A DNA stretch of 64,000 nt from a bacterium (GTDB taxonomy: Bacteria; Electryoneota; Electryoneia; Electryoneales; Electryoneaceae): contig JAHLLH010000007.1 in assembly GCA_020444265.1 (NCBI GenBank), forward strand, positions 124,001 to 188,000, in the 5' to 3' direction. Both the position numbers and the translations under genes were made by a program. The notes below the pieces were generated by a model, which did not search any database, was not told where the DNA came from, and saw only the letters and a list, made by a program, of their open reading frames with translations. Shown here one piece after another: positions 1 to 64,000 of this stretch. Position 1 is the stretch's first letter. Every line of letters starts with the position of its first letter.

Positions 1-2
1 CA

Positions 3-1295
3 GGTGCGCTTCACGGTTATGTGCTCGACCCGGATGGGCAAGCATATGAATTTGCTGAAGTCAGCCTGATTCGCGATGGCAACCGTATCGGTGATACCTC
101 GGTCGATTGGGATGGCTCCTTTGCGTTCGATAACCTGCCCGCAGGAGATTATGTCGTCGTCGCCTCCCTTTGGGACAGCGAAGAGGTCGATGACCAGTGG
201 CCTGCGGTTTATAGTGGTGATGTCGGAGTGCTGTCGGAAGCGGATGTAGTGACGATTCAGGCCGGTCAGCTTACTAGTGTGGATCTCCAGTTCCAGGAGG
301 GCGGCCTGGTGGCGGTCGAGGTTCTTACGCCAGATGACCATTGGTATGATCCCTTCACCGACAACGTAGGTATTGCCGTATTCCCGGTCAGTTCGGAAGG
401 AGAAGTGCTGTGGGATGTACAGAGCGATGGTGATGATTTCTTTGTCTATGGCACGACCACGATGACCTTGCCCGTGGGCAGCTGGACCCTTGTCGCCGTG
501 CCGGTCTACCTCGACTTCACCACGGGTGATGCACCAAATGTACGTCGCACCTTCCTCGGCGATGTTTCCTCGTTCGGAAACGCACAGACCTTTACGGTTA
601 CTTCGGGCGGTTTCAATGAGGGCATCATCCGGATGAGTGAATCAGGACAAATGGTTTCCGGTTCGATATCCACCGTCACCGGACGTCAGATGTCCTATGG
701 ACCGACCATCGCTGCGATCGACGAGGATGGTATGATCGCGAGTGTCTCTGCGTCCTTCTTTGGCGAGTCGTCGGACAGCTACGAGCTGAAGGGCTTGACC
801 GCAGGAAACTACCGCATCTTTGCTGGCCAGGAGTTCAATGCCGGGCGTTATGTCAGCACTTGGGCACCCGAAGTCGGTGATCCTGGACGGTCTGTCGAAA
901 ATGCTATGGTCTGGCCGGACGAGGCGGGTGTAGTTGCTGTCAGCAACAGCGACCTGGACGGGGTGAATATTGTGATGCAGGTCGGGTCGGGAGCTGTGTC
1001 GGTGGATCCTCGTGAAGAGGTCTCGGTGCCCAGTGGTTTCGCTCTGAAGCCGGCCTACCCAAACCCCTTTAATGCAATGACGGGTGTGACCTTTCTGGTG
1101 CCGAGTACTTCACGGGTCAAGCTTGAACTGGTGAACATTCTGGGTCAGCGTGTCAAAATCCTTGAGGACCGGACCTACACCGCTGGTGCGCACCGTGTCA
1201 TGCTTGATGCGAGCAACTTGACCAGTGGTCTCTACTTTATCCGTATGGAGGCTGGTTCTTTCCAGGCTGTACAGAAGGTTACCCTGGTGAAGTAG
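3..1295 (+). CDS. secreted T9SS cargo protein, 5' end outside the window
   Basis: The frame is open from the left window edge, so the visible 430 residues are only the C-terminal part; the GTG at 21 is not a convincing start. The first visible residues (GALHGYVLDPDGQAY) resemble a carboxypeptidase-regulatory or SpaA-like beta-sandwich, followed by further beta-rich segments without a recognised enzyme motif. The last about 85 residues form a T9SS type A sorting domain: AYPNPFN motif, a central NILGQRV strand and a final QKVTLVK. In FCB bacteria such domains direct proteins through the type IX system to the surface or outside. The visible part suggests a structural or adhesive surface protein. 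A strong terminator follows. Function otherwise unknown. Confidence 0.85.
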   Translation, partial: GALHGYVLDPDGQAYEFAEVSLIRDGNRIGDTSVDWDGSFAFDNLPAGDYVVVASLWDSEEVDDQWPAVYSGDVGVLSEADVVTIQAGQLTSVDLQFQEGGLVAVEVLTPDDHWYDPFTDNVGIAVFPVSSEGEVLWDVQSDGDDFFVYGTTTMTLPVGSWTLVAVPVYLDFTTGDAPNVRRTFLGDVSSFGNAQTFTVTSGGFNEGIIRMSESGQMVSGSISTVTGRQMSYGPTIAAIDEDGMIASVSASFFGESSDSYELKGLTAGNYRIFAGQEFNAGRYVSTWAPEVGDPGRSVENAMVWPDEAGVVAVSNSDLDGVNIVMQVGSGAVSVDPREEVSVPSGFALKPAYPNPFNAMTGVTFLVPSTSRVKLELVNILGQRVKILEDRTYTAGAHRVMLDASNLTSGLYFIRMEAGSFQAVQKVTLVK

Positions 1296-1319
1296 GGATC
1301 TGTTCAGCAGGATATAACC

Positions 1320-1360
1320 ACACCGGCCGTCTGCTTGTCAGACGGCCGGTGTTTCTTTTC
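1320..1360 (+). terminator. Rho-independent terminator
   Basis: A perfect 14-bp stem (ACACCGGCCGTCTG paired with CAGACGGCCGGTGT) with the 5-base loop CTTGT is followed by TTTCTTTTC. It lies 24 bases after the stop of the T9SS protein and should end that transcript. Confidence 0.9.
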
Positions 1361-1415
1361 TCATCGTGATCAAGTATGTTCTGAGGACAGTATTTGAAGG
1401 CAAGGGAAAGCTGGG

Positions 1416-2051
1416 ATGAGAGTACTTGTATTACTGCTGCTGTTCTGCACAGGGCCCCTTGCCGCCCAAGCTCGCTCCTTTTCGCCTGAAATGATCTTCG
1501 CATTTGTTCGTCCCGTCTGGACGGACCTGGACCCCTATTACACCCCCGAACAACCGGATGCCGGGATCAGCCTCGGGGTCGGGTTGTGGACCGTCCAATC
1601 CGACCAGCTCAGCTTGGGTTGTCGAATTACCGCAAACCGTTATTATGCGCAAAAACTTGATACGACTCCCTGGACACGCCGTCTGAACAAGCAGAACGGC
1701 TTCACCATCAATCCGGCCATTCGTTACCGGCCCACAGCCCAGAAAGAGGGGGTGTTCGGGAGGATGTATCTGCATGGTGGCGTGGAGTATCATCATCTGC
1801 GTTGGGTGCAGTATCGGGAGGTACCGCCCGCCACTGGCGCAGGGGATGCGCCTTTGTACGACGATGGACCGCGCTTTCTCGACCAGGGTGGAGTCACCCT
1901 GGGGGTAGGGATGTACAAGGGAGAATGGGAAGGCCCGAACCTCGCACTCGAGGTCCAGGCCCATTTAACCCTGGTCAACCGCAGCGATCGCGCGGATTAT
2001 TTTCGTGTCAACCTCTCCTTCGGGTTCGGACCAGCCCTGTTCGGCGGTTAG
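1416..2051 (+). CDS. small outer-membrane-type protein, function unknown
   Basis: A 211-residue protein with a clear signal peptide (MRVLVLLLLFCTGPLAAQA, likely cleaved after AQA). The mature part alternates polar and aromatic/aliphatic residues and ends in a run of short amphipathic strands (YFRVNLSFGFGPALF), as in small 8-strand beta-barrels of the outer membrane. I do not recognise a family. It converges on the porin-like gene on the other strand; the two stop codons overlap (2048-2051). Alternative: a periplasmic beta-rich protein. Confidence 0.7.
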   Translation: MRVLVLLLLFCTGPLAAQARSFSPEMIFAFVRPVWTDLDPYYTPEQPDAGISLGVGLWTVQSDQLSLGCRITANRYYAQKLDTTPWTRRLNKQNGFTINPAIRYRPTAQKEGVFGRMYLHGGVEYHHLRWVQYREVPPATGAGDAPLYDDGPRFLDQGGVTLGVGMYKGEWEGPNLALEVQAHLTLVNRSDRADYFRVNLSFGFGPALFGG

Positions 2052-3091
2052 AATCCCACAGCGACCTGTAGAAATGTTGGACCGGTCATGCTGTCTAGCT
2101 CGTAGCGCTGTTCACAACGGAAAATGATGTTTTCCTCAAAGCGCCAACCTGCACCCAGAGACAAAGCCTGCTCGTTGTCCAGACTTGTATCATCCGGGCT
2201 GAAAACTCCGAACCGTCCAGTTAGATAATAGCGGTTCAGCTCTGCGGTCAGTTGGCCATACCAACCCTGGTGTGTGTGGGAAGCTGGCTGATTGTGCCCG
2301 ATCGTATGAATCAGGTACTCGCCCTTGAAGCCGAGAAAACCCCACCCGGTTTGCACATCGAAAGCATTCAGGGTCATATCGACCGAACGGTCCTGATCGA
2401 AGAAGAAGGCTGCAGAGCTACCAAGTTCAACGGGAAGCCCGAAGGAAAACCCGGCTCGCCCTCCCAAGGCGACCTGGCAGGTATGCTCCCGAACGGATAC
2501 CGAGGCCTCTTCCGGATCGTAGCCTACGCCATGGTATCCCAGAAAATCCCCATTCGCATTCCAGCCCGATTCGTACGGAAAGCCATTCACCACAAAGCCG
2601 ACAACATTGAAGAAGTCGTGTTCCGTATAGGCCATGATGCCGAAATCATTCCACATCGTGTGGGTCCGTTCCACTACCAGAGGAATAGTCACAAGGTTAC
2701 GGTCGATCGAAGGATAGACATGCCAATCCAGTCCGAAGGGAACATCGAACTGGCCGACCACAATCCCGGTGTGATCAATGCCTGCCGATTGACGCGAGTG
2801 GGACTCATCACTTTCAAAGATGTCAAAGTCGATCAGGAAGGCGCCCACGCCAAAAGTTTGTGCTGCCGGATCGAAAGCGATAGCTGCCTCAAAACTAATA
2901 CCGGGAGCGAGGGGTGCTTCGAGGTCAAGCTCCACTTGTCCGAACTGAAAGCCCGGACCTTCCGACCTGGTTTGGGGGGCGGACGTATAAAAATCGGCAA
3001 AGCCGGTCAGGTCGACACCATTGAAATCCGTGGCGTATCCAGGCGTTGCGATCAGCAGAAGCGCCAGAAGAGGTAGTAAGAGAGTTCTCAT
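2048..3091 (-). CDS. porin-like outer membrane beta-barrel protein
   Basis: About 347 residues. I place the start at the internal ATG (MRTLLLPLLALLLIATPGYA), which gives a clean signal peptide; the upstream in-frame ATG adds only MGPPP. The mature protein opens with a short strand (VDLTGFADFYTSAP) and then repeats amphipathic strand-turn units such as FGQVELDLEAPLAPGISFEAAIAF, ending in VAVGF with a C-terminal phenylalanine, as expected for a BAM-inserted barrel. The layout resembles phosphate-selective or short-chain porins in which two conserved halves line a trimeric pore. Substrate unknown. Monocistronic, convergent with the gene at 1416-2051. Confidence 0.7.
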   Translation of the reverse strand: MRTLLLPLLALLLIATPGYATDFNGVDLTGFADFYTSAPQTRSEGPGFQFGQVELDLEAPLAPGISFEAAIAFDPAAQTFGVGAFLIDFDIFESDESHSRQSAGIDHTGIVVGQFDVPFGLDWHVYPSIDRNLVTIPLVVERTHTMWNDFGIMAYTEHDFFNVVGFVVNGFPYESGWNANGDFLGYHGVGYDPEEASVSVREHTCQVALGGRAGFSFGLPVELGSSAAFFFDQDRSVDMTLNAFDVQTGWGFLGFKGEYLIHTIGHNQPASHTHQGWYGQLTAELNRYYLTGRFGVFSPDDTSLDNEQALSLGAGWRFEENIIFRCEQRYELDSMTGPTFLQVAVGF

Positions 3092-3205
3092 GGGCGGGGG
3101 CCCCATGTTAAAGTGTTCGAAAATGTGACAACACGAGTGTTAGGCGCGGCTAACCTACTGTAATATAAGTATATAACAATCTGAGAACATCATGTTTTTA
3201 ATGAG

Positions 3206-3245
3206 CTAACGAGCGGGGATGGCGGTTGCCATCCCCGCTCGTTAG
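3206..3245. terminator. strong 18-bp hairpin, probable terminator or transcript-end stabiliser
   Basis: A perfect 18-bp inverted repeat (arms 3206-3223 and 3228-3245, loop GGTT) lies between the end of the RND pump gene and the start of the porin-like gene. Neither side carries a clear T tract, so classic Rho-independent termination is not certain; it may protect the 3' end of the efflux transcript. Confidence 0.55.
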
Positions 3246-3274
3246 GGGGGAATAGTGCAAGTTATAGACCAGAA

Positions 3275-6200
3275 TTATGTCGCTTGCTTGTCCACAGTAA
3301 GTTCACGTTGCAACCCCCCCTCGGATGATTCTGCTGATGAGTCCGACCGTGAAAAGAGATCGTGGATATCTTCGAGGATCAGGTAGAGCGAGGGGACGAG
3401 GATCAGCGTAATGGCGGTGGCGAAGAGGACCCCGAAACCGAGGCTGATCGCCATCGGGACGAGGAATCGTGCCTGGATCGAAGTCTCCAGGATCATCGGC
3501 ATCAGGCCGAAGAAGGTGGTCAGCGAGGTCATGACGATGGGACGGAACCGTCTCTTCCCCGAATCGACAATCGCATCGCGTACATGAACCCCTTTGTTGC
3601 GCTGTTGGTTGATGAAGTCGATCATCACCAGCGAGGAGTTGACCACAACTCCGGACAACGCCACAATACCGAACATCGAGATCATCGAGAGATTGTAACC
3701 GAGCAGGAAATGTCCGCCGATCGCCCCGATAATGCCGAAGGGGATCGCACTCATCACCACCATCGGCTGGGTGAAGCTGCGGAAGGGGACCGCCAGCAGG
3801 GCGTAGATGAGGAAGAGGCCGAACGCGAAAGCACGTCCCATGTCACGCATCCCTTCCTGCTGGTTACGGGTCCGTCCCTCAAAATCATAGGTCAGGCCGG
3901 GGTAGTCGCTCTTCAGCTGGGGAAGCAATCCACTACGCAGCTCCGCGAGGATCTCGTTGGCGTTGGAGACTTTTTTATCCACCGCAGCGGTGATGTCCAC
4001 CACCCTGCGTCGATCCGTGCGGGAAATGGTGTTGTAGCCTCGCCCCTCCTCTACATACGCCGCCTGGTAGAAGGGAACCTCAAGACCGCCGGGTGTACGG
4101 ATACGCATGTTGTCGATTGTGGCGATGGTTTCACGGTCCTCTTCCGGGTAACGGACCATCACCTTGACCTCATCCTGCCCACGCTGGATGCGCAGTGCTT
4201 CAGCTCCGAAGAAAGCGGAACGCACCTGCATCGCCAAATCCTGCTCAGTGATACCGAGGGAAGAAGCCTCCGGACGCAGCTTCAGACGCAGTTCACGTTT
4301 CCCCTCGCTGTAGGAATCGCTTACTTCGCTGGTGCCCTGGTAGGATGAAAGGGTTTCTTTGAGACGATCCACCGCGGCGAGGAGCTGGTTGTAATCCGAA
4401 TGGGAGAGCTGGATCGCGAGGTCTCCGCCATCCCCGACCAGGTCGGAGTGGAAGGTCAGCTTCTCCGCCCCGGCGACTTCGCCGACACGTTCCCGCCATT
4501 CCTGCGCGAAGACGGTACTACCCACCTTACGATTTTCCGCATCCTTCAGCAGGATGATGATTTCCGCCGTGTTGCTGGCAATCAGGTTGGCCGATCCACC
4601 CATCGTCCGCATTCCCGATTTCTGCCCGACGAGGGTATAGATGTGGTCCAGCTCGCTGACGCCATCGTTTCGCAATGAATCAAAATGTGCCACCGCCGCC
4701 TCGCCATGCTTCTGGATCATCATCGCAATGGCGCGGGTGTCATCGTAAGGGGTGCCGGGCGGCATTTCGAGGGTTGCGGTGATCTCGTCCGCATCAATTT
4801 CAGGCATGAAGTTGAACTTGACATGCCCGCCTGCGAGTACGCCCATGGTGATCAACAACAGTGCAATCGCGATGGCGAAGGTGAGGTAACGGTTTTTTGT
4901 GGCCCAGGTCAGTGACCCAGCATAGGTTTTATCCACCAGCCAGGTGACAAAGCCATCCACTCGACTGCGCTGCCGTTCAATCTTCTGCCAGATGGGGGCT
5001 TTGCTCTGGACAAAACGGCTCGACAAATGCGCAGGAAGAATGAAGAGGGCATCGATCAGCGAGATGACGAGCACGGAGATGACAATGATTGGCACGACGC
5101 CGAGGAAGTTGCCGGTAAAGCCGCCGACAAAGAGGAGCGGCCCAAATGCGGCGACGGTTGTCAACCCGGCGAAAACCACGGCCATTGACACCTCACGGGT
5201 GCCATCATACGCCGCAAGGTGATGTTCCTTGCCCATTCGTCGATGGACATAGATATTCTCGCCGACCACGATCGCATCATCCACCACCACGCCCAGGATA
5301 ATCAAGAAGGCGAAGAGGCTGATCATGTTGATCGAGACATCGAACATCGAAACCAGCATCAGCGAGCCGACAAATGAGATCAGAATCCCGGAGGCGACCC
5401 AGAGGGCGAGACGGATTTCGAGGAAGAGCGACAGGATGATCATCACGAGTACGAGGCCAAGCATACCATTTCGCAGTAGCAGGTTCATGCGCTGCTGAAG
5501 GATGATCGAGTTGTCGTCCCAGATCGCCACCTTGATGCTTGAGGGCAGATTGCCCTCGTGCTGCTCGAGGTAGTCGCGTACCAGGTTGGAGACCCCTTTT
5601 GGGGTCTGGTCGCCGACACGATACACCTTGATCATCGCCGCCGGCTTGCCGTCGAAGTAAGATTCCTGGTCCAGCTCGGAGAAGCCGTCGCGAACGGTCC
5701 CGATGTCCTCGAGATGAATGGTCCGACCGTCTGGACGAGACAGTACCACTACCGAATCATATTCCTCGCCGGTGTAACGTTTTTCCGTGGTGCGGATCTG
5801 GATTTCGCCACCATCGGTGCGAAGCGAACCTCCTGCAAGGTCGAGCGATCCCATCCGGATCGCACCCGCCACCTGGCTCAAGGTCAGGTTGTATTTTCGC
5901 AGGTTCGCTTCGGAAACTTCGATGGATATCTCGTAGGGACGGACCCCGGCGAGATCGACCTGGGTGATACCTTCGGTCGCGAGTAGATCGTCACGAATCC
6001 GTTCGGCCTGTTGACGCAGCGCAAGTTCGCTCGCCTCACCATAGACCATGATCGAGACCACTTCCTGGCGATTGGTCACCTTGGAGATGACCGGTTTTTC
6101 CGCTTCTTCAGGGAAGGTGGTGATGCGATCCACTTCAGATTTGACATCGGCGAGTACCTGGTCGGTATCGGCATCCTCGAGGACCTCGACAATGACTGAT

Positions 6201-6469
6201 CCGACGTTTTCCACCGATGTGGAACGAATCCGTTTCAGACCGTCAATACCGCTCACCGCGAGTTCGACAGGACGGACAATCGCATCCTCGACTTCGGCGG
6301 GTGTGGCGCCTGGGTAGGCGACGGAAACAGTGACCATGTCGATTTCAAACTCGGGGAAGACCTCCTGTTTGATGTTGCCCCCGATCATCAAGCCACCGAT
6401 CAGGAAGACAAACATCAGGAGGTTCGCCGCGACATGGTTTTTTGTCATGTAGGCAATAGGGCCCTTCAT
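3275..6469 (-). CDS. RND efflux transporter permease (AcrB/HAE family)
   Basis: A 1064-residue inner-membrane pump, full length for the AcrB/MexB family. The first transmembrane helix is at the N-terminus (AANLLMFVFLIGGLMIGG); helices 2-6 lie around residues 335-490 and helices 8-12 near residues 870-1040. Helix 4 contains GVVVDDAIVVGEN (about residue 395) with the two adjacent Asp residues used for proton relay. The two large periplasmic porter domains fill the space between. It exports small toxic compounds using the proton gradient, with the adaptor and channel encoded just upstream; the adaptor stop overlaps this start (ATGA, 6466-6469), indicating translational coupling. The substrate range cannot be read from the sequence. 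Confidence 0.95.
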   Translation of the reverse strand: MKGPIAYMTKNHVAANLLMFVFLIGGLMIGGNIKQEVFPEFEIDMVTVSVAYPGATPAEVEDAIVRPVELAVSGIDGLKRIRSTSVENVGSVIVEVLEDADTDQVLADVKSEVDRITTFPEEAEKPVISKVTNRQEVVSIMVYGEASELALRQQAERIRDDLLATEGITQVDLAGVRPYEISIEVSEANLRKYNLTLSQVAGAIRMGSLDLAGGSLRTDGGEIQIRTTEKRYTGEEYDSVVVLSRPDGRTIHLEDIGTVRDGFSELDQESYFDGKPAAMIKVYRVGDQTPKGVSNLVRDYLEQHEGNLPSSIKVAIWDDNSIILQQRMNLLLRNGMLGLVLVMIILSLFLEIRLALWVASGILISFVGSLMLVSMFDVSINMISLFAFLIILGVVVDDAIVVGENIYVHRRMGKEHHLAAYDGTREVSMAVVFAGLTTVAAFGPLLFVGGFTGNFLGVVPIIVISVLVISLIDALFILPAHLSSRFVQSKAPIWQKIERQRSRVDGFVTWLVDKTYAGSLTWATKNRYLTFAIAIALLLITMGVLAGGHVKFNFMPEIDADEITATLEMPPGTPYDDTRAIAMMIQKHGEAAVAHFDSLRNDGVSELDHIYTLVGQKSGMRTMGGSANLIASNTAEIIILLKDAENRKVGSTVFAQEWRERVGEVAGAEKLTFHSDLVGDGGDLAIQLSHSDYNQLLAAVDRLKETLSSYQGTSEVSDSYSEGKRELRLKLRPEASSLGITEQDLAMQVRSAFFGAEALRIQRGQDEVKVMVRYPEEDRETIATIDNMRIRTPGGLEVPFYQAAYVEEGRGYNTISRTDRRRVVDITAAVDKKVSNANEILAELRSGLLPQLKSDYPGLTYDFEGRTRNQQEGMRDMGRAFAFGLFLIYALLAVPFRSFTQPMVVMSAIPFGIIGAIGGHFLLGYNLSMISMFGIVALSGVVVNSSLVMIDFINQQRNKGVHVRDAIVDSGKRRFRPIVMTSLTTFFGLMPMILETSIQARFLVPMAISLGFGVLFATAITLILVPSLYLILEDIHDLFSRSDSSAESSEGGLQRELTVDKQAT

Positions 6470-7680
6470 TCAGCAGCCTCCATTGCATTCTGTGTCTCAA
6501 ACTCCTCTTCCATCGGACGCAACTTCATACCGTTGGCCGCACCGCTGATCTGTGTGAGTACAACCCGATCCCCGACTTCAAGCCCCTTTTCAACCAGGGC
6601 CTCGTCCGGGGTCAATCGTCTTAGACTGACAGAGCGGATTTCAAGGTTGTTTTCCTTGTCTGCCACCCACACCGTGTTGTTGTCACGCAGCGCAATCCTG
6701 GGCACCGGCATCACATGTTGCACCTGCCGTCCCTCGATCTCTACGCGTACAAAACTGCCGATGGAAAGCTCCGGCTGACCGGTTCCCGAGGTGGTGAAGG
6801 GATGCTCGACACGGACTACCACCTGGGCGAGTCGTCCGATCTCATCGACAACACCGAGGGTACGGTCCACCGTCCCTTCCCACGTCCAGGTCGCCTGTCC
6901 AGTACTCAAGTGAACACGCGCTTTCGAGCCGGGTACCTCAATCCAGCCGAGGTCTGCAACAGAAATGCCGACTGGAATTTCAACGATATCGGTCGAATAG
7001 AGACGTGCGACCGGTCCGTTGGGTCCTACAAGCTGGCCCGGAGCGGCGGAGATGTTTCGGATGCGAGCGTTGAAGGGTGCTCGCAATTGGGTACGGTCAA
7101 GGTTTAGCTGTGCCATCTCGAGGCTCGCCTGCGCCGATGAGTAGGCGGCTTCCGCCTGCTTGAGCTGCGGCTTCTGCAAGACAAGTGCATCCGGCTGGGT
7201 GGTACTGTCCACCGGCTGGCCGTTCAATGCAGCGCGGCTTTTCTGCATGCTCTCCCATTCGCGCAAGGCGATGTCCGCATTCGCACGAGTCAACTCGAGC
7301 TGGTATTCCGCCTGCGCGACAGCGGATCGGGCCTGTTGAAGCGCCAGTTCAAAGTCGGTCGGGTCGACCTTCAGCAGCACGTCGCCTTTGTTGAAGGCAC
7401 CACCGGCGACAAAGTTCGGGTGCACCCAGACTACTTTGCCGCTCACCTGGGGGCTCAGGCTGGTTTCGAAACGAGGAGTGACGGTTCCATCGCCTCGGAC
7501 CAGAATGGTCCGGTTAGCCATTTCGACCGCTTCGACATTGACCAGTGCGCCGGGCACCTCTGGCTTGGAGTGCTGCGGTGGTTTACGAGTATTTGCAATC
7601 GCAATCATCGCCAGCAGGCCGACACCAATCACGGCCAGGGGCAGCAACCAACGGGTTCGTTTACTGATCCATTCCTTCAT
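6466..7680 (-). CDS. RND efflux periplasmic adaptor (HlyD/MexA-like membrane fusion protein)
   Basis: A 404-residue membrane fusion protein. An N-terminal helix (LLPLAVIGVGLLAMIAIA, residues about 12-30) anchors it in the inner membrane. A lipoyl-like half domain (VSGKVVWVHPNFVAGG), a helical hairpin (LALQQARSAVAQAEYQLELT onward), the second lipoyl half (LRAPFNARIRNISAAPGQLV) and the beta-barrel/MP domain follow in order. It links the pump encoded downstream with the outer-membrane channel encoded upstream. Start ATG at 7680 overlaps the stop of the channel gene by one base and its own stop overlaps the pump start, so all three are co-translated from one operon led by the MarR gene. Confidence 0.92.
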   Translation of the reverse strand: MKEWISKRTRWLLPLAVIGVGLLAMIAIANTRKPPQHSKPEVPGALVNVEAVEMANRTILVRGDGTVTPRFETSLSPQVSGKVVWVHPNFVAGGAFNKGDVLLKVDPTDFELALQQARSAVAQAEYQLELTRANADIALREWESMQKSRAALNGQPVDSTTQPDALVLQKPQLKQAEAAYSSAQASLEMAQLNLDRTQLRAPFNARIRNISAAPGQLVGPNGPVARLYSTDIVEIPVGISVADLGWIEVPGSKARVHLSTGQATWTWEGTVDRTLGVVDEIGRLAQVVVRVEHPFTTSGTGQPELSIGSFVRVEIEGRQVQHVMPVPRIALRDNNTVWVADKENNLEIRSVSLRRLTPDEALVEKGLEVGDRVVLTQISGAANGMKLRPMEEEFETQNAMEAAE

Positions 7681-9137
7681 CAGAGCTGCTCCTTATCGCT
7701 TTGCTGCTCGCGCTTGGCAAGTGCATCCATTTCGTTGTCCATCCAACCGCCACCAAGGGCGGTCACCAGTTGAATCCGTGTGTCGACAAGTTGCCGCCGT
7801 GCCGAAATCAGGTTGCGTTTCGATGTAAACGTGGAGGTTTGCGCCACCACCACCGGCAGGTAGCCTGTGATGCCTTGCAAATATTGTTCGGTTGCGAGAC
7901 GCAGATTGGCTTCGGAAGCTGCCGATTCACGCTCCAGCTGGCGTACGTACTCCTGCTGAGCTCGTCCGGCGGCAAGGGCATCCTCGACTTCACGAAACGC
8001 GTTGAGCAGGGCGGCACGGTAGGCTGCGTTTACTTCACGCCAGGCTGCTTCGGCACGTTCAGCGTTGGCTTTGAGACGTCCACCCTGGAAGATCGGAGCT
8101 GAGACACTCGCAATCGCCTGCCACAGCAGGTTGTCCGGGTTCAAGACCGCATCGAGGTCGGCCCCCTGATTGCCAAGGGCACCCGTCAGATTGATCGAGG
8201 GGAAACGGTTGGCGACGGCTTCGGCGGCGCGACGATCCGCGGCGGTCAGGCGTGCCTGGGCTGCAGCGATGTCCGGGCGGCGTTTCAGCAAGTCACTCGG
8301 TAAGCCCGGCGGGATCTGTTCGATGCTGGAGGGCAGGTCAATGTTGGCTGGAAGCTGCCCGGTCTGAGGGTACTTACCCAGCAGGATCGAGAGGGCATGT
8401 TCCGCCCGCGCCAGGTTGGCATCGGCGAGGGCCAATTGGGCACGCGCCCCGGCGAGGGTCGCTTCGGCCTGGTAGACATCGACCGATTTAACCACCCCAC
8501 GCTGGTAGCGTTCCTGGACGAGAGTGAAGTACTCGTGGTAGGAGGCAACCGTCCGTTCCAGCAGTTCTTTTTGCTGACGCAACTCGATGACAGAATAGTA
8601 GCCGCGTCCCACCTGCGCAGACACTGCCAGCATCAGCGAGCGCATATCGTTCTCGCTCGCCAGCAAATCAGCGAACGCTGCGGCACGCTGAGCGCTCAGC
8701 TTTCCCCAGAGATCGAGTTCATAAGCCGCATTCAGTTGCAAGCTCCAGCTCGGCTGCATGGCGGCGAGGAAGGGTGACACCACCGCATTACTGCTGAGGG
8801 CGTCCTGCTGGGTATGGCTGCCGTTCACCGAAAGGCTTGGGAACTGGCTCGCGCCTGAAGTTTTGTAGGCAGCACGGAACTGATCGAGACGAGCCGCAGC
8901 CTGGGCGAGATTGAGATTGCCACCGAAGGCATCGTCCATCAATGTGTTGAGGGTGGTATCCTCAAACGCTTGCCACCACTCACCCGCCTGAATTGTTCCT
9001 GTACTGTCCGCCTGCTGGAATTGCTCGGGGTGAGGTGGTGATTCTGCTGGCCGGACGGGACGCCTACCGGCGCAGCCTGCCAACAGGGGAATCATCAGCA
9101 GAAGCAGACCGGTGGTCCGAAGGGAGTGTTTCTGCAT
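7680..9137 (-). CDS. outer-membrane efflux channel, NodT/OprM family lipoprotein
   Basis: A 485-residue TolC-like factor. The N-terminus is a lipoprotein signal with lipobox LLAGC and Cys22 as the lipidated residue. Two OEP repeats follow, each with a long coiled-coil pair (for example SAQRAAAFADLLASEND and the later GAQLALADANLARAE segment) and strands of the barrel (FPSLSVNGSHTQQ, FPSINLTGALGNQG). The DLPSSIEQIPPGLPSDLLKR stretch with RRPDIAAAQARL is a hallmark of the NodT family. It forms the outer-membrane exit duct for the RND pump. It is separated from the MarR gene by three bases. Confidence 0.93.
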   Translation of the reverse strand: MQKHSLRTTGLLLLMIPLLAGCAGRRPVRPAESPPHPEQFQQADSTGTIQAGEWWQAFEDTTLNTLMDDAFGGNLNLAQAAARLDQFRAAYKTSGASQFPSLSVNGSHTQQDALSSNAVVSPFLAAMQPSWSLQLNAAYELDLWGKLSAQRAAAFADLLASENDMRSLMLAVSAQVGRGYYSVIELRQQKELLERTVASYHEYFTLVQERYQRGVVKSVDVYQAEATLAGARAQLALADANLARAEHALSILLGKYPQTGQLPANIDLPSSIEQIPPGLPSDLLKRRPDIAAAQARLTAADRRAAEAVANRFPSINLTGALGNQGADLDAVLNPDNLLWQAIASVSAPIFQGGRLKANAERAEAAWREVNAAYRAALLNAFREVEDALAAGRAQQEYVRQLERESAASEANLRLATEQYLQGITGYLPVVVAQTSTFTSKRNLISARRQLVDTRIQLVTALGGGWMDNEMDALAKREQQSDKEQL

Positions 9138-9140
9138 CTT

Positions 9141-9644
9141 TCAAGCCTCTGTCGGTTTTGGTTTACGGTTCCGTCTGTTGCTGGTGATCTGTTCAACGAT
9201 GTCGTCTGGACACCCAAGTCCTCCGAGATTCTCATGGACCTGGTTCAGGACACGGATGACCGTTTGTTGATCTTTCTTCGAGACACCCTGAAGTGCATCC
9301 CGGTTGATTTCGTCCAGAATACCGAATAGAACAGGGACCAGCTTTTTCCCTGCACGGGTAACCGTCAATAGTTTGATGCGACGGTCCTCCGGATGTTGAG
9401 TACGTTCAACCAGCCCCCTTTCCTCGAGGGCATCGATATGCCGGAGGACAGACGGGTGGGTGTACTTCAGCAGTTTGGCCATATCGGCAAGCGAGAGAGG
9501 GCCAAGTTCTTCGAGGATGCCCAAAATCATCCCCTGTGGGGCGTGCATCCCGAGCTCTTGCATACGTTGATCAGCGGCAGCGCGAAAGTCGGCCGCGACC
9601 CGGTTGCTCAGGTGCCCCAGTTCATCCATCTTTTTAAGATCCAT
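9141..9644 (-). CDS. MarR-family transcriptional regulator
   Basis: A 167-residue winged-helix repressor of normal family length. The DNA-binding part reads LSLADMAKLLKYTHPSVLRHIDALEERGLVERTQHPEDRRIKLLTVT (given here only as landmarks: recognition helix around HPSVLRHIDAL, wing with DRR). Flanking helices form the dimer interface. It is the first gene of the efflux operon and starts 17 bases from a perfect 18-bp palindrome that is the obvious operator. Members of this family usually repress their own operon until a small phenolic or lipophilic ligand binds, which fits control of a drug-efflux system. Confidence 0.92.
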   Translation of the reverse strand: MDLKKMDELGHLSNRVAADFRAAADQRMQELGMHAPQGMILGILEELGPLSLADMAKLLKYTHPSVLRHIDALEERGLVERTQHPEDRRIKLLTVTRAGKKLVPVLFGILDEINRDALQGVSKKDQQTVIRVLNQVHENLGGLGCPDDIVEQITSNRRNRKPKPTEA

Positions 9645-9660
9645 CTGCTCTACCTGTAAA

Positions 9661-9678
9661 TATGTAGCATGCTACATA
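9661..9678. promoter_or_regulatory. palindromic operator of the MarR efflux operon
   Basis: TATGTAGCATGCTACATA is a perfect 18-bp palindrome 17 bases upstream of the marR start. Position and symmetry match MarR-dimer operators. A bound repressor here would overlap the ribosome site or promoter of the operon. Confidence 0.7.
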
Positions 9679-9857
9679 GTTGAATGCGTCATAGTAGCGT
9701 ACAACCTATCGAAAGAGCAAGTGGAAGCCGCTGATCTGTCTCTTGCAAGGAGACCAACCTCCTGTCATTTTGCCCCTGATAGAGCCATTATGGAGCTTTG
9801 TTTCTCATGCAAGATGGCGGGAAGTGGTGTACATTAACGGGCAAACGGGGAGGTTTG

Positions 9858-11012
9858 GTGAGCAAGGACCAGGACCAGTCAACAGCGGTCAATGTGAGTG
9901 TCGGGCAGGTGGAGGGGACGGGTCGAATTCGTCTTCAGCTGACCGGTCCGATCTCATTTGCCAATGTGGACAAGGTTCGTTCCCGTCTAATCGAGGAACT
10001 GCGTACGCTGCCTTCCGGCCAGGAGGTGGAGCTGGAAATGGGGGGCGTCCTCTGCAGGGATTCCTCCACAGCGGGTCTGGTAACTCGTCTCGAACATGAC
10101 TCGACCGAGATGGGGCTCGAGTGGCATCTGGGCGAGCTGGATTCAACCACACGCACGATGCTTGCTCTTTCCAAGGGCCATCCGGCGCATGGTGAAGCGG
10201 ATCCTCAGCAGGACCGTAGCCCCATCGAAGCCTTTGGCGATATGATCCTCGAAGCAACTGCCGATTTGCGTGTTCTGATCATTTTCATCGGACGAGTTGT
10301 TTCAAGCCTTCTCTGGAGCCTGACCCATCCCGGTAAGATCCGCTGGAGAGAGGTGGCGGCGCTGATTCAACGGACCGGCGCGGAAGCCCTGCCGATTGTT
10401 GCGCTGCTCAGTTTGCTTGTCGGTTTGGTCACTGCCTTTTCCTCCGCGATTCAGTTGCGTCAATTCGGCGCCAACATCTTCATCGCCGACCTTGTCGGTA
10501 TCGGCATGACCCGTGAAATGGGCCCCCTGCTCGCGGCAATTCTGTTGACAGGCCGCTCCGGCTCCGCCTTCGCGGCGGAAATTGGGACGATGAAGATCAG
10601 CGATGAAGTTGATGCACTGACGGTGATGGGCATCCAGCCACTCGACTATCTCGTGCTGCCGCGCATCCTCGCGGTGATGCTGACGCTACCGCTTTTGACC
10701 CTCTTCGCTGATGCGGCGGGTATCCTTGGCGGTATGATCATCGCCATTGCAAGCCTCGACCTGACCCCGCTCTCCTTCCTGCAGCAATTGCAGAAGGCGA
10801 TCGGGGTGTGGGATGTCTTTTCCGGCATGCTGAAGGCCTTTTTCTTCGGCATCCTGGTCGCAGGAACAGGCTGTTTCCGTGGAATGGAAACCATGGGCGG
10901 AGCGTTGGGTGTGGGACGTAGTACCACCGCCTCGGTCGTTACCGGCATCTTCCTGATCGTCCTCGCCGATTCGATCTTTGTCATCCTCTTCCACTACCTG
11001 GGAGTCGGATAA
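9858..11012 (+). CDS. mlaE: MlaE-type ABC permease with fused STAS domain
   Basis: About 384 residues. I choose the GTG at 9858 because GGGGAGG lies just upstream; the TTG at 9798 would add an unsupported 20-residue extension. Residues about 15-100 form a STAS domain (RLQLTGPISFANVDKVR ... GGVLCRDSSTAGLVTRLEHD), equivalent to MlaB but fused to the permease. The rest is the MlaE permease, with the conserved GIGMTREMGPLLAAILLTGR and GTMKISDEVDALTVMG loop that contacts the ATPase. It moves phospholipids or similar lipids between the inner membrane and an MCE protein. First gene of a four-gene operon; its stop overlaps the ATPase start. Confidence 0.93.
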   Translation: MSKDQDQSTAVNVSVGQVEGTGRIRLQLTGPISFANVDKVRSRLIEELRTLPSGQEVELEMGGVLCRDSSTAGLVTRLEHDSTEMGLEWHLGELDSTTRTMLALSKGHPAHGEADPQQDRSPIEAFGDMILEATADLRVLIIFIGRVVSSLLWSLTHPGKIRWREVAALIQRTGAEALPIVALLSLLVGLVTAFSSAIQLRQFGANIFIADLVGIGMTREMGPLLAAILLTGRSGSAFAAEIGTMKISDEVDALTVMGIQPLDYLVLPRILAVMLTLPLLTLFADAAGILGGMIIAIASLDLTPLSFLQQLQKAIGVWDVFSGMLKAFFFGILVAGTGCFRGMETMGGALGVGRSTTASVVTGIFLIVLADSIFVILFHYLGVG

Positions 11013-11779
11013 TGAGCGAGCGGAAGCGGGTGATTGAGGTGCGTGACCTGACGGTCCGTTTCGGGGAGAAAACCATCCTTGAAAACATCTCCTTTGATGT
11101 GCAGGAGGGGGAGATCTTTGTTGTGCTCGGACCGAGCGGTTGTGGCAAAACCACGCTGCTGAAGCACATGATCGGCTTGCATAAACCAGCCAACGGATCG
11201 ATTCGGATCAACGGTACGGATATCGTGCAGGCGGGCGACGAGGAAGGGACGGAAGAAATTCTGCGGAGTGTCGGGGTGCTCTTCCAGTCCGGGGCGCTGT
11301 TCAAGTCGATGACCCTGGGCGAAAATGTTGCGATGCCATTGCGTGAAAAGACGACTCTTTCCGGCGATATGATCGAGGAAATCGTCCGGATGAAGCTGGC
11401 GATGGTCAATCTCGAGGGGCGCGAGAACCTGATGCCGAACGAGATGAGCGGCGGCATGCAGAAGCGTGGTGGTTTAGCTCGCGCCATTGCACTCGACCCG
11501 GCTATCCTCTTTTTCGATGAACCCTCCGCCGGGCTGGATCCGATTACCTCGGTTGAGCTGGATGAATTGATTCTTGCCTTGAACAAGCAACTCGGCACCA
11601 CCATGATTGTGGTGACCCACGAGCTGCAAAGCATCATGAAAATCGCGCAACGAGCCATCATGCTGGATAACGAGACGCATGGTATCGTGGCGGAAGGAAC
11701 CCCCGACGAGTTGATGGCGAGCGACCAGCCAAAGGTGCGCGCCTTTTTCCATCGTGAACGGTTGGACGGGGAGTCGTAA
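11012..11779 (+). CDS. mlaF: MlaF-type ABC transporter ATPase
   Basis: A 255-residue nucleotide-binding subunit. Walker A is GPSGCGKTT (residues about 38-46), the signature is MSGGMQKR, Walker B is ILFFDEPSAG, and the switch histidine is in VVTHEL. The SGGMQKR version of the signature is typical of Mla/Mce systems. It powers the MlaE permease encoded immediately upstream (TAATG overlap). The downstream MCE gene starts 43 bases after its stop. Confidence 0.95.
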   Translation: MSERKRVIEVRDLTVRFGEKTILENISFDVQEGEIFVVLGPSGCGKTTLLKHMIGLHKPANGSIRINGTDIVQAGDEEGTEEILRSVGVLFQSGALFKSMTLGENVAMPLREKTTLSGDMIEEIVRMKLAMVNLEGRENLMPNEMSGGMQKRGGLARAIALDPAILFFDEPSAGLDPITSVELDELILALNKQLGTTMIVVTHELQSIMKIAQRAIMLDNETHGIVAEGTPDELMASDQPKVRAFFHRERLDGES

Positions 11780-11822
11780 CAACCTTGTGAGGAATCCCCG
11801 TTTCTACGGGGTGGAGTTGGCT

Positions 11823-12821
11823 ATGGCAGCACAATCGAGAGCGTTTTATGTCGGAGCATTTGTCCTGACGGGGGTGGTTCTCGCGTTGGTCGCGTTGATC
11901 TTCCTCGGCATCTCCGACTGGTTCGCTCGTACCAACAGTTATGTCACCTATTTCGACGCTTCGGTGCAGGGGCTGAATGTCGATGCGGATGTGAAATTCC
12001 GTGGGGTGGATGTCGGCAAGGTGACCGAGATTTCGCTGGCGCCCGACAACATTCTGATCGAAGTGGTGATGGAGCTGGACCCGGAATTCACCGTGCGTGA
12101 TTCGCTGCGGGCCAAGCTCGGTTTGAGCGGGATTTCCGGCCTTCGCTACGTGGAGCTGAACTACGTCACCGCAGACAAGGTCGGCGAACATCCGCCGCTG
12201 GCGTTTACACCTCCTTATACTTACATCCCCTCCTACCCGGGTGGGTTCGAGGAGATTGAGCAATCCCTGCGGGAGATCTACGACAGCCTGATCGCCTTCG
12301 ACACAGAAGGTATTTCCTACCGCACAAAAACGCTGCTGGATGCGGGCGCAAATACGGCTCGTTCCGCGGATACCGTACTCGCCAGTGCAGACAGCCTCTT
12401 GCAGGACCCGGTACTGACGCTCTGGATGCGCAAGATGTCGCATACGGTGGATCGACTCGATGGGGCCATCGGACAGCTTCAGACCGAACGCTATGACCGT
12501 CAGCTGGACGAGGCATTGGTCAAGCTGAACAACGGGGCGACCGAGTTCAATGACCTCTTCAGCTACCTTGGGGACGAGGCACGGGATATGCGTCTCGGGA
12601 CACGCACCGACAGCCTCTTTACGACCCTGACCGGGCTGGTACTCCAGACTCAGCAGCTGGTGACACGGTCCGAGTTTGCGACGGTGCAGACGATGAACAA
12701 CCTGAACGCGACCATTTCCGAAATGAATGCCACGTTGGACCAGATGAATTCGCTGATGATGTCGCTGGAAAGCTATCCATCGAACATCATCTACACGGCA
12801 CCCCCGAAGAAGGAGAGGTAG
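11823..12821 (+). CDS. mlaD: MlaD-type MCE domain protein
   Basis: 332 residues from ATG 11823, preceded by GGAG at good distance; the longer frame from 11754 would overlap the ATPase gene. A single N-terminal transmembrane helix (GAFVLTGVVLALVALIFLGI) is followed at once by an MCE domain (YVTYFDASVQGLNVDADVKF, then GVDVGKVTEISL and SGISGLRYVELNY). The C-terminal half is helical (SADTVLASADSLLQD, LNATISEMNATLDQMN), as in longer MCE proteins whose helices form a tube. It should bind lipid in the periplasm and pass it to or from MlaE/MlaF. Confidence 0.92.
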   Translation: MAAQSRAFYVGAFVLTGVVLALVALIFLGISDWFARTNSYVTYFDASVQGLNVDADVKFRGVDVGKVTEISLAPDNILIEVVMELDPEFTVRDSLRAKLGLSGISGLRYVELNYVTADKVGEHPPLAFTPPYTYIPSYPGGFEEIEQSLREIYDSLIAFDTEGISYRTKTLLDAGANTARSADTVLASADSLLQDPVLTLWMRKMSHTVDRLDGAIGQLQTERYDRQLDEALVKLNNGATEFNDLFSYLGDEARDMRLGTRTDSLFTTLTGLVLQTQQLVTRSEFATVQTMNNLNATISEMNATLDQMNSLMMSLESYPSNIIYTAPPKKER

Positions 12822-12822
12822 G

Positions 12823-13581
12823 ATGAAGAGCCGTCGACTGCTAACAACAGGCTTGATTCTCACCGTGGGTCTCCTGGTCGGTTGTGTTCGCCTGCCGCGT
12901 GAATCCCTCGAGGTAGACCGTTACTCGATCGATCTCCCGGATTCGGTGTGGGCAGCGGACGAAACACTACCGATTACCCTCTACATCCCTGCTTTCCAGT
13001 CCTCCGCTCAGCAGCGCGGTGACCGGATCTTTTTCCGTGATGGTGACCGGATGATGAACTTCTACTTCTACCATCGCTGGGTGGTCTCACCGGAGCAGAT
13101 GATCGGTGATGTGCTGGCACGTGACCTGGAACGGTCCGGGTTGTTCGGGGGCGGAGTCTTTCAGGACGAAACCGGCATGATCCCGACCCATGAGATCCAG
13201 GGACGGCTGGTCGAGCTGTATGCTGACAACACACGCGGCGGCTACCGCGCCGTGCTCGAGATCAAGCTGACGGTCTTCCGCATTGATCCCGTGTCCTATG
13301 AAAAGAAAACCGTCTTCCAGAAGAGCTACCCCTTCGAGCTGGAACGCGACAATGGCTATGTGAAGAGTTTCGTTGATGTTATAAACGGGTTGATGGCGAG
13401 CTGGTTGGACGAGGTCCATGCCGATCTCTTGCCCTTGTTCGAGACCGAGGCGGTCGTCGAACCACCCACGCAGCGGCCTCTGCCGGAGGTGGAGGTGATC
13501 CCTGAGCTTCCCGCAGAACCCGCGACAATGGATCTTCCTGCACCTATGCCGACAAAACCGGATTCCACAGATTCACCCTGA
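12823..13581 (+). CDS. ABC-type transport auxiliary lipoprotein (PqiC-like)
   Basis: A 252-residue lipoprotein: signal MKSRRLLTTGLILTVGLLVGC with Cys21 as the lipidated residue, preceded by AGGAGAG and located one base after the MCE gene stop. The core (YSIDLPDSVW ... ITLYIPAFQSSAQQRGDRIFFRD ... YHRWVVSPEQMIGDVLARDL) matches the ABC_trans_aux fold of PqiC/YmbA, outer-membrane lipoproteins that work with MCE transporters. A Pro/Glu-rich tail (about residues 215-252) is probably disordered. It likely docks the MCE tube at the outer membrane. Confidence 0.85.
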   Translation: MKSRRLLTTGLILTVGLLVGCVRLPRESLEVDRYSIDLPDSVWAADETLPITLYIPAFQSSAQQRGDRIFFRDGDRMMNFYFYHRWVVSPEQMIGDVLARDLERSGLFGGGVFQDETGMIPTHEIQGRLVELYADNTRGGYRAVLEIKLTVFRIDPVSYEKKTVFQKSYPFELERDNGYVKSFVDVINGLMASWLDEVHADLLPLFETEAVVEPPTQRPLPEVEVIPELPAEPATMDLPAPMPTKPDSTDSP

Positions 13582-13634
13582 CCAAACGGGTGACTCATTT
13601 AATTCTGTGGTCCGTGCAATCTTGCGAACCACGA

Positions 13635-13860
13635 TGTATCACCCCGCCTGCGGCGGGTAAACCCGGACTTTATTCGCCCTCGGCGAGTTGATCCGGGGTC
13701 TAGCCTCCCCTGTTTAAGCAGTCTGAATCAATCCTATCCGAGGTCGTATGACCACAGCGTCGCTCGCCCCGAACCACGGCCTGTGCGCGCTCTCTGGGGG
13801 CTGACGGTGGCCTCCTCGAAGCGAAGGATGCTGGATCCCGGGTCAAGCCCGGGATGACAC
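13635..13860 (-). repeat. interspersed element, CCCGGGTCAAGCCCGGG family, copy 1
   Basis: About 226 bases with inverted ends; read on the minus strand it starts GTGTCATCCCGGGCTTGACC and contains the core GTGGTTCGGGGCGAGCGA shared with the copy at 52247-52434. The outer end lies directly against the stop codon of the beta-barrel gene at 13862. No coding capacity. Other copies: 26517-26710, 28063-28282, 52247-52434. Confidence 0.8.
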
Positions 13861-13861
13861 A

Positions 13862-15472
13862 TCAAAACCTCCGCCCAACCTCGAGGAAGAGCTGCTGGTA
13901 GGGGGCGAAGGGGTCAGTGGTGATGGTCAGGGAGCTGGTGGCGTACCAGAGACGGTTCGGGCTCCAGCGCAGGCCGCCCTCGAACCGGGTACGGAGATCG
14001 TACGAAGGACTCGCATCTCCGTAACCGAATGTATAGAGCTCGACCTCGCCATAGCCGGACCAGCCGCGATGGATTTCCTTCTCACCACCCAGTTGCAACG
14101 CGAACGATGTTACATAGGCATTGATCAGGAAACGCGCATCGCCCCAGATCATGTCGAACCAGAGAGGTGCGATACGGTGCACCCTGGTGAAGGCGGTGAT
14201 GAGGGGTGTCGCGACCTCCTCCTGCTGGTGGAATCCGCCGCCGACCGTGACATGCCAGCGGCGACCGAGACGGAACCGAACATCGCTGGAGACACCATAT
14301 CGCTGGGCATCGTCCCACAACGAATCGGGGATGGACTTGTGGGTCTCGAGCAATTTGACGAAACGGATCGTATTGGCACGGACGGACCAGCTTGTGAATC
14401 GGGTGATCCGCCAGCGCGCGTTGAAATACCCGCTGGTGAACTGGCTGACTCCGCTACTGGTTGCGCTGTCGGCGGCATTCATGTCCATCTCGATCCCGAG
14501 CCACCCCTGGAAGGCACGAGCTGTGCTTAAGAAGGAGTGGTGCACGAGATAGCGTCGGTCAAGGCTGCCGTTGAGACTTTGTTGCACCAGCGCCAGCCCG
14601 CCCTCGTAGCGGGTGTGGGTCCAGTCGCCACGTTTGTATCGCACTTCCCCGGCGAGACGGGTACCATCGGTGGAAAGCTCCGTCGATTGCAGGTCCGGTT
14701 GGTAGCCGCCACTCAGGCCGAGGGTCCAGTTCGAGCGGGGTCGAATATCCACACGTCCACCATCCATCAATCCGACGCCACTCAGTAGCGGGGAACGAAT
14801 CCGCCCTGCCTGGAAGCTGACAGCACCACGTTCATTCGTATGCCAGCCGACCCAGCCCTGGTAAAGGGTGAGCGGAGTGCCTTTGGAGCCGAAACGTCCT
14901 TCGTTCGAGCCCGGACCGAGGTCGCGACGGAGTCGCCCCGTGATCGCCCATTCAAGTGGCTGGCCGGCGAGACGATTCCCTTCCCAGTTGACAAAGAGGG
15001 AAGGCTGGAGGGCGGAATAGCCTTCCGGGCTGGCATCATGGAAGCCGAGCATGCGGGTGACTACTCGTCCCGACGATACAGGACGAGGAGTTAGCAGCTC
15101 GCTGCCTGTCCGGGGACGGGTATCGACTCGTGTGTTGGCAGCGTCCGCAACAAGTTCCTGGCTGTCCGAAGCAGATTGGGTGGTGGGGATGAATCGTACC
15201 GTGTCGCCGATTTGAAGGATCCCGTCATTTTGCAGCGCCCTGGCGCTCGCAGTCGCCTCGGCGACATGGACAACGATTGCCTGCGTGATGATCAAGCCAT
15301 CACGTACCACCTGGATTGTATCCCCGACCGCGACCCCGGAGTCCTCGCCCAGGCTGACATAGAGCAGGTCACGCGAAACATAATGGATGGTCCCATCAAC
15401 GGCATCATCCGCCGCAAAAAGTGGGGGACAGGTGGTGAGGAAAAGCAAACAAAACAACGGTGCCAGTCGCAT
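13862..15472 (-). CDS. outer-membrane beta-barrel protein paired with a decaheme cytochrome
   Basis: 536 residues from the ATG at 15472, which overlaps the stop of the cytochrome gene (TGATG); the longer frame adds a non-signal sequence. Signal peptide MRLAPLFCLLFLTTCPPLFA. Residues about 22-90 resemble a small SH3-like barrel (IHYVSRDLLYVSLGEDSGV, VGDTIQVVRDGLIITQA). After a linker, many amphipathic strands follow (LYQGWVGWHTNERGAVSFQA, FEGGLRWSPNRLWYATSSL) and the protein ends in LEVGRRF with a C-terminal Phe, as BAM substrates do. Coupling to a decaheme cytochrome suggests a porin-cytochrome conduit like MtrAB; no sequence family for the barrel is recognised. Alternative: an unrelated porin. 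Confidence 0.65.
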   Translation of the reverse strand: MRLAPLFCLLFLTTCPPLFAADDAVDGTIHYVSRDLLYVSLGEDSGVAVGDTIQVVRDGLIITQAIVVHVAEATASARALQNDGILQIGDTVRFIPTTQSASDSQELVADAANTRVDTRPRTGSELLTPRPVSSGRVVTRMLGFHDASPEGYSALQPSLFVNWEGNRLAGQPLEWAITGRLRRDLGPGSNEGRFGSKGTPLTLYQGWVGWHTNERGAVSFQAGRIRSPLLSGVGLMDGGRVDIRPRSNWTLGLSGGYQPDLQSTELSTDGTRLAGEVRYKRGDWTHTRYEGGLALVQQSLNGSLDRRYLVHHSFLSTARAFQGWLGIEMDMNAADSATSSGVSQFTSGYFNARWRITRFTSWSVRANTIRFVKLLETHKSIPDSLWDDAQRYGVSSDVRFRLGRRWHVTVGGGFHQQEEVATPLITAFTRVHRIAPLWFDMIWGDARFLINAYVTSFALQLGGEKEIHRGWSGYGEVELYTFGYGDASPSYDLRTRFEGGLRWSPNRLWYATSSLTITTDPFAPYQQLFLEVGRRF

Positions 15473-16308
15473 CAGCGCCCCCTCGAATGGCAGTGGTAAC
15501 ATTCCACCTCGGCGACATCGGGACAACGGGCGTTTTGATGAGGTTCTGCAGCACCATAGTAGTCCGAGCAGCCGGAAAAATGACAGGTGATTGCGCAGCT
15601 ATAGCTACTGTAGTCGGGCGATGTGTGGCAGTCGAGGCAATCGATCCCGGAGTGGTGCCCGATCCGGATCGGGAAGGCGAGGTGGACGAATTGGCCAGTC
15701 TCTTCCCAACGGGTCGGCTGATGGCATGCTTCGCAGGCATTGCTGCGGGGGTGGTCCTCGTCCGCGAAGGCCACTGCCATCGCATCCTGGTGACAAATGA
15801 AACATTCGGTGGTTGTCTGACGGTATTGGTGCAGTTCCTGGTTCCCGTGGCAGGCGGAACAATCGGTCGCCAGGTGAGAACCAACCAAAGGAAAAGCGGT
15901 CTCCTGATGAAGTGCGCGAGATCGTGTCAGGTTCCAGGAGTCGAACTGGTGGCAACGGCTGCAATCAGCTCCGAGCGATCCCTGGTGGACATCGAGGTGG
16001 CAGGCCCAGCAGGCATCTGGAACCGAGGCGAAGTCATGGACTTGCTCATAGCTCTGGCCGGTATGGCAGCCTGCGCATTCAAGGGACGCGTGCACACCAC
16101 GCAATGGCAACAGGGTCTGGTCATGGTCAAAGTCGATGGTCTCACGCAGGGTGGACCAGCTCTCCTCGATGTGGCACAAGGCGCAGTTCTCGCGGATCGG
16201 AACCGCCGTCGCCGAGTCAGCAGCTTTCTCACCGCCGCCGAATAAGCCGATAAACAACGCCAATAGAGATTGGAAAAAACCACTCAGCAAGATGGTCTGC
16301 AACGGCAT
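15472..16308 (-). CDS. decaheme c-type cytochrome
   Basis: 278 residues from ATG 16308, which has GGAG eight bases upstream; the GTG at 16317 is less likely. A hydrophobic N-terminus (TILLSGFFQSLLALFIGLFG) exports or anchors it. Ten heme-binding motifs are visible: CALCH, CAGCH, CWACH, CSRCH, CSACH, CFICH, CEACH, CLDCH, the longer CAITCH, and CYHCH at the end. About 28 residues per heme is the packing seen in MtrA-type wires. It should carry electrons through the periplasm, possibly into the beta-barrel encoded by the overlapping downstream gene. Divergent from the Rrf2 regulator. Confidence 0.9.
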   Translation of the reverse strand: MPLQTILLSGFFQSLLALFIGLFGGGEKAADSATAVPIRENCALCHIEESWSTLRETIDFDHDQTLLPLRGVHASLECAGCHTGQSYEQVHDFASVPDACWACHLDVHQGSLGADCSRCHQFDSWNLTRSRALHQETAFPLVGSHLATDCSACHGNQELHQYRQTTTECFICHQDAMAVAFADEDHPRSNACEACHQPTRWEETGQFVHLAFPIRIGHHSGIDCLDCHTSPDYSSYSCAITCHFSGCSDYYGAAEPHQNARCPDVAEVECYHCHSRGR

Positions 16309-16465
16309 ACGTCCCACTCCGGAAGAGGTCTACTCGAGGGTGAAAAGCATCTGCCAAAAAAGGTGGGGCATGAAAAAGCGAAACGCCATGAGTAAGGATC
16401 ACCTTACCGTGAACAGGGGGGTGGGTTGAGACAGCTGATTTTAATGCAGACTATCAGGCTTAAGT

Positions 16466-16482
16466 GTTGTAATTACTACAAC
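16466..16482. promoter_or_regulatory. inverted repeat between decaheme cytochrome and Rrf2 genes
   Basis: GTTGTA-N5-TACAAC is centred about 114 bases upstream of the rrf2 start and 166 bases upstream of the cytochrome start. It is a plausible dimer site for the Rrf2 protein or an FNR-like regulator. A -35-like TTGACT (16512-16517) with TATCCT (16536-16541) lies just downstream, on the rrf2 side. Confidence 0.4.
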
Positions 16483-16587
16483 TGGGTAGAGTCTCCTGCA
16501 GAGGTAGCTGCTTGACTGCGATGGGGGTTAAGTATTATCCTATTCCCGATCTTTTACTCTTTTATTCGGAAACAGGACGAGCGACCG

Positions 16588-17061
16588 ATGCCATCCTATT
16601 TCTCCAAGCCTTCGGGCTATGCCATACGAGCCTTGATGTACCTCGCCAGACGGGAGGGAGAAGGGGCTGTGCTTGCCTCGAAAATTGCCGAGGAGGAGGA
16701 CATTCCACCCTCCTTCATGGGCAAGGTGCTTGGGAAACTCGCCCTGGCCGGCCTGGTGGATTCGATGCGTGGTCCCAATGGGGGATACTGGCTGGTGCGT
16801 GACCCGGCCGCGATCACCATGGCGGACATCGCAGACCTGTTTGAAACCCAGAGCTCCAGCCGTGAATGTTTACTCGGGTTCAAGGAATGCCCCGGTCCGA
16901 AATATTGTGCCCTGCACAAACGTTGGCTTGAACCGCAGAGTCACATCGATCGTTTCTTGAACCAGACCACCCTCGCCGATCTGCTCGCCGACTCCAGGGA
17001 GCGTGAGGAGCTGAAGAAGAATGCCCGAATGTCGGGCCAGGTACGCGCACGCAGGACCTGA
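16588..17061 (+). CDS. Rrf2-family transcriptional regulator with cluster-binding cysteines
   Basis: 157 residues. The N-terminal winged helix is typical (SGYAIRALMYLARREGEG, ASKIAEEEDIPPSFMGKVLGKLALAGLVDSMRG as landmarks). Three Cys follow in CLLGFKECPGPKYC, the spacing used by Rrf2 proteins to bind an iron-sulfur cluster, so it likely senses oxygen, NO or Fe-S status. It stands 46 bases before ccoI in the same direction and divergently from the decaheme cytochrome, so it may control one or both respiratory units. Comparable regulators sit by respiratory or nitrosative-stress genes elsewhere. Confidence 0.9.
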   Translation: MPSYFSKPSGYAIRALMYLARREGEGAVLASKIAEEEDIPPSFMGKVLGKLALAGLVDSMRGPNGGYWLVRDPAAITMADIADLFETQSSSRECLLGFKECPGPKYCALHKRWLEPQSHIDRFLNQTTLADLLADSREREELKKNARMSGQVRARRT

Positions 17062-17107
17062 ACCCCTACCTTAACGGGTCAGGGAAAATGAGGAGAATGT
17101 CGGGCTG

Positions 17108-19576
17108 ATGCCGGAGCCAACCGTCACCCAGAAAACACCCCACCTCGAATCCGAGGCTCCGGTGTGCTTCCACTGCGGCGAGGAGTGCAGCGACCACGAC
17201 ATCCTCCTGGACGGCAAGCATTTCTGCTGCATGGGGTGCAAGACGGTTTACGATCTCCTTTCCTCGAAAGAGATGTGCACCTACTACGATCTCTCAGAAA
17301 ATTCGCCTGGAATCAGCCCGCGCAGTGACGATGGATCGGTGAAGTATGGCTACCTGGATGACCCGGATATCATCAGGCAGATCACTGATTTCAAGGATGG
17401 CGCGACTCTACGTGCCACCTTCTCAATCCCATCCATGCATTGCGCGTCCTGCATCTGGTTGTTGGAAAACCTTCATGACCTGCAGCCGGGGGTGAGGGCA
17501 AGCCGTGTCGACTTCCTGAAGAAACAGTTGACGGTGACCTGGGACGAGGAGCAGCTCAGCCTGCGCATGCTGGTCGAGGTACTGGCGACGATTGGTTATG
17601 AGCCCCAGATCCGTCTCGAAGATATCCAGCGTGGCACGGAAAAAAAGACCCAGAAGTCGCTGATCATGCGTGTCGGGGTCGCCGGGTTCGCCTTCGGCAA
17701 CATCATGTTGCTCAGCTTCCCGGAATACCTGGCAACCAATGGCGATGTGGAAGCTTTCCTGCGCACTCTTTTCCGTTGGCTGAACCTCATCCTCGCCATC
17801 CCGGTGGTGTTTTACAGCGCCCAGCCCTATTGGTCGAGCGCCTTCAAAGGGTTGCGTGCGAAAACTGTCAACCTCGATGTCCCGATCACTCTCGGGGTTT
17901 CAGCGCTGTTTGGTTGGAGTCTCTACGAAGTGTTGAGCGGGATCGGCCCTGGTTATTTCGATTCACTTGCCGGGCTGATCTTCCTGCTTTTAGTGGGCAG
18001 GGTCTTCCAGGAGAAGACCTATGCCGCCTTCTCCTTTGAACGCGACTATTCCTCCTACTTCCCCCTGTCGGCGACGCTGCTTGAGGGGACGGGCCGTGAG
18101 AAGAGTGTCCCGGTGACCCAGCTCAAACCGGGATCACGTATCGTAGTCCGAAACCAGGAATTGATCCCGGCAGACAGTGTATTGATCAACGGTACCGGCA
18201 GCATCGACTATGGATTTGTCACGGGCGAATCGGACCCCATGTTAAAGGCGAGCGGGGACCTGATTTATGCCGGGGGCCGTCAAGTGGGACCGGCGATTGA
18301 ACTGGAGGTGGTGGAGGAAGTATCCCGTTCCCACCTCGTGCGTTTGTGGAACCAGGATGCCTTTACGCAGGACCGTGAGGGACGATACACCGCTTTGGCG
18401 AACCGGATCAGCAAGTACTTCACCGCTGCCATCCTGTTACTCGCGACAGGCGCGTTTGCCCTTTGGGCGCCACATGGCATCGGGACGGCGGTCAAGGTGT
18501 TTACGGCGGTCCTGATTGTTGCCTGCCCCTGTGCGTTGGCGCTGGCGACACCCTTCACCCTCGGCACGGCCATGCGTCTGCTGGGCCGTTTCGGATTCTA
18601 CCTGAAAAATGCTGAGGTGGTGGAACGTCTCGCTGCCATCGGCACCATCGCTTTTGACAAGACGGGCACCCTGACCGCCGCCGGCAGTAGCCAGGCCGAG
18701 TGGGAGGGGGAGGCGCTTAGCGAGCGGGAACGTTCCCTGGTCCGTAGTGTGGTCCGTCACTCGACCCACCCGCTAAGCGTGAAAATTCACACCCAGCTCG
18801 CAGAAGAGCCATTGATGGACACCGGCCAGGTGGAAGAGGTGCCCGGGCACGGGTTGCTGGGTGAGATCGAAGAGCATGTTGTCCGAATCGGCTCGGCTCC
18901 CTGGGTGGGCGCGGATGCCGATCACCCGGTGGCGCTGCAATCGGATGGTACCTCGCAAAGTGTTGCCTGGGTCTCCATCGACGGCGAAGTGCTCGGTCGG
19001 TTCCGTGTATCAAACTTGATTCGTCCCGGGCTTGAAGAGGTGATCCACGACTTGCGTGAGGAGCACGATCTCGTGCTGATATCGGGGGATACGGATCGTG
19101 ACCGTACCACCCTCGAACCGTTATTTGGACGGGAAGCGCTCCATTTCCAGCAGAGCCCGCACGACAAGCTGGCCTTCATCGAGCAGCGTCAAGCGAACGA
19201 TGATCACGTGCTGATGGTGGGGGATGGACTCAACGATGCAGGCGCGCTGCGAGCCGCGAGTGTCGGCATTGCGGTGACCGAGGATGTGACCAGTTTCTCT
19301 CCTGCCTGCGATGCTTTGCTTGATGCGGAATCATTGCGTCGCATGCGTAAAATCCTCACCTTTTCGCAGCGTGCGGTGAGGGTGATCGCAGCCTGTTTCG
19401 CCTTGTCCTTTGCCTACAATCTTGTCGGGCTTACTTTCGCAGCGGCGGGCAAGCTTTCGCCTTTGGTTTCGGCGATCCTGATGCCGCTCAGCTCGATCAC
19501 AATCGTGATAGTTGCCACCGGCCTGACCACGCTTGTCGCCCGTACCACCCTCGGCAAACCGGAGGCAGGGCGATGA
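17108..19576 (+). CDS. ccoI: copper-transporting P-type ATPase for cbb3 oxidase assembly (CcoI/FixI)
   Basis: 822 residues. The N-terminal Cys-rich segment CFHCGEECSD ... FCCMGCKTVY is the CcoI-specific zinc-finger-like region, followed by an HMA domain (SMHCASCIWLLE). The membrane part contains the CPC metal site in VACPCALALATP (about residue 473). The cytosolic loops hold the phosphorylation motif FDKTGTLT (about 516) and MVGDGLNDAGAL (about 705). It moves copper for insertion into the CuB site of cytochrome cbb3. The original 3' end overlapped ccoS by ATGA; a repeat insertion has since separated them. Confidence 0.95.
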   Translation: MPEPTVTQKTPHLESEAPVCFHCGEECSDHDILLDGKHFCCMGCKTVYDLLSSKEMCTYYDLSENSPGISPRSDDGSVKYGYLDDPDIIRQITDFKDGATLRATFSIPSMHCASCIWLLENLHDLQPGVRASRVDFLKKQLTVTWDEEQLSLRMLVEVLATIGYEPQIRLEDIQRGTEKKTQKSLIMRVGVAGFAFGNIMLLSFPEYLATNGDVEAFLRTLFRWLNLILAIPVVFYSAQPYWSSAFKGLRAKTVNLDVPITLGVSALFGWSLYEVLSGIGPGYFDSLAGLIFLLLVGRVFQEKTYAAFSFERDYSSYFPLSATLLEGTGREKSVPVTQLKPGSRIVVRNQELIPADSVLINGTGSIDYGFVTGESDPMLKASGDLIYAGGRQVGPAIELEVVEEVSRSHLVRLWNQDAFTQDREGRYTALANRISKYFTAAILLLATGAFALWAPHGIGTAVKVFTAVLIVACPCALALATPFTLGTAMRLLGRFGFYLKNAEVVERLAAIGTIAFDKTGTLTAAGSSQAEWEGEALSERERSLVRSVVRHSTHPLSVKIHTQLAEEPLMDTGQVEEVPGHGLLGEIEEHVVRIGSAPWVGADADHPVALQSDGTSQSVAWVSIDGEVLGRFRVSNLIRPGLEEVIHDLREEHDLVLISGDTDRDRTTLEPLFGREALHFQQSPHDKLAFIEQRQANDDHVLMVGDGLNDAGALRAASVGIAVTEDVTSFSPACDALLDAESLRRMRKILTFSQRAVRVIAACFALSFAYNLVGLTFAAAGKLSPLVSAILMPLSSITIVIVATGLTTLVARTTLGKPEAGR

Positions 19577-19596
19577 AAACGTTCCGGGAAGGTAGT

Positions 19597-19776
19597 GTCA
19601 TCCCCAGCGCGATAGGATGCGGTAGCATCCTTGTAGCCGAAGGCCACCCCCAGCGCGTCGGGGACCCCCGGGGTGGAGAACGAACGATTCGTGCTTCGAT
19701 CGACGGGGATCCCCGACGCTCGCGGGTTCCCTTCGGTCACGACAGGGCTGTTGCCCTGTTGCGCGCTGGGGATGAC
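19597..19776. repeat. element with GTCATCCCCAGC inverted ends, copy 1
   Basis: 180 bases; ends GTCATCCCCAGCGC and GCGCTGGGGATGAC are inverted repeats. Inside lie hairpins GGATGC-GGTA-GCATCC and ACAGGGC-TGTT-GCCCTGT and a second inverted pair, GCGTCGGGGA and TCCCCGACGC. Other copies, with different stem sequences, are at 25590-25763 and 37949-38121. Confidence 0.85.
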
Positions 19777-19780
19777 AGGT

Positions 19781-19855
19781 GTAGCACGGGCATCTTGCCC
19801 GTGCATCGCGCGCCGGGCGCGCGCCGGGCGCGTAAGACGTGGGCGTCTGCCGCAA
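19781..19855. repeat. triple-hairpin unit, GCACGGGC variant
   Basis: Three consecutive hairpins: GCACGGGC-ATCTT-GCCCGTGC, a GC-only CGCGCC stem, and AGACG-TGGG-CGTCT, ending in CGCAAC. The order matches the units at 23071, 25456, 37704 and 54420. It joins directly to the preceding element and supplies the rest of the insertion upstream of ccoS. Confidence 0.7.
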
Positions 19856-19871
19856 CTCTGGAGGCAGGGCG

Positions 19872-20075
19872 ATGAATGTCATCTTTGTCCTCGTCGTCGC
19901 ATCGCTCCTCGTGGCCCTTGGTTTTCTCGCCGCCTTTTTGTGGGCGGTCAAGAGCGGGCAGTTTGAGGATGGCTACACCCCGTCGGTCCGGATGCTGTTC
20001 GAGGACCGCAAAAAGAGCAAACAACAAAACACCATAGACAACCAGCAAGAACGGGAGCATGACGATGCCAAGTAG
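19872..20075 (+). CDS. ccoS: cbb3 oxidase maturation protein CcoS
   Basis: 67 residues. One N-terminal transmembrane helix (VIFVLVVASLLVALGFLAAFLW) is followed by the family motif AVKSGQFEDGYTPSVRMLFED and a charged tail. CcoS is needed for cofactor insertion into CcoN. Start ATG 19872 has GGAGG 9 bases upstream, in the second copy of the duplicated junction. The stop overlaps the start region of ccoNO (20059-20075). Confidence 0.92.
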   Translation: MNVIFVLVVASLLVALGFLAAFLWAVKSGQFEDGYTPSVRMLFEDRKKSKQQNTIDNQQEREHDDAK

Positions 20076-22188
20076 CGTCGACACCTTCCAGTACGACAAC
20101 CGGATCGTAAAACAGTTCGCCATTGCCTCGATGGTTTTCGGTGTGGTGGGCATGACGGTCGGGTTGCTTGTAGCCCTGCAGATGTTCCTGCCGCAGCTGA
20201 ACTTCGGGTCTCCTTTCACAACGTTCGGGCGGATACGCCCTCTCCACACAAACGCTGTGATCTTTGCCTTTGTTGGCAACGCGATTTTCATGGGCGTCTA
20301 CTACTCCATGCCGCGCCTGCTCAAAGCGCCGATGTGGAGCAAGAAGCTCAGCCAAATTCATTTCTGGGGCTGGCAGACGATCATCCTCAGTGCGGCGATC
20401 AGCCTGCCGCTCGGCTTGACCACCAGCAAGGAATATGCTGAGCTGGAGTGGCCGATCGACATCGCCATCGCAGTAATCTGGGTGATCTTCGGCATCAACA
20501 TGTTCATGACGATCCTGAAACGACGGGAGCGTCACCTCTATGTGGCGATCTGGTTCTACATCGCCACCGTGGTGACAGTCGCCGTGCTGCATGTCGTCAA
20601 CTCCTTCGAGATTCCGGTCAACCTGCTGAAGAGCTACTCGCTCTACGCGGGTGTGCAGGATGGCCTGGTGCAGTGGTGGTACGGGCATAACGCGGTGGCG
20701 TTTTTCCTGACAACACCCTATCTCGGCCTGATGTATTACTTCCTGCCGAAGGCGGCGAATCGTCCCATCTATTCCTACCGTCTTTCGATCATCCACTTCT
20801 GGGCGCTGATCTTCATTTACATCTGGGCCGGTCCGCATCATCTGCTATACAGTGCGCTTCCGGACTGGGCGCAGAGCCTCGGAACAGTCTTCTCGATCAT
20901 GCTGATCGCGCCTTCCTGGGGTGGGATGCTGAACGGCCTCCTGACCCTGCGCGGTGCCTGGGACAAGGTGCGTGAAGACCCGGTGTTGAAGTTTATGGTG
21001 GTCGCGATCACCGCCTATGGTATGGCAACCCTCGAAGGACCGTTGCTCTCGTTGAAGTCGGTCAACGCGATTACTCACTTCACCGATTGGACAATTGCCC
21101 ATGTCCATGTCGGGGCGCTTGGCTGGAACGGTTTCCTCACCTTCGGCATTCTCTACTGGTTGATCCCACGCATGTACGGGACCAAGCTGCACAGCGTGAA
21201 GCTGGCCAACGCCCACTTCTGGATCGGGACGCTTGGCATGCTTTTCTATGTCATCCCGATGTACTGGGCTGGCTTGGCGGAAGGCCTGATGTGGAAGCAG
21301 TTCACCGCCGAAGGTTTCCTCCAGTACCCGAACTTCCTTGAGACGGTGCTCCAGGTGGTGCCGATGTACATCGCCCGTGCGATTGGTGGCAGCCTCTTCC
21401 TGACCGGCGTCCTGCTGGGTGGCTACAACCTGATCGCGACGGCTCGCGGCGGCAAATTTATTGCCGAAGAAGAAGCCTCCGCACCGCCACTTGAAGCGCA
21501 GCCAAAGCCGGAAAAGGGTGGCTACTACCACCGTTGGATCGAGCGTCGTCCGGTCCAGTTCCTCCTGCTTTCGACAGTCGCCATTCTCATCGGCGGCATT
21601 GTCGAAATGGTCCCGATGTTCGTGATCAAGTCGAACGTTCCCAGCATTGCCAACGTCAAACCCTATACGCCGTTGGAGGTGGAGGGGCGGGATATCTACA
21701 TCCGTGAAGGGTGTGTCTCCTGCCACAGCCAGCTGGTTCGTCCCTTCCGCAGCGAAACCGAACGGTATGGCGAGTACTCGAAAGCGGGAGAATATGTCTA
21801 CGATCATCCCTTCTTGTGGGGCTCAAAACGTACCGGTCCTGACCTGCACCGTATCGGCGGGAAATATCCGGACGCCTGGCATTACAACCACATGTTGGAA
21901 CCGACCTCGATGTCACCCGGTTCGCTCATGCCGCCCTTCCCATGGTTGATTGAGGACGAACTGAATACCCACAACACCGCCGCGAAGATCCGTGCGCTGC
22001 GAAAGGTGGGGGTTCCCTATGCGAAGGACTACGATGAGCAGGCGCTGGAGGATTTGCAGACCCAGGCCGCTGCCGTCTCGCAGTCCCTTGCCGATCAGGG
22101 TATCCAAGTCGATTCGGACCGTGAAATCATCGCGCTGATCGCCTATCTCCAGCGACTCGGTACTGACATTAACCCATCCGCGAACTGA
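20065..22188 (+). CDS. ccoNO: fused cytochrome cbb3 oxidase subunits I and II (CcoNO)
   Basis: About 707 residues. I prefer ATG 20065 (GGGAG seven bases upstream) over ATG 20059. The first about 480 residues are CcoN: twelve helices with heme and CuB histidines in PLHTNAVIFAFVG, WWYGHNAVAF, WAGPHHLLYSALPDW and THFTDWTIAHVHVGALGWNG. A linker rich in Ala, Pro and Glu leads to CcoO: one membrane helix (FLLLSTVAILIGGIVEMVP) and a c-type heme motif CVSCH near residue 550. The enzyme reduces oxygen to water with high affinity and pumps protons. Separate ccoN and ccoO genes are the rule in Proteobacteria; the fusion is known in Bacteroidetes relatives. Confidence 0.95.
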   Translation: MPSSVDTFQYDNRIVKQFAIASMVFGVVGMTVGLLVALQMFLPQLNFGSPFTTFGRIRPLHTNAVIFAFVGNAIFMGVYYSMPRLLKAPMWSKKLSQIHFWGWQTIILSAAISLPLGLTTSKEYAELEWPIDIAIAVIWVIFGINMFMTILKRRERHLYVAIWFYIATVVTVAVLHVVNSFEIPVNLLKSYSLYAGVQDGLVQWWYGHNAVAFFLTTPYLGLMYYFLPKAANRPIYSYRLSIIHFWALIFIYIWAGPHHLLYSALPDWAQSLGTVFSIMLIAPSWGGMLNGLLTLRGAWDKVREDPVLKFMVVAITAYGMATLEGPLLSLKSVNAITHFTDWTIAHVHVGALGWNGFLTFGILYWLIPRMYGTKLHSVKLANAHFWIGTLGMLFYVIPMYWAGLAEGLMWKQFTAEGFLQYPNFLETVLQVVPMYIARAIGGSLFLTGVLLGGYNLIATARGGKFIAEEEASAPPLEAQPKPEKGGYYHRWIERRPVQFLLLSTVAILIGGIVEMVPMFVIKSNVPSIANVKPYTPLEVEGRDIYIREGCVSCHSQLVRPFRSETERYGEYSKAGEYVYDHPFLWGSKRTGPDLHRIGGKYPDAWHYNHMLEPTSMSPGSLMPPFPWLIEDELNTHNTAAKIRALRKVGVPYAKDYDEQALEDLQTQAAAVSQSLADQGIQVDSDREIIALIAYLQRLGTDINPSAN

Positions 22189-22201
22189 GGAGGATCGACT
22201 C

Positions 22202-22390
22202 ATGATGAGCCAGATGCTGCAAGCGGTTTCCGCCAATCTTGGCGCCTACCCGGCAATCTCCCTGATTCTCTTCTTCGTGGTGTTTGTCGGGATGCTCGCG
22301 ATGGTGCTCCGGATGAAGCGGACGCACATCGAACACATGGGCGCGCTGCCCTTGGACAACGCAGAACAGGGAGATGTCACCCATGGCTAA
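22202..22390 (+). CDS. ccoQ: cbb3 oxidase small subunit CcoQ
   Basis: 62 residues, preceded by GAGGAGG. One transmembrane helix (AISLILFFVVFVGMLAMVL) followed by RMKRTHIEHMGALPLD, the usual CcoQ layout of a helix and a short polar tail. It stabilises the core complex. Its position between ccoNO and ccoP, with a small overlap into ccoP, supports the call more than sequence identity, which is low in this family. Confidence 0.85.
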   Translation: MMSQMLQAVSANLGAYPAISLILFFVVFVGMLAMVLRMKRTHIEHMGALPLDNAEQGDVTHG

Positions 22391-23063
22391 GCATAAGGAC
22401 GAGCTACTGAATCACGATTATGACGGCATTCAGGAGTTCGATAACGATTTGCCGGGATGGTGGAAGGGTCTCTTTTACATCACCATCGTTTTCGCCTTTG
22501 TCTACCTCACCTGGTGGCACGTGCTGGGAATTGGTGACACCCAGGAAGTGAAGTACGAGAAGTCGATGAACCCAGCCTATGTCCCCCTGCCGGAAGACCA
22601 GGAACAGACCCTGGTTGACCTGGTGTTTCCCCAGTTCAAGGCGCCCTACACCAAACCGGGCCGTGAACTGAGCCAGGCCGAAATTCTCGGCGGGGTCAGC
22701 CTCATGCCGCAGGAAGAGGTGATCGAGGTCGAGATGGATACCGATGTCGAACCGGTCATGGTGGCCGCCGCGCTTGCGGACGGGAAAAAGATCTACGACC
22801 AATACTGCTTCACCTGCCACGGCATGGCCGGTGAAGGCGGGATCGGGCCAAACCTGACCGACGATTTCTGGATTCACGGCGGCACATTCCCGGATGTGGT
22901 GCACACGATCCGTGTCGGTGTCCCGATCAAGGGGATGATCGCCTGGGAACGTTCCCTGCCGAAAGAGGATATCGTCAAGGTCGCCAGCTATGTCTGGGGT
23001 ATGCACGGCACCTCGCCGCCCAATGCCAAAGCACCGCAGGGCGAGGAATTCGCGAGGCAGTAG
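22383..23063 (+). CDS. ccoP: cbb3 oxidase subunit III with a single heme c (CcoP)
   Basis: 226 residues from ATG 22383 (22374 is an alternative). The N-terminal FixP_N segment is clear (YDGIQEFDNDLPGWWKGLFY, then a transmembrane helix to YLTWW). After a linker comes one cytochrome c domain with CFTCH (about residue 142) and a Met-containing distal loop (GVPIKGMIAWERSL). Canonical CcoP is near 300 residues with two hemes; only one CXXCH is present here. It feeds electrons from periplasmic cytochromes to CcoNO. Confidence 0.92.
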   Translation: MAKHKDELLNHDYDGIQEFDNDLPGWWKGLFYITIVFAFVYLTWWHVLGIGDTQEVKYEKSMNPAYVPLPEDQEQTLVDLVFPQFKAPYTKPGRELSQAEILGGVSLMPQEEVIEVEMDTDVEPVMVAAALADGKKIYDQYCFTCHGMAGEGGIGPNLTDDFWIHGGTFPDVVHTIRVGVPIKGMIAWERSLPKEDIVKVASYVWGMHGTSPPNAKAPQGEEFARQ

Positions 23064-23070
23064 GGGTTTA

Positions 23071-23389
23071 TGTTCCGTCAGGTCCTTAGCGAAGCGGAGA
23101 CCTGACGGAACATCGCGCTTGAGGCGCGAATCATGTGTCAGATCTAAAGATCTGACACAACGGCACGACGCACAATCCGTCAGACGATGGCGTCTGACGG
23201 AACAATAGTGGCTTGGGTGCCCCGTCACCCAAGCGAAGCATGTCAGCACGATCAAGTTGTTCGGTCAGGTCTCCCGACCTGACCGAATTTCCGCCAGGTC
23301 AGGAGACCTGGCGGAACAGGGACACGCAATTCGTGCCAACGGCACGATCATCTGTCAGGTCACCGCTTCGCTAAGGACCTGACGGAACG
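23071..23389. repeat. array of hairpins with inverted end modules, between ccoP and ccoG
   Basis: The gap between ccoP and ccoG is filled by successive hairpins with 9-13 bp arms: GTTCCGTCAGGTC/GACCTGACGGAAC, a CGCGC stem, GTGTCAGATC/GATCTGACAC, CCGTCAGAC/GTCTGACGG, TTCGGTCAGGTC/GACCTGACCGAA, TTCCGCCAGGTC/GACCTGGCGGAA. The last, ending 23389, is an inverted copy of the first including its loop (CTTAGCGAAGCGG), so the whole is a symmetric element of about 320 bases. No ORF in it is credible. Confidence 0.85.
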
Positions 23390-23428
23390 ACAGAGACGAA
23401 ACAACTGGCAGCTAACATTGAGCCGAAG

Positions 23429-24916
23429 ATGATTGTCATTCAGGACCAGGGGGGCGAGAAGGGGAAACGGGAGAGCAATGAACCCGTCGATCCGCCCATC
23501 TCGTACCGGGATCGGATCGCCACGATGGATGCCGAAGGGAAACGTAACTTCATCCATCCGAAGAAGCCAAAAGGGCGGAAACATCGCGCGCGCTTTATCG
23601 TGGCGATGGTCCTTGTCGCCATCTTTTTCGCCGGTCCCTGGATCAAGATTGGCGGTCATCCGCTGTTGCTGCTGAATGTGCTGGAACGTCGCTTTGTCAT
23701 TCTCGGCCAGCCCTTCTGGCCGCAGGACTTCCACCTCTTTTTCCTCGCGATGATCGCGACCATTGTATTCATCCTGCTGTTTACGGTGGTCTACGGCCGC
23801 CTCTTCTGCGGCTGGGTCTGTCCGCAAACCGTCTTCCTGGAAATGGTCTTCCGCAAGATCGAGTACTGGATTGATGGCGATCGTGTCGCGCAAATGAAGC
23901 TGCGTGCCCGTCCCTGGGACGAGGTCAAGGTTTTCAAACGTCTCGCCAAACACGGTATCTTCATCTTTATCTCCTTTGCCGTCGCCAACACCTTCATGGC
24001 CTACCTGGTGGGGACGGATGGTTTCTTCGAACGCGTCACCCAACCGCCCAACCAGCATCTCGGTGCCTTCTTCGGGGTTGTCTTTTTCACCGGCCTCTTC
24101 TACTTCATTTTCTCCTGGTTCCGTGAGCAGGCCTGCACCCTGGTCTGTCCCTATGGCCGGTTGCAGGGAGTCCTGCTCGACAAGGATTCGATTGTCGTCA
24201 ACTACGACTGGGTCCGTGGCGAACCGCGCACGAAACCGCGTTACGCCAAGGGCAAGGACGATGTCGGTGACTGCATCGATTGCAGCAAGTGTGTGCAGGT
24301 TTGCCCGACAGGGATCGACATCCGCAACGGCACCCAGCTCGAGTGTGTCAATTGCACCGCTTGCATTGATGCCTGCGACAGTGTGATGGATGCGGTCAAG
24401 AAGCCGCGCGGATTGATCCGCTATGCCTCCCACAATTCCATCGAAAGCGGCACGCCTCTGAAGTTCGGCGGGAGGATGGTCGCCTATTCGGCGGTGTTGT
24501 TGATCCTGCTTGGCGTGCTCGCATTTTTGTTGATCAGTCGCAGCGATGTCGAGACAACCGTCCTGCGCACGCCCGGCATGCTCTACCAGCCGGTGGATGA
24601 GGACCATGTGCGGAATCTCTACTCGTTGAAGATGGTCAATAAGACGTTCGATGAGATGCCGGTCCGTCTGGTGGTCGTCGAACCGGAAGCGGGCATCGTG
24701 AACCTGGTCGGAACCGACCTGGTGATCGAATCGAACAATGTGATCGAGTCGGCTTTCTTTGTGACGTTGCCCATCAATGAGCTTGAGGGCGTAAAAACAC
24801 CCCTCCGGATCGAGGTCTATTCGGGAGATCGGAAATTGGAGACGGTGAAAACCAGCTTCATGGGCCCGGCAACCCGTCACCACGATGACGACCATGATGA
24901 GGAAGATGATGACTGA
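23429..24916 (+). CDS. ccoG: cbb3 oxidase accessory protein CcoG (FixG), ferredoxin-like
   Basis: 495 residues. Four or five membrane helices occupy roughly residues 55-215 with the NapH/FixG-type motifs LFCGWVCPQTVFLEM and REQACTLVCPYGRLQG. A double cluster ferredoxin segment follows (CIDCSKCVQVCP and CVNCTACIDACD). The C-terminal third is an Ig-like FixG_C domain in the periplasm. CcoG is a cupric reductase that supplies Cu(I) for oxidase assembly. The protein ends in an unusual His/Asp/Glu-rich tail (HHDDDHDEEDDD), possibly metal-binding. Overlaps ccoH. Confidence 0.95.
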   Translation: MIVIQDQGGEKGKRESNEPVDPPISYRDRIATMDAEGKRNFIHPKKPKGRKHRARFIVAMVLVAIFFAGPWIKIGGHPLLLLNVLERRFVILGQPFWPQDFHLFFLAMIATIVFILLFTVVYGRLFCGWVCPQTVFLEMVFRKIEYWIDGDRVAQMKLRARPWDEVKVFKRLAKHGIFIFISFAVANTFMAYLVGTDGFFERVTQPPNQHLGAFFGVVFFTGLFYFIFSWFREQACTLVCPYGRLQGVLLDKDSIVVNYDWVRGEPRTKPRYAKGKDDVGDCIDCSKCVQVCPTGIDIRNGTQLECVNCTACIDACDSVMDAVKKPRGLIRYASHNSIESGTPLKFGGRMVAYSAVLLILLGVLAFLLISRSDVETTVLRTPGMLYQPVDEDHVRNLYSLKMVNKTFDEMPVRLVVVEPEAGIVNLVGTDLVIESNNVIESAFFVTLPINELEGVKTPLRIEVYSGDRKLETVKTSFMGPATRHHDDDHDEEDDD

Positions 24917-25385
24917 TCCAGCCAAACAGCCCCCCAAACGAGAGACCTGGCCGATTGCGATCGGGGTGGTGCTGGTGGTCTTTGTCCTCGCCGTCGTGGG
25001 TTTCGGCCTCTTTTCGATCACCCAACGGAACGATTTGGTGGTTCGGGATTACTACGATGCCGGTCTGGAATACCAGAAACAAGTTGAAAGTGAGGAACGA
25101 GCCTCCGAAGGTGGCGCGCCGTTGACCGTGGCCCAGCTCAAGTCGCCACGTGGGGTTCGTTTGACCTTTGCCGAACGGTTCCGTAATCGTCCGCTCGATG
25201 GCAGCATCCGGCTCTATCGCCCCTCGAACGCTGGCTTTGACAAGAGCTTCGAGTTGGCGCTTGATGGGGACGCCCGTCAGCTCGTCCCGATGGAGAAGTT
25301 GCCTCCCGGCTACTGGAAGGTGAAGGTGGTCTGGACCCTTGATGGCGAGGAGTACTACCATGAAGAGGGGTTTGTGCTGGAGTAG
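24909..25385 (+). CDS. ccoH: FixH/CcoH family oxidase assembly protein
   Basis: 158 residues; start at ATG 24909 with GAGG six bases upstream, just before the ccoG stop. One N-terminal transmembrane helix (WPIAIGVVLVVFVLAVVGFG) and the family motif NDLVVRDYYDAGLEYQKQV, followed by a beta-rich periplasmic domain (VRLTFAERFRNRPLDGSIRL). FixH/CcoH proteins interact with CcoP and are needed for stable cbb3 oxidase. Transcription into the SafE gene must cross a 389-base stretch of repeats. Confidence 0.9.
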   Translation: MTDPAKQPPKRETWPIAIGVVLVVFVLAVVGFGLFSITQRNDLVVRDYYDAGLEYQKQVESEERASEGGAPLTVAQLKSPRGVRLTFAERFRNRPLDGSIRLYRPSNAGFDKSFELALDGDARQLVPMEKLPPGYWKVKVVWTLDGEEYYHEEGFVLE

Positions 25386-25545
25386 TGTAGCATGGGCATC
25401 TTACCCGTGCATCGCGCCCTCGGCACGAATCAAGTGTCAGATATAATACTGTGGAGTTCCGTCAGGTCCTTAGCGAAGCGGAGACCTGACGGATGATCGC
25501 GCCTGTGGCGCGAATCAAGTGTCAGATCTGAGGATCTGACACAAC
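25384..25545. repeat. two adjacent triple-hairpin units downstream of ccoH
   Basis: The first (25384-25452) starts GTAGCATGGGCATCTTACCCGTGC and is degenerate at its third stem. The second (25456-25545) is intact: GTTCCGTCAGGTC with loop CTTAGCGAAGCGG, then ATCGCGCC-TGT-GGCGCGAAT, then GTGTCAGATC-TGAG-GATCTGACAC-AAC. A stray extra half stem follows to 25566. Confidence 0.8.
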
Positions 25546-25589
25546 GGCGAACGGATCTGACACAACGGTGAACGACCATAACGTGTTCT

Positions 25590-25763
25590 GTCATTCCCAG
25601 CTCCCAATCCGGCGACAGCCGGATCGTGTGCGAAGCACACCAGGGAGCGTCGGGAATCCCCCTGATCGAGCACGAAAGAGATGACCTCAGCAGGAGGGGA
25701 TCCCCGACGCGACTGGGCGTTACACGCGTGCCTGCTTCCGCAGGCAATGTCGCTGGGGATGAC
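25590..25763. repeat. element with GTCATCCCCAGC inverted ends, copy 2
   Basis: 174 bases from GTCATTCCCAGC to GCTGGGGATGAC. Internal hairpins are ATCCGGC-GACA-GCCGGAT, GTGTGC-GAA-GCACAC and TGCCTGC-TTCC-GCAGGCA. Its right end (GATGACAGAGGG) runs into the ribosome site of the SafE-like gene at 25775. Confidence 0.85.
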
Positions 25764-25774
25764 AGAGGGATTTC

Positions 25775-26506
25775 ATGGAACTTTACACGGCATTTATCCT
25801 CGGTTTCTTCGGTGGGCTGCACTGCATCGGCATGTGCGGACCGATTGTTATCGCTCTGCCCATCGGGGGAAAGGGCGGAGTGCATTTCCTCATCAGCCGG
25901 TTGCTCTACAACCTGGGCCGTGTGGTGACCTATGTCCTCTTCGGGCTGCTTGTCGGCTTGCTGGCAAAAGGGGTCTCGCTGGCAGGATACCAGCAGGTGC
26001 TCTCGATTATCCTCGGTAGCCTGATTGTGCTCGGTGTACTGTTGCCGAAGAAATGGACCAGCCGTCTCTTCCCGATGGGCTCTTTCACCACCCTTTCCAG
26101 CAAGGTTAAGCAGCTCTGGGCACGCATGTTCGGCAAGGGCAGCCTGTCGGCGTTGTTTGTGATCGGGATTCTGAACGGCTTCCTGCCCTGCGGCTTGGTC
26201 TATACGGCTGTTGCCGGAGCGGGCTCGACCGGATCGGTCGAGGGCGGCATGGCCTACATGGCGCTGTTCGGGGTTGGGACGATTCCCGCCCTGCTAGTTA
26301 CCTCTTATGCGGGGAAGCTGATTGGGATCGGATTTCGCAGACGGCTGCTGAAACTGATCCCGGTCGCGGCACTGGTGCTGGGTGTGCTGCTGATTCTGCG
26401 TGGCATGAACCTCGGCATCCCCTACATCAGTCCGAAGGCGGGCATGAAGCACGGCAATCACGGCCAGACCGAACAGACCATGGAATGCTGCCATCCGGGG
26501 GAGTAG
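25775..26506 (+). CDS. SafE/TauE-like (UreH-domain) membrane protein of the cbb3 locus
   Basis: 243 residues with six or seven membrane helices. The opening AFILGFFGGLHCIGMCGPIV carries the HCxxMCGP motif of the UreH/SafE-like subgroup, and FLPCGLVYTAVAGA is its second half repeat. Members regularly sit at the end of cco clusters in Bacteroidetes and Epsilonproteobacteria, and are thought to help copper or sulfur handling during oxidase assembly; the exact substrate is unknown. The Cys and Met residues in the helices fit a copper role. ATG 25775 is preceded by AGAGGG. Confidence 0.85.
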   Translation: MELYTAFILGFFGGLHCIGMCGPIVIALPIGGKGGVHFLISRLLYNLGRVVTYVLFGLLVGLLAKGVSLAGYQQVLSIILGSLIVLGVLLPKKWTSRLFPMGSFTTLSSKVKQLWARMFGKGSLSALFVIGILNGFLPCGLVYTAVAGAGSTGSVEGGMAYMALFGVGTIPALLVTSYAGKLIGIGFRRRLLKLIPVAALVLGVLLILRGMNLGIPYISPKAGMKHGNHGQTEQTMECCHPGE

Positions 26507-26516
26507 GGTGGTAGAG

Positions 26517-26710
26517 GTGTCATCCCGGGCTTGACCCGGGATCCAGCCGAGAATCTCTTCTACGAAGCCATTGGTCGGCCCCCAGCGACGGCATTGCTTT
26601 GATGGACATGGCTCCCGGACCCGGTGTCACCTACTGACAGCCTGGGGTCTTGCGGTAGAGCTGTACCCAACCGTTGGATGCTGGGTCCCGGGTCAGGCCA
26701 GATATGACAC
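26517..26710 (+). repeat. interspersed element, CCCGGGCTTGACCCGGG family, copy 2
   Basis: 194 bases from GTGTCATCCCGGGCTTGACC to the inverted end ATGCTGGGTCCCGGGTCA ... ATGACAC. It begins 10 bases after the stop of the SafE-like gene. The interior is more diverged than in the other copies. The remaining 130 bases before the desaturase hold no recognised feature. Confidence 0.75.
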
Positions 26711-26840
26711 CGTTCTCCTGATTTTCGCTCTCTTCCTGAACTTTCCCATTGGAACTCTAACAAAGCGTTGCTACACTTCACCGGTCCGAGGCGGACTATT
26801 CTACCGAACAGTTCCGTCGCATAAGACGCCCTCTAACGAG

Positions 26841-27845
26841 ATGCAAGCGTTCATGGATCGAAAAGCACTGCAAAAACAGGTGCGCAAGTACGCCACCCCG
26901 GACCATACGAAATCCATCCTCCAAATCTTCACCAGTTTCGTTCCTTACATCGCCATCTGGGCGATTATGATCACCTTCATGCAGGTCGGTTTTCCCTACT
27001 GGGTGACCTTGCTGCTGGTGCCGGTTGCGGCTGTGTTCCTGACACGTACCTTCATCATTTTCCACGATTGTTGCCACCATTCCTTTTTCCGCTCGTCCAA
27101 GGCGAACAAGATTGTCGGTCACATCTTCGGCATCCTCGCTTTTACACCCTACGAGAGCTGGGGCCATGCCCACATGATCCACCATTCGACCGTTGCAGAC
27201 CTGGGACGGCGTGGAATCGGGGATGTCTGGACGATGACGGTCAAGGAATACAAGGCGGCCAGCAAATGGACCCGTTTCCTCTACCGGTTGGTCCGTAACC
27301 CCTTTGTCATGTTCGTGCTCGGCCCGATTGGAGTCTTTTTCCTCAAGCACCGCTTTTATGACAAGAGCACGACTCGTGCAGGAAAGGTTAGCACAATTGT
27401 TACCAATGTCGCCCTGCTTGCGCTGTTGGTAGCCGCCCATTTCACGATTGGGATCAAGACCTTTCTGCTGATACAGCTTCCCATTATGTGGTTCGCCGGG
27501 ATGGTGGGCATCTGGCTCTTTTACGTGCAGCACCAGTTTGATCCGACCCATTGGTACCCGCACGAGGATTGGGACTACCTGACCGCCGCCCTGCACGCCA
27601 GTTCTTACTACAAGCTGCCGAAGGTGCTGCAATGGATGAGTGGCAATATCGGGTTGCACCATGTCCACCATGTCAATGCCTTCGTGCCGAACTACCGGCT
27701 GCAGGAATGCCTTGACAACACACCCTTCCTGCAGCAGGTCAAGCCCTTGACCCTCTGGGAAAGCTTCAAGACGGTGAAGATGAACTTGTGGGATGAAGAA
27801 CAGGACAAATTGGTCAGTTTCGGATCGTTGAAAAAAACGGGGTGA
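26841..27845 (+). CDS. membrane fatty acid desaturase
   Basis: 334 residues from ATG 26841 (26853 is possible); the long upstream frame crosses a repeat and is not coding. Paired membrane helices flank three histidine boxes of the di-iron site: HDCCHHSFF (about residue 76), HMIHHST (about 111) and HHVHHVN (about 272). This is the acyl-lipid desaturase (DesA/omega-6) group, which inserts double bonds into membrane fatty acids using oxygen and reduced ferredoxin. A 7-bp hairpin (27845-27864) directly at the stop may end the transcript. Upstream and downstream gaps are filled with repeats. Confidence 0.92.
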   Translation: MQAFMDRKALQKQVRKYATPDHTKSILQIFTSFVPYIAIWAIMITFMQVGFPYWVTLLLVPVAAVFLTRTFIIFHDCCHHSFFRSSKANKIVGHIFGILAFTPYESWGHAHMIHHSTVADLGRRGIGDVWTMTVKEYKAASKWTRFLYRLVRNPFVMFVLGPIGVFFLKHRFYDKSTTRAGKVSTIVTNVALLALLVAAHFTIGIKTFLLIQLPIMWFAGMVGIWLFYVQHQFDPTHWYPHEDWDYLTAALHASSYYKLPKVLQWMSGNIGLHHVHHVNAFVPNYRLQECLDNTPFLQQVKPLTLWESFKTVKMNLWDEEQDKLVSFGSLKKTG

Positions 27846-27873
27846 CACAGGGACACTCCTGTGTTCGAGAACC

Positions 27874-28034
27874 CGTCATTGCGAGGACCGTAGCGCAGCG
27901 AAGGGACGTGGCAATTTGCGCCCTTCCTGCGGTGCCACCCGGCACCGTTCCGCCTCCACTCGCACGCATCTGAGGGCTACGGCCCTCAATAAAAGCAGAT
28001 TGCCGCACTGCGCTTCGCTTCGTTCGCAATGACG
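27874..28034 (+). repeat. element with CGTCATTGCGA inverted ends, copy 1
   Basis: 161 bases beginning CGTCATTGCGAGGACC and ending TTCGCAATGACG. It shares GTAGCGCAGCGAAGGGACG and GCAGATTGCCGC with the copy at 52056-52218. In both places a CCCGGG-family element follows 28 bases later. Confidence 0.85.
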
Positions 28035-28062
28035 TGTGGGGAGTTGCACAGGTGAACCAACC

Positions 28063-28282
28063 CTGTCTTCCCGGGCTCCTGTCCCGCCGTAGCCTTGGCG
28101 AAGGCGGATGACCCGGGATCGAGCATCCTTCGCCTTGCATGGGCCACTCCATAGGCCCCCAGCGATAGTGCTTACAACGTGGTTCGGACCTCGCGACGCC
28201 CTGTCCATTCGACCTCGGATTGGATCAATCGAGGCTGCTTACACAGTGGATGCTAGACCCCGGAACACGTCCGGGGTGACAG
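28063..28282 (+). repeat. interspersed element, CCCGGG family, copy 3
   Basis: 220 bases between the desaturase and the SDR gene, with core GCCCTGTCCATTCGACCTC and TTGGATCAATCGAGGCTGCTT almost identical to copy 4. Its left arm contains an extra hairpin (GCCGTAGCCTTGGCGAAGGC). It ends 10 bases from the stop of the SDR gene. Confidence 0.8.
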
Positions 28283-28292
28283 ACAGACCCAC

Positions 28293-29018
28293 CTACCAGG
28301 GAATATCTTCTCCTTTTTCCCAATGCAGGAAACGGCCCGTGTCCTCGAGGGACAGACGGTCGATCACCGGGATCATGGCGCTGACACTACGGTCCACCGA
28401 AATGGTCGCCGATGCACCGCCCATGTCCGTCTGCACCCAGCCCGGGTCCATCGTCACCGTTGTGATCCCTTTGCCTCGAAGATCGTAGGATAGAATCCGC
28501 ATCAGACGATTGAGTGCGGTCTTGCTTGTGCCATAGCTGTAGAACCCCGCCCCCGATTGCTGAATGGACCCGAGACCGGAAGAGATGCTGACGATCTTCG
28601 GCGCGTTCCCCTTCTCCAGCAGAGGTAGCATCTCCTGCGCGATCATCAACGGCGCAACACTGTTCACATGGAACATGTGCAGCATGTGTGGCGCACTCAG
28701 CGATCCCAAGCGACCGTGCTTGGCCGGGTCTTCTGACTCACGGCTGTTCTCGTTGATCCCCGCATTGTTGATCAGCAGGTCAAGCGACCCGGCTTCTCGT
28801 TCGATCAGCCTTCGAGCTGACTGGACCTGTTCCATGTCGGTGACTTCGAGGGGGAGAATTGTCAGATGACCGGGGTGGTTCTGGTCCAGTTCACGCAGAT
28901 GGTCTGCGGTCTCGGGTGTACGTGTTCCGGCAAAAACTCGTTCCCCCCGTGTGAGGTACTGACGGGTTAACTCCAAGCCAATGCCACGATTCGCGCCGGT
29001 AATCAGGATGGATGACAT
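28293..29018 (-). CDS. short-chain dehydrogenase/reductase
   Basis: 241 residues. The Rossmann nucleotide-binding motif TGANRGIG is at residues 7-14, NNAG at about 85, and the catalytic YGTSK at about 149 preceded by the conserved Ser (SISSG). It most resembles classical SDRs of the C-factor/sniffer-like branch (YxxSKxALN plus VxMDPGWVQTDMGG). An NAD(P)(H)-dependent oxidoreductase; substrate unknown. It starts 10 bases after the gene at 29029, so the two may be co-transcribed. Confidence 0.9.
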   Translation of the reverse strand: MSSILITGANRGIGLELTRQYLTRGERVFAGTRTPETADHLRELDQNHPGHLTILPLEVTDMEQVQSARRLIEREAGSLDLLINNAGINENSRESEDPAKHGRLGSLSAPHMLHMFHVNSVAPLMIAQEMLPLLEKGNAPKIVSISSGLGSIQQSGAGFYSYGTSKTALNRLMRILSYDLRGKGITTVTMDPGWVQTDMGGASATISVDRSVSAMIPVIDRLSLEDTGRFLHWEKGEDIPW

Positions 29019-29028
29019 AGGAGGTCCT

Positions 29029-29580
29029 TTACAATCGATTCATGTACTCTGTTATATCCCAATCAAGTCCAGTCCAGAACCAACGATCAAGGCGAAAAGC
29101 CAAATTTATTTCTAAATCTTCTTTATGGTATCCATGAGATTCAACCTTCGAAACGATGGTTTTTAAGGGAATCATGAAGTACCAGTTCTCCGCTGGGTTC
29201 GTCAATACCACCCAAGATTCGAGTCCTTTTTCCTGCATTTGGGTGATCGCGGTTTTCTCTAGTCGATACCAATAAGGCGTAACTGTAGAGTTAAAATTCT
29301 GAAAATACACTACATGACGTCCGTTATTAAGCATAAGTCTTCTTCTGCCGACGACTCGAAAGTGACCTGAAAATTCCTTTTCAAGAACTTTAGATACATA
29401 CACTGCAGTCTTTGGCTTTTCGCCCCTATTAGTCTCTGGTCTTGCCTTCATTGCATTCTCCTTCCTTGAAGCTCCCAATAAAAGTCGTCTTAAGACTTTG
29501 TTAGGATCGGTGTCAACAAAGGGTTCGGCGTTGGACTTGATAAACTCGAACACCTCATCATCTACGTCAATTCGATGCAT
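29029..29580 (-). CDS. protein with SeqA-like N-terminal domain, function unknown
   Basis: 183 residues, with an excellent ribosome site (AGGAGG five bases before ATG). The first 38 residues (RIDVDDEVFEFIKSNAEPF ... PNKVLRRLLLGAS) match the pattern of the SeqA N-terminal oligomerisation domain (IEVDDELY ... ILRRML). A basic linker follows (residues 39-60). The C-terminal about 120 residues (VVGRRRLMLNNGRHVVYF, TPYWYRLEKTAI, ENWYFMIPLKTI, WFWTGLDWDI) are rich in Trp and Tyr, mixed alpha/beta, and not recognised; the SeqA DNA-binding fold is not evident. Base composition is clearly more AT-rich than neighbours, suggesting transfer. Could be a DNA-binding or restriction-type protein. Confidence 0.6.
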   Translation of the reverse strand: MHRIDVDDEVFEFIKSNAEPFVDTDPNKVLRRLLLGASRKENAMKARPETNRGEKPKTAVYVSKVLEKEFSGHFRVVGRRRLMLNNGRHVVYFQNFNSTVTPYWYRLEKTAITQMQEKGLESWVVLTNPAENWYFMIPLKTIVSKVESHGYHKEDLEINLAFRLDRWFWTGLDWDITEYMNRL

Positions 29581-29816
29581 ATATGCCTCCTAGTTTTCTT
29601 ACCGAAATATAATAGAACTGCTAGGAACAAACAAGTACTATAGGGCTAATAAGACCCTGTTTGCGTTTAAGTGTTTATTAACAATTACATTGCATAACTC
29701 TAAGAGTAATGTGGGTAAACCTGGAAAGGTGTATGAGGAGCTGTCGATTTGTGAATGGGGGCTGTACTTTCGAATTGTTGTTGAGTTGTGAAAGTGTTGG
29801 ATATAAAAGACTAACA

Positions 29817-32312
29817 CTATTTCAGAAGGGAGACACGGCGGACATTCGCCTGCCCCTCGGTCTCGAGACGGAGGAAGTAGGTACCGCTGGCGAGGGAGGA
29901 GGCTTCAAAGGTGCGTTGCTGCACCCCCGCGCTGGTGGCCTGCCAACGGTCGCTGAAAACATCACGCCCCAGGATGTCGAACACGCGCATTCGCACTTCG
30001 CCCGGTTTCGAGACTCGGTAACGCAGGGTGGTGGAGGCATTGAAGGGGTTCGGGTAGACATCCAGCAGGGCGAAGGAAGCGGGCTGGGTCGCTGTAACAT
30101 CGTCCTCTGGAGCGGAGGTCGAGTTGTTGCCGACAAAGATCCAGAAGCTACGGCTGCGCTCCGTATCGCTTATGTCGTGGAGCGGGAGGCGAACCATCGG
30201 GGTGGTCCGCAGATCCTCAACGAGTACGTTATAGTTCTCGTCCAGCAGCCAGTAGTTGTATTCTTCCGATGGGTAGATGAATCCGTCCTCCACCAGGGAA
30301 CGGAATCCTTCAATCGAGATTTCAACTGAATCAGCAAGCCCAACAATCGGGTTGTCGGGCAGGATACGTGAGGTGAATGTCATGTTCCACTCACGCACCA
30401 TCCCATCGAAAATGGTGGTACGTACATCGTGAAAAAGCGGAGCACGGCGATCTGCAACGAAACGGAGATCAAAGTTCGCCTGGTTCCAGTCGATCAGACG
30501 CCCATCATGCACATCGACCCCGTTCTGCATGGTCCCACCCGCACCAAACAGGTGGCCTGCATCGCGTCCCAAAACCTCTCCATTTTCGTCAAGCGCACTC
30601 GCTGACACCAGCAGACCCCAATCCAATCCTTCCAGCAAATCTCCTGGTTCAGGAGCGATACTGTTCGGAATGAACAGGGCTCCTCGTGTACGGTTATCAA
30701 GCGAAATCAGCACTGCACCCTGCCAAGGCTGCAAGCCGCCCAAGCTGGGTACCAGCTTGCCACGACCGTCCATCACGTAGAGAAATCGTGACACCAGCCC
30801 TTCCTCAACAGCAGCTTCAAACGTGTTTGAACTTCCCGCGGAGTACATAATCCGGATGTTGCGACGGTCGATCGGGAAAGGATAAGGGTTCGCAATGGTG
30901 TGATAAGCCTGGCGGTCCAGCACGGGATAGCTCACCTGATGAGGGTCTGCTGGGTCTACCATGCTACCTGCTATGGACAGGGTTGCGGTGGGCAACACGT
31001 GCTGACGGATCAGGTAGCCCGTGCCGGGTTCCATCGGAGGGGGATCCCCGAGGTCAACACCGCCCGCTTCCGGCTCGTTGTAGCGTAGCATGATCTGCTC
31101 GGTGGGGTCCCAACGTCGCAGACGCCAGGTGTCCTCTCCTGGTTCGGTGTCATCCAACGATCCACCGAACAACTCCTGCGGATCGCTGCTGGGAGCATCG
31201 ACCGGCAGGCCGATCAAGGCCCAACGGTTATGACGGAGGGGATAGGTGATTTCCGAAACCTGAGCGTCCGGGGTGTTTCCGTAAAACCCCGCATTCACCC
31301 GTCCACCATTCGGAGCGGGTTCGTTCTCAAACGGCGCATCCTCGGCACCGAGATCAATGGCGGGGGAACCGTTCAGCAGATGGTAATCGGACCCAGGATC
31401 TGCATACAGCGGATCTCGGACGAGATTTCCGACCCCGGGCCAAACCCCTTCCTCCGTTTGGATGATCGAGTGGGAGACGGTGATGCGTTCTCCTGAAACG
31501 ACGACGTCGAAGATCGGATCGTAACCATTTCCCCAGACAATGGAATTGGTCAGGGTGACCTCATCCTGCAAACCGCCAGATGCAAACAAGGCTGATGAAT
31601 TGGGTCCCTGTTCGGCGAGATTGCCGGAGAAGGTCAAATGGGTCAAGCTGGCGGCCGATTCAACGATGCTGATCGCGCCGCCGTTATCGCGTGCGCTGTT
31701 GTTTGTCAACAAGAGGTGGTCGAGGGTCACGCCATCAACCGACCCGATATAAATGGCGCCGCCGAACCCCTGGAAATCGGGGATGGTCGGGTGATCGGCA
31801 CGGTTGCCGTAGAGGTGCAGGTTTCGCAGGGTCATTGGGCCGCCCTGTGCCGCGAGGATCGCCCCGCCCTGGATGGCTCGTCCCCCGGTCATGGCAAGGG
31901 ATTCAATCGTCCAGTTTTCTGCTCCGACAGCGGTGACCAGGTTGGTCGTCTGGCTGCCTGCATCGAGGATTGTTTCCGTCGGTCCCGCACCACGTAGGGT
32001 CGTCTGGTCGATCATCGGCAAGGGGTAGGATTCCTCCGTGCGGCCGTATGTTCCAGAGGCGATGTGGATGACGTGTGGGCGACCCGCTGTGGTGTCCGCC
32101 ACCGAGAGGGCATAGGTGATCGTATGGAAGGGATCCTCTATACTCATCCCACGATCCGGGTCATCCAGCCCGTCCGTTGTCACGTAAAAATCCGTCGCCC
32201 ACGCTGCTCCTGCGATCAGGAGGGCGGCGAGGAGGGCAAAAGCGACTCGTGCAAACCAGAGAAGCAAAACCGGATGATCGTTGTGATGCTCAGTTCGTCC
32301 CACTCTAACCAT
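29817..32312 (-). CDS. T9SS-exported beta-helix protein
   Basis: 831 residues. The signal helix is around residues 15-38 (LLLWFARVAFALLAALLIAG), with a GTG at codon 4 as an alternative start. Mature residues about 40-350 form a right-handed parallel beta-helix (DUF1565/pectate-lyase-like: FYVTTDGLDDPDRGMSIEDP, VIHIASGTYGRTEESYPLP, GGAILAAQGGPMTLRNLHLY). A middle region with beta-sandwich features follows, then a sorting domain (LDVYPNPFNASTTLRYRV ... VRRVSLLK). Probably a surface or released polysaccharide-binding or adhesive protein; no catalytic residues are evident. Its start lies three bases from the stop of the next upstream gene, a paralogue. Confidence 0.88.
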   Translation of the reverse strand: MVRVGRTEHHNDHPVLLLWFARVAFALLAALLIAGAAWATDFYVTTDGLDDPDRGMSIEDPFHTITYALSVADTTAGRPHVIHIASGTYGRTEESYPLPMIDQTTLRGAGPTETILDAGSQTTNLVTAVGAENWTIESLAMTGGRAIQGGAILAAQGGPMTLRNLHLYGNRADHPTIPDFQGFGGAIYIGSVDGVTLDHLLLTNNSARDNGGAISIVESAASLTHLTFSGNLAEQGPNSSALFASGGLQDEVTLTNSIVWGNGYDPIFDVVVSGERITVSHSIIQTEEGVWPGVGNLVRDPLYADPGSDYHLLNGSPAIDLGAEDAPFENEPAPNGGRVNAGFYGNTPDAQVSEITYPLRHNRWALIGLPVDAPSSDPQELFGGSLDDTEPGEDTWRLRRWDPTEQIMLRYNEPEAGGVDLGDPPPMEPGTGYLIRQHVLPTATLSIAGSMVDPADPHQVSYPVLDRQAYHTIANPYPFPIDRRNIRIMYSAGSSNTFEAAVEEGLVSRFLYVMDGRGKLVPSLGGLQPWQGAVLISLDNRTRGALFIPNSIAPEPGDLLEGLDWGLLVSASALDENGEVLGRDAGHLFGAGGTMQNGVDVHDGRLIDWNQANFDLRFVADRRAPLFHDVRTTIFDGMVREWNMTFTSRILPDNPIVGLADSVEISIEGFRSLVEDGFIYPSEEYNYWLLDENYNVLVEDLRTTPMVRLPLHDISDTERSRSFWIFVGNNSTSAPEDDVTATQPASFALLDVYPNPFNASTTLRYRVSKPGEVRMRVFDILGRDVFSDRWQATSAGVQQRTFEASSLASGTYFLRLETEGQANVRRVSLLK

Positions 32313-32315
32313 TCC

Positions 32316-35300
32316 TTACTTCGACAAGACCACTTTTTTTGTATCCACCACCCCGGCAGCGGATGCATCGAGGCGCAGGATGTAGATTCCGCTGGCGAAC
32401 CCATCCGCCTGCCAGGCGACCTCGTGACGACCAGCCTCAAACGAGCCTTGCACGAGGGTGGTGACCTTCTGGCCGAGGATGTTGAAGACTGAGAGGGTCA
32501 CCGGCGATTGCTGGTGGAGATTGAACTGCACCAGGGTGGAGGCGTTAAATGGATTCGGGCTGATCGTACCCAATTTGCTGGTCTGAGGCAGCTCGGAAAC
32601 ATTGTTCCTCGCGATATCCAGTACCCCGGCATTTTCACTTGCCACCACCCAGAACCGTTTCCGAATAAAGGTCGAACCCTGCTGATCGTCCAGCGTCAGG
32701 GTGATCTCGGGCGTGGTGCGCATATCCTCGACCAGGATTGGGTCCGTTTCCGGGGAGAAGGTGTTTGATGTGTAGCCGTAGACACGGAACTCGACATCGC
32801 TGGGCACGGTCGAGATGGTCGGCCACTGGATGGTCACATCGACCGGGTAGACTGCTCCAGCATCCGGCACCGATGGATCGTGCATGAACCATGCTTCCAT
32901 GTACCATGCCTTGTAGTCGACTGCATCGAGATCATTGGCACGGAAGTCATAGGTGAGACGATCTCCGAGTTCGCCATCGCTCACCAAACGAGTGCGCAGG
33001 AAGATCGCCTCCTTCGCTTGCGGACTGAGTTCAGGGCTGTCAAACCGGTCAAACTCATCCGACAGGTCGGCACCGACCCCAATCCAGTTGTCCAGGTCGG
33101 TTTGCAGCGCATCGGTTCGGCGAGCGGTCAGCAGCAGCGTCCAATCCACCGCTTCGTCGAGTTCGTCGAGGGCGAAGGTCGATGCAGTCGGCTCGACCTC
33201 AAAGGGGTTGAATTGCATGTAAACCGGTTGGTCAGTCAGGACGATGACCCAGAAGCCCTGCCAGGGGTCGAGACGGCCATAGTAAGACTCGTACCGCTCT
33301 TCCTCGTGGTTCCAGACGCCCGCATAAGCGCTGACAAGCCCTTCGGCAGCGGCATCGATCGGGCTGTACCAGGTGGACTGATCGGTGGAGAAGCGAACAT
33401 CGGCCCAGTCAATCGGGAAGGGCCATGGGTTGGCCATCATGTTGTAGCCGTAAGGCGGTTCTGTTTCGCCGTCCCACGAGTCGAGCGGCAAGACATAGGG
33501 TTCCGCGGTGCGCATGACACGATGGATGTCGACCGCGACCGCGATTTCATCCGGTACCGCGCCCTCGTTCCAGACAAACCAGTAGCCATAGCCCGGGGTG
33601 ATCGGGGGCGGGTCGCCAACATCTACGCCACCCGTATTTGCTTCGGCCTCGCCGTAACGCAGATAGCCTGTGAAGGATTGACCGTCACCATAGGGAACGT
33701 TCTGGGCGTAGCGGCTGAAACGCCAGGTCTGCATCTCCCAGTCCGGGGTGGTTTCGTTCAGGTCATCGCCCCAGGCGAATTGCGGAATATGCTGATTGTC
33801 ATCTTCGCTCGGCTGAATCGGTGAGCCCATGAAGATGTACTTGTCCTTCAGCACGATTTTGACAGACTGGCTTGGTGGTGCGGGATCGACCTGCGGCACA
33901 CTGGTACCTTCTGCACTCGACCCGCTGATGACCATCCCCCACCCCATGTTGACCCGCTCGCCATTCGGCTCTGGCTCGAAGTTGAAGGGGTTGTTCGGAT
34001 CACCCGAATCTATCACTGGGCTTCCCGGTACAACACTGAAGTTGTCCGCTTCCGGGTCGTAATAGTAGGGGTTGACGTTGGTGTTGCTGGTTCCTGACAC
34101 TGTCCCGCCGCCGTCGGTTTCAACACAGGAATAGGCGTAGGTGACATTGGTCGGATCATTTCCCGAGCTGCCGGAAACCGAACTTTGGTCGCCGGTGAAG
34201 GTCGCGGTGCGTGTTGTGTCGCCATTGCCCCAGATGATGCAGGAATTGATCAGGGTTTCGCTGTTCTGATCGGTGTAGAGGGCAGATCCGCTTGTTGCGG
34301 ATTCGTTGAAGGCCATGGTTGCGTTGACCAGTTCCAGTTCGGAGTTGCTCTCCTTCCGCTTCCAGTAAATGCCGCCGCCTTCGCCTTCCGAGTAATTGCC
34401 CGCGAAGAGGGCCTGGTAGATCGAAGCTTCGGCCACTTTATCCAGATGCAACCCGCCGCCTTGTGATTCCTGTGCGGAAGCGCCATCGGCGACATTGTCA
34501 AGGAACATGACCTGCTGAAGGTTGACGCCGCCTGTGTTGTCGTAGACATACATCCCGCCGCCATCGCCGCGGGCCGTGTTGCCGATGAAAGCGGTGTTGT
34601 CAACATCAACCGTATCCACCTTCTTCAGGTAGATGCCACCACCATCATACTGGGTGTACCCGGCAGGGGGCACGGAGGTCTGGTTATTCTCAAAGGTGCC
34701 ATTGCTCAGATCAAAACTGCCGACCTGCTCGATATAAAACCCGCCGCCGTCGCCATAGGTGCCGGAGCTGTTTCCCAGGACCGTAACGGTATCCATCCTG
34801 ACCGGGATCGTCTGTCCGCCGGACTGTAGGTTCATGAAGAGACCGCCGCCATCCCCGCCCGCAGCGTTGTTCGAGAGGGTCAGGTTGCTGACAATCACGC
34901 TGTCGGCATTGGTCACATTGGTGATAGATATGCCGCCACCATGACCGCCCCACCCATCACGTGTATCGCAATCTTCGACGGCAATACCGGTCAGGGTAAG
35001 CCGTCCCTCGAGCCCATCCAGGTAAATACCGCCGCCGTGGTTGCCGGTGTGCGCATCGGTGACGGAAACATTATTGAAGGTGGTCCCGCCGGTCGCATCT
35101 TTGAGATAAATGCCACCGCCATGAGCCCATTCCGACTGGCTGTCATTGACGGTGATGCCGTCAAGCTCGACCCCGTTGTCGATCCCATCCAGGTAGATCG
35201 CGCCACCGTTGTTCCCGGCCATCGTGCCGTTGAGGTCGACACTGCTCAGGGTCACGCCACCGGATGCGTTATCAATGTGAATGGCACCGCCATGACCATA

Positions 35301-36293
35301 TTCGGAAGTGGCGCCATCAATGGTGATCGAATCGAGGGTGACTTCGCCCTGCATGTTGGTCAGGTAGATTGCGCCGCCGCCGTTGGGGGCGGTGCAGGTG
35401 GTTGCGTCAAGGTTGGAGAGAAAAAAGGGGCCGCTGACCTGTTCGGCATAGATCACGCCGCCCTTGTCGTAGGTGGAGGTAGGGGTTGTTGCAGTCAGGC
35501 CGTTGATGGTGACCGGCCCATTGACCTGGAAAAAGAAGAGGCCGCCGCCCTTGTTGTCCGCTCGCGGAGTGACAAGTTCCATGTCGGTGATGTTGATCCC
35601 ACCCACCGCCGCAGCGGCTACCGCACCGCCATGGTTGTAGAGCGATTGCGGGTTGGTCATGGTGACACGGGTCAGGATGAGGGTGCCGGTGAGCGTGTTG
35701 GCACGGATTCCGCCGCCATTGTTGTTATCGTTCTGCGGCGATGTCATGGTGACATCCTGGACAATCACATCCCCGCCGATACTGCTGACGCGCAGACCGG
35801 GGTTGTCCGGGGCGCTGCCGGTGAAATCCCAGCCACCCATTTCGAGGTCGTAGAGCTCGGCATTGCCGTTCATGTTCCGCAGGTAGACACCACCACGCCC
35901 GCCCGTCAGGGTCATGTCGGAGATGGAAACCGAGGTCGGTCCATTCCCTTCAAGCAGGTAATACTCTTCCCAGGACTGTGCGCCGGAACCATCGATGATC
36001 GTCGATCCAATTCCCGCGCCGCTGATGGTGACAATCCCAGCCGAAGCAGGAATGGCAATCGGAAAACTGCCTTCGCTGGCACGGTTGTAGGTTCCCGCAG
36101 CAACATGGAGCACGGCCGGGTTTTGCGCGGTGCCTGTGACCTGCTGAAGCGCATGAGTCAAGGTGCGCCAGGCGGACCCTGAGCTGCTCCCGTCATTGGC
36201 GTCGTTGCCTGTGGTCGAAACATAATAATCCGTCGCTCCAGCGCTACCAGCGAGGAGAAACAGGAGGAGGAAGATGGTTGCGGTCCTCTTCAT
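32316..36293 (-). CDS. giant T9SS-exported beta-helix protein
   Basis: 1325 residues from ATG 36293 (GGAG six bases upstream), signal peptide MKRTATIFLLLFLLAGSAGA. The helix opens DYYVSTTGNDANDGSSSGSAW and then repeats coils of roughly 30-35 residues around a GGGIYLDG or GGAIYL turn, more than fifteen times up to about residue 700 (for example NHGGGIYLDGLEGRLTLTGI). A beta-sandwich middle part shares motifs with the next gene (VDVGDPPPITPGYGYW, compare VDLGDPPPMEPGTGYL). Ends with a T9SS domain (ISPNPFNASTLVQFNL ... KKVVLSK). Paralogue and operon partner of the gene at 29817-32312; likely cell-surface polysaccharide binding. Confidence 0.9.
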   Translation of the reverse strand: MKRTATIFLLLFLLAGSAGATDYYVSTTGNDANDGSSSGSAWRTLTHALQQVTGTAQNPAVLHVAAGTYNRASEGSFPIAIPASAGIVTISGAGIGSTIIDGSGAQSWEEYYLLEGNGPTSVSISDMTLTGGRGGVYLRNMNGNAELYDLEMGGWDFTGSAPDNPGLRVSSIGGDVIVQDVTMTSPQNDNNNGGGIRANTLTGTLILTRVTMTNPQSLYNHGGAVAAAAVGGINITDMELVTPRADNKGGGLFFFQVNGPVTINGLTATTPTSTYDKGGVIYAEQVSGPFFLSNLDATTCTAPNGGGAIYLTNMQGEVTLDSITIDGATSEYGHGGAIHIDNASGGVTLSSVDLNGTMAGNNGGAIYLDGIDNGVELDGITVNDSQSEWAHGGGIYLKDATGGTTFNNVSVTDAHTGNHGGGIYLDGLEGRLTLTGIAVEDCDTRDGWGGHGGGISITNVTNADSVIVSNLTLSNNAAGGDGGGLFMNLQSGGQTIPVRMDTVTVLGNSSGTYGDGGGFYIEQVGSFDLSNGTFENNQTSVPPAGYTQYDGGGIYLKKVDTVDVDNTAFIGNTARGDGGGMYVYDNTGGVNLQQVMFLDNVADGASAQESQGGGLHLDKVAEASIYQALFAGNYSEGEGGGIYWKRKESNSELELVNATMAFNESATSGSALYTDQNSETLINSCIIWGNGDTTRTATFTGDQSSVSGSSGNDPTNVTYAYSCVETDGGGTVSGTSNTNVNPYYYDPEADNFSVVPGSPVIDSGDPNNPFNFEPEPNGERVNMGWGMVISGSSAEGTSVPQVDPAPPSQSVKIVLKDKYIFMGSPIQPSEDDNQHIPQFAWGDDLNETTPDWEMQTWRFSRYAQNVPYGDGQSFTGYLRYGEAEANTGGVDVGDPPPITPGYGYWFVWNEGAVPDEIAVAVDIHRVMRTAEPYVLPLDSWDGETEPPYGYNMMANPWPFPIDWADVRFSTDQSTWYSPIDAAAEGLVSAYAGVWNHEEERYESYYGRLDPWQGFWVIVLTDQPVYMQFNPFEVEPTASTFALDELDEAVDWTLLLTARRTDALQTDLDNWIGVGADLSDEFDRFDSPELSPQAKEAIFLRTRLVSDGELGDRLTYDFRANDLDAVDYKAWYMEAWFMHDPSVPDAGAVYPVDVTIQWPTISTVPSDVEFRVYGYTSNTFSPETDPILVEDMRTTPEITLTLDDQQGSTFIRKRFWVVASENAGVLDIARNNVSELPQTSKLGTISPNPFNASTLVQFNLHQQSPVTLSVFNILGQKVTTLVQGSFEAGRHEVAWQADGFASGIYILRLDASAAGVVDTKKVVLSK

Positions 36294-36716
36294 AACCGGC
36301 TCCACTAGAAGTCGGCGCTTAAACATGCTTGGGAGAAATGGATTTGCGCCATCACATCCACTTCTCGACATACCATCATCTCAGTTAAAAGGGCGGAACC
36401 CCATCCATCCTGGGAATCCAGCGATGCCCTGATCGAAATTGATACGCTATGGTTGACTCTTCTGTTCCTGCAACTACAGTGCCACAGTTTCAAAATTACG
36501 GATATTTGGGGTTTATTCCGTGTGACACATGTCATTACACGGTCTCTCATGAGAGACGATGTTGTTGATACAACGTATGAATCGGATACAACATGGGGGG
36601 CGGGGAGCTCCGGGTGTCCCGTACAGCCTGCACTACTTCGCCGGAGCGGCTTGTACGCTGTCACGTCGATGACGTACACTCGCCAGACAGCCAGCCATCA
36701 GAAGCAAGGGAGAGTC
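36294..36716. other. divergent intergenic region, 423 bases
   Basis: No credible gene. It should hold promoters for the beta-helix operon (leftward) and the DHH gene (rightward). It contains a perfect 16-bp palindrome (36542-36557) and, just upstream, TGACA-CA-TGTCA (36523-36534), which half resembles a CRP/FNR site. Confidence 0.5.
36542..36557. promoter_or_regulatory. 16-bp perfect palindrome, candidate operator
   Basis: GTCTCTCATGAGAGAC reads the same on both strands and lies 160 bases upstream of the DHH gene and 250 bases from the beta-helix operon start. The regulator is unknown. Confidence 0.4.
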
Positions 36717-37613
36717 ATGCGCCTGTTTACGAATTCAGACTTTGACGGTGTCCTGAGCGCCGCGATGATTGCGGATGCGGAACACATCAGTGAGATCAAG
36801 TTTGTCCATCCGAAGGATATGCAGGACGGCATTGTTGATGTGGAGAAGGGGGACATCATCGCGAATCTGCCCTTCCATGAGAATGCGGGCACCTGGTTCG
36901 ATCACCATGGCGATGCGACCAGAAGTTTCAGCCAGCGCAATGATGTGAAGGGGATTGTCGGCGAATCGCCCAGCGCAGCTCGTCTCATCTTCGAGTACTA
37001 CGACAGCGAGCTGATGAAGAAGTACACCCAGGCGGTGAAGTACTGCGACAAGTACGATTCGGCAAACCTCGATTACGAAGAGACCTTGAAGCCGGAAGGC
37101 TGGATTCTGCTTGGCATGCTGCTCGATCCGCGTACCGAAATGGAAGATCGTGAAGCCTTCTCCCTTGAAATCATCCAGTCGCTGCGGAAAGGAATGGGCA
37201 TTGACGAGCTGCTCGAACTGCCCTCGGTCAAGGGACGCGCCCGGGATTACATCCGGGACGAGGATCTCTTCAAAAAAGAACTGATGCGCTGTACTCGCAG
37301 AGATGGGAACGTTTCGATCACTGATTTTCGTGGCATGGACAAGGTTCCGGTCGGCAACCGTTTCCTCGTTTATGCGTTGTTTGCCCGGACGAATGTGAAC
37401 GTGCGCCTTTTTGATCACGAAGATGTAACCAAAGTGGTCTGCGCAGTGGGTAAAAGCATTTTCGACCGCAGCAACCCGGTCCACATCGGCGACCTGATGG
37501 GGACGTTCGGCGGCGGTGGCCTTGAAGGTGCGGGAACCTGCACCCTGCCGAACACCTCGGTGGACGGGATCGTCAACGACATTATTAAACGGTTGAAATT
37601 GACGAAGGTGTAG
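36717..37613 (+). CDS. DHH-family phosphoesterase, exopolyphosphatase-like
   Basis: 298 residues from ATG 36717, which has GGGAGAG nearby; the longer frame is non-coding. The N-terminal metal site motif NSDFDG (residues 6-11) and the family DHH motif in WFDHHGDA (about 62) are present, and a C-terminal GTFGGGGLEGAGTC loop corresponds to the GGGH substrate loop of DHHA1 domains, with Leu in place of His. Such enzymes hydrolyse short phosphodiester or phosphoanhydride substrates (nanoRNA, cyclic dinucleotide products, polyphosphate). Which one cannot be decided here. Transcription ends at a repeat-derived terminator 55 bases downstream. Confidence 0.82.
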   Translation: MRLFTNSDFDGVLSAAMIADAEHISEIKFVHPKDMQDGIVDVEKGDIIANLPFHENAGTWFDHHGDATRSFSQRNDVKGIVGESPSAARLIFEYYDSELMKKYTQAVKYCDKYDSANLDYEETLKPEGWILLGMLLDPRTEMEDREAFSLEIIQSLRKGMGIDELLELPSVKGRARDYIRDEDLFKKELMRCTRRDGNVSITDFRGMDKVPVGNRFLVYALFARTNVNVRLFDHEDVTKVVCAVGKSIFDRSNPVHIGDLMGTFGGGGLEGAGTCTLPNTSVDGIVNDIIKRLKLTKV

Positions 37614-37667
37614 GGCTACCTGGCCCGGTACTCTTCGGGAAATGCCGGATAAACATGCCTACTGGTT

Positions 37668-37698
37668 GTGTCAGGTCTTCAGACCTGACACTTTTTTT
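37668..37698 (+). terminator. repeat-derived Rho-independent terminator
   Basis: GTGTCAGGTC-TTCA-GACCTGACAC is a perfect 10-bp stem followed by seven T. The stem sequence is that of the hairpin repeats elsewhere in the window, so a repeat appears to serve as terminator of the DHH gene. Confidence 0.85.
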
Positions 37699-37703
37699 CT
37701 GTT

Positions 37704-37825
37704 GTTCCGTCAGGTCCTTAGCGTAGCGGAGACCTGACGGACCTGTAGCACGGGCATCCTGCCCGTGCATCGCGCCGCAGGCGCGGAGGGGGACGTCCGG
37801 CTGGCGCCGGACATCGCCGGATTCG
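37704..37825. repeat. triple-hairpin unit downstream of the DHH gene
   Basis: Starts with the GTTCCGTCAGGTC stem (loop CTTAGCGTAGCGG), continues with GCACGGGC-ATCCT-GCCCGTGC, the CGCGCC-GCA-GGCGCG stem and GTCCGGC-TGGC-GCCGGAC. This is a mixture of the two variants seen at 19781 and 25456. Confidence 0.75.
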
Positions 37826-37861
37826 GAGAATACGGCCTATATTTGATGAATGTAGATGGTT

Positions 37862-37893
37862 GCGTCAGGTCCGAAGACCTGACGCGTTTTTTT
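37862..37893 (+). terminator. second repeat-type hairpin with T tract
   Basis: GCGTCAGGTC-CGAA-GACCTGACGC followed by GTTTTTTT. Formally a Rho-independent terminator on the plus strand, although no plus-strand gene precedes it apart from the already terminated DHH gene. Confidence 0.7.
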
Positions 37894-37948
37894 GATGAAT
37901 AGGCCCGACTTGCGAGCATGTCGGGCCACCCACGATCAGCCTGCCTCT

Positions 37949-38121
37949 GTCATCCCCAGCACGCAATCCGGTGCAACCGGATCGTGACCGAAGGGAACCG
38001 GCGGGCGTCGGGGATCCCCCGAAACGATGTACGGAACCCTGGCACATCGCCGCGGGGATCCCCGACGCGCTCAACCCCAACAGCAAAGCCCGCTGGCGCG
38101 GGCTTGAGCGCTGGGGATGAC
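37949..38121. repeat. element with GTCATCCCCAGC inverted ends, copy 3
   Basis: 173 bases; hairpins ATCCGGT-GCA-ACCGGAT and AAGCCCGC-TGGC-GCGGGCTT, and the inverted pair GCGTCGGGGATCCCC/GGGGATCCCCGACGC. It ends 9 bases from the stop of the GH31 gene. Confidence 0.85.
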
Positions 38122-38130
38122 ACTCTGCCT

Positions 38131-41100
38131 TCACTGCATCGGCACCACTCGCACCTCGCTCAACTCGCGCCCATTTTCATCCTCGAGGTGCGCGCCAAAG
38201 GCCCAGCCGCCGTTGCCTTGCGACACTTTCACGAGCAGCATGTTCATGCCCGCGTTCAGGTAGATCGGGATCAGGTCGGAACGGCTGGTGTAGGGACGTC
38301 CGATCACATTCTCGTGCACCACCTCACCATTCAACCACACTTTCACCCCATCATCAGATCCCAAGGCGAGGACCGCATCACGAGCCTCCGGTGCATCCAG
38401 CCAGGTCAGGCCATAGGCAACAGCATCTTCCGTCTGTTCTCCGACAAACTGCTGCAGATCGACCACGAACTCGGTGTCGAGCGGCGAATTTTCTTTGCGA
38501 GCGACCAAGTGCCAACGGATCTGCTCCCCACCTTTGCCCTCATGGAAAGTTGACAGATCGAGGTCGCTTTCGGGACCGAAGGGGGTGTCGAGCTCGTGAC
38601 GGCTCGGGTTGTCGAAGGGGCCGATCACCTGCCATGCGCCGATCGAGGGGAAGAGAGCGGTTTCGAAGGGGACCTCGAAATGCTCCTCACCAAGGTTTAG
38701 CGAAATATCGGCGTGGATGGACGCTGGGCCGTATACGGAGGGTGGGGTAAGCAGCCGGGTCCATCGGAGGGTTTCATGCGGGATCAGGGACACCCGATCA
38801 TTGGCTACATCACCACTCGCCTCCCAACCTTCGGGGATAGTGATCTCAACAAGAGCGTCCAACCCCTCGACCTCTTCCAGCAGGGTCAAGCCGACAGTCG
38901 CCTCGACCTTCGCATCCTGGTGGACCGGGGTCCAATTGAGCGAAAGACCGTAGAGTCGCAGGAACGCTTCCCGTCGCAAGGTCTCCGCTACATCGGCGCG
39001 GCTGAAGGCGGCAGCGATTCCGCTCCACTTCTCCTGGACACGTTGCGCCAGGCTCAGCAGATCGGTCGGGCCGCTGGTCGAATCGGCGAGATGCCCTCGA
39101 TCAATCAGCAATAGCTCTGCGTCCGCCGGGGCATCTTCACCGAAACGTTGCGTGAACTCCTCCAGCAGGGCAAGCCGACCACGGAAGCGATTCAACGCAC
39201 GACGATCCTCCACACGGCCTTCAATGGTCACCTGTTGTACCGCATGGACATCACTACCGGGCAGTTCGATCACCGCCGCCAATTCATCCGCATCGTACCA
39301 CCAGCGCGCACCATCCAGGTGGCTTTCATCTGTGATGCGCGGTAACTCGGTTCCATTGAGCGAGACTGTGGAGGGCGGAGCGGTGTCACGCATCCGGACC
39401 TGCCAGGTTCGCTGCTCGTGCATCCCCTCGAATGATCCACGGCTCGAATCAATGGTCACCGCGTAGCCGGATGCGGTCCGGCGAAACGACACCTTCGTGC
39501 TAGCCGATTCACTATTCTCGTACCCCGCGCTGATCCCATCATCCTCGTAGAGGGTGAATTGACCCTGATCGCCGGGGAAGATCTCGAAGCATATGATTTC
39601 CGGCAGGGTGGTTCCAATGCGACGCGAGGCGGGTGTCGTCGGAATGATCGCGCCAGCTCGTGCGAAAAGGGGCACTTGGTCCAGCGGGGTCATCAAGGTC
39701 TGCTCGGACGGTCCTTCGAACTGTTCACCGGTGTACCAATGGACCCACGTACCCGGTGGCAGCCAGACGGTGGACATGGCGCAGCGACTGGCTCGTTCAC
39801 GTGGTTGTACGACCGGCACGGCGAGAAGCTGATCGCCGAAGAGGTACTGTCCGGGATGGTTATAGGCCTCGTCCAGTTCAGGCCATTCATAGTAGAGAGG
39901 ACGCATCAAGGGCAGCGCATCATCATAGGCTTGCCGTGCGCTTGTGTAGATGTAGGGTACCAGCTCATAACGTTGACGGAAGGCATCTCGCGCAACACGG
40001 AAGATCTCGTCACCGAACTCCCAGATACGACGTTCCGCATTCGGGTTTTTCCCCGAGTGGGTACGCAGGTAGGGGTTGAGTACCGCAAACTGGATCCAAC
40101 GGGCATAGAGTTCGCCCTCAACCGGACCCGGCTGGTGCCCACCAATGTCATGGGACCAATAGGGGTAGGCGACATTGCCGGCGGTGGCAGTGAAGTAGGG
40201 CTGGAAGGCGAGCGAGGCCCAATCGTTGAAGGTGTCCCCGCTGAACCCGATCTCGTAGCGATGGTTACCCAGTCCGCCCCAACGGCTGAAGATGAGGGGA
40301 CGGCGACCGGTTGCCTGCTGACGAGTTTCCATATCCCGCCAGTGAAGGTGGTTCAGCCAGATCAGCGGATCGAGGCCGGGAATTCTGGATGCTTCGCCCT
40401 GCTGCCAGTCAATCCACCAGAAGTCTACACCCTGCTTCTCAAGCGGACGATGCAACACCTCGAAGTAGGCTTTCATGTAACGAGGGTCTGCAATGTCGAA
40501 CGCGATGTGATCGACTGAATCCGGGTCGAGGCCCATCGCACGGGCCATCTCGGGGAAAGCTTCCTCGTGGGGACGGACTCCATCATGGGGATGCAGGTTC
40601 AGGGTTGTATGCAGCCCCTGCTTGTGGACCCAACTTAGAAACTTTTGCGGGTTGGGGAAGAGATCACGATTCCAGGTGTAGCCGGTCCACCCTTCCAGGT
40701 GCCAGTCCATATCAACCACCAGCACATCGAGGGGGACATCATGCTCCTCGAAGGAGAGCACCAGCTCTTTCAGCTCGTCGGCGGAGTAAGCCCAGTATCT
40801 GGACCACCACGCACCGAAACTGTATCTGGGTGGCAGGGGGATGGTCCCGCTGATGCGGGTGTAGTCCTTGAGGGCTTCGGTGTAGCGGTGGCCGTACCCA
40901 AAGAAATACCAGTCAATGGCATCGCGATCAGGACGGGGGGTCGGCCAGAGGGGGTCGCCCTCAAGCAGCAGGTTGTGCGAATCATCCACCACGACCCAAC
41001 CGTCGCGCGATAAAAGGCCAGGATCGAGCGGGGTGGAGCCTGAAACACCGTCCAGCGTGCGCACGGTCCCGCCCAGATTGCCATTGTCCTCCATCCCCGG

Positions 41101-41478
41101 TGTCCAGGTGCAGGTACTGTCTCCCAATTTGTATTGGATCGAGAGGTTGGACTCGTCGAACCGTCCCTTCCTGTACCGGTATTTCAGCACGAGATCGCTG
41201 GTTTCGATGGTCAACCAGCCGCGTCTGGTCGAGCTGGTAAACTCCGGGACCGGCAGCTTCCGGTTGACCGCCATCAACGAAGCACGGTCCTCGAACTGTT
41301 TGTCGGGTGACCATTCCAGACGGATCAGGCTTGGTGTGAGGATGGTGAAGCGAGCATTTCGAGCTGTCACAACCGCATCAACATCCGCTTTGGGTTGCTG
41401 GTCGGGCAACGGGGTAGCCTGGACTGCAAATGTGGTCAGAATCACAAGCAGAACTCCTGCAACGAAGCGGTGGAGCAT
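38131..41478 (-). CDS. secreted glycoside hydrolase family 31 enzyme
   Basis: 1115 residues from ATG 41478 (GGAG six bases upstream), signal peptide MLHRFVAGVLLVILTTFAVQA. An N-terminal beta-sandwich leads to the GH31 barrel: YSFGAWWSRYWAYSADELK, DVLVVDMDWH, the nucleophile region FWWIDWQQGE (Asp of WID, about residue 360) and the acid/base region IGFSGDTFNDW, then PYWSHDIGGHQPG. Members are alpha-glucosidases, alpha-xylosidases or related exo-enzymes. The last about 150 residues form a jelly-roll with KVWLNGEVVHENVIGR and AGMNMLLVKVSQGNGGWAF, a carbohydrate-binding-like module. No T9SS domain, so probably periplasmic. It acts on oligosaccharides from other secreted glycosidases. Confidence 0.92.
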   Translation of the reverse strand: MLHRFVAGVLLVILTTFAVQATPLPDQQPKADVDAVVTARNARFTILTPSLIRLEWSPDKQFEDRASLMAVNRKLPVPEFTSSTRRGWLTIETSDLVLKYRYRKGRFDESNLSIQYKLGDSTCTWTPGMEDNGNLGGTVRTLDGVSGSTPLDPGLLSRDGWVVVDDSHNLLLEGDPLWPTPRPDRDAIDWYFFGYGHRYTEALKDYTRISGTIPLPPRYSFGAWWSRYWAYSADELKELVLSFEEHDVPLDVLVVDMDWHLEGWTGYTWNRDLFPNPQKFLSWVHKQGLHTTLNLHPHDGVRPHEEAFPEMARAMGLDPDSVDHIAFDIADPRYMKAYFEVLHRPLEKQGVDFWWIDWQQGEASRIPGLDPLIWLNHLHWRDMETRQQATGRRPLIFSRWGGLGNHRYEIGFSGDTFNDWASLAFQPYFTATAGNVAYPYWSHDIGGHQPGPVEGELYARWIQFAVLNPYLRTHSGKNPNAERRIWEFGDEIFRVARDAFRQRYELVPYIYTSARQAYDDALPLMRPLYYEWPELDEAYNHPGQYLFGDQLLAVPVVQPRERASRCAMSTVWLPPGTWVHWYTGEQFEGPSEQTLMTPLDQVPLFARAGAIIPTTPASRRIGTTLPEIICFEIFPGDQGQFTLYEDDGISAGYENSESASTKVSFRRTASGYAVTIDSSRGSFEGMHEQRTWQVRMRDTAPPSTVSLNGTELPRITDESHLDGARWWYDADELAAVIELPGSDVHAVQQVTIEGRVEDRRALNRFRGRLALLEEFTQRFGEDAPADAELLLIDRGHLADSTSGPTDLLSLAQRVQEKWSGIAAAFSRADVAETLRREAFLRLYGLSLNWTPVHQDAKVEATVGLTLLEEVEGLDALVEITIPEGWEASGDVANDRVSLIPHETLRWTRLLTPPSVYGPASIHADISLNLGEEHFEVPFETALFPSIGAWQVIGPFDNPSRHELDTPFGPESDLDLSTFHEGKGGEQIRWHLVARKENSPLDTEFVVDLQQFVGEQTEDAVAYGLTWLDAPEARDAVLALGSDDGVKVWLNGEVVHENVIGRPYTSRSDLIPIYLNAGMNMLLVKVSQGNGGWAFGAHLEDENGRELSEVRVVPMQ

Positions 41479-41592
41479 CATCTTCTCCGGCTGATGAGGG
41501 GACGTGGGATCAACAACTATCAAAAGCTAGGGCGAGAAGGGTGTCTGTTCAATTGGATAAGCTGTGGCGGAATCTTCTGTTCCGAGGCTCAG

Positions 41593-41608
41593 TGTGATCC
41601 ACGTCACA
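41593..41608. promoter_or_regulatory. CRP/FNR-type site upstream of the sensor genes
   Basis: TGTGATCCACGTCACA matches TGTGA-N6-TCACA exactly. It is centred about 85 bases upstream of the sensor gene at 41686 and 122 bases from the GH31 start on the other strand, so either could be the target. Confidence 0.6.
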
Positions 41609-41685
41609 TCTCAATTCCTTATATTGCAAACGTATGCGAAATTGTAGACTCGATCCACAACGTGATACCCACGTGGGGGAACTCG

Positions 41686-44385
41686 ATGACCAGCCCAGAT
41701 TTTCGAAGAAGGAGAGTGTGGTCCATCTTCCTGCTGGTTGCACTTTTTTTCGGTTTCGTCCAGACGGCGATGGCCGATGAGTTCCGTGTTATTGATTATG
41801 GTGCTGATGATGGGTTGACGGTAGAGTTTATCAAGAGCGTGGATCAGGATACGCTCGGCTTTATCTGGGTGGCTACGGATCGAGGCCTCTTTCGTTATGA
41901 TGGTATCCGGTTCACACACTTCAAGGACGGACTGCCCAGCCCCTATGTGAAATCCTTTTTCCATGGGTTGAACGGGGAACTGTACGCGGTGACCGACGAA
42001 GGGGTGGTGCTTATCCATCAGGATAGCCGTCACCCGTCGATTGAACCCTTTATCTCCGGATCCACCCAGCTGAGTGACTCAGCACTTACCTACCCAAAGC
42101 ATGGCATGACGGACGGTCAGGGCGGGTTCTGGATCACAGAACAGCGTGGAATAGCAAAGTTTAAAGAGGACCGTCTACAGAGCTACCCCTTCCCGGAAAA
42201 GGATCATGCCTACGATTTTCTCCGTGCCTTCACCATGTTGGATGCTGGGGTCAATGGTTTCTATGTTCTCTCGCTTCGTGGCACCCTCTACCGCTTCAAC
42301 AAACGTTTTGAACGCTTCGATGAATATGATCTGCCGCAGCAGCTTGGGCAGGTATCCTGCGCCATTCCCCTCACACAAGATCGTTTCCTGGTCGGTGCGA
42401 GTCGAGGTCTTTTCGAACTGTTGTTGCCTGACAAAAGCGGCAAGGCGCGCTTGAAACAGTTGGTAACGGGGCTTGACATCTCCTCGATGGCCATGGATGA
42501 TGAGGGGAAGGTCTATTTCGGGACCTGGGCGCATGGTCTTTACCATGTTGACCCGAAACGGCCCGAGGTGTCGCTGCAGCGAATCCGGGACTTTCAGTTC
42601 ATCAAAGTGAATGCGCTCTATTTTGCCCAGGGAAACCTTTGGGTCTCGACAGATGTCGGAGTGTCGCTGGTCGAAAAGACGCCGTTCACCACTATTTCAC
42701 GCTCGGGGTTGAACACCTATATCCACGATATCGATCAAGGTCCCAACGGAGAGATCTTTTTCTGTGATGGAGCTCGAATCATGAGTCTCGCCTCGCTGGA
42801 ACGTGGCGCCCCGATCGATACGGTATACACAGAGTTCGATCACACGATGTTGCAGTTCCAGTTTGTACGGGGCAGCATCTATGTTTCGACCCTGCAAGGG
42901 GACATTCTGAGGGTTCGGAATGGCCGTCTCGCCGAAACGCTTCAGCTCCCATCACGCGGGCATCCGATTCTAAGCATGATCCAGGACGAGGAGGAGAACC
43001 TCTGGTTGACCCAGACCGACGTTCCCGGGTTGTCCCGAATCGATTCGAAGCATGAGGTTACACGCTACGGGGGCGAGATGGGGCTGATGCACCCGGTCGA
43101 AGCGATCCGTATTGTAAATGGCACGCTTCATGCCGCCTTCACCAGGCAGGATTCCCTGTTTGTTTACCGATTGCAGGGGGAGCACTTTGAGGCCATTGTA
43201 GAGCAGAAGCTGCATTCGGGAATGAGCCAGCAGATCGCCTATGACCTGACGGGCGATGCTGAGGGTCGGCTGCATGTCGCCACCTCTGCCGGGCTCTACC
43301 TGGTCGAGGATGGAAATATCACCCCCGAAAAAATTGAGCTTCAGCCTTCCACGGGGGTGCGTGCTGTGACGCTGCACCCGGACGGGGACCTTTGGTTGGG
43401 AACCCGGTTTAACGTGGTCCGGATGACGGACGATGGCATTGTCCACTATTCCGTCTCCGATGGTCTGCCAGCACGAACAATCAGCCGTCACAGCATCTTC
43501 ATTGATGACCAGGGCCATGTCTGGATGGGCACATCGCTGGGTGCGGCGTACACACGAAATATCAATCAATCTCGTCCGACACCGACTCCGATTCTGCTGA
43601 CGACCAGCTTGGATGGGGACCCGGTTGAAAAGCTGGAAAAAGGGATGGTCCATCCCACAACCCTGCTGGAAATTTCCTTCGCGAGCCTGACGTACCCCGG
43701 GCAGTTTGTCCACTATCAGCAACGGGTGGTGGGTAGAGAAGCATCACCCTGGCGGAAAATTGACGGACAACGTGTCGCGTTCTTATATGACCCACCCCCT
43801 GGCAATGTTACGTGGCAAATTCGAGCCAAGCGACAGGGAAATCTGGACTGGAGTGATCCGCTTTCCATCGAGCTGGAAGTGCTGCCACACTGGTATGCGA
43901 GCTGGTGGGCGTTCATCCTTTACGGGCTGCTCGCGATCGCACTCTACATCATCGCGATACGACTCTATACTGCTGGTTTGATTCGGGAGAAAGAGCGGTT
44001 GGAGCATGTGATAGGCACACGGACACGGCAAGCGCTGGATCAGCTTGAACGGTCGAAAAATGCCGAGCTGGATGCACAACAGATGCGCACCGCCAACCGG
44101 ATCGCAGGAACGATCGCCCATGAGTTCAATAATCCCCTCGCCATCATCCAAGCCAGCCTCGATCTACTCAGGATGAAACAACTGAAAGGGGACGATCTGC
44201 AAACGTTTGAGCGCATCGAGACGCAGGTTGTCCGTATGAGGGATCTGGTACGAAAACTATTGAAACTTCAAGGGCTGCGAGAGATGGATTATGCAGCAGG
44301 AATGAAAATTGTCAACATTCACAATGAAAAAGGGGAGCCAGAGGGAAAAGAAACATCTTCAAATGTGAAACGAGAAAAGAAGTGA
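41686..44385 (+). CDS. beta-propeller sensor with histidine phosphoacceptor domain but no ATPase domain
   Basis: 899 residues from ATG 41686 (GGGGGA upstream). Signal helix WSIFLLVALFFGFVQTAMA. A periplasmic propeller made of ligand-binding (Reg_prop) repeats fills about residues 30-640 (VDQDTLGFIWVATDRGLFRY, GEGDLWLG-type blades), followed by a Y_Y_Y-like domain (PTTLLEISFASLTYPGQFVH) and one membrane helix (WWAFILYGLLAIALYIIAI, about 745). The cytoplasmic part has a HisKA-type helix pair with His812 in TIAHEFNNPLAIIQASLDLL. It then stops after a Lys/Glu-rich tail; no N, G1 or G2 box of an ATPase is present, and none follows in any frame. Paralogue of the next gene, which has the full kinase. 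Confidence 0.85.
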   Translation: MTSPDFRRRRVWSIFLLVALFFGFVQTAMADEFRVIDYGADDGLTVEFIKSVDQDTLGFIWVATDRGLFRYDGIRFTHFKDGLPSPYVKSFFHGLNGELYAVTDEGVVLIHQDSRHPSIEPFISGSTQLSDSALTYPKHGMTDGQGGFWITEQRGIAKFKEDRLQSYPFPEKDHAYDFLRAFTMLDAGVNGFYVLSLRGTLYRFNKRFERFDEYDLPQQLGQVSCAIPLTQDRFLVGASRGLFELLLPDKSGKARLKQLVTGLDISSMAMDDEGKVYFGTWAHGLYHVDPKRPEVSLQRIRDFQFIKVNALYFAQGNLWVSTDVGVSLVEKTPFTTISRSGLNTYIHDIDQGPNGEIFFCDGARIMSLASLERGAPIDTVYTEFDHTMLQFQFVRGSIYVSTLQGDILRVRNGRLAETLQLPSRGHPILSMIQDEEENLWLTQTDVPGLSRIDSKHEVTRYGGEMGLMHPVEAIRIVNGTLHAAFTRQDSLFVYRLQGEHFEAIVEQKLHSGMSQQIAYDLTGDAEGRLHVATSAGLYLVEDGNITPEKIELQPSTGVRAVTLHPDGDLWLGTRFNVVRMTDDGIVHYSVSDGLPARTISRHSIFIDDQGHVWMGTSLGAAYTRNINQSRPTPTPILLTTSLDGDPVEKLEKGMVHPTTLLEISFASLTYPGQFVHYQQRVVGREASPWRKIDGQRVAFLYDPPPGNVTWQIRAKRQGNLDWSDPLSIELEVLPHWYASWWAFILYGLLAIALYIIAIRLYTAGLIREKERLEHVIGTRTRQALDQLERSKNAELDAQQMRTANRIAGTIAHEFNNPLAIIQASLDLLRMKQLKGDDLQTFERIETQVVRMRDLVRKLLKLQGLREMDYAAGMKIVNIHNEKGEPEGKETSSNVKREKK

Positions 44386-44557
44386 AATAGACAACGTTTT
44401 CATCACTTTAGAATGAAAGATGATCGTAAACAGGGAGTATCCGAAGCGTCTGAGAGCTTCTCAATGGCGATAATCAGCGATATTTCGCTGAGCTTCTGGT
44501 CTCTTCTAAGCTCGTGTGTTACTTTATCGCGCGATGATTGTACAGGGGATTTGGTTC

Positions 44558-47500
44558 ATGTTGCGACGGTTGGCGATCAGGCACGTCCTCCCTTCGATTG
44601 ACAGCGTTATTCTGTCGCCGCTTCTCGTCGTGCTTTTTCTCCTCGCTTTTGTCCTTCCCTCACCCTCCCTTGCGATACGTCCCGGCGAAGAAGGCATGCC
44701 TTTCATGCAGATGTTCACGCTCGATGAAACGGGCGGGGCCAGCCAGAACTGGGGAGTTGTTCAGAACAAGGAAGGACTGATCTACGTCGCGAACCTGATG
44801 GCAGTCCTCGAGTACGATGGGGGCCGTTGGCGTCGCATTTATCACCCAAGCCAGTTGCGTCCTGTTTCCATCGATATCGACTCCACCGACCGGATCTATG
44901 TGGGCTACCAGGGGGACATGGGCTTCCTGAGGATGTCCTCCAATGGCCATCAGCAGGTGGTGTCGCTACGCTCCCAGGTCCCGGACTCGATCGCGGACGT
45001 CGGCTACATCTGGGGCACCAAGACCTCCCCTCAAGGCGTCTTCTTCAGATCACCCAATCGATTGTACCGTTGGCGACCCAGTGATCAACGTGTTCGCTAT
45101 GGCGAGATGAAGGTCTGGTCCTTCCCGCCGGGGCACGAATTGTTGGGGTTGTCGGTTATTGAGGATCATGTCTATATCTGGCAGCAGGGCAGGGGATTGC
45201 TCGAGGTCAAGGGTGATTCGCTTGTGGTGGTGCCGGGTGGTGAAGGATTAAAGGATATTCGAGTCCGCAGTGTGTCGCCGTTCGGGGAGGATACTCTCCT
45301 GTTGACGTGCGAGACAAATGGGCTATACGTGTTGCAGGATGGCAGGGCGCGTCCCCTGCGAAGCGAAGCGGATGATTTCGCACGCACCAACTTTGCTGTC
45401 GGGGCGATCCGGACGGACAATGGCATGTTTGCCCTGGCCACTCGTTTCGGCGGACTGTTGATCTTCAACCGTGACGGGAAAATTCAGCGCTACATCGACA
45501 AATCACTAGGCTTGCTGGACAATAACATTCTCGGCACCCCGTACGCCGATCGTCAGGGCGCCCTTTGGCTGCCGTTGAACTATGGTATCGGCCGAGTCGA
45601 AGCTCCCTCGCCGTTGGACTACTATGATTACGACTTGGGGATGGATGGTATTATTGACACCATCGTCCGGCACAAAGGACGGCTGTATGTCGGTACCTCC
45701 CAGGGACTGTACGTCCTGACTCCCTCTTCAACACCGGGTCGTCCTGGGCACTTTGAGCTGGTGCCCGGCGCGGAAGATCGAAACTGGCAGCTTCTCTCCG
45801 TACGTGGAAAACTGCTGGCGATCAGCTCAAAAGGGATCGAGGAAATTACCGGCCCGAACCAACCGCCAAAGATGGTCTACCCGATCCGGATGGCCTACTG
45901 CATTGATGTTTCACCGGATTCGAGCCGGTTGTACCTGGGTACCTACAACAATGGCGTACACACCTTCCGATACCGTGGAGGTGACTGGCACTATGAAGGG
46001 CCTGTTACCGGCACCTCGAAGCAGATTCTGATTGTCGATGTAGATCAGCGCGGCGACCTCTGGTTGATGGCGAATTATCGTCACGTGGAACGGGTCCACT
46101 TCCTGCCCTCGACAAATGGACGGGTGCCGGAGCATACGGTTACCGTCTACGATACCGCCCGAGGGCTGCCACACCTGAGCCATTACTTCCCACTGAGCAT
46201 GAACAACCATTTCTACCTGGGCAATCCCGCCGGGCTGTTCCGTTTCCAACCTGAGTCCGATTCCTTTGTGCCTGATTCGACCTTTGGGGATGGGTTCGGC
46301 AGTGGAGACCGTGGTATCTGGAACATGGTGGCGGACGATGCAGGTGGTGTCTGGTTTAACACGCAGTACGCCAAGGGGGCGCGTGTTAAACCGACCGAGA
46401 GTGGCGAGTATGAGTTGACCTACCCGCTACTGAGGACTTCACAATCCGACTTCCAGTGCTTCTATCCCGAAGAAAATGGCGGTGTGGTCTGGGCGGGGGC
46501 GAAAAACGGCAGCCTGGTGCGCTACACCGAACAGTTCGAGCACAGCGACTCCACCACCTTCAAGGCGTTGGTCCGTCGTGTCGTGGTCGGGACGGATTCG
46601 GTGCTGATGGATGGTGGCTTCCCTGCCAACTGGGAGACACCGAAACTTCGCTACGATCTCAACGCGGTCCGTTTCGAATACACCATTCCGCGTTATGATG
46701 CTCCGCACACTCGTCGCTTCCGCTACCGTCTGATCGGCCTGAACGACGAGTGGTCGACCTGGATGGATGAAACCTACCGAAACTTTAACAGCTTGCGCGA
46801 AGGACGCTATCGCTTTGAAGTAAGCGGTTACGATGTCTATTACGAGCAGAGTACGATCGGGTCGTTCGAGTTTATCGTTCTGCCGCCCTGGTACCGCACC
46901 TTCTGGGCCTATGTCCTCTACGTCCTCTTCTTCGCGGCGTTTGTCTACTTCCTGTTGAAATGGCGTGTCCGTCGCATCGAGAACCAGAAGCGACAGCTCG
47001 AGGACCTGGTCAATGTTCGTACGGAAGAGCTCTCCCATGCAAACGACAAGATTCAGCAGTACAACGAGCAGCTTGAAACAATGCTGCAGGAGCGGACACG
47101 CCACCTGATTCGTAGTGAACGTCAGGCGGTGTTCGGCCAGATGGTACAGGGGATCGTCCACAACTTGCGCAACCCCTTAACCTCATCGACCATGAGCACC
47201 CAGCTCATGCGAATGGCGATTGAAAAAGCGCGCGCGAAAAACTTCCGTACCGATGATGAAGAGCTCGGCGTGTTGCGTGAAATCACCAGTTCCGTCGAGG
47301 CGATGGTCAACTGGATTGAAAAGGCGAATGAGACCCTGAGCAACATGATCAACTCCCTGCTGACCAAGAGCCGGTCAGACAAGGAGAAGGACATGAACAC
47401 AATCGACCTGAACGACCTTGTGAAGAACGAACTCGAGTTCCTCCAGGCCGACCGTATGTTCCGGGTAACGGTCGACAAACAGATAGAACTAACCGAAGAA

Positions 47501-47920
47501 ACCTTGCCTGTTAATGTGGTACCTGGCGAGCTTGCCCAAGTGCTGCAGAACCTGGTGCGAAATGCGCTGGACGCCATGTTCAAGGTGGATAAGCCGATCC
47601 TGCGTATCCGGACCTGGGTGGCGGACGGCAACAAGGTGAAGTTGTCGGTCACGGACAATGGGTCCGGGATTCCGGAAAATATTCAAGATCGAATCTTCGA
47701 TCCCTTCTTCTCGACCAAGCCGCCAGAAGGCGCCAAGGATGTCGAGGAAGAGGACGAACCGCGCGGTACAGGTCTCGGCCTTTGGATGTGCCAGGAGGCG
47801 ATGCATTCCTTTAAGGGCGAAATCGAGGTCTCGAGCATCCAGGGGCGCGGCACTACCTTCATCCTGACCCTGCCGAAAGGGGAAGACTCCGCCCGCCGGA
47901 AGGTGGTCATCGGGCAATAA
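44558..47920 (+). CDS. beta-propeller sensor histidine kinase
   Basis: 1120 residues; ATG 44558 is preferred (GGGGA nine bases upstream) over 44516 or 44534. Signal helix near residues 15-40. Propeller repeats cover about residues 45-640 (GLIYVANLMAVLEYDGGRW, GALWLPLNYGIGRV), then a Y_Y_Y domain (RFRYRLIGLNDEWSTWM) and a membrane helix (TFWAYVLYVLFFAAFVYFLL). A coiled coil leads to HisKA with His868 in QGIVHNLRNPLTSS and a HATPase domain with N box QNLVRNALDAM, G1 DNGSGIPE, F box FDPFFSTKP and G2 GTGLGLWMCQ. No receiver or output domain, unlike hybrid systems of Bacteroidetes. The response regulator is not in the window. A terminator follows. Confidence 0.93.
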   Translation: MLRRLAIRHVLPSIDSVILSPLLVVLFLLAFVLPSPSLAIRPGEEGMPFMQMFTLDETGGASQNWGVVQNKEGLIYVANLMAVLEYDGGRWRRIYHPSQLRPVSIDIDSTDRIYVGYQGDMGFLRMSSNGHQQVVSLRSQVPDSIADVGYIWGTKTSPQGVFFRSPNRLYRWRPSDQRVRYGEMKVWSFPPGHELLGLSVIEDHVYIWQQGRGLLEVKGDSLVVVPGGEGLKDIRVRSVSPFGEDTLLLTCETNGLYVLQDGRARPLRSEADDFARTNFAVGAIRTDNGMFALATRFGGLLIFNRDGKIQRYIDKSLGLLDNNILGTPYADRQGALWLPLNYGIGRVEAPSPLDYYDYDLGMDGIIDTIVRHKGRLYVGTSQGLYVLTPSSTPGRPGHFELVPGAEDRNWQLLSVRGKLLAISSKGIEEITGPNQPPKMVYPIRMAYCIDVSPDSSRLYLGTYNNGVHTFRYRGGDWHYEGPVTGTSKQILIVDVDQRGDLWLMANYRHVERVHFLPSTNGRVPEHTVTVYDTARGLPHLSHYFPLSMNNHFYLGNPAGLFRFQPESDSFVPDSTFGDGFGSGDRGIWNMVADDAGGVWFNTQYAKGARVKPTESGEYELTYPLLRTSQSDFQCFYPEENGGVVWAGAKNGSLVRYTEQFEHSDSTTFKALVRRVVVGTDSVLMDGGFPANWETPKLRYDLNAVRFEYTIPRYDAPHTRRFRYRLIGLNDEWSTWMDETYRNFNSLREGRYRFEVSGYDVYYEQSTIGSFEFIVLPPWYRTFWAYVLYVLFFAAFVYFLLKWRVRRIENQKRQLEDLVNVRTEELSHANDKIQQYNEQLETMLQERTRHLIRSERQAVFGQMVQGIVHNLRNPLTSSTMSTQLMRMAIEKARAKNFRTDDEELGVLREITSSVEAMVNWIEKANETLSNMINSLLTKSRSDKEKDMNTIDLNDLVKNELEFLQADRMFRVTVDKQIELTEETLPVNVVPGELAQVLQNLVRNALDAMFKVDKPILRIRTWVADGNKVKLSVTDNGSGIPENIQDRIFDPFFSTKPPEGAKDVEEEDEPRGTGLGLWMCQEAMHSFKGEIEVSSIQGRGTTFILTLPKGEDSARRKVVIGQ

Positions 47921-47950
47921 CGACCGCTCACCAAGACGCTCAAATTGCAT

Positions 47951-47976
47951 CGCCCGCGAGAGATCGCGGGCGTTTT
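47951..47976 (+). terminator. Rho-independent terminator
   Basis: CGCCCGCGA-GAGA-TCGCGGGCG is a perfect 9-bp stem with tetraloop followed by TTTT, 31 bases after the kinase stop. Confidence 0.9.
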
Positions 47977-48044
47977 GTGTAACAGGTGAAGTGATATTCC
48001 CAATTCCTGCATAATTCACGTGTTTCGATGATCGAGTCGACTCG

Positions 48045-48120
48045 TCACATAAACAGCAATAAGATGTGATCCGGCAAAACTTGCCGAAATGACCCGGCAA
48101 AATTTGCCACGGCGACCCGT
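48045..48120. repeat. cluster of short inverted repeats with two tandem GGCAAAA-type hairpins
   Basis: TCACAT (48045-48050) and ATGTGA (48064-48069) form an inverted repeat 13 bases apart. They are followed by GGCAAAACTTGCC (48073-48085) and GGCAAAATTTGCC (48096-48108), two near-identical palindromes 23 bases apart. Between the kinase terminator and about 48400 I see no gene. Confidence 0.5.
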
Positions 48121-48409
48121 TTTTGCCGCCTGTCTTAGCCCTTTTTTGCCTCCCCGTCCAATGCGGACACCCTGCAGGCGAAGCCATTGGCTCTGGAGCG
48201 TTTTTCGCAAAAAGTTGCACCAAACTTCCTCCATTTCAATCACTTAGCAGTTTTACAAACCCGCAAAGACCAGCAATAGAGCCACGAATCGAGATTTAGC
48301 CTGACGCTTGAAGATGAGAGATCATCATCAATCCGTACGCAAACAAAGCTCATCTAAAGTGCCAAAAGCACGAAATACTCATGATCCAGTGTCTTGGAAC
48401 GTCTCAAAG

Positions 48410-48692
48410 AGCTCGTTGTGGTACGCTAGTTGCTGAACAGGGAGCATACAAGCGACTTGGAACCCTTTCGAAAAAGGTTTACCGCAGGCTCTAGTTCTTC
48501 GTAAACGAGGAAATAGTAATGAGTTGCGAGAAACTCTCGGAGGGAGCGAGTTTCAAGCCGATAAAATGAGAGTAGGCCGGTTCAAACCGGCTTCGAACGA
48601 TTCAATTGGAATTACGGCACTCAAGCCGGCACGTGAGACCACGTGTTTGAAAGAGGCGACAACGAACGCCTTACGTTTACGGGAGAAGCATC
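48410..48692 (+). ncRNA. candidate structured 5' leader of the small secreted protein gene
   Basis: Four local hairpins occur in the 260 bases before the ATG: CCTTT-CGAA-AAAGG (about 48465-48478), GAAACTC-N11-GAGTTTC (48530-48554), GCCGGT-TCAA-ACCGGC (48576-48591) and CACGTG-AGAC-CACGTG (48629-48644). No open frame here is credible. The density of stems fits an untranslated leader with RNA-level control. No known riboswitch class was recognised. Confidence 0.35.
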
Positions 48693-48983
48693 ATGAAGAA
48701 GTCCTGGCTGATCGTTGCACTGCTGCTGGTGGCCCTGCCCCTGGCTGGTTCTGCCGAAATCATTCGTGTCACCGTTGATGTCCCCTCGGTCGAAGCGGGT
48801 GTTGCACTTGCGGACGATGGCGACACACTTCTGATTCCCGTCGGCATGTCCTACATGTACGTAGATGCGGGTGACAAAGATATCACCGTTGGTGTTGATG
48901 CCCTGGAGCCGGAAGGCGCCATCCCGGACAGCACCGTCTACGGTCCGAACAACCCGTTCCCGGACTCGCCGCTGGAGTACTAG
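48693..48983 (+). CDS. small secreted acidic protein, unknown
   Basis: 96 residues, with signal peptide MKKSWLIVALLLVALPLAGSA and a good ribosome site (GGGAG eight bases upstream). The mature 75 residues are acidic, lack Cys, and contain VTVDVPSVEAGVALADDGD and YVDAGDKDITVGVD, which look like short beta strands; the end is Pro-rich (YGPNNPFPDSPLEY). No family recognised. It has its own long leader and a downstream hairpin, so it is probably a separate transcript. It could be a periplasmic or extracellular factor. Confidence 0.7.
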   Translation: MKKSWLIVALLLVALPLAGSAEIIRVTVDVPSVEAGVALADDGDTLLIPVGMSYMYVDAGDKDITVGVDALEPEGAIPDSTVYGPNNPFPDSPLEY

Positions 48984-49344
48984 CAGCTCCTCGCCCGTTC
49001 AGGCGAATGATCTGAACGAGTGATTGTGAGATAGAAGTTTGCCAGACAGAAGAGATGGGCAACCATGTCCTCTGTCTGGCACTTGGTGCTCGCAAGCATT
49101 TTCTCTACCCACCCGCCACACCGCGCAATGGGATTTTTTTCCTGAACCCTGCCTCATCCTGATCGTTGTGCTCCCGGAATGGGAACTCTCTGCAAGACAA
49201 GAGCGTACAGCCTGAACAACCAGAAATCGAGGTTATCTTCTGCCCTCACTTTCTACGGGACTGGAAGGTCTCTCCCTGCCATGCAACGGATCGGGATGTT
49301 GGACGTCCAACCTGCAACGTACACAGCGAACTGGAACTTTTTTG
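48984..49344 (+). other. intergenic region with a long hairpin
   Basis: 361 bases without a gene. A long imperfect hairpin (49040-49081; arms TGCCAGACAGA and TCTGTCTGGCA, inner stem ATGG-GCAA-CCAT) lies 56 bases after the small gene and probably ends its transcript, though no T tract follows. The rest should hold the promoter of the receptor gene. Confidence 0.5.
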
Positions 49345-51792
49345 ATGAAGCAGCTACGTAGAGCCAGCCTTGCCCTATTGGTCTTTCTGACAACAGCAAC
49401 AGGTTTTGTGATGGCCCAACCCGCCCATCGTAGCGCGGGCATGGGGGAGCGTGGGGGTGTTCTCTCCGGGCTAGTGGTGGATGGCGACCTTGACCAGCCG
49501 ATCCAGTATGCCACCATCATTCTTTTCGCCAACCAGGACAGCAGCAAGGTAACCGGTGCGACCACGGGGGAGGACGGTCAGTTTCTGCTGACGAGTGTAC
49601 CACCGGGAGACTATTACGCGAAGGTTTCTTTCCTTGGGTATGAATCGGTCTACCGGCAGGATATCCAGGTGCAACCTGGCGGTGGGCGGATTCCAATGGG
49701 TGAGATCGCCTTGCGTCAGGCGTCGCTCGATCTGGACGAAGTGAATTATGTGATCGAACGATCCCCAGTGGAATTCCACATCGATAAAAAGGTCGTCCAT
49801 GTTGACAAACAGGCGACCAGCGCCTCGGGCACAGCGGTGGACATCCTCGAAAATGTTCCCTCTGTGTCGGTGGATATCGAAGGCAATGTTTCTCTGCGTG
49901 GCAGTGGGAACTTTACCGTGTTGATTGATGGGCGGCCCACCGTGCTCGACGCCAACGATGCCCTTCAGCAGGTGCCGGCGGGTTCGATCGAGAACATTGA
50001 GATTATTACCAATCCATCGGCGAAGTATGACCCCGAAGGGACCGCCGGAATCCTCAACATCGTGCTCAAAAAAGATCGCCGTGAAGGAACCAGCGGCATG
50101 GTCAATGTCGATGGCGGGGTACCGGGGCGCTACGGTGTAGATGGTTTGCTGCAACAGAAGTACGATGGCCTCACCTTCACGTTCGGGGGGGATTACAATG
50201 TACGCGGCATGCCCGGGACACGTGACACCTACACACGCTCGACCTTCGATGATGTCACCACCATTACCGAAGCGGACGGTAACATGGAACGTCGCCACGA
50301 TTCCTGGGGTGTGCGCGGGAGCGTGGACTGGGAAGCCAACAAAAAAGATTGGTTCAGCCTGGGTGGGCGGCTTGGTGGTCATTCGGGTGGTCATGAATCG
50401 GACACCCGGTACACGGTCAGTGTCGACACCCTCCCGACCCCGAATCGCTACACCAGCCTGTCGGATCGTTCCCGTAGCGAAGTCTACGGCACCACCTACC
50501 TCGAATATCGTCACACCTATTCCGGTCCAGGCCATGAGCTTGTGGCGCGGATCCAGGGAAGCTGGGAGGATGATGACGAGGAGACAAGCGATGAGCTGAT
50601 TGATCCCTCGGACACCCAGTTCAGTGGGCGAAAATCCTATGAACGAGGCCCCTCCTCCGAGTACGAAGCACGTCTCGACTACACCTGGCCCTTCTCCGAG
50701 GATGGCAAATTCGAAAGTGGCTACGATTTCGAGATGGACCTCTCCAAGGAGGAGACCGGCCTCTCCGAATTCGATGTTGCGACGAGTCAGTATGTCGATC
50801 AAAACGCCTATGACAGATCGGTAAACTACGACCGATCCATCCATGCGGTCTACGCGATCTATGGCAACAAGTGGGGGCCGTTTGGCGCGCAAGGCGGGGT
50901 ACGCGGTGAGTACACCGACAGGATGATTGAGCTCGAGGAAACGAACCAGCAGTTTACGATCGACCGTGTCGATTTCTTCCCGAGCATGCACATGTCATGG
51001 GACTGGGGCAACGAGTTCCAGACAATGGGCAGCTATTCACGCCGGATTGATCGTCCTCGCGGCTGGTTCCTCGAACCCTTCGAAACCTGGATGGACGCTT
51101 ACAATGTCCGTCGAGGAAACCCGGACATCGAACCGGAATACATCGATAGCTACGAGCTCGGCTATCAGACCCCGCTCGGTCCCTTCCACCACAGCACGGA
51201 AGTTTATTACCGTGTGACCAACAACCTTGTTGAATATCGTCACTCGGTCTATTCACCGGGTGTCACCCTGCGCAGCCCGGAAAATGTGGGTACAGGTCAA
51301 GCGCTGGGTACGGAAGTGATGTTCACCGGCGATGTGCTGCCGCGTGTAAACGTTAACCTGATGGGGAATTTCTACAACAACCGGATCGAAGTGAACCAGG
51401 GGCAGGACAACGAGGACTTTTCCTGGTCAAGCCGTTTGAGTGTCACCTGGAAGGTCAACAAACGGTACCGTCTTCAGGCCAATGGCATCTATAACAGCCC
51501 AGTGGTTTCTTCGCAGGGGGAACGGGAAGAATTTTACATGATCAACGGAGCGGTGCAGGGGAGTTTCTTCAACGAGACCCTGACCGCGATCCTGCAGGTC
51601 CGTGATATCTTCGACACCGCCAACTACACCCGGATTACGGACGGCGAAAATCTTTACAGCCGGATGGCATTCGACCGTCAAGGTCCCTTTGTCGGGATGA
51701 CGCTGCGGTACAATTTCAACCACTACCGTGAGAAGCGTAACGGCAGGAACGGTAACGGCTCCGAGATTGATCAGGGTGATTTCATCGACTAG
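49345..51792 (+). CDS. TonB-dependent-receptor-like outer membrane protein
   Basis: 815 residues from ATG 49345 (the frame upstream begins with TTG). Signal peptide ends near GFVMAQP. Residues about 30-115 form a carboxypeptidase-regulatory-like domain (LSGLVVDGDLDQPIQYATII, TGEDGQFLLTSVPPGDYYAK). A plug domain follows (ASGTAVDILENVPSVSVDIEGN, GSGNFTVLIDGRPTV, PAGSIENIEIITNPSAKYDPEGTAG as separate landmarks), and then a 22-strand-type barrel (KSYERGPSSEYEARLDYTW and others). It belongs to the outer-membrane beta-barrel group common in Bacteroidetes. No SusD-like partner is nearby. Likely imports a peptide, metal chelate or oligosaccharide. Confidence 0.88.
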   Translation: MKQLRRASLALLVFLTTATGFVMAQPAHRSAGMGERGGVLSGLVVDGDLDQPIQYATIILFANQDSSKVTGATTGEDGQFLLTSVPPGDYYAKVSFLGYESVYRQDIQVQPGGGRIPMGEIALRQASLDLDEVNYVIERSPVEFHIDKKVVHVDKQATSASGTAVDILENVPSVSVDIEGNVSLRGSGNFTVLIDGRPTVLDANDALQQVPAGSIENIEIITNPSAKYDPEGTAGILNIVLKKDRREGTSGMVNVDGGVPGRYGVDGLLQQKYDGLTFTFGGDYNVRGMPGTRDTYTRSTFDDVTTITEADGNMERRHDSWGVRGSVDWEANKKDWFSLGGRLGGHSGGHESDTRYTVSVDTLPTPNRYTSLSDRSRSEVYGTTYLEYRHTYSGPGHELVARIQGSWEDDDEETSDELIDPSDTQFSGRKSYERGPSSEYEARLDYTWPFSEDGKFESGYDFEMDLSKEETGLSEFDVATSQYVDQNAYDRSVNYDRSIHAVYAIYGNKWGPFGAQGGVRGEYTDRMIELEETNQQFTIDRVDFFPSMHMSWDWGNEFQTMGSYSRRIDRPRGWFLEPFETWMDAYNVRRGNPDIEPEYIDSYELGYQTPLGPFHHSTEVYYRVTNNLVEYRHSVYSPGVTLRSPENVGTGQALGTEVMFTGDVLPRVNVNLMGNFYNNRIEVNQGQDNEDFSWSSRLSVTWKVNKRYRLQANGIYNSPVVSSQGEREEFYMINGAVQGSFFNETLTAILQVRDIFDTANYTRITDGENLYSRMAFDRQGPFVGMTLRYNFNHYREKRNGRNGNGSEIDQGDFID

Positions 51793-51895
51793 CGGGAAGA
51801 CATCGCCTTTTCATGTTTTACAGGCCCCGGCAGCTTGATGCCGGGGTTTCCTCTGTCAGGATGCAGCGGATTACCGAGATCGTTCCGTTCAGCCA

Positions 51896-51926
51896 TGTCA
51901 TCCCGGGCTTGCACCGGGGGTGACAG
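51896..51926 (+). repeat. short hairpin derived from the CCCGGG element ends
   Basis: TGTCATCCCGGGCTTGCACC and the complementary CCGGGGGTGACAG sit back to back, as if only the two ends of the longer element were joined. Confidence 0.6.
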
Positions 51927-52055
51927 ATCGCCCGACATGTACGATAAGGGTGGCATGGTAAGCGTAGCTTGCCATGCTTGCATTCTTGGCGTCCAGGTAC
52001 AGGTCACAGAATGCACGCGTGGCTATCTGCGATAACCACGCCACCCATGTATACA

Positions 52056-52218
52056 CGTCATAGCGAGGACCGTAGCGCAGCGAAGGGACGTGGCAATCTG
52101 TGCTTTGCCCACGGTGCCCCAAGGCACCGTTTCACCTCCGCCCGCACCCCTCTGGGGGCTGCCGCCCCCAATTCAAGAGCAGATTGCCGCCCGGCGCTTC
52201 GCTTCGTTCGCAATGACG
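52056..52218 (+). repeat. element with CGTCATTGCGA inverted ends, copy 2
   Basis: 163 bases from CGTCATAGCGAGGACC to TTCGCAATGACG. Internal hairpins (CGGTGCC-CCAA-GGCACCG, GGGGGCT-GCC-GCCCCC) differ in sequence from copy 1 but stay paired. A CCCGGG-family element follows. Confidence 0.85.
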
Positions 52219-52246
52219 AATGGGGAGCTATCCGAAGTAGGCTACA

Positions 52247-52434
52247 TGTCATCCCGGGCTTGACCCGGGATCCAGCATCCTTCGCCTTGAAAGAGGTACC
52301 CCATCGGCCTCCAGCGAAAGTGCCTGGACTGTGGTTCGGGGCGAGCGATGCCCTGTCCATTCGACCTCAGATTGGATCAGGCGAGACTGCTTGGAGATTG
52401 GATGCTGGGCCCCGGATCAAGTCCGGGGTGACAC
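52247..52434 (+). repeat. interspersed element, CCCGGG family, copy 4
   Basis: 188 bases with clean inverted ends (CATCCCGGGCTTGACCCGGG and CCCCGGATCAAGTCCGGGG) and the shared core GTGGTTCGGGGCGAGCGA and GCCCTGTCCATTCGACCTC. It ends 24 bases from the stop of the GH5 gene. Confidence 0.85.
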
Positions 52435-52458
52435 CTTGTGAAGTCTAGCCCACCCAGG

Positions 52459-54318
52459 CTACTTCAGCAACATCACACGCCGAACAGCCCGTGTCCCCTG
52501 CCCATCCTCAACACGCAACAGGTAGACCCCGCTCGACAACTGGTCAAAAGAAACCGGCAGCTGGTGTTGCCCCGCCTGGAAATACCCGGTTTGCAAGGGC
52601 GCAATCCGTTGCCCGAGAAGATTGAAGAGGTCGATCTGGAGCATGCCGGAACGGGGGAGCTGGAGGGTCAGCAAGGCCTTCCCGTTGGTTGGGTTGGGGT
52701 AGCTGCTGAGGGTGATTCGTTGAGGCAGAGGGGAACGGCGTGGGTCGCCCACACCCTGCTCGAGCAGGGCCGCCCCAATGATCTCGAAAACATCTGTCAT
52801 GTTGTGGTAAACATCATAGAGGTGCATGGTGAAATGGAGGTCGCGCTCGATCATCACATCGAGCAGCTCCTCCAGCCACTGCTGGCCTCCATGCCCTTGG
52901 AAAAGGTCACGGTCCGCACCGAATTCCCCGATGTTGATCGGCAGGTTGTTGTCGACACCGAATTGGACCCAACGGTCCATCTCTGCCTCGAGGTAGCCAC
53001 GGTCCCAGGTGATCAGGCCGGATCCTGATGGGTTTGAATAGAGGTCGAGACGGATCAGTGCGAACCCCGTATCCGGCACCCCTTCGGCCATCATCGCTCC
53101 GCTGGCACGATAGACTTCTCCCTGTTCAACCTCGAACCGCGCCCCACGGCTGCTCCAGCCGCCATATCCATTTGCCCCTTCAACCATCAAAGAAAAATCA
53201 TCCCCGTAACCCGTTGTGTCGCTGGAAGTGATGGTCGCGCCGTAGGATTGGTAGGCGTACAGCCAGTCGTTCGTCGATTCGATCGGTTCGTAGTAGACTG
53301 TGTCGAGCAGGGTGCCATTGCTGTCGTGGTGGGTGACCAGGATATCGTCGAACCAGACACGGCCCGGGTGATGGCCGCTCATCAGGGTGACACTGCCGAT
53401 GGCGAGGTCGGGATCATCGACGATAAAATAGTTGCCCTCGTACCAGTTCCAGGGCGTATCACCCTGGGGTGGCGACGGGTTTGAAGTGGTACCGACCTGC
53501 CAACGGGCATCGTGGGGCATGTGCAGCGGACGCGGATCCGGCCAGTCGGGCGGATCGGGCGCGTAAAAGTAGTAGAGCGCATACTCGTGGGGACGATAAA
53601 AATGGACATCGTACAGCGTGTTGTCATCGTCTACCAGGAACCAGGTGTCGTCCGGGTTGTCGTAATCCCCGTCCCAAGGCCCACGGACCCCATAGATCGG
53701 TTCAAGCACGATCATGTGGTTGGGATCGTGGACACGGATCGTGTCGACCAATTCCTGCGCGTAGTTGATCCACTGCTCCGGGGAGTTGGGGGTCGGCTCG
53801 TTCAGCAGGTCGTACCCGGCGATGGCAGGTTCTTCCGCGAAACGGCTTGCCAGCTCCGCCCAGAGTGCCTTCAAGCGTGCCATGTTGTCCGGGCTGTTCC
53901 AGAAGCCGGATGGATCCCCGACCACACTGCCCGGGATGGCCATCATCACCGGGATGAGATGAATGCCTTGTTCACCCGCCCAGCGAGCGCTGGTACGAAG
54001 CCAGTCGAAGGCTTCATCACTATACGTATAAGGGGCGACTTCAAAAGTGTTGCTGCGCATGTAGAAACGGACCGAGGTTATGCCGTAGGAGGCGAGCCGT
54101 GCAAAATCGGTGGAATCGTGGTACATCAGGAGGGTGTCGGGGTCGGTGACGCCATCGTAGACATAGTTCCCCATTCCCATGCCACGAAGGAAAACCTGCT
54201 GGCCCGTATCCCCGAGGACCAGGTTCCGTCCCTCGGTGCGTACAAACGGTCCAGGCTGAGCGTAGATGCTTGAAACAAACAGGATGGATAGGAATGTGAT
54301 GGCCAATCGTCCGCGCAA
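52459..54318 (-). CDS. T9SS-exported glycoside hydrolase family 5 enzyme
   Basis: 619 residues with a TTG start at 54318: GGAGG lies just upstream and the result is a clean signal peptide (MRGRLAITFLSILFVSSIYA). The longer frame to 54684 runs through hairpin repeats and is not coding. The barrel shows GH5 landmarks: VFLRGMGMGNY, SVRFYM, the acid/base Glu in YDLLNEPTPN (about residue 175) and the nucleophile Glu in NIGEFGAD (about 465). A beta-sandwich (PGRVWFDDILVTHHD ... GDDFSLMVEGANGYGGW) is inserted between the two catalytic motifs. The C-terminus is a sorting domain (SYPNPTNGKALLTLQL ... RRVMLLK). Likely an endo-glucanase or mannanase on the surface. Confidence 0.88.
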   Translation of the reverse strand: MRGRLAITFLSILFVSSIYAQPGPFVRTEGRNLVLGDTGQQVFLRGMGMGNYVYDGVTDPDTLLMYHDSTDFARLASYGITSVRFYMRSNTFEVAPYTYSDEAFDWLRTSARWAGEQGIHLIPVMMAIPGSVVGDPSGFWNSPDNMARLKALWAELASRFAEEPAIAGYDLLNEPTPNSPEQWINYAQELVDTIRVHDPNHMIVLEPIYGVRGPWDGDYDNPDDTWFLVDDDNTLYDVHFYRPHEYALYYFYAPDPPDWPDPRPLHMPHDARWQVGTTSNPSPPQGDTPWNWYEGNYFIVDDPDLAIGSVTLMSGHHPGRVWFDDILVTHHDSNGTLLDTVYYEPIESTNDWLYAYQSYGATITSSDTTGYGDDFSLMVEGANGYGGWSSRGARFEVEQGEVYRASGAMMAEGVPDTGFALIRLDLYSNPSGSGLITWDRGYLEAEMDRWVQFGVDNNLPINIGEFGADRDLFQGHGGQQWLEELLDVMIERDLHFTMHLYDVYHNMTDVFEIIGAALLEQGVGDPRRSPLPQRITLSSYPNPTNGKALLTLQLPRSGMLQIDLFNLLGQRIAPLQTGYFQAGQHQLPVSFDQLSSGVYLLRVEDGQGTRAVRRVMLLK

Positions 54319-54418
54319 AACCCCTCCATGTAGTCTCTTCGACAAGGTGGGGGAGGTGAGTGGGCGAGGCAAGTGGGTTGGGCGTTGTGGCAGGATTTCT
54401 GGCAATCCGCTGGCTTTT

Positions 54419-54614
54419 CGTTCCGACAGGTCCTTAGCGTAGCGGAGACCTGACGGCAGATCGCGCCGCTGGCGCGAACAGTGTGTCAGATCTGAGGATC
54501 TGACACAACCTGTAACAGAACCCAGTGTAAACGTTCTGTCAGGCCCCTGAGCCTGACAGATGATCGCGCGCTTTGCGCGCGAATCGTGCGTCCGACGTGG
54601 GCGTCGGACGCAAC
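54419..54614. repeat. two triple-hairpin units upstream of the GH5 gene
   Basis: Unit one (54419-54511): GTTCCGACAGGTC stem with loop CTTAGCGTAGCGG, CGCGCC-GCT-GGCGCG, GTGTCAGATC-TGAG-GATCTGACAC-AAC. Unit two (54533-54614): TGTCAGGC-CCCT-GAGCCTGACA, ATCGCGCGC-TTT-GCGCGCGAAT, GCGTCCGACG-TGG-GCGTCGGACGC-AAC. The layout is the same while the third stems have unrelated sequence. Confidence 0.85.
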
Positions 54615-54640
54615 ACAGGGTTGCCCGGGTTTCACTCCAC

Positions 54641-55465
54641 CTACCAGCCGTAATCCACGCCCAGCAGTTCGTAGAGCTCTTCATTCAACGGTGCAAAATG
54701 CTCTTTCAAACGCTGCAGCTCATCTGCTGGGATCTTCGAGGAATAGCCCCCGGTATTGTGCGCTTTAAAATGGTCCAGCTTGTGAGGCGGCAGGCCGAGG
54801 AAGGCGACGGTCTCGTTGTACACGGTCTCTGGATCGGAGAAAAACTGGTCGCTGCTGAAAATCAGGAACTGCTCACGCGGGAAAACACTGAACCACCGTT
54901 TCATGCTTTCTGCATAGTGCCCGCGACGGAGATGGCTGCGGAAGTAGTGGCGTTTGCTCCAGTAGGTAGGATCGGCGACCACCTTCGCATGTTCCTCCTC
55001 CCCCCAGCGCAGCTCATCCTCAACCACTTCGCTGAAGGAGCGTTTTTCACGCTTCTTCCGTACCTCGTGCTGATAAGCGGAGTAGGCACGTTCCGCCGGG
55101 TTGCGCAGGATCGCGACCAGCTTGGCATCCGGGCAGTACTCCTTCAGACGGGCCGGGGTGTGGGCATCAAACAGGTAATGGGTGGACCCTTCCCCGGTGA
55201 TCGCCTCCCCCTCGCAGGGAGTATGGGCCGCATCCTTGACCGAAGGGAACCAGCTTTCGTACCAACGGACCCCTTTCTGGTAGCGCTGGTCAAAAAAGTG
55301 GGGTTCCTTGCCTAGCGGTGAGAGGATGCAGGGATGGTCTTCCAGGTGACGGAAGAGCGAGGTTGTGCCCGATTTCTGCGCGCCGATGAGGAAGAAGGAA
55401 GGCTTCAGGGGGGGTCGTCCAACCAGGCTGGTCAGATACCGCCAGTAGATCATACCTCTGCGCAT
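54641..55465 (-). CDS. sulfotransferase
   Basis: 274 residues; ATG 55465 with AGGAG seven bases upstream. The PAPS 5'-phosphosulfate loop is FFLIGAQKSGTTSLFRHL (residues about 24-41) and the 3'-phosphate site is AILRNPAERAYSAYQHE (about 115). This places it in the heparan-sulfate/NodH-like sulfotransferase group, which transfers sulfate from PAPS to sugar hydroxyls or amines. Further landmarks: KEPHFFDQRY, GEGSTHYLF and WFSVFPREQFLIF. It is divergent from the GH38-type gene; the pair suggests sulfated or mannose-containing surface glycans. Cytoplasmic. Confidence 0.92.
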   Translation of the reverse strand: MRRGMIYWRYLTSLVGRPPLKPSFFLIGAQKSGTTSLFRHLEDHPCILSPLGKEPHFFDQRYQKGVRWYESWFPSVKDAAHTPCEGEAITGEGSTHYLFDAHTPARLKEYCPDAKLVAILRNPAERAYSAYQHEVRKKREKRSFSEVVEDELRWGEEEHAKVVADPTYWSKRHYFRSHLRRGHYAESMKRWFSVFPREQFLIFSSDQFFSDPETVYNETVAFLGLPPHKLDHFKAHNTGGYSSKIPADELQRLKEHFAPLNEELYELLGVDYGW

Positions 55466-55602
55466 CCGGGGGCTCCTGTGGGGGTCAACGTGCTGCCAAT
55501 CTACAATCTGAAGAAAAGCGATGCCATCTTCTGGCAGCGTGAGTTACTTTGCGCCTGGAACAACGCACCATCCAGTCAGACGGTCCTTTATCCGGAGATG
55601 AC

Positions 55603-57996
55603 ATGCCCGCGCGTCCGAAACGGCTCTATGTGATCCACCATTCCCACACCGACATCGGCTACACCGAGACCCAGAAACGGATCGAGCGTTGGCAGATCGA
55701 CTACATCCGTCAGGCGCTCGCGATCCTCGACCGCGCGAAGCAGGACAAACCGGAGTGGAAGGGTTTCCGCTGGCAGTGCGAGATTTTCTGGGTCGTTGAA
55801 CGGTTTCTTGCGGGGGCGACGGACAGCGAAAAAGCCCGTTTCGAGCAGGCGGTACGCGAGGGCGACATCGGCCTGTCAGGCAACATGCTCAACCTGAACG
55901 AGCTCGCTGGACCGACCCTGTTGGACCGTGTCACACGGCGCGCCATCCGCTACGGTCAGGAGATCGGGGTACCCATCGAGAGCGCCCTGATGGCGGACAT
56001 CAATGGCTTCGGCTGGGGCAGCTGCCAGACCCTGCTCGACCATGGCATCCGCAACATGTTCACCTGCATCAACGAGCATCATGGCCATTGTCCGTTCCCA
56101 CGTCACACCCCCTTCTGGTGGGAGGCGCCGGACGGCGAACGTCTGCTGGTCTGGCACGGTGCGCACTACCATTTTGGCAATGAACTCGGTCTTGTGCCAG
56201 AGGCGATCTCGTCGTATACGATCAAGGATGATTGCGATGCGGAGATGATCTATGGCGACAACTGGCCGGTGGCGGAACGACGAATCCCGCGTCTCTTTGA
56301 CCAGCTCGAAGCGGAAGGCTACCCGCTCGATTTCCTCGGGGTGATGGCCTCCGGCCTGCGCAGCGACAATGGGCCGCCCAACCCACGGATCAGTGAGACG
56401 ATCCAGCGTTGGAACGAGGTCCACGGTGGCGAGATTACCATCGACATGGTCACCCTCGAGCAGTTCTTCGAGGTGTTGCGCGAGGAGATGGGCGAGCTGC
56501 CGGTCTATCGCGGCGACTGGCCCGACTGGTGGTCCGATGGGCTCGCATCACTGCCCTTGGCAACCCGTCAATTCCGCGAGGCGCAACGTTCCTGGCATCT
56601 GCTGAACCGTCTGGTGGAATCCTTCCCCGAGATCCCTGAGCTTGAGAGCCAGAAAATCGAGGAGAACCTGCTGCTCTACGCCGAGCACACCTTCGGCCAT
56701 TCCGATGCGATGGGCGACCCCTGGCTGGAGATAGTCCATTCGATCTCATCACGTAAACAGGCCTACGCGGTCGAGGCGCTGCAAGAGGTCGAGGACCAGC
56801 TCGATGCGGCAAAAATTGCGCTCGGCGGATCAACGTTCCGTGCCGATTTGCCGTTGCGCTATACGGTCCTCAACCCGTGGCAGCACTCGTTGACGACCAT
56901 CATCGGCCTCGGGGTTGGGCATCAGGAATACCACGAGAAAAAGCTGCATCGTGGGGTGAAGGTAACCCGACTTGACACAGGCGAGCCCCTTGTCCATCAG
57001 GCGCGTGCGGTGCCACGGGGTGCGGAATTTCTTGTCCAGCTCACCCTCGAGCCGGGACAACGTGTTGAGCTTGCCATCGAACCGACCCTCGAGAACGATA
57101 CCCCGGTCGAAACGGCTGTCGTTGCCAATGAACTCGACTCCCTGACCGATCCGCCGACGAGTATCGTGACTCCCTTCAGCACGATCCGTTGGGCGGAGGG
57201 GAAAGGTCTCGTTGAGTGGCTGGATGGGGCGGGGGTTTCCCTGCTACGCGAGGAGCATCCTCATGCGCCTTTCGCGCCGGTCTACGAGCGCACGCCGGAA
57301 GCGCGTGGGGTTCAGCAGCGCGCGGTCCGTTGGGCGATGCACATGAACCGGAAGGGGGAGCAGGTTGAACGGTTTGAAAGCCGTTTCACCGGCGCGACCT
57401 GGCTGGACCGTGGCCCGCTGCTGCAACGTGTCATCCTCGGTTTCGAGCTGGAAGGGGTGGAGCATGGGACCGTGGAACTGCAGGCGTGGAACGGTGCACC
57501 GCGTGTCGATGTCGCGGTGCGTCTGAACAAGGAAAGCCGCTGGGAACCGGAAAATCTTTATATCCCGTTGCCCTTCAGCAGCGGCAGCGGACGTGAGCTC
57601 TGGCTGGCGAAGACCGGCGCTGCGGTCCGTCCACGGATCGACCAGATCCCCGGCACCCTGACCGATTGGTACTGCGTGCAGGAAGGGCTCGCGCTGGTCG
57701 GCGACCAGAACGGCCTCGCCATTGCCTGCCCCGACGCTCCCCTGATCCAAACCGGCCCCCTCGACCCCGGCGACCGTCCTTTGCACGACCCGTCCACCCC
57801 AGCCCCCGACCCGGAGTTTTTGTACGCCTGGGCAATGACCAACTACTGGGAGACCAACTTCGAAGCCTCCCTCGCCGGCTTCCACGAGTTCCGCTTCACC
57901 GTCTCCTGGGATCAGTCAGCGACCACCCCCGAATCCACCCTGAACCACCTTCGGCATTTAGGGCATCAGGCGGTGGTGTTGAGGCAGAAGCCGTAG
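55603..57996 (+). CDS. GH38-like glycosidase (alpha-mannosidase type)
   Basis: 797 residues from ATG 55603 (GGAG five bases upstream). The N-terminal zinc site motif is VIHHSHTDIGYT with His15 and Asp17, and a candidate nucleophile Asp is in MADINGFGWG (about residue 132); a second His pair is in WHGAHYHFG. A helical middle and a large C-terminal beta-sandwich (RVILGFELEGVEHGTVELQA, FRFTVSWDQS) follow as in GH38 mannosidases. No signal peptide, so it acts in the cytoplasm on imported glycans. It is closer to divergent GH38/DUF5054-like members than to classical lysosomal-type enzymes, so substrate is uncertain. Confidence 0.8.
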   Translation: MPARPKRLYVIHHSHTDIGYTETQKRIERWQIDYIRQALAILDRAKQDKPEWKGFRWQCEIFWVVERFLAGATDSEKARFEQAVREGDIGLSGNMLNLNELAGPTLLDRVTRRAIRYGQEIGVPIESALMADINGFGWGSCQTLLDHGIRNMFTCINEHHGHCPFPRHTPFWWEAPDGERLLVWHGAHYHFGNELGLVPEAISSYTIKDDCDAEMIYGDNWPVAERRIPRLFDQLEAEGYPLDFLGVMASGLRSDNGPPNPRISETIQRWNEVHGGEITIDMVTLEQFFEVLREEMGELPVYRGDWPDWWSDGLASLPLATRQFREAQRSWHLLNRLVESFPEIPELESQKIEENLLLYAEHTFGHSDAMGDPWLEIVHSISSRKQAYAVEALQEVEDQLDAAKIALGGSTFRADLPLRYTVLNPWQHSLTTIIGLGVGHQEYHEKKLHRGVKVTRLDTGEPLVHQARAVPRGAEFLVQLTLEPGQRVELAIEPTLENDTPVETAVVANELDSLTDPPTSIVTPFSTIRWAEGKGLVEWLDGAGVSLLREEHPHAPFAPVYERTPEARGVQQRAVRWAMHMNRKGEQVERFESRFTGATWLDRGPLLQRVILGFELEGVEHGTVELQAWNGAPRVDVAVRLNKESRWEPENLYIPLPFSSGSGRELWLAKTGAAVRPRIDQIPGTLTDWYCVQEGLALVGDQNGLAIACPDAPLIQTGPLDPGDRPLHDPSTPAPDPEFLYAWAMTNYWETNFEASLAGFHEFRFTVSWDQSATTPESTLNHLRHLGHQAVVLRQKP

Positions 57997-58004
57997 CGTG
58001 AGAA

Positions 58005-58032
58005 AAAGGCCGCACATCTGTGCGGCCTTTAT
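58005..58032. terminator. bidirectional Rho-independent terminator
   Basis: AAAGGCCGCAC-ATCT-GTGCGGCCTTT is an 11-bp stem with A runs on the left and TTTAT on the right, so it can end transcripts from both sides: the GH38-type gene and the remnant at 58056. Confidence 0.85.
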
Positions 58033-58055
58033 GTTAGTCCAATTCTTCCCCCCGT

Positions 58056-58340
58056 CTACTTCATCAACACCACCTTCTCCACGGCATACAACTGCCCGGG
58101 CACGGTGGCGTGGAGGAAGTAGAGGCCGGTGGGGAGGGGGTGGGCGTCGAGGGTGAAGCGTTGCTGGCCGGGGGGGTAGGGGCCGTCGGCGAGGGTGGCG
58201 ACCTGTTGGCCGATGACGTTGAAGAGACGCAGCGAAAGTGTGGCAGCGCGATGAGGACGGTCCTGGTCGCGTTGAAGGGATTCGGGAACGTCTTCGCCCA
58301 GTTCGTCTTGCATAACTCGCGGGTAATCGTCCGGGGGGTC
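58056..58340 (-). pseudogene. remnant of a T9SS sorting domain
   Basis: Only the 3' end of a T9SS cargo gene remains. One frame reads KTFPNPFNATRTVLIALP, then the meaning shifts to another frame reading LSLRLFNVIGQQVATLADG to the stop KVVLMK. Compared with the intact copy (59608-59845) ten bases are missing near 58243, which breaks the frame. Positions 58099-58238 are identical to 59651-59790 over 140 bases. No protein upstream of it can be recovered. Confidence 0.85.
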
Positions 58341-58433
58341 ACATCTCGAAGAAGAGTAGGACATTATCCGGGATCCATCAAAGCGACATACCTTGCGCGA
58401 TATGGTGGTTTTCGGCGAGGATATAAGTCCGGG

Positions 58434-59432
58434 CTACGCTTTTCTGCTTTTTATCTTCGCCTCGAGGGCTTTCAATTCAGCATCATCTTCATGGTCAGCT
58501 TCGCGGGCATCCTTCAGTTTACGCTGCTGATCGTATTCCAGAAAACGCTCCGAGGTTTCTTTCTCCATCTGAGCATGGCTGATCGATCCAGCATGCTCAA
58601 GCAGAGGGAAACCATTGGACGTGATAATCTGATCGATATTCTGTTTCCAGAAACTCATCCGAGTTTGCTGACGTGCCTTGGCACGTAGTTCTGCTGTTTC
58701 GAGGAAGATGACGACCAGTCGGTTTAGCGTGTCGATCTCATCTTCGTTCAGGTAGTTTTTGGCCACGAGGATGTCTGATTTGCGGACTTTATCACCTTTC
58801 CAGTGCATCAGGCCAAAATTCGGGTCATTCCTATCCGCACGAGCGATGACAAGTTCTGCCGCTGTTTTGCGGGTGACAGCATAGAGCAGGAGGTTTTGGA
58901 CCACCGCAAAGAACTGGTGAGTTGCCTGGTCTGTTTTATCATAGTCACTACTGAGTGCAAAGAGGTCACGTACCTTCTGATAGAACCGCTTTTCCGATGC
59001 CCGGATATCCCGAATACGTTCGAGCATCTCATCGAAGTAATCCGGTCGTCCATCCGGGTTCTTCAGCCGCTCGTCATCCATCACGAATCCCTTGACCAGG
59101 AACTCCTTCAGGACGGTTGTAGCCCAGCGGCGGAATTGCACTCCTCGCTGTGATCGGACACGGTAACCCACGGCCAGAATGGCATCGAGGTTGTAGAGTT
59201 GGATTTCGTAGTTTTTTCCGTCTGAGGCAGTTGTCAAGGATTCCTTGACAACTGAATCCAGTTCGAGTTCACCGTCTTCAAAGATGTTCTTTAGGTGCAA
59301 GGAGATATTCTGTTTCGAGGTATCAAATAGTTCCGCCATCTCCCGCTGAGTCAGCCAGACGGTTTGCTGGTCTGTTCGCAGGTTGATCTGGCTTTTGCCA
59401 TCGTCAGTGGTGTAAAGGATGATGTCGTTCAT
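58434..59432 (-). CDS. rhuM: RhuM-family protein (virulence/defence-island type)
   Basis: 332 residues from ATG 59432; the longer frame adds an unlikely leader. The N-terminus has a helix-turn-helix (VWLTQREMAELFDTSKQNIS, residues about 25-45) followed by the family signature (NYEIQLYNLDAILAVGYRV, RGVQFRRWATTVLKEFLVKG) and the C-terminal FFAVVQNLLLYAV and RADRNDPNFGLMHWKGDKV. RhuM was named from a Salmonella pathogenicity island; relatives are frequent in mobile regions and defence islands, but no biochemical role is settled. It stands alone, between two near-identical sorting-domain ends. Confidence 0.88.
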   Translation of the reverse strand: MNDIILYTTDDGKSQINLRTDQQTVWLTQREMAELFDTSKQNISLHLKNIFEDGELELDSVVKESLTTASDGKNYEIQLYNLDAILAVGYRVRSQRGVQFRRWATTVLKEFLVKGFVMDDERLKNPDGRPDYFDEMLERIRDIRASEKRFYQKVRDLFALSSDYDKTDQATHQFFAVVQNLLLYAVTRKTAAELVIARADRNDPNFGLMHWKGDKVRKSDILVAKNYLNEDEIDTLNRLVVIFLETAELRAKARQQTRMSFWKQNIDQIITSNGFPLLEHAGSISHAQMEKETSERFLEYDQQRKLKDAREADHEDDAELKALEAKIKSRKA

Positions 59433-59607
59433 GCTGGCTGGACCTTTTCGGGCGAGTGACGTTTCGCCTGTTCCTGAGGGCATTCGCCCCGGGTGTCATC
59501 GAAAGATGGCGCCGGTTTCACATGTGAAATCGAATAGCCCCTGAAGGTAATGAAACTCACCCTCAGAGGCCAGACAGACCGAAGCGTTCGTTCAAGCAAC
59601 TCCCCCT

Positions 59608-61455
59608 CTACTTCACCAACACCACCTTTTCCACCGCATGCAATTGCCCTGGCACGGTGGCGTGGAGGAAGTAGAGGCCGGTGGGGAGGGGGTGGGCGTC
59701 GAGGGTGAAGCGTTGCTGGCCGGGGGGGTAGGGGCCGTCGGCGAGGGTGGCGACCTGTTGGCCGATGACGTTGAAGAGACGCAGCGAAAGCGTGGCCGGG
59801 ACAGGCAGCGCGATGAGGACGGTCAGCGTCGGGTTGAAGGGGTTGGGATAGGCCCTCGTCAGCGCGAAACGGCTCGGGATCGTGGGGGAATCGTCCGGCA
59901 GGGCGGAGGCGACCCACTCGGCGGCGGCGATGGTCGCCGGGGTGGTGTCGGTGGTGTGGTAGTAGTCGATGAACGCCTCCGCCGCTTCGGTACCTGTCTG
60001 CTCGAGCTGATCCACAAGGTGGTTGCTGAGGGGACGATAGAGCAGCTCGACCGTCACACGGGTTGCTGTGCCGGGCAGGGGGACAATCAGCGCATCACTG
60101 CCGGGCAGGAAGGTATCGTCCTCGAGCACCGCACCCGCCGGAGCGGTGGTGTCAGCGGCGGGACCATCGGCCTGCCAGCCTGCGGGCAGGAGGCGGTTGT
60201 CCTTGAGCATCGTCGAGGCGCGCAGCAGGGTCAGGGTCGGGTTGCCGAGATGGTCGCCCAGTATCGTCTCGTAAATCTGCACATCGTCCGCGCTGTGCAG
60301 CGTATCGTGATGCACCTCAAACGGGGCTGTTTCGCTCTCAATCGAACCATCCTCCAGCAGCCTGCCCGATTCGAAAAGAACCGTCCCCTCCCCATCCCAC
60401 GCGGTCAGATGCAGCCACATCTGACGGAAGGGAATCCCGGTCGGGAATTTGTGGCCCGCACGGTTCTGGAGCAGGACGGTGGCGATGAGCCCCTCGCCCT
60501 CCGCTTCGACCGTCAGCTCGAGTTCGGCACCGGATTCGAGCATCTCCTGGGCACGGGTTTCCGTGGCGAGAAACTGGTCCGCCGTCGCGGTCGCCCCGAT
60601 CGCAGCCCCGTGCGCGGCCAGGAGACGCGGCATCAGGATGTTTCCGCCAACAAATTCATGCTGGAAGAAGGGGGAGCGTTCCGTGTTGTCCCAGGGTGGC
60701 ACGGTCGCGATGTCCTGCGGGCCCTGGCTGGTCAGCATGTGGCAGCCCTGGCACTGCTGATCCTCGCTCGGGTAGAGGCTATTCAGCCATTCGAGGTAGG
60801 GGGTCTGCTCGGCGAACTCCCCGATGATCTCGCCCTCGTCGTTGACGGTAGGCGTAAAGAGGGTGTGGCAGGTGGCGCAGAGCTGGGAATCGTTGACCTG
60901 CTCCCCGAAGGTCGGCAGGTAGCCGGTTTGCATCTGCATCGGTCCGGTCAGCGGGTTGGTGTAGGGTCCGTAGATGGTGGCCGCATCGGTGATCTCGTAC
61001 CCGCCGCTCCAGCTTTCGGGAGAGGGCAGGTTGGCCGCCTGGATCTGGTGGCAGAGGGTGCAGGAGACCCCATCATTCGCGAGGGGATCGGCGGCCAGTT
61101 CCGCCATGGAGTAGTCGGATGCTCCGCCGTGGATCGCTTCGGCATTGCCGAGGGGACCGTGGCAACGAGTGCAGCGTGTTTCGATCAACGTCTGCAAAGC
61201 GGGGTAGGACGCGACCTCCTCGCTGACCACCGCACGCCAGAGCGGGTCCTTGGAGGAGTTACCCATCATCGTCGAACGCCACTGGGTAATGGGCGAAATG
61301 TCCTCGCCGTCCTCGTTCATGATAGAACCATTGGATGTATGGCAGAGCTGGCAATTTCCGCTTCCGGAAAAGAGGGTGGAGGTGCCGGTCGGCAGCTGCT
61401 GCGCCAAAACGGGAAGGCTGATGAAAAACAGGGCTATGAGTACGGGGAGACGCAT
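59608..61455 (-). CDS. multiheme cytochrome c exported by T9SS
   Basis: 615 residues from ATG 61455 (GGAG six bases upstream); signal peptide MRLPVLIALFFISLPVLAQ. Five heme motifs: CQLCH, CTRCH, CTLCH, CATCH and CQGCH, all in the first 265 residues, as in the cytochrome c554-like family. A beta-sandwich part (LLQNRAGHKFPTGIPFRQMW and following) comes next. The C-terminus is a sorting domain (AYPNPFNPTLTVLIAL ... VEKVVLVK). It should sit on the cell surface and carry electrons to an external acceptor or redox enzyme. The last 140 bases of coding sequence match the remnant at 58099-58238 exactly. Confidence 0.92.
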   Translation of the reverse strand: MRLPVLIALFFISLPVLAQQLPTGTSTLFSGSGNCQLCHTSNGSIMNEDGEDISPITQWRSTMMGNSSKDPLWRAVVSEEVASYPALQTLIETRCTRCHGPLGNAEAIHGGASDYSMAELAADPLANDGVSCTLCHQIQAANLPSPESWSGGYEITDAATIYGPYTNPLTGPMQMQTGYLPTFGEQVNDSQLCATCHTLFTPTVNDEGEIIGEFAEQTPYLEWLNSLYPSEDQQCQGCHMLTSQGPQDIATVPPWDNTERSPFFQHEFVGGNILMPRLLAAHGAAIGATATADQFLATETRAQEMLESGAELELTVEAEGEGLIATVLLQNRAGHKFPTGIPFRQMWLHLTAWDGEGTVLFESGRLLEDGSIESETAPFEVHHDTLHSADDVQIYETILGDHLGNPTLTLLRASTMLKDNRLLPAGWQADGPAADTTAPAGAVLEDDTFLPGSDALIVPLPGTATRVTVELLYRPLSNHLVDQLEQTGTEAAEAFIDYYHTTDTTPATIAAAEWVASALPDDSPTIPSRFALTRAYPNPFNPTLTVLIALPVPATLSLRLFNVIGQQVATLADGPYPPGQQRFTLDAHPLPTGLYFLHATVPGQLHAVEKVVLVK

Positions 61456-61963
61456 GCTGTACTCCGAGATTATGTCGAAGAAGGGGGGAGGATGGATTTT
61501 AAAGTACAGCGGACGTCCGACTGTATCACGGAATAAGGAGAGGCAAACTGTGGGGGTTGGGCCAAGCAGCGGAGCGTCCAGGGTGGCGAGGGCAGAAAGC
61601 TTTACTACTGCCTTGGGCACACATTCCTATCGGATCCAGCGGGTTTTCAGACGGTACTTCGCGTTTTTATGAACGTATAAAGAGAAAGAAACAAGTAGTA
61701 CCTGCCTGGCAACAAGGTCTCCTCTATCAACAGAGTATTGACGTTGATACACCAATATCTAAAAGTAGTATCGGAATATCTGGATTTGAACTATCTGCAA
61801 TTGAGAATAATTTCCCATAGATAATCCATGCAGATTAGGTACTATGTTGAATGTGCTGATTTTGGAGTCATTGAAGTCTGCGCACCGGTTTATTTTCTCT
61901 GATCTTTCACGTTTTTCCGGACCACACCAAGCAATAGACTCTTATGATCCTGGGGGGATTGTC
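61456..61963. other. AT-richer intergenic region, 508 bases
   Basis: Short frames here show no start signals or domain-like sequence. It must carry the divergent promoters of the surface cytochrome and the protein at 61964. From about 61650 the base composition turns visibly AT-rich and stays so to the window end. No repeats of the families above are present. Confidence 0.5.
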
Positions 61964-64000
61964 ATGAGGCATCTGTCTATTTTTTGTCTGCTTATCCTTG
62001 TAATGCTACTTGCTTCCCCACTGTACGCATTGACTTCGTACGAAGCAGCAAAATCCGAGAAAGAGAATCATGACATTCTCCTCGAATCACTAATACAATC
62101 CTACGAAAACCGCGATCAGCTTTCTGACGAGCAAACGAAACTGCTTCAACAGAGTGGATACTTTTTTGATTCAAGAGAGAGTGGAACACTCGATTTAGAC
62201 GAGGTTCTTCCCCTCTTCTACGAGTCATTTGAGTACACCGATCTGAATGAACTTATTGCTGCCGGGTGGACGGTTCTTGATGGCGGTTCCCCGGGCCCAA
62301 CGGCACCCTGGCACACATGGACGATACAGACTACACATCGTGGTACAGAACACGTTCTTGATGATACTGCACCGTATATCATCGTTGATTCAGATAGAGC
62401 GGGCTCCTATGATATGGACGAGTCCCTTGTAACGCCTGTGTTAGACGCATCCAATTTCATCGATTTGGTCCTCTCGTTCGATTACGCATACAAAGGCTAC
62501 TCTGCACCAAACGAGCAGGGAGAAGTTTTATACAGTATCGATGGTGGGATGGCTTGGACATCGCTGGTTACTTTCACAACTCCGTCAACACAGGTAGTTC
62601 AGGAATATCCTTACTCGATCGCACTTCCTGCTGACGCTGATTTGTCTTCAAATCTTCAGATCAAATTCCGTTATTATGGCGCTAATTATGATTACTGGTG
62701 GGCGGTAGACAATGTAACCGTCAGTGGGGAACTGCTAGCAGGTACACTTGTTGGTACTGTTACCGACGATGAAACCTCGCTTCCCGTTGAAGGTGTGGCA
62801 GTCTCCATAGACGGGACAGAACTGTCAACGCTTACGGATATCGACGGGTACTATACCATACCGACCGTTGGGCAGGGGACTCATAGTGTCACCTACCTCA
62901 AAACGCGGTATTTTCCGCAAACGATACATGACATCGTGATTGTTCTGGATCAATCGACAACTCAGAATGTTCAGTTGGTACCAGCTAATTTCAACCTGTC
63001 AGGAACTGTTACATCTGTAGGTGATCAAAATATACCATTGGAAGGTGTTACAGTTGAATCAATGGAAGAGGGTATATCGACTGTAACGGATCAAAACGGT
63101 TTTTACGATTTTGGCCTGATTGGTGCCGGTCTTCATACACTGATTGTGACACCAGACAATGAAGATTTTACTCCATGGTGTCACGATGATCAGGTCAGTA
63201 TAAATCTGGTTGAAGATACAGCTCTTGATCTGAGTCTCGATGAGATTATGCCTCCCCAGGCGTTGGGAAGCAATCAGTATGATGCTTCAACGATTGAGCT
63301 TTTCTGGGATCCACCTGCAAATCAGATTGATACACCTGCTCACCTGCTACAAGAGCGGATAGATCAAATGCTCGCAGCGAATGACAGAATTCTGGCAGAG
63401 GGAACGGCTGAAGAGCTGGCAAAACACGCAGAATTCACTCGTGAACTGAACATTCTGATCAGCAGAAGCAATCAACTTGAAAGACCTTCCATCGGTCTTG
63501 ATGACCTTGAATCAAACTTTCTCGGTTACAGAATCTACATTGACGATGTTCTCCAACCTGAGATTATTTCCGGTACTTCCACACTGGTAAACAATCTGAA
63601 CACTGGACAGCTCTACAGTTTTGATGTAGCTGCTGATTACGGTTACGGTGATGAATACCTGATTCCGACCAACGAACCCATTTCCACTCGACCCCTGCCA
63701 GGAACGGACTCCCGTTGGGTATACGAAGAGGTTCCCTACGGCTGGACTGAAATATCTCCAGATGCAGGAGGAACTGGGACACCAGTACCAAACTGGGGTG
63801 ATGACGAAAATTCGGGATGGTTGGAATGGGGAACTGGCCAGTCATTCACTCTTTACGATGTTGAGGAGACAGGTTTCTCAATCTGTTCCAACGGCTGGAT
63901 ATCTCTCGACAGGGGCAGTGCAGGAAACACAGCAATCAGACCAAGAATTGGGAGTAGTTCAAGCCCCAATCTGATCGTTTCTCTTCTTGGTATCGATACG
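61964..64000 (+). CDS. large secreted multidomain protein, cut by window end
   Basis: The frame is open from ATG 61964 to the last base (679 codons, no stop), with GGGGGG seven to twelve bases upstream. Signal peptide MRHLSIFCLLILVMLLASPLYA. After a helical segment comes a jelly-roll of the MAM/immune-inhibitor type (LVLSFDYAYKGYSAPNEQGE ... RYYGANYDYWWAVDNVTVSG, about residues 165-260). Two carboxypeptidase-regulatory-like domains follow (LVGTVTDDETSLPVEGVAVS and LSGTVTSVGDQNIPLEGVTV). Then an FN3-like domain (STIELFWDPPANQ ... YRIYIDDVLQPE) interrupted by about 60 mostly helical residues. The last visible part (RWVYEEVPYGWTEISPDAGG) opens another domain. Probably a T9SS-exported peptidase or adhesin; the enzyme or sorting part lies beyond the edge. 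Confidence 0.85.
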   Translation, partial: MRHLSIFCLLILVMLLASPLYALTSYEAAKSEKENHDILLESLIQSYENRDQLSDEQTKLLQQSGYFFDSRESGTLDLDEVLPLFYESFEYTDLNELIAAGWTVLDGGSPGPTAPWHTWTIQTTHRGTEHVLDDTAPYIIVDSDRAGSYDMDESLVTPVLDASNFIDLVLSFDYAYKGYSAPNEQGEVLYSIDGGMAWTSLVTFTTPSTQVVQEYPYSIALPADADLSSNLQIKFRYYGANYDYWWAVDNVTVSGELLAGTLVGTVTDDETSLPVEGVAVSIDGTELSTLTDIDGYYTIPTVGQGTHSVTYLKTRYFPQTIHDIVIVLDQSTTQNVQLVPANFNLSGTVTSVGDQNIPLEGVTVESMEEGISTVTDQNGFYDFGLIGAGLHTLIVTPDNEDFTPWCHDDQVSINLVEDTALDLSLDEIMPPQALGSNQYDASTIELFWDPPANQIDTPAHLLQERIDQMLAANDRILAEGTAEELAKHAEFTRELNILISRSNQLERPSIGLDDLESNFLGYRIYIDDVLQPEIISGTSTLVNNLNTGQLYSFDVAADYGYGDEYLIPTNEPISTRPLPGTDSRWVYEEVPYGWTEISPDAGGTGTPVPNWGDDENSGWLEWGTGQSFTLYDVEETGFSICSNGWISLDRGSAGNTAIRPRIGSSSSPNLIVSLLGIDT

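Follow-up and report, generated by a model that had tools for sequence, protein, structure and literature searches.

The ccoI-ccoS junction and its insert

The window, the whole stretch of 64,000 nucleotides that was analysed, carries ccoI and ccoS with a CcoN-CcoO fusion gene downstream of them (Table 1). The ccoI product matched heavy-metal P-type ATPases (PF12156 and HMA domains), and CcoS was identified as TIGR00847/FixS. The fused ccoN and ccoO form a single 709-aa gene at 20059-22188, and the nearest relatives of its product in the searched collection came from MAGs labelled Neomarinimicrobiota (77%) and Calditrichota (74%). An exact match search found the 17-mer GGAGGCAGGGCGATGAA twice at the ccoI-ccoS junction. 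The two copies are separated by 282 bp (19578-19859) with a G+C content of 67%, and the ccoI stop codon TGA sits within the left copy. An earlier note on this DNA had described such a 17-mer on both sides of a 282-base insert, one copy closing ccoI and the other opening ccoS; the two exact copies and the gene coordinates bear this out. The 17-mer did not occur in any of 100 shuffles of the window, and the 4.33-Mb genome yielded no further exact match. Together with both 17-mers, the insert showed strong self-pairing (-187 kcal/mol, z -7.7), and no Rfam family was found within 17000-27000.

Table 1. Features at the ccoI-ccoS junction (positions in the window)
Feature	Position	Strand	Basis or remarks
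ccoI, copper P-type ATPase, 822 aa	17108..19576	+	ORF, domain matches, ccoS neighbour
Left 17-mer GGAGGCAGGGCGATGAA	19561..19577	+	ccoI codons EAGR and stop; Shine-Dalgarno (SD) and ATG; exact match
Putative relay ORF, 100 aa	19573..19875	+	left ATG to right TGA; predicted from sequence
18-bp filler AACGTTCCGGGAAGGTAG	19578..19595		unique in the 2.06 Mb of genome searched, 3 mismatches allowed
Element A, 182-bp imperfect palindrome	19596..19777		14-bp terminal inverted repeats TGTCATCCCCAGCG / CGCTGGGGATGACA
Element B, GTAG-tagged, REP-like	19780..19856	+	hairpin GTAGCACGGGCATCTTGCCCGTGC, ATCGCGC..GCGCG hairpin, degenerate third hairpin ending GCAAC
TCT, 3 bp	19857..19859		between the presumed end of module B and the right 17-mer
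Right 17-mer, junction duplicate	19860..19876	+	provides ccoS SD and ATG; exact match
ccoS, 67 aa	19872..20075	+	TIGR00847 above cut-off; PF03597

The insert is a mosaic, in which an A-type palindromic element is followed by a GTAG-tagged, REP-like module. The GG that flanks element A is part of its extended right end, and the filler had no second copy that would make it part of a repeat family (Table 1). About 57 recognisable copies of A were present in 2.06 Mb of genome. Since most of them were only 73-92% identical to their nearest neighbour, the A copies are old. Module B occurred in about 40 copies (42 matches in the genome), and its tag and hairpin GTAGCACGGGCATCTTGCCCGTGC, at 19781, were nearly invariant across about 30 of them. 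At one masking threshold, 424 repeat clusters were delimited in 2.36 Mb, in which different hairpin modules were joined in varied orders. No donor for the whole block was found elsewhere in the genome, the best matches being 77% for A and 81% for B.

Mosaics built from the same hairpin modules were also seen in the window at 23071-23164, 25386-25764, 37703-38122 and 54419-54512. Two of these four belong to the cco operon, and the mosaic at 25386 immediately follows the stop codon that closes the gene at 24885-25385. A pair of blocks some 24 kb from one another (27871-28281 and 52053-52433; families D3, D4 and D9) were 81-91% identical over ~400 bp. On contig C4 (223049-223968), copies of B were spaced regularly at about 286-296 bp, resembling a tandem array. 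On contig C6 (109366-109816; locus L167, 9366-9816), two A elements 271 bp apart were 99.4% identical, and this pair probably represents a recent local duplication in an otherwise old family.

The junction in related genomes

Four genomes of the same family carried ccoI next to ccoS. In three of them the genes overlapped by the 4-nt ATGA, in the fourth they were separated by a 4-nt gap, and none of the four had an insert between the two genes. The repeat block was searched in 12 relatives at E<=0.001 and gave no match. In more distant genomes, spacings of -4, -1 and short gaps were common, and some Bacteroidota had longer spacers that were unrelated to the insert. As the relatives have bare junctions without an insert, the insertion at ccoI-ccoS is a real and derived event, in which the junction was duplicated. 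The comparison of relatives' junctions, proposed in the earlier note as a check, thus upheld an ancestral 4-nt overlap or something very near it, with single junctions in the same family. The ancestral empty site would have borne a single 17-mer, as judged from a comparison at the level of the family rather than the genus. The two 17-mers are identical at about a dozen sites that should be largely free to vary in one copy or both, and by our own arithmetic this suggests a neutral divergence since insertion below roughly 20%.

Flanking duplications and candidate enzymes

At the 57 A elements, no excess of matching flanks of 2-9 bp was found at offsets of -3 to +3, and no duplication of at least 11 bp was found within 150 bp of 26 other A copies, apart from two with repeat flanks. 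The cluster survey covered 2.36 Mb (54% of the genome), in which clear non-repeat flanking duplications occurred at only 2 of 402 clusters, with lengths of 17 bp and 43 bp; a cross-pair control gave an expectation of none. Direct repeats of similar score were present at 0.6% of random positions, mostly at spacings divisible by three, as in coding repeats. Given this background, the two cases provide no statistical link between the modules and duplications. They are also unlike in length and in modules, which argues against a fixed-length cut. The 17-bp duplication is therefore no signature of the repeat family. The idea that long target duplications characterise A or the clusters was rejected, as none above chance were seen at the 57 A copies and none that were clear at 400 of 402 clusters. 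The same counts went against the mobilising enzyme with a characteristic long duplication that the earlier note had considered; it had named the lack of flanking repeats at other copies as what would refute it, and nearly all copies lacked them. As the A copies are old, flanking duplications beside old clusters could have decayed.

The 43-bp case lies on contig C1 (201154-201380; locus L201, 1154-1380), upstream of a ferritin-like gene. There, hairpin modules of about 120 bp in total separate the 3' tail of a DinG-like helicase gene from a second copy of that tail (43 bp, 86% identical). The right copy reads VVYKNYEDMARDMHVF-stop versus VVYKNYDDLARDLHAF, and the substitutions look conservative. 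For this reason, the site may be a remnant of a gene tail and was set aside as a parallel to the ccoI-ccoS event.

A rival explanation is transposition: an enzyme generating target duplications of long or variable length would have inserted a module, or an element since eroded, and further modules would have been added later. The clean duplication lies close to the modules (18 bp from the edge on one side and 3 bp on the other), A bears terminal inverted repeats, and duplications at old copies could have been lost. There is also a precedent, as IS1634 and IS1549 generate long direct repeats of variable length, 8-514 bp, around the insertion (PMC2266710). However, neither an IS1634-type nor a DDE_Tnp_1 transposase was found in the 94% complete genome, so that both were rejected as the source of the insert, and the other repeat copies do not have such direct repeats. 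A resembles MITEs in being short and non-autonomous, with terminal inverted repeats (14-bp) and many copies, but it differs from them in that target duplications at its 57 copies did not exceed chance and the families searched (DDE_Tnp_1, IS1634) yielded no parent transposase.

The genome does contain three Y1_Tnp (RAYT-type) genes. Enzymes of this type have relatives in the IS200/IS605 class, which is reported to leave no larger duplications (PMC2817692). The GTAG class of REP elements consists of a 5' GTAG tag and a hairpin (PMC3733652). Module B is similar to the GTAG-REP/RAYT system (PMC3733652, PMC2817692) in its tag, which stands immediately 5' of a short hairpin, and in its high copy number (42 matches); where its copies lie relative to genes was judged from sampled copies and approximate gene calls. 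A further likeness is the Y1 gene on contig C1, which has an inverted GTAGGCCGGATTC hairpin pair beside it. On the other hand, B is without a cognate Y1 neighbour and is followed by further hairpin modules. Only one of the three Y1 genes had inverted GTAG hairpins beside it, their sequence differs from B, and no REP matching B lay beside any of the three. This RAYT-like gene is at C1:212-517 (locus L159), near the contig end, and adjoins inverted GTAGGCCGGATTCTTGAATCCGGC hairpins; the GTAGGCCGGATTCTTGAATCCGGC hairpin recurs in the cluster at C1:201154. With the enzymes and flanks as found, we regard transposition as rather unlikely.

Proposed capture of the repeat block

The best explanation, to which we give somewhat better than even chances, is a one-off capture of the repeat block during repair or replication, which duplicated the junction and possibly created a relay between the two genes. 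The 282-bp block (filler, A and B) would have entered a ccoI-ccoS junction that formerly overlapped by ATGA, and the event would have duplicated 17 bp of it. We infer the repair or template-switch step by elimination: the block would have been captured by one-off break repair or template switching rather than by a transposase whose long target duplication is of set length, either at a staggered break whose two sides were filled in, or when a strand left its template during copying and came back 17 bp before the point where it had left. This kind of capture is favoured because the two duplications found differ in length and modules. The earlier note had offered a replication- or recombination-based duplication as its alternative, and this was the better reading, as nearly all other copies lack such a duplication and the transposase families searched for were not found.

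The insertion would have survived since the duplicated stretch supplied the ccoI stop as well as the ccoS Shine-Dalgarno sequence and start. In a weaker step of the proposed course, the block may have become a 100-codon relay, so that ribosomes leaving ccoI were still passed on to ccoS. It had been pointed out that the duplicated segment holds exactly what both genes need. The elements named are indeed present, but their presence is no special sign, because insertions that broke a gene would probably have been lost. Survivorship explains the neat fit, which therefore cannot be counted separately in favour of a special mechanism. An insertion into the overlap that duplicated nothing would break one gene or remove the start of the other. 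The junction thus illustrates cleanly that two overlapping genes can take up DNA harmlessly only if the overlap itself is duplicated; as evidence of a new mobilising enzyme, the insertion fails.

Alternatively, slippage could have duplicated the junction first, after which the genes separated and repeats gathered in the spacer. The repeats of this genome do occupy the spaces between genes and expand as mosaics, and local tandem units containing A exist, as the 99.4% identical pair illustrates. However, the filler adjoining the left 17-mer resembles neither the start of ccoS nor the end of ccoI, no longer tandem unit is visible, and an insertion almost exactly at the boundary of a 17-bp tandem would be a coincidence. 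We consider this order of events improbable.

The putative relay ORF and the comparison with MIRUs

The insert had been called non-coding, which is not fully accurate, as an ORF of 100 aa (19573-19875) is open across its whole length. Because the repeat has a period of 299 bp (2 mod 3), the left ATG is in phase with the right TGA, and the frame is free of stops. The start of this ORF overlaps the ccoI stop by 4 nt and its stop overlaps the ccoS start by 4 nt, resulting in the order ccoI-ATGA-orf100-ATGA-ccoS. Profile searches gave no family match for its product. By rough gene calls, -4 nt is the commonest close gene spacing in the genome (144 pairs), and such overlaps couple translation (PMC6728339, PMC12548453). 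A translational relay from ccoI to ccoS is therefore plausible, though putative. The chance of such a frame was about 5% (0.138 open by shuffle x 1/3 for phase), and 15 of 26 A copies were open in the relay frame anyway, so that selection is possible but the case from this probability is not compelling. An RNA accessibility calculation for both starts did not separate the models.

It is conceivable, although we hold it only tentatively, that duplication of ATGA around an open insert of 2 mod 3 length turns repeat DNA into a translated, doubly coupled ORF. If this were so, CcoS translation would stay tied to that of CcoI and a new small gene would have arisen inside the operon. A translated relay frame would offer a simple route from repeat DNA to a coupled gene, comparable to the described MIRUs, and no dedicated MIRU-like element would be needed.

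Mycobacterial MIRUs are reported to insert at start codons and to contain an ORF whose coupling is at -4 nt (Supply 1997; PMC12548453). The ccoI-ccoS insert is similar to them in several respects: a repeat lies at a start codon, the stop and start codons overlap, and a predicted internal ORF overlaps both neighbours by 4 nt in an architecture that would preserve downstream translation. By comparison, MIRUs are a family repeated at many operons, whereas the relay here is found at one site, and the ccoI-ccoS insert has a 17-bp duplicated junction and a palindrome mosaic. By rough gene calls, only one of 130 module-bearing gaps between genes of the same direction, that of ccoI-ccoS, had a relay ORF, and no other was found over a repeat cluster in these gaps. 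The insert resembles a MIRU insertion in architecture, which does not imply membership of that family. A dedicated system that aims at ATGA overlaps and inserts units with a relay frame, as mycobacterial MIRUs are described as acting (PMC12548453), would explain the -4 nt overlaps on either side of an open 100-codon frame. With a single relay among 130 gaps and the same modules in many other contexts, such a system is very improbable here. An assembly error or chimera is hardly credible either: the genome is a draft of 19 contigs and hairpin-rich DNA is difficult to assemble, but both genes and the operon are uninterrupted on a contig of 218 kb, and a misjoin would not readily produce an exact duplication of 17 bp from which both genes benefit.

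At another locus (L164, 2974-3134), a 55-codon ORF has -4 nt overlaps with both of its neighbours and contains no repeat modules; it is possibly an unlisted small gene.
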